Source of the DNA: Thoreauomyces humboldtii
Lineage: Eukaryota > Chytridiomycota > Chytridiomycetes > Spizellomycetales > Powellomycetaceae
NCBI GenBank assembly: GCA_027596035.1
Contig: JADGJA010000728.1
Span: 1-11,685 of the forward strand
DNA: 11,685 bases
Direction of reading: 5' to 3'
A program made the translations under genes and the position numbers. Position 1 is the first letter of the stretch, and each line of letters starts with the position of its first letter. A model generated the notes under the pieces. That model was not told the origin of the DNA, ran no database searches, and saw nothing but the letters and a program-made list of their open reading frames with translations. This document shows, piece after piece, positions 1 through 11,685 of this stretch.

Positions 1-29
1 CTTTCGCTGCTATACCCTTGGTCGTCGAC

Positions 30-694
30 ATGCGGTGGTTAGTGTGTACCCCCCCTCTGAGAAGGCTTTCCGCTAGCTAACTGTTTCCTATTTCCGATGA
101 CGCTCCCATTGCAGCCGTTCCAGGCTCCGACGGCTTCAGCTGAGAGTGCTGGTTGCGGCAGTGACCCTTTTGCTTGGACTTCGCTTGGCCCTCATAGGCG
201 TGTATGGTGACTACTTCAGCTTGCAACGCCTGCTCGGCCTCTTGCCACCGGGCTCCCACGAACGGACAGGTGGTTTTGCACCGTATTTCCGCTCCACCAT
301 GGACTGGATAGACGTTGCCAAGCACGTCGACACTTGCTCCGGAGTCGGTTCGCAAGTTATACCGAAGCTGGTGCACTTCGTCCGCGTCATGGAAGAGGAC
401 CGATCATTTGGGCTGATGCACTATCTATCCATGCGAAGTGCGCACGATCAAATTCAACCCGATAGACTGTACTACCATCATCGAAAGGGAGGTCTGCCAG
501 CAGAAGACAACCCATGGTGGAGACGAGCACGGCTGCTCGTGACGGACCTTATCGAACAAGATGATGTGATAGAGATTTTTGGCAATGCTGTGAATCAGGG
601 AGCGTACCGGGAAATGGTGAGGACAACCACAGTACAAAAAAAAAAAAAAGCGGGGCGAAAGAGGGAAGGAAGGGCAGAAACGCGTCCAAAATAG
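30..694 (+). CDS. N-terminal fragment of a GT32-like (DXD) glycosyltransferase, type II membrane protein; apparently truncated
   Basis: A hydrophobic segment (about nt 149-205) follows a basic stretch rich in Arg, as in a Golgi type II signal anchor. The next block reads VIPKLVHFVRV (about nt 355-387), the opening strand motif of sugar-binding DXD/GT32-like glycosyltransferases. It is followed by a serine/histidine block containing SMRSAHDQIQPDRLYYHH, then PWWRRARLLV and IFGNAV, which keep the family order. The catalytic DXD segment should come next but is absent. Frame reading continues through a poly-A run into a Lys-rich tail and stops at 692-694. A consensus donor (gtgagg) lies at 617, but I see no matching downstream exon before the next gene. 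Start: ATG at 30, with an inferred intron 38-114 (gttagt donor, gctaac branch site, ttgcag acceptor) that joins in frame. The transferred sugar is unknown. Probably a broken or incompletely present gene; family assignment is fairly firm, the start less so. Confidence 0.55.
636..649 (+). repeat. Poly-A run of 14
   Basis: Fourteen consecutive A follow the point where similarity to the glycosyltransferase family ends, 19 bases after the unused splice donor at 617. In the glycosyltransferase frame it encodes a short Lys run. Confidence 0.9.
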
Positions 695-769
695 AACTGC
701 TTATAGAACTGCACTCGAACGCGTTAAGCATATTTCGTGTGCATGAATGCAATGAAAGTGGAGCATTGA

Positions 770-776
770 TGACGTC
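770..776 (+). promoter_or_regulatory. CRE/ATF-like TGACGTC element
   Basis: TGACGTC lies about 35 bases upstream of the TATA box of the REJ-GAIN gene. The core matches bZIP (CREB/ATF) sites, but a 7-mer can occur by chance. Confidence 0.25.
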
Positions 777-809
777 GAAAAAGCTTCAATGGACGCCTCG
801 ACCAGGCCG

Positions 810-815
810 TATAAA
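810..815 (+). promoter_or_regulatory. TATA box of the REJ-GAIN gene
   Basis: TATAAA stands 66 bases upstream of the ATG at 881, leaving room for a transcription start near 840 and a short 5' leader. The rest of 695-880 holds no coding sequence that I recognise. Confidence 0.5.
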
Positions 816-880
816 GTCCTCCTGGCGCAATCCTGGGGACCCCTTCCGTTCGAAGCGAGCCGCTCCGAGTAACCTTGACC

Positions 881-3800
881 ATGAAAGCCTTGCTGCCGAT
901 TGCCGCGGGGCTCCTCTTTAGTGCAGGAACCCAGGGCCAAAACTACTATCCTGTCTATCCCTACTACTCCATCGTTTGGAACGACACGGCCTACAACGTC
1001 ACATGGGCAGCAACTCAGCCTGTCATCGGTTCTGTGCCGGAAAGTCCTTATCCATATCCGGTCGTGCAAGGTGGCGGAGAAGTCATGGTTCACCCGTACC
1101 CGAATTACGACTATGCCTGCTCGTACACCAACGCTGGTCAGGTACACAGAGGGACTTGTTCGTTAGGTGGAAGAGGGCGGGGAGATTACGGCGGTTGCGA
1201 GAAAAGGGCCGCGACCCTGCCATCGTCAACGACAACTGCCAGCATTCCATCTCCGACTCCAGTGCTTCGTCGATCCGACAGCGTAGTGGACACTTGCACC
1301 TTCCCCGTCCCCGGCTTTGTCGACGGGGTTTTCCAGCTTGGTGGTGGCGGCAACGCGACTGGAACTTGCTACACATATGATTCCTGGATCAGTTTCGCAT
1401 GGGATTGTCAGGCACTTGTTGCCAATTATGACTCCTCGGGACGGTTTCTGAATATGTCGCTGCAAGATGCTTCTTGCAGCGGCAGCTCCTACCGAAGCTC
1501 GCCTACTCCAGTGATATATGAAGTTATCTTCGAGTTTCCTTGCCAGCTTATCAGCGGGAATGCTACGGAAAGTCCTGTGACCAGGGTTTGCGCCTATGAA
1601 TTGGACGCGCTTGACGCAGATATTCTTCGCAGCTTTCCGAGCGAGCGCGTTGTGACCATGGGACTCTCCACCATGCAAATGACGTTCCCCATCAACACCA
1701 CGTGTGTGGCCTACGAAAACTTTGGTATCTATTGGAGCAACGTGTATTGTTTGGAGCCGTGTTACTACACGGCCACACAGTACACACCCTACGTTCAAAA
1801 TGTCGGAAACCAGATCGATGGGACGGCTTCCTATGGCTCGACTTGCCGGACGGACTGGTTTTACACCGAAGACGCGTTCAACCGGACAATTAAATGCGAC
1901 TGGCCCGTGAGCGGGTTGGTCGCCGGCCAGTATAACGGCACTAAAGTCATTTCGACAACCTGCTATCAGGAAACTTCGATTTGGGGAAGCAAGAATCTGG
2001 TCCAGCTGCCATGCTATCAATGGACTAAAGGCGTTGGATATGCAGCTATTACTTGCTCCGCGACGTACACGCCTCCTGTCAAAAACCGAATCTTCAGCTA
2101 CTCCCCATGCCAGCCGGACATTCCGGCCCTGTATGTGAACGGGATTCTCACGAAGCTGACGGTGAACTTGACATGTGCTACTTTCCTAACGGACGTTTGG
2201 GACTATGTAGATTTCACTTACAGCACTACCACATACAGCTATCCATGCCAGAGCAATCTGACCTTCGCAGCCGACGCGTCGATTACTGGATACGTCGATA
2301 CCACATGTCAGCAATTCATATACGGGAATGCTTCTTGGGATGATACGACGGTTGAGCGCCTCGTTGGTGATTCAGAGACATATAACCCGAGCGGCGTGTT
2401 CGACGGCTCCGCAACCGGTGGTAGTCAAGGAACCGCGGTAGTTTCGAGTTATTGGGTTTTGCCTTCCGTGACACATACGCTTGGTATCTATTCCGTGCAG
2501 TGGGCACTGCAAGTGTCACTCTGGGCCTTTCAGGTAAGCGGTTACCGGTTGCGGCAATTTTTTTACACATCGCTGACCCAATAAACAGTGCATTGGCTCT
2601 CCAACCTTCCATTCCGCAGTCTTCAATGGCTATGAAGTAACGGGGACCTTTCCAATCAACTCGACCCATTGCGGAGGTTACAGCTCGCTAGCCTCACCGG
2701 AGGCTGAGAATTTGATCTTATATCTCGCAGTTTGTGCGCCAGATCTCGCGGGTGCAGACGGACTGATGTTCTGCGAGATCGACCAGCCTCAACCGGGAGG
2801 CTTTACGTGCACCAGCCTGGGATGTATTGAGATCCCTGGTCAGTCTACAAAGACACAATGCACGTACGGTTGGAATGCTCAGCCTTGCGCGTTCACTATC
2901 GGCTACGACCTTTGCGTTGACAACTATCAGTACGATCCGTCCATGTTTAGCCACTTCAACGAGTGGAGCAACACTTCTATTATACAGCCAGCTCGCAGCC
3001 CCGCAAACGGTTCTTTCTGGTATCCTGGACAGCTTACCCTTGTTGCATCACAGTCCCTGATAGCCCCGACCTTGACAGTTCGCTCCGGGGAGTTTGACAT
3101 CAACCACACTATGTCTGGCGCTACGTGGATTGGGCCTTACTGGCCGGAGGTGGACACGAGAGACTCCATCACGCCAATTTATACATGGCCGTTCCCAAAT
3201 ACCGCTCCCGTTGCTTTTGGAACGGACGGAGCCACGCGACCGTGGTCAACGTTCCCATTCCTTCCATCCCACCCAATTCCTGTGGCGCCTCTGAACGTCT
3301 CGCTAGATTCCCAAATCGTTGGAGGTATTTACCCGTTTCCAGTCTGGCCAATGGTACCCATCAACGTCGCGCGGAACTGGAGTAGCCCCGTGCCTTGGAT
3401 CACGTTTCCATTTCTGAAGTACGAGGTGCAGGAGTCGGAGACCTGTCCGTCTCCTCCCGCGTCAGGAACTCTCTATCTGAGTACTACTGATTGGTCAAAA
3501 CAAAACAGGCAATATTATTACCCCGGAACCATTCCGACCCTCTCCGTGATCAACACAGTGTTAGAGGCTACTTTCCTGATGGACTCCTTCAACTGCTCGG
3601 ATGTTCCGAGTGATCCTCTGGTGTTCTGGACTTTCGACACCGCTGTGCTGACGTATGCTAGTCTACCTCAGCAGGAGTTTCGCCTTGAGGGGTATACAGT
3701 CGGTACTCATAATATATCGGCTCAAAGGGTTTTTACAAACTCTGCTGGATACGTCATCAGCACTGTCAAGGTCACGGCCAGCTTCTCAATTGCGCCGCCC

Positions 3801-6800
3801 CCGACGTTAAGTGCCAACTGGACATCCACAAACGCCACTGTGCCTACATGGCGAGTCATAACTTTGGACGCCTCGGCGAGCACGAATAGCTTGTTTCCCT
3901 GCACATTTGCGCGATATATCGGACCGCTCGCTGCGAGCGATAGCTGTTACGACCCGGTGACTAATATTGCCGCTGCGATTGTGGAGTTCGCGTGTACCAC
4001 GCGCGCTGGGGCGGCCTGTCCATTAGGACTTGCCAGCACGGTGACCATGGATGAGCTTTGGGGATTCGGCGGCCTGAGTCTGAGCAACGCCACTTTCACC
4101 GCGATGGTTGTGGAGACGACCAATTCATCGATCAAGATCTATACTGATACCCCCATCCTGGTCATACCTGGATTAGCCTTACCTGGCGATTTCATCTTCG
4201 AAACCGCGTATGAGCTGCCATTCCCCGACCTGGTGTCGCCCGTCTCACTTCCGCTTGAAATTACTGTATCCGCGCAAGCATCATATTGCGAAAATCCCCC
4301 CAGTGAAGGCTTGATGACATTTTCCGGACCTTTGGTGGCTGGAGCGACGGTGCCGACTTTTCACTTTTCTTCTGAAACTGGATATGCCACCGCCGCTGTC
4401 ACGCCTTTCACCTGTGCGGACGCCGTGGCTACCTACATCTTTTGGAGTTACGACGTTGTCGTAGTCGAAGCGCCGCAAAACCCTCTGTTGATTCAAACAG
4501 GGGAAACACGAACAGATTCTTTATCCTGGAGCACATCTCTCGCAAATGTTCTACCAGGGAATCACACGCTCAACTGCCGTATCGTCTATCTTTCGGCAAA
4601 CCATCAATATATTTCGTCAGTGGTGATAACTTCCGAGGTGGCCGTTATCTCTTGGACGTTCCACCCTGTATTAGCGACCGCGAGCCAGAAGATCTCGAAG
4701 GGCCAATCGCTGACGCTAGACATGACTGCGTCTTCCGACGACTTCGATCCATGCTATTTCCAAAATTATGTGAGCTCCGCTGCTTACAGCAGCTGCCAAG
4801 CGAACAATCCGAGTTCAACGGCATTCTCAGGATTCGCTATGATAATGTTCTCCTGCCAAACAACTGCCGGCAAGGCTTGTACAACATCTTGGAATTCCGG
4901 CGCATTGGAATCCTCCGAAGATTTCATGAAATACAGAAGCAATTCAAGCTACACGAACCTAGTTGATTTCTCTTACGAGGAGAATACTTTAATCATCACT
5001 GACATCCCATTCCTCACCATTCCGGCGGCCAATTTGCTGGGAGGGATATGCACTTGGGTCGCAAGCTACCAGTATGTGAATTCCTCAGGCTTCTGGATAG
5101 ATTCCATCCCAGAATCCACTGCTCAGCTTCAGATCATCGTCTCGGACTACATGGTGCTCGCGCCTCTTGAGCTTGGAACCGGGGCATCTACCTACATTAC
5201 TGGAGCTGTTGTCAGGATTATCGCCTCGACGACGACCGATTCACCGTTGTCTTCGTTGAGCTACAATTGGTCGGTTGTGGACTCCTCCGGAACGTCATGG
5301 AGCAGCACCATCGTCACAAAGACGGCCGGAACTGCCAATTTACGAGTCAACACCGCTACTATGACCAGCGGCACCTACACTGTTACGTTACTGGTAGCTG
5401 ATACTGACGGCCACAATGCAACAGCGAGTACTTCCTTCTCCGTCACAGCGGCACTGGTAGCACCGACCGCATGTGCGATCAGCCCATCGTCTGGTGTGGA
5501 GCTCGATACGACGTTTACTGTCACATGTCCGGATCCGGGCGGTCTGCTGTATGCATACAGCTATTTCGCAGATGGAATTGAAACAGTAGTCGCATATCCG
5601 GGATCAACGTCCCAGGACCTTCTCCTCCCATCCTCCACCAGCGGCACAGTCAACGTCTATGTTCGTCTCTACATCTCAGGTAATGCGGCCGCACAATCCG
5701 ACCCTCAAATCCTTCCGGTCACCGTCGCGGCCAGCACGGCCAGCGCGAGCGACCTTGCCAGCTCCGTGTCGAATCTCATCACCAACGGCAACGCTGCCCA
5801 AACAGCCGCAGCCGTAGACACTTTCGTCGGAAAGCTTACGGGTCTGAACATGAGCGATCCCGCCACTCAATCCATGGTCAATGGAGTCGTGAACGCGCTG
5901 ACTTCGTCCGTCAACAGCAACGAAGACGTCGGAACCGCTGGCGCACAGACGAACGCGATCGCCAAACTTCTCGCTTCGGGAGGGGTAGGAGACGACGGAA
6001 AGCGTGACGCCAGGGCCGCTATTCTTACTTTAGTCAGCGTTCTCGCTACTCCTGGGTACACCGTTCCCAAGGCTACGCTTGAGAGCGCCGCCAGCGGCTG
6101 TCTCGCATCTACTCTTGCCAACAGCACCGACAGCGGGGACGCAGTATTGCAGACTTTCGCCTACCTTGGCGTGGCACTGACCAACAGTCTTGCCACGGGG
6201 GAAAGCGATCAGCTTGCTGTCCTTGGTGTCCTGCTAGAAGCTTTGATGCTGGACCCGTTGGACATTCCCGACAGCATGACCAGTTCGTCACTCTCGAGAC
6301 GTGACACGACCTCATTGACCCCGTCGTGCGATGCGAACCTTGCGGGAACCCTGCCTGGGATTGTCAATGCTAGCAGGGTTGGCGCGGTTGTCACGATCCA
6401 GGCCAGCTGCCTTGCGCAGTCTCCGTACTTCATTGACCCGCTGGTTCTGCGGACGGATTCGCTACTGTGAGTTACTGATATTTGATTTGTTTTCGTGACA
6501 TGCCCGCTTGCTAAATAGCCCTCTCAATCCTCGCAGGCTGACGCCTAGCGCCTTGTCCCTCGGGGTTCTGGTCGACGGTACCAGTCTCCCCTCGATGCAG
6601 CTCCTCGACGAGAATGTGAACGTGACCATCCCGACCTCGTACTCGAGCCTGGGAAAGGTGACACGCCGGGACACCACCGTCGTATCGTACACAACTTCCT
6701 GCTTGCTGTGGAACTTGACGACTTCCGCCTGGTCGGATACCGGTTGCACAGCACTATCGACGGGCGTCAACAACACCGTCGCAACTTGCAGCTGTAGCTA

Positions 6801-7002
6801 CCTGGGGACGTACACCGTCCGGCTTACTTCTACGATCGTTGAAAACAAGACTCAGGGTAGCTCTGGTTTCAAGCTCACCGACCCAGAGCTTTACGGAATC
6901 ATCGCGGGCGGAGGTGCCGTTGTCGTCATCGCAGTGGCTCTCACCATCTTCTTTGTGGTGCGAAAGAAGAAGGCGAAGAAGTCTGACCACAGGAATGCTT
7001 AG
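881..7002 (+). CDS. Secreted single-pass REJ/PKD - GAIN/GPS receptor-like protein (1998 aa, 3 exons)
   Basis: Exons 881-2533, 2589-6466 and 6537-7002 join in frame to 1998 residues plus stop. The ATG at 881 is chosen because a clear signal peptide follows (MKALLPIAAGLLFSAGTQG); the frame extends slightly upstream without an ATG. Order of parts: Cys-rich short repeats (about 139-600); a Pro/Trp-rich stretch (about 700-830); two tandem REJ/PKD-like modules (about 837-1400); a further PKD-like beta fold (about 1405-1505); a helical GAIN subdomain A-like region (about 1599-1785); a GPS motif (1899-1940); a membrane helix (about 1962-1984); a tail of Lys/Arg. Many NxS/T sites indicate a glycosylated ectodomain. 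REJ, PKD and GAIN domains occur together in polycystin-1/receptor-for-egg-jelly proteins, which continue into several membrane helices; this one stops after one. Role inferred: cell-surface adhesion or recognition. The ligand is unknown. Confidence 0.85.
1290..2690 (+). repeat. Diverged Cys repeats in the N-terminal ectodomain of the REJ-GAIN protein
   Basis: About eight units share one layout: a Cys, often after Pro or Lys, a hydrophobic/Gly stretch of roughly 10-30 residues, then (T/N)xTC or a close variant. Examples begin TCTFPVPG, FPCQLISG, KCDWPVSG, LPCYQWTKG, SPCQPDIP, YPCQSNLT and CIGSPTF, and several end TTC or LTC. Intron 1 falls in phase 0 exactly before the Cys of the last-named unit. 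I do not recognise the family; the paired Cys suggest one disulphide per unit. Confidence 0.5.
2534..2588 (+). other. Intron 1 of the REJ-GAIN gene (55 bp, phase 0)
   Basis: Donor CAG|gtaagc, branch-like ctgac at 2572-2576, acceptor aaacag|TGC. Unspliced reading ends at a stop inside the intron. After removal the upstream frame joins the 3.9-kb downstream frame and the Cys-repeat pattern continues. Confidence 0.85.
3444..5140 (+). repeat. Two tandem REJ/PKD-like modules (~282 residues each)
   Basis: Module 1 opens at the Cys codon at 3444 (ETCPSPPASG) and module 2 at 4287 (ASYCENPPSEG), 281 codons apart. Each then has a C-x-D block followed by FW(T/S)-D/Y, a Gly-x-His-x-(I/L) turn, and a second half starting LDASAS (3864) or LDMTAS (4716), 284 codons apart. 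The second half continues with a PC-F block, a (V/F)(A/S)C-T-AG--C core, and a (P)-L-IP- strand near the end. The Cys-rich LD-S-S start is typical of REJ modules (PF02010-like). Divergence is high, so the duplication is old. Confidence 0.65.
5730..6466 (+). other. GAIN subdomain A-like helical region of the REJ-GAIN protein
   Basis: An Ala/Ser-rich, beta-poor stretch (ASDLASSVSNLITNG, then several amphipathic helices) lies between the last PKD-like fold and the GPS. This is the place and character of the helical half of a GAIN domain. The linker carries an SLSRRD dibasic motif near 6291-6305. Confidence 0.55.
6467..6536 (+). other. Intron 2 of the REJ-GAIN gene (70 bp)
   Basis: Donor CT|gtgagt, branch-like gctaaat at 6510-6516, acceptor ctcgcag|G. 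Splicing restores a Leu codon from CT+G and joins the frame that carries the GPS and transmembrane parts. Reading through hits TGA at 6468. Confidence 0.85.
6700..6825 (+). other. GPS motif with altered cleavage tripeptide
   Basis: Cys1899-LLWN, then W-SDTGC, then TCSCSYLGTYTV match the GPS consensus (C-x-x-W...W-x-x-x-G-C...C-x-C-x-H-L-T/S). The tripeptide at 1932-1934 is Tyr-Leu-Gly, so both the general-base His and the Ser/Thr nucleophile are missing. Gly-Thr follows directly, so a shifted nucleophile cannot be excluded. Confidence 0.75.
6889..6957 (+). other. Transmembrane helix of the REJ-GAIN protein
   Basis: About 23 hydrophobic residues from LYGIIAGGG to IFFVV (residues about 1962-1984) are followed by RKKKAKK, a stop-transfer signal, and then only a few more residues before the stop at 7000-7002. 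Confidence 0.85.
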
Positions 7003-7321
7003 TGAACAAACCAGTGGAACAGGAGTAGATTATAGTATGGACTTGACTGATGCGTCACGATAAATGACATGTTTTCGGACCGCACATGAAGTGTAGCAGT
7101 TACTTGCTAAAAGCAGGCTCGCAAGATAGTTACTTGCAGTGTTCACTGCACAGCCTGAGATCGATGCAGGCTCGAGGACCGTAATCTAGGATCGGTTAGA
7201 CTACCGTGCCCATGAAACACGACTCGTGGTTGTTTCAGGAAATCACATTGTCAAAGGCATGCAGTAACAAAGTCCGCGTAACAGTTCCCTCTATAGTCTA
7301 CCACCGTCATCAAGACTCCAT
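7003..7321. other. Spacer between two convergent genes (3' UTRs)
   Basis: No coding sequence is recognised in these 319 bases. They hold two direct repeats, agttacttgc (7098-7107 and 7128-7137) and gcaggctcg (7113-7121 and 7166-7174), plus an inverted repeat at 7135-7150. I see no AATAAA for either gene; gataaat near 7060 is the nearest match on the plus strand. Confidence 0.6.
7135..7150. repeat. Perfect 7-bp inverted repeat (tgcagtg-tt-cactgca)
   Basis: Two 7-base arms are separated by 2 bases in the convergent 3' spacer. It could form a small hairpin in either transcript or serve as a protein site; no function is shown. Confidence 0.5.
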
Positions 7322-10300
7322 CTACACCCTCGTATCCGGATCCAGCGGGGAAGAAGGATCCACCTCGTCGTCGGAATACGCGCGCGACCGTATCCGTATG
7401 TCAGGTACCTCAGCACCTCCCACATGCACGTTCCCGTCCCTCGACTTCCCGGCCGCTTCGTTCATGTTTGTGGCGGACGGGACGGAGTGCACGGGTCGAT
7501 TCATCTGCCCGACTTCGGGCCGTTGGAGTCCCAGTTCTTTGAGTTTGGAGTCCGCGAGAAGTTTCTGCTTGTAATAGTGGTGCTTGAGGGAGAACCAGCC
7601 TAGGGTTTCTTGGATGTTGACGGCGAACTTTTTGAGACAAGGTTGGGGTCGTCAGTAGAGGGAGGAGTGCAATGCGTCTGAGTGAGTAAGGGAAGTACTC
7701 ACCACGAGACAATTGAATCCGAATGCGAGAAGAAGCGTGAGACTATTCCCGGAACCGAGCTCACGAGCGACGAGAGCGTTTACGATGAGCATGGGGATCG
7801 ACTTGAACACCCCGGGGCTTCATACCAAGTCAAACAGAAAAAAGAAAAGGTGATCAGACTCGCGCTTCCCTTTTCAGCGTAGAAAGATTTAGGAGGGGTC
7901 TTACATGGCAACAGCGATAGTGACGACGACTTTCTGTCGAAGGGTTCGGAGATTGAGTAGTACCATATGAAGATCGGCGTCGCTCTCGGCATCCTTGATC
8001 CTCGCCAAGGCTTCCACTGAAGTGATCTTTGCACCGGCCGCGATCAACTTGACGCCCTCCTTTCGGATCTTGAGCATCTGAACAATGTTGTAGGTACGGA
8101 TCACGGCCGAGAGGAACGTGATCACACTCTGGAACAGACAGGAAGCGATGAACACGAGCTTATATTTGTCATCGGATCCGACCGCCAGGAATGCGTGCCT
8201 GTCAGGAAACGTGAGTGATTGTGATGTTTGTTGAAATAAGAAGCAGTCCATGCAGGTGAGCCTTACCAGTCAAGGAAACACTCGGCGCTGTCCAACCCGA
8301 TTTGTATCAGGCTGTGGATGACGTCTTGTATCAGGCGTTTCATGGCGACATCCGCTTTGAGTTTCTTGTGCTTCTGAATCCCCAAATGCCTGCGCTTGAT
8401 TAAAGCCATGCGTCGTCTGACATACAAACACTTGATCAGCATTTCTCTCCTGGATAATTCAATTCGGAACTGTTGTAGCCTACCGATAAACGTAGAAGGC
8501 GACACCTCCTCCTACTACGAGGACACCGACAGCGATGCCCGCAATCGGTCCTGCTTGCGATGTCTCGCTGGCTGATAATCATACCGAGTCGGGTGTTAGC
8601 AAAGCCTCAGTATTCTTTGCAGTCATCGGCGCTCACAAACTGCTCTTTAGAACACTTACGAAGACATAAAATCCCGTTATATATGTTTCCACTCGGACAG
8701 GCGCACTTTGTCGGATCCGTAGACACACGGCCCCCGTCACATTCAAGACATTTCGAACCGCCCGTTCCAGCGCTGTACGTTCCAGACGCACAGGCGGTGC
8801 ACGTTTCGGACCCAGTGCTGAACGCGATCTCTCCCATCGGACATGCCGTGCATGACGTGGCTCCCTTGGCCGCCGAGGTTCCTATCGGACAGGCTGTGCA
8901 TGTGCCGCTGGAGAGGAGATACCCTCCGGGACATCCGGCGTCGCTTGTGAAGGCCATGGTGAGGCCGGAGCCGGTCAGGGGACGATTGGATGTGAAGCGG
9001 ATCGTGAGGGATGCTTGGTTCGGAATCCCCACGGACGTTGGGAGAGTCGTATAGTTTGCTGCAACCAGCCCGGTTTGAGATGTCACTGGTGGGACAAGGA
9101 CGAGAGCCAATGTAGTTGGGTCTCTGATGTATAGGACATCGGTCGATGGATCCAGGGTAAAGTTCGAGAACGAGATATAGATCGAAAGAGCGGCTGTGGT
9201 TGGCGTTATCGTCCAGGTCAGATCCGTAGAATGACGATAGCCTACCGAATTGTGATGCTATAGAGTCAGCGATGCCAATGATAGCTGCTGATTAACAAGC
9301 AAGTTTGACTCACCTCCATCGCACGGATCCACTAGGGATCCCGAGTTGGCCGTGCTCGTCATAGTCGAGAACACGCATGATCCCACTAATGGTGGCGACA
9401 ACCCCGAAGCAGTCGGGGCGGGATAGGCCAACCGTCCTGGCACGGGAGCTGGAAGACCCAGCGGAATCGCAATGCTGGAAGCGTTAAGGTAATTCCTAGT
9501 GACGATGTCCAGCTGAGCTCCTTGCAGAAACACGGCGATCGCTTTCGCCCGAAGCATTGTATATCCATCGCCGCCACCCATCATGTAATCGGTCACGCAG
9601 AGGTTGTACACGGTATCGGGTCCCATGTCGACGTAAGCGTTCGTGGTCGTGTTCAGGATCTTGACTGACACGAGGCGATTTGGGGAGGTGTTATTCGGGT
9701 TGTAAACCACCTGAAGGTTTGAGACCTGCGGAAACGGTCCGGCGGAGGCTTCGGGTGATACATGTCCGAAGCCGTTTCGTAGGGCATCAAAGATGTCTGC
9801 ACCCTTCAAGCTCGTGATGGAGATAAAGTTCGCGTTCGGCAGCATGGACTTCACCTGCTGGCCGGAGATCACACCGGCATTGATGGAAGCTCTGATCGTT
9901 CCTCCGTTTAATATTGCGGCATCGCACTGTGATCCCATCTGCCACATCATCGCGTCCACGACGACATCTCCGGCCGTGCACTCCACCGCTCGACACACGT
10001 AGACCGATGCGGAGTTCTTTTGCGCTCCATTAAGGAAAGTTTGGGTCTTACCGATCTGGCCGGCGAGAGCGGCGTTCGGAAGGAGACTGTCGGCGGTGAC
10101 GGCGGCAAGGACAGTCGCATCTGGGGGCACGCAGGTAGAAAGAGGCGTCAAGTCATCTTGACAACTGATCACGGGATTGAGGGTTCCAGTCCATGCCACC
10201 GGCACGTTATTTGTGAACTGTACGTCCAGCTGAACCAGTCCGTGGATGTCAGAGGTCACGAAGTCGTTGTATAGGAGCACCGGATCGCCTGGGACGAAGA

Positions 10301-11263
10301 TAAGAGATCTGTCGAAACAACCGCGGTCATCGACAAACCACCTCACCTGCAGGATTCCGCACCATGGTCGGTAAAGCGCCCGCAGCCAGCTGGTTCGAGT
10401 CCGAGGATATGATGATGTCGATGCCCGAAATACTTTGCGCCACGACCAAGTCATCTGCCCAGAGGAGTCCACTCGAGAGGGCAACGACGACATCCGGAGC
10501 CTCCACGTACATGAGCTCGTCCATGAAGTTAGCCATGTCCACCAGGACGTCTTCGATCTTGATGTAGGCGGTCGTCCCGACGGGATCAGCACACATCGTT
10601 AAAGCGCAAAGATTGTCTACCACGTAGGCGATGATGACGACTTTATACGTCGTAGACGTAGCGTGGTCAGTGAGCATCAGAACTTGGTACGGCTTGACGT
10701 AGCCTGACAGGGGGAGAGACTTTGCGATGAGGACGTTGGAAGCGACGCAGTGGAGCGAGCTGTTTGACAGAAAGTTGCTTGCATATACATCGGGCCCGAA
10801 GAATAGATCTCGAGAGCCGAATGTTAGGTATTGGAAGCCGATGTTCTCGAGGTATGTATGCTCCTTGCGTCCTAATCGCCAACTGATCTCAGCTACCCGG
10901 TGACAGCCTCGGCTTTTTTGGTGTCGGTTCCTCACCCTGCCAGTACTGCGTGAAGACGCTGAATCCAAGAGCAGTGACGCCATGGAGAGCTATGACCGGC
11001 TTTGATCCCAAAGCTGTCTACAAAGCAAGCTGGGATACTTTAGCGACAAGCGTGACGATGAGGACAGATCCCTCCCCTACCGTCGCACTATGCATGGCAG
11101 TTTGGAATGCCGCATATCCGCCGTAGTTCCTGATGTACTGGGAGGATCCGGTGGGCGTCAGTACCGTGTAGTTTGGGGACACCAGAGACGAGCTCAGTAG
11201 GGTGAGGTTGAAGGTCGAGGCATTGACCCCAGCGAGGAAGAGGAGGAAGACGGTCGCCCACAT
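7322..11263 (-). CDS. 5'-nucleotidase-like pseudoenzyme receptor: signal peptide, nucleotidase fold, CUB-like, Cys-rich, 4 membrane helices (1099 aa, 10 exons)
   Basis: Inferred exons: 11263-11081, 11017-10936, 10871-10347, 10288-9314, 9241-8660, 8571-8484, 8416-8267, 8198-7905, 7817-7703 and 7627-7322; total 3300 nt, all phases consistent. A signal peptide (MWATVFLLFLAGVNA) follows the ATG at 11263. Residues about 18-295 align with the metallophosphatase domain of ecto-5'-nucleotidases and 343-515 with the C-terminal nucleotidase domain. Next come a CUB-like domain (589-688), Cys-rich GCC2/ephrin-receptor-like repeats (688-781), a first membrane helix (789-811), an Arg/Lys-rich linker, three further hydrophobic segments (about 876-896, 952-976, 985-1003) and a charged tail. 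All metal-site residues look replaced, so hydrolysis is unlikely; nucleotide binding may remain. The frame is intact over ten exons, which argues against a decaying pseudogene. Exon 1/2 joining is the least certain step. Confidence 0.8.
8096..8158 (-). other. Second membrane helix candidate of the nucleotidase-like receptor
   Basis: LVFIASCLFQSVITFLSAVI (about residues 876-896) is flanked by Lys/Asp on one side and Arg on the other. A charged helical linker (about 897-951) separates it from two more hydrophobic segments, 952-976 (with IPMLIVNALV, spanning an intron) and 985-1003. Confidence 0.55.
8486..8554 (-). other. First transmembrane helix of the nucleotidase-like receptor
   Basis: GPIAGIAVGVLVVGGGVAF and flanking residues (789-811) lie on their own 88-base exon and are followed by RRR and other basic residues, a stop-transfer signature. 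This exon comes into frame only with splices 8659-8572 and 8483-8417. Confidence 0.8.
8660..8942 (-). other. Cys-rich GCC2/GCC3 (ephrin-receptor-like) repeats
   Basis: Repeating CPGGYLLSSGTCTACPIG, CTACPMG, CTACASGTYSAG and KCLECDGG units match the C-x-x-G-(T/x)-...-C-x-x-C pattern of GCC2/GCC3 ephrin-receptor-like domains. They form a stalk between the CUB-like domain and the membrane. Confidence 0.8.
8945..9241 (-). other. CUB-like domain
   Basis: The exon opens G-Y-R-H-S-T-D-L-T-W-T-I-T-P, then I-x-I-S-F-S-N-F-T-L-D and D-V-L-Y-I-R-D, and later L-T-I-R-F-T-S-N. These are the diagnostic strands of CUB domains (GxYxxN-x-W-x-I, FxxFxLE, Y-x-x-IxDG, F-x-SD). The usual Cys pairs are absent. 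The intron at 9313-9242 puts the domain boundary exactly at an exon boundary. Confidence 0.65.
9534..10052 (-). other. C-terminal 5'-nucleotidase domain with conserved nucleoside pocket
   Basis: CRAVEC (362-367) matches the Cys-Arg...Cys loop of vertebrate CD73, LNGGTIR (390-396) keeps the Asn and Arg of the NGGGIR motif, PFPQVSN (448-454) keeps the first stacking aromatic, and GGDGY (502-506) keeps the second. The PFGN loop is altered to LPNAN. Confidence 0.8.
10196..11212 (-). other. Metallophosphatase-fold N-domain with all catalytic motifs replaced
   Basis: Strand and loop order follows 5'-nucleotidases: LTLL-SSSLVS (22-29) for the TNDxH motif, NYGGYAAF (46-53) for GGxAR, IALHGVTALG (70-79) for GDxxxG, TFGSRDLFFG (105-114) for LGNHEFDxG, ALSSG (219-223) for LxHxG, and IDIIISSDSN (239-248) for VDxIxGGHSH. 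No metal ligand is retained in any of the five motifs. The last three motifs lie in one uninterrupted exon, so splicing errors cannot explain their loss. Confidence 0.75.
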
Positions 11264-11511
11264 GGTAGAGCCTTCTGGCTGACGGGCAGAGATGAATTGA
11301 ACGGGGATCCTCTGCAGTCTCTTGCCAAGAAGAATATGTTTAATTTGTCTATACAGCGATGGAACCCCGAGAGCGTCTCAAACTTCCTGCAAGGTGGTGT
11401 GGTGGTGGTGTGGTGGTGATCCTTGTTTTTCAGACAGCAGAAGGAAGACAGCGAATCACAACAAGCCTTTGCTAATCTCCGCTGCGTGTACCCGTCCAGA
11501 GATTCTCTGAC
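11264..11511 (-). promoter_or_regulatory. Upstream region of the nucleotidase-like receptor gene
   Basis: This stretch precedes the ATG at 11263. It holds a weak TATA-like tatagac (complement of about 11347-11353) and a GTG/CAC simple repeat at 11393-11419. I see no convincing core promoter. Confidence 0.3.
11393..11419. repeat. GTGGTG simple repeat
   Basis: An impure run of ggtggtgt units, 27 bases long, about 130 bases upstream of the receptor start codon. On the coding strand it is CAC-rich. Confidence 0.8.
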
Positions 11512-11685
11512 TCACATGCTGAGAGCTCTTGCCTTCTGAGCCCTCTGCAACTCTCGACCCGTCGCGGCGTACGGGTGTGCGTGAGCAAACGAAAAGAGCG
11601 TCTGGATGGCGATGCCAATCAGAAGTTTGCGAATGCCAATGACGGTACTTGTCTCCAGCCCTCGGATTTTGATACACGCGGGGGG
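11512..11685 (-). CDS. Partial exon of an unrecognised membrane protein, running off the right edge
   Basis: The minus-strand frame is open from the window edge to a TGA at 11514-11512. It reads TSTVIGIRKLLIGIAIQTLF and then AHAHPYAATGRELQRAQKAR, a hydrophobic helix followed by a charged amphipathic one. A perfect gtgagt donor at 11515-11510 overlaps the stop, so this may be an internal exon whose 3' partner I cannot identify before the next start codon at 11263. I do not recognise the family; the call rests on coding character only. Confidence 0.35.
   Translation of the reverse strand, partial: PPACIKIRGLETSTVIGIRKLLIGIAIQTLFSFAHAHPYAATGRELQRAQKARALSM

Follow-up and report, generated by a model that had tools for sequence, protein, structure and literature searches.

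A probable receptor-like pseudoenzyme built on a 5'-nucleotidase fold in the chytrid Thoreauomyces humboldtii

Introduction

Can an enzyme that ends purine signals be turned into a sensor? The extracellular nucleotide sensors of animals and plants are proteins unrelated to nucleotidases, and to our knowledge little is known about zoospore chemoreception in flagellated fungi. A gene of the soil chytrid Thoreauomyces humboldtii raises this question: its first-pass annotation, made from the sequence alone, described a 5'-nucleotidase fold with an erased metal site and a retained nucleoside pocket, and suggested an extracellular nucleotide or nucleoside sensor. If true, flagellated fungi would demonstrate that an enzyme that terminates a signal can be converted directly into the receptor for it. 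Even with a different ligand, a membrane-anchored pseudo-5'-nucleotidase conserved in four genera is a clean test case for the role of this fold without its chemistry.

Gene model and genomic locus

The analysed window is a complete contig of 11,685 bp. The gene occupies positions 7322..11263 of the minus strand, on which all features described below are located, and consists of 10 exons separated by 9 GT-AG introns of 58–88 nt that together encode 1099 amino acids. The spliced protein is identical to NCBI entry HKX48_008161 of T. humboldtii (100% identity over 100% of the length). Versions of intron 1 with 30 or 21 nt were rejected in favor of the 63-nt version, which yields the NCBI protein. 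The interval annotated at first (9534..11212) corresponds to residues 18–515, and all 13 residue numbers assigned within it, from Leu27 to Tyr506, were reproduced exactly by the splice model. The T. humboldtii genome also contains an intact 5'-nucleotidase homologue, a paralogue that, translated from its main exon, shares 24% identity with the pseudo-5'-nucleotidase. The gene is neighbored by a REJ-GPS gene, which is likewise of the surface-recognition type.

Ectodomain fold and loss of the catalytic centre

The protein starts with a putative signal peptide (residues about 1–16; 11216..11263), visible in the sequence as a hydropathy peak at residues 5–23. It is followed by a degenerate metallophosphatase-like N-lobe with replaced metal and catalytic residues (residues about 17–320; 10119..11215) and by a 5'-nucleotidase C-lobe in which most substrate contacts are kept (residues about 342–555; 9414..10055). 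Profile searches against Pfam and structure prediction agree with the fold initially assigned. The T. humboldtii protein matched 5_nucleotid_C with an E-value of 4.6e-30 (105.3 bits at a cut-off of 23.6), matches to this profile were present in all six family members, and a two-lobe 5'-nucleotidase fold was predicted over residues 15–555, with the Thermus 5'-nucleotidase (2z1a) and CD73 as nearest solved structures. For Metallophos there was no match in the T. humboldtii protein at E ≤ 1, nor in the six family members at E ≤ 0.1, whereas in a positive control the isolated main exon of the intact paralogue, lacking the first motifs of that protein, exceeded the cut-off of this profile (23.8 versus 21.5 bits).

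In a phmmer alignment with CD73 (6xuq), the residues L27, S29, V75, S108, R109, F112, S221, and D246 fall on metal-ligand or catalytic positions, and the family alignment agrees that the motifs of the metal centre and of the catalytic His/Asp are erased. The replacements across the family are Asp by Leu, Gly, or Ala, His by Ser or Asn, Asn by Ser or Thr, His by Arg, Asp by Phe, and His by Asp. The counterpart of CD73 Asp85 is V75 in the phmmer alignment or T76 in alignment A4, neither of which is a usual ligand. The motif GNHEFD is replaced by G[S/T]RD(L/F)F (residues 108–112 at 10801..10815), where Arg109, which occupies the position of the catalytic His, Asp110, and Phe112 are fixed in all six proteins. 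Equally invariant is Asp246 (10399..10401), which stands where CD73 has the metal ligand His243. All seven scoreable catalytic columns were lost in every member, compared to 47 of the 81 enzyme-invariant N-lobe columns (p = 0.018), so that the loss of catalytic motifs is more than expected by chance; the eighth column (His220) lies in a gap of alignment A4 and could not be scored.

Alternative exons that restore the catalytic motifs were rejected based on a regular-expression scan of the three minus-strand frames between 9200 and 11500, which found no stretch of the GNH[E/D], GGHS, AGDxx[QSTG]G, or THxG type. The scan recovered three DxH-type matches, two of them out of context and one within the protein (SDIH, residues 276–279). 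The initial statement that none of the replacing residues is competent holds for the absence of the motifs and is slightly too strong otherwise, because Asp246 could in principle bind a metal.

Distribution and conservation of the loss

The catalytic loss is common to six proteins from five species and four genera, including Spizellomyces punctatus (SPPG_01727), whose genome has been sequenced, and its replacements are fixed (G[S/T]RD for GNHE, Asp246 for His). Such a shared and conserved pattern among homologues is, judged from these sequences, not the outcome of random decay. The family has so far been seen only in Spizellomycetales. A first search (7985 candidates scored) yielded at least four proteins, three of which belong to the family and one of which is a bacterial 5'-nucleotidase (E = 3.8e-11). 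At least three proteins, all already known, were found with the alignment as query (7987 candidates scored), a smaller result than it should have been, as P0005–P0007 were missing from it. The search with the C-terminal part, covering 6937 candidates with about 0.55–1.75 times the query length, returned 20 proteins, among them six of the pseudo-5'-nucleotidase family. The other 14 are read as probable matches to the Cys repeats, since all 14 carry Ephrin_rec_like and 15–43% of the query was matched.

A partly retained substrate pocket

The retention of Arg363, Asn391, and Arg396 was confirmed, all three being conserved in the six proteins. Arg363 (9990..9992), within Cys362–Cys367 of the CxxxxC motif, corresponds to the phosphate-contacting Arg354 of CD73, and Asn391 and Arg396 of NGGxIR (9891..9908) correspond to Asn390 and Arg395. 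A further kept contact not listed in the first-pass annotation is Asp504 (CD73 Asp506, ribose), which is also invariant and lies together with Tyr498, the counterpart of the stacking Phe500, at 9567..9587; position 498 is aromatic (Tyr or Phe) in all members. The base-stacking pair had been placed at Phe449/Tyr506. The nucleobase clamp of CD73 is formed by Phe417 and Phe500 according to excerpts of PMC8677862. These two residues pair with Asn415 and Tyr498, and Phe449/Tyr506 was therefore rejected as the clamp. Asn415 (9834..9836) replaces the stacking Phe417 in six of six proteins, and the two-aromatic clamp of catalytic 5'-nucleotidases is thus reduced to one kept residue and one lost. Hence the "kept nucleoside pocket" is correct for Arg363, Asn391, Arg396, Asp504, and the aromatic residue 498, but not for the other stacking Phe. 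By alignment, the contacts to phosphate and ribose thus survive, as does one of the two clamp aromatics. Contact retention including the Phe415 column amounts to four of five with a p-value of 0.047 only, and 17 of the 48 enzyme-invariant C-lobe columns are conserved in all family members.

Stalk, membrane module, and tail

A CD73-type chain ends soon past the C-lobe with a GPI signal, whereas the chytrid chain continues for about 545 residues, in which a stalk and four to five membrane helices replace the GPI-type end. The C-lobe is followed by a beta-rich extracellular domain (residues about 560–690; 8937..9401) that matched no family above the cut-off and that may resemble CUB domains. Next are Cys-rich ephrin-receptor-like repeats (residues about 691–783; 8570..8936; Ephrin_rec_like, 29.4 bits at a cut-off of 23.1), which matched in all six members at E ≤ 0.1 and in the T. 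humboldtii genome occur in this gene only. Hydropathy and structure models place a first transmembrane helix (TM1) at residues about 790–812, followed by the basic stretch RRMALIKRRH (8416..8551 in total). A four-helix membrane or juxtamembrane module (residues about 829–1029; 7535..8367) and a variable C-terminal tail of low model confidence (residues about 1036–1099; 7325..7516) complete the protein. Including TM1, five long helices were predicted, and the hydropathy profile shows four clear peaks. Conservation along the protein is highest in this membrane module and lower in the ectodomain.

No clear relative of the module was found. No GPCR family exceeded the cut-off for the T. humboldtii protein, with weak 7TM_GPCR_Srd matches in two of the six members (best E = 0.016), and no transporter or channel family did so in this protein or the other family members. 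Sequences of solved structures provided one weak match, the EphA2 transmembrane peptide (E = 0.075), and no clear relative; intracellular signaling domains of known type were absent from these and the profile searches. With the module of T. humboldtii or S. punctatus as query, only the gene itself was found in the T. humboldtii genome, short exons limiting this search. The predicted layout of signal peptide, ectodomain, and transmembrane segment is that of a cell-surface receptor, and the context, with its signal-type N-terminus, Cys-rich stalk, transmembrane helix, and conserved helical membrane module, is receptor-like according to the models.

Proposed function and alternative explanations

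Support for a pseudoenzyme is strong, and its description as receptor-like is well supported. Because the cutting machinery was lost and most of the nucleotide pocket kept, the protein may be a sensor, and putative nucleotide or nucleoside sensing is plausible. In the mechanism that we tentatively favor, at somewhat less than an even chance, a cell-surface pseudoenzyme would bind a small phosphorylated ligand in its C-lobe and thereby drive a clam-shell switch toward the membrane module. The ectodomain, devoid of the two-metal centre and catalytic dyad and left with the phosphate/ribose contacts of the C-lobe and a single side of the base clamp, is predicted to be mounted by the beta-rich domain and Cys-rich stalk over the conserved five-helix module. 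The ligand would most simply be a nucleotide or ribose phosphate. CD73 closes on its substrate by a large rotation of its lobes, a movement that may be reused as the ligand-driven switch, whose state would not be ended by hydrolysis, and the stalk would transmit the change to the membrane module for putative signaling to an effector. We consider it somewhat unlikely that the family represents a new class of extracellular nucleotide/ribose-phosphate receptors in chytrids, in which a metal-free clam-shell senses without hydrolysis, the membrane module has no recognised relative, and an Arg109/Asp246 salt bridge possibly reads phosphate in place of the two-metal centre.

Nucleoside binding in the manner of CD73 is weakened by the Asn in place of the stacking Phe, and the retained C-lobe residues could be structural; both points, and the failure of the searches to find an intracellular signaling domain of known type, count against the favored mechanism. 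The receptor-like ectodomain might instead now bind a protein or polysaccharide, as an adhesin or a receptor for matrix or prey surfaces, with the pocket as a structural relic. This somewhat unlikely alternative is consistent with the adjoining beta-rich domain and Cys repeats, the clamp residue lost in all members, the lower conservation of the ectodomain relative to the membrane part, and the surface-recognition type of the adjacent REJ-GPS gene; tsetse 5'Nuc also binds GPIIb/IIIa, albeit with its catalytic residues kept (excerpts of PMC2843633). However, four polar ligand contacts and one aromatic residue are kept in six of six proteins, as compared to only 17 of 48 invariant columns in the C-lobe.

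An inactive partner that dimerises with, regulates, or anchors an active 5'-nucleotidase or another surface protein appears improbable. An intact homologue is encoded in the same genome, active enzymes can be regulated by catalytically inactive paralogues (PMC5201418, in part), and CD73 is not monomeric while its bacterial homologue is (PMC8677862, in part), but with just 24% identity to the main exon of the intact copy the two proteins do not obviously have a dimer interface in common. The high conservation of the multi-helix module would also fit a nucleoside or phosphate transporter or channel to which the ectodomain hands its ligand, rather than a signal relay. This is quite improbable given that no such family was found above the Pfam cut-off or among the solved-structure sequences, and five helices would be few for a known transporter fold. 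That the protein is no pseudoenzyme at all, owing to wrong exons or to hidden catalysis at a rearranged metal site (Asp110, Asp246, or other acids), is highly improbable: Asp110 and Asp246 are indeed fixed in six of six proteins, but Arg109 always takes the place of the catalytic His, and wrong exons are contradicted by the identical replacements in five further database proteins from related species and by the frame scan.

Relation to known proteins

With CD73 and bacterial 5'-nucleotidases (Thermus 2z1a, UshA) the chytrid protein shares the two-lobe fold, 5_nucleotid_C, NGGxIR, GGDG, and phosphate and ribose contacts, and with CD73 also CxxxxC with its Arg. It differs from these enzymes in the replaced metal-ligand set and catalytic His/Asp and in the substitution of the clamp residue Phe417 by Asn. 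The literature searched contained no description of a receptor-like pseudo-5'-nucleotidase of this kind and, among the matches listed, no example of a pseudoenzyme receptor on a 5'-nucleotidase fold; pseudoenzyme receptors in general show the same reuse of an enzyme fold without its chemistry. P2X receptors form a protein class unrelated to the pseudo-5'-nucleotidase. A P2X search of the T. humboldtii genome gave no match, and the control likewise had no match anywhere. Such receptors were reported in basal fungi (Cai 2012, as cited in excerpts of PMC3410928), and the likeness to them lies in possible extracellular-nucleotide sensing by fungi. Tsetse salivary 5'Nuc and deerfly chrysoptin (the latter as mentioned in PMC2843633) are likewise members of the 5'-nucleotidase family that bind proteins, in addition to their chemistry or in place of it. 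Unlike the chytrid protein, both are saliva proteins and have no membrane module, and tsetse 5'Nuc is soluble and retains its catalytic and substrate residues (excerpts of PMC2843633).

Gene Structure and Domain Architecture

The gene runs from position 11263 to 7322 on the minus strand of C692 (the window is all of this 11,685-bp contig, in an assembly of 20.7 Mb and 823 contigs) and consists of 10 exons with GT-AG introns of 58–88 nt. The splice model agrees with the NCBI hypothetical protein HKX48_008161 of Thoreauomyces humboldtii (1099 aa; 100% identity over 100%), a genus listed under Chytridiomycota, Spizellomycetales, Powellomycetaceae. A signal-type N-terminus is followed by a two-lobed 5'-nucleotidase-like part (residues about 17–555), a beta-rich domain (about 560–690) for which the family search returned no match over the cut-off, and ephrin-receptor-like Cys repeats (about 691–783; Ephrin_rec_like, 29.4 bits, cut-off 23.1). 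After these repeats, hydropathy and the predicted model place TM1, with basic residues directly C-terminal of it, and the model packs four further long helices as a bundle. Hydropathy has four clear membrane peaks (792–810, 877–895, 954–972, and 985–1003); helix 829–866 would be a fifth membrane helix, and five crossings would bring the basic stretches after TM1, the third helix, and the last helix to one common inner side.

Loss of the Catalytic Site and Retention of Most Substrate Contacts

Pfam searches detected 5_nucleotid_C (E 4.6e-30) and no Metallophos match at E ≤ 1, which fits the erased metal site described in the first-pass annotation. In the six family members 5_nucleotid_C was found in all and Metallophos in none (E ≤ 0.1); as a control, the intact paralogue, searched with its main exon, matched Metallophos over the cut-off. 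Aligned by phmmer to CD73 (6xuq), with the CD73 numbering of the metal ligands, the ligand and catalytic positions correspond to L27, S29, V75, S108, R109, F112, S221, and D246, exactly the eight replacements proposed. In an alignment of the six members with 24 Bacillota enzymes and one intact chytrid paralogue, the enzyme columns change from N to S/T, H to R, D to F, and H to D in 6/6 members each, and from D to L/G/A and H to S/N in five, the Geranomyces michiganensis protein being left out of the latter counts for its missing N-terminus. Its database model lacks about 70 N-terminal residues, probably through a truncated gene prediction. The GD motif counterpart is G74-V75 in the phmmer alignment and shifted by one position in the larger one; both V75 and T76 would be unusual as ligands.

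An intact 5'-nucleotidase (TNDIHAH, DAGDQFQG, GNHEFD, LSHNGY, GGHSHS) is encoded in the same genome (C456:23366-26821, minus strand), and phosphatase function is thus supplied elsewhere. Ahead of this enzyme, which is perhaps wall- or matrix-associated, lie Ser/Gly/Pro-rich repeats (PSGxPSYPHGS type).

According to the CD73 study (PMC8677862), Arg354 and Arg395 contact phosphate, Asn390 and Asp506 contact ribose, and Phe417 and Phe500 sandwich adenine. Taking the contacts as given there, the respective counterparts are Arg363 and Arg396, Asn391 and Asp504, and Asn415 and Tyr498. Chemistry is retained at five of these six positions in every family member (at position 498, five members have Tyr and one has Phe), and the Phe417 position is Asn in all six. 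The nucleoside pocket reported as kept therefore comprises the phosphate and ribose contacts plus one stacking ring; the second ring is lost. Phe449/Tyr506, previously assigned as the aromatic pair, are on the same contacts other conserved aromatics and not the base clamp.

Conservation across the Family

The evidence argues against decay as the cause of the catalytic-site loss. Six proteins share the layout and the losses, at 48–56% identity to the protein studied here, and represent five species in four genera: T. humboldtii, G. michiganensis, G. variabilis (two), Powellomyces hirtus, and Spizellomyces punctatus; Geranomyces, Powellomyces, and Spizellomyces are likewise Spizellomycetales. 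Arg109, Asp110, Phe112, Ser221, and Asp246 are fixed replacements, so that the loss is both shared and conserved among homologs. Enzyme-invariant columns, whose count is inflated by the mostly Bacillota enzyme set, were kept in all members at 12/81 positions in the N-lobe versus 17/48 in the C-lobe (Fisher p 0.009). Polar substrate contacts were kept at 4/4 positions (p 0.012), or 4/5 with the lost Phe included (p 0.047).

With a mean pairwise identity of 0.70–0.73, the membrane module is the most conserved part of the family; the ectodomain domains reach 0.52–0.58, the linker helix 0.40, and the tail 0.27. Two protein queries located the module once in the T. humboldtii genome. In a protein collection (candidates of ~600–1920 aa sharing exact words) it was matched only by the six members; the remaining 14 of 20 matches covered ≤43% of the query, all with Ephrin_rec_like.

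Besides the CxxxxC pair, Cys177, Cys182, Cys306, Cys316, and Cys385 are invariant in 6/6 members and, judged by sequence, may form family-specific disulfides. In the otherwise variable tail, the last ~100 residues of the P. hirtus protein carry several KKKGRATYLAQMKR-like repeat copies; none of the other five members shows them.

Possible Function

We regard the protein as a receptor-like pseudoenzyme. The pocket would use Arg363/Arg396 and Asn391/Asp504 to grip a ligand that bears phosphate and probably ribose, and Tyr498 would lie over it. A large lobe rotation, as the CD73 study describes (PMC8677862), could serve as switch, relayed by the Cys-rich stalk and membrane module to a putative effector. 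The analysis establishes the gene, the motif loss, the retained contacts, and the conservation, and it predicts the fold and the membrane architecture; the ligand, the closure, and the signalling to an effector are proposed. The main rival to such a receptor is a protein-binding, adhesin-type role. The nearest published added role in the 5'-nucleotidase family that we met with is that of tsetse 5'Nuc, which binds platelet integrin and retains its active site (PMC2843633). In literature searches, neither a 5'-nucleotidase described as inactive or as a pseudoenzyme nor a nucleotidase-like receptor appeared among the matches listed. The fold and pseudoenzymes are already known as component ideas; their combination and its conservation across four genera look new.

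The Neighboring REJ-GPS Gene

A plus-strand gene at about 881–7002 of the window encodes a signal-type start, a long Cys-rich ectodomain with a REJ domain (E 1.2e-11), a GPS motif (25.3 bits, cut-off 22.5), and a PKD-like stretch scoring under the cut-off, and a single TM ending in a short basic tail. By these predicted features it is a polycystin/adhesion-type ectodomain without the channel part, in a fungus. REJ was found at three places in the genome, namely in this gene and on contigs C457 and C180.
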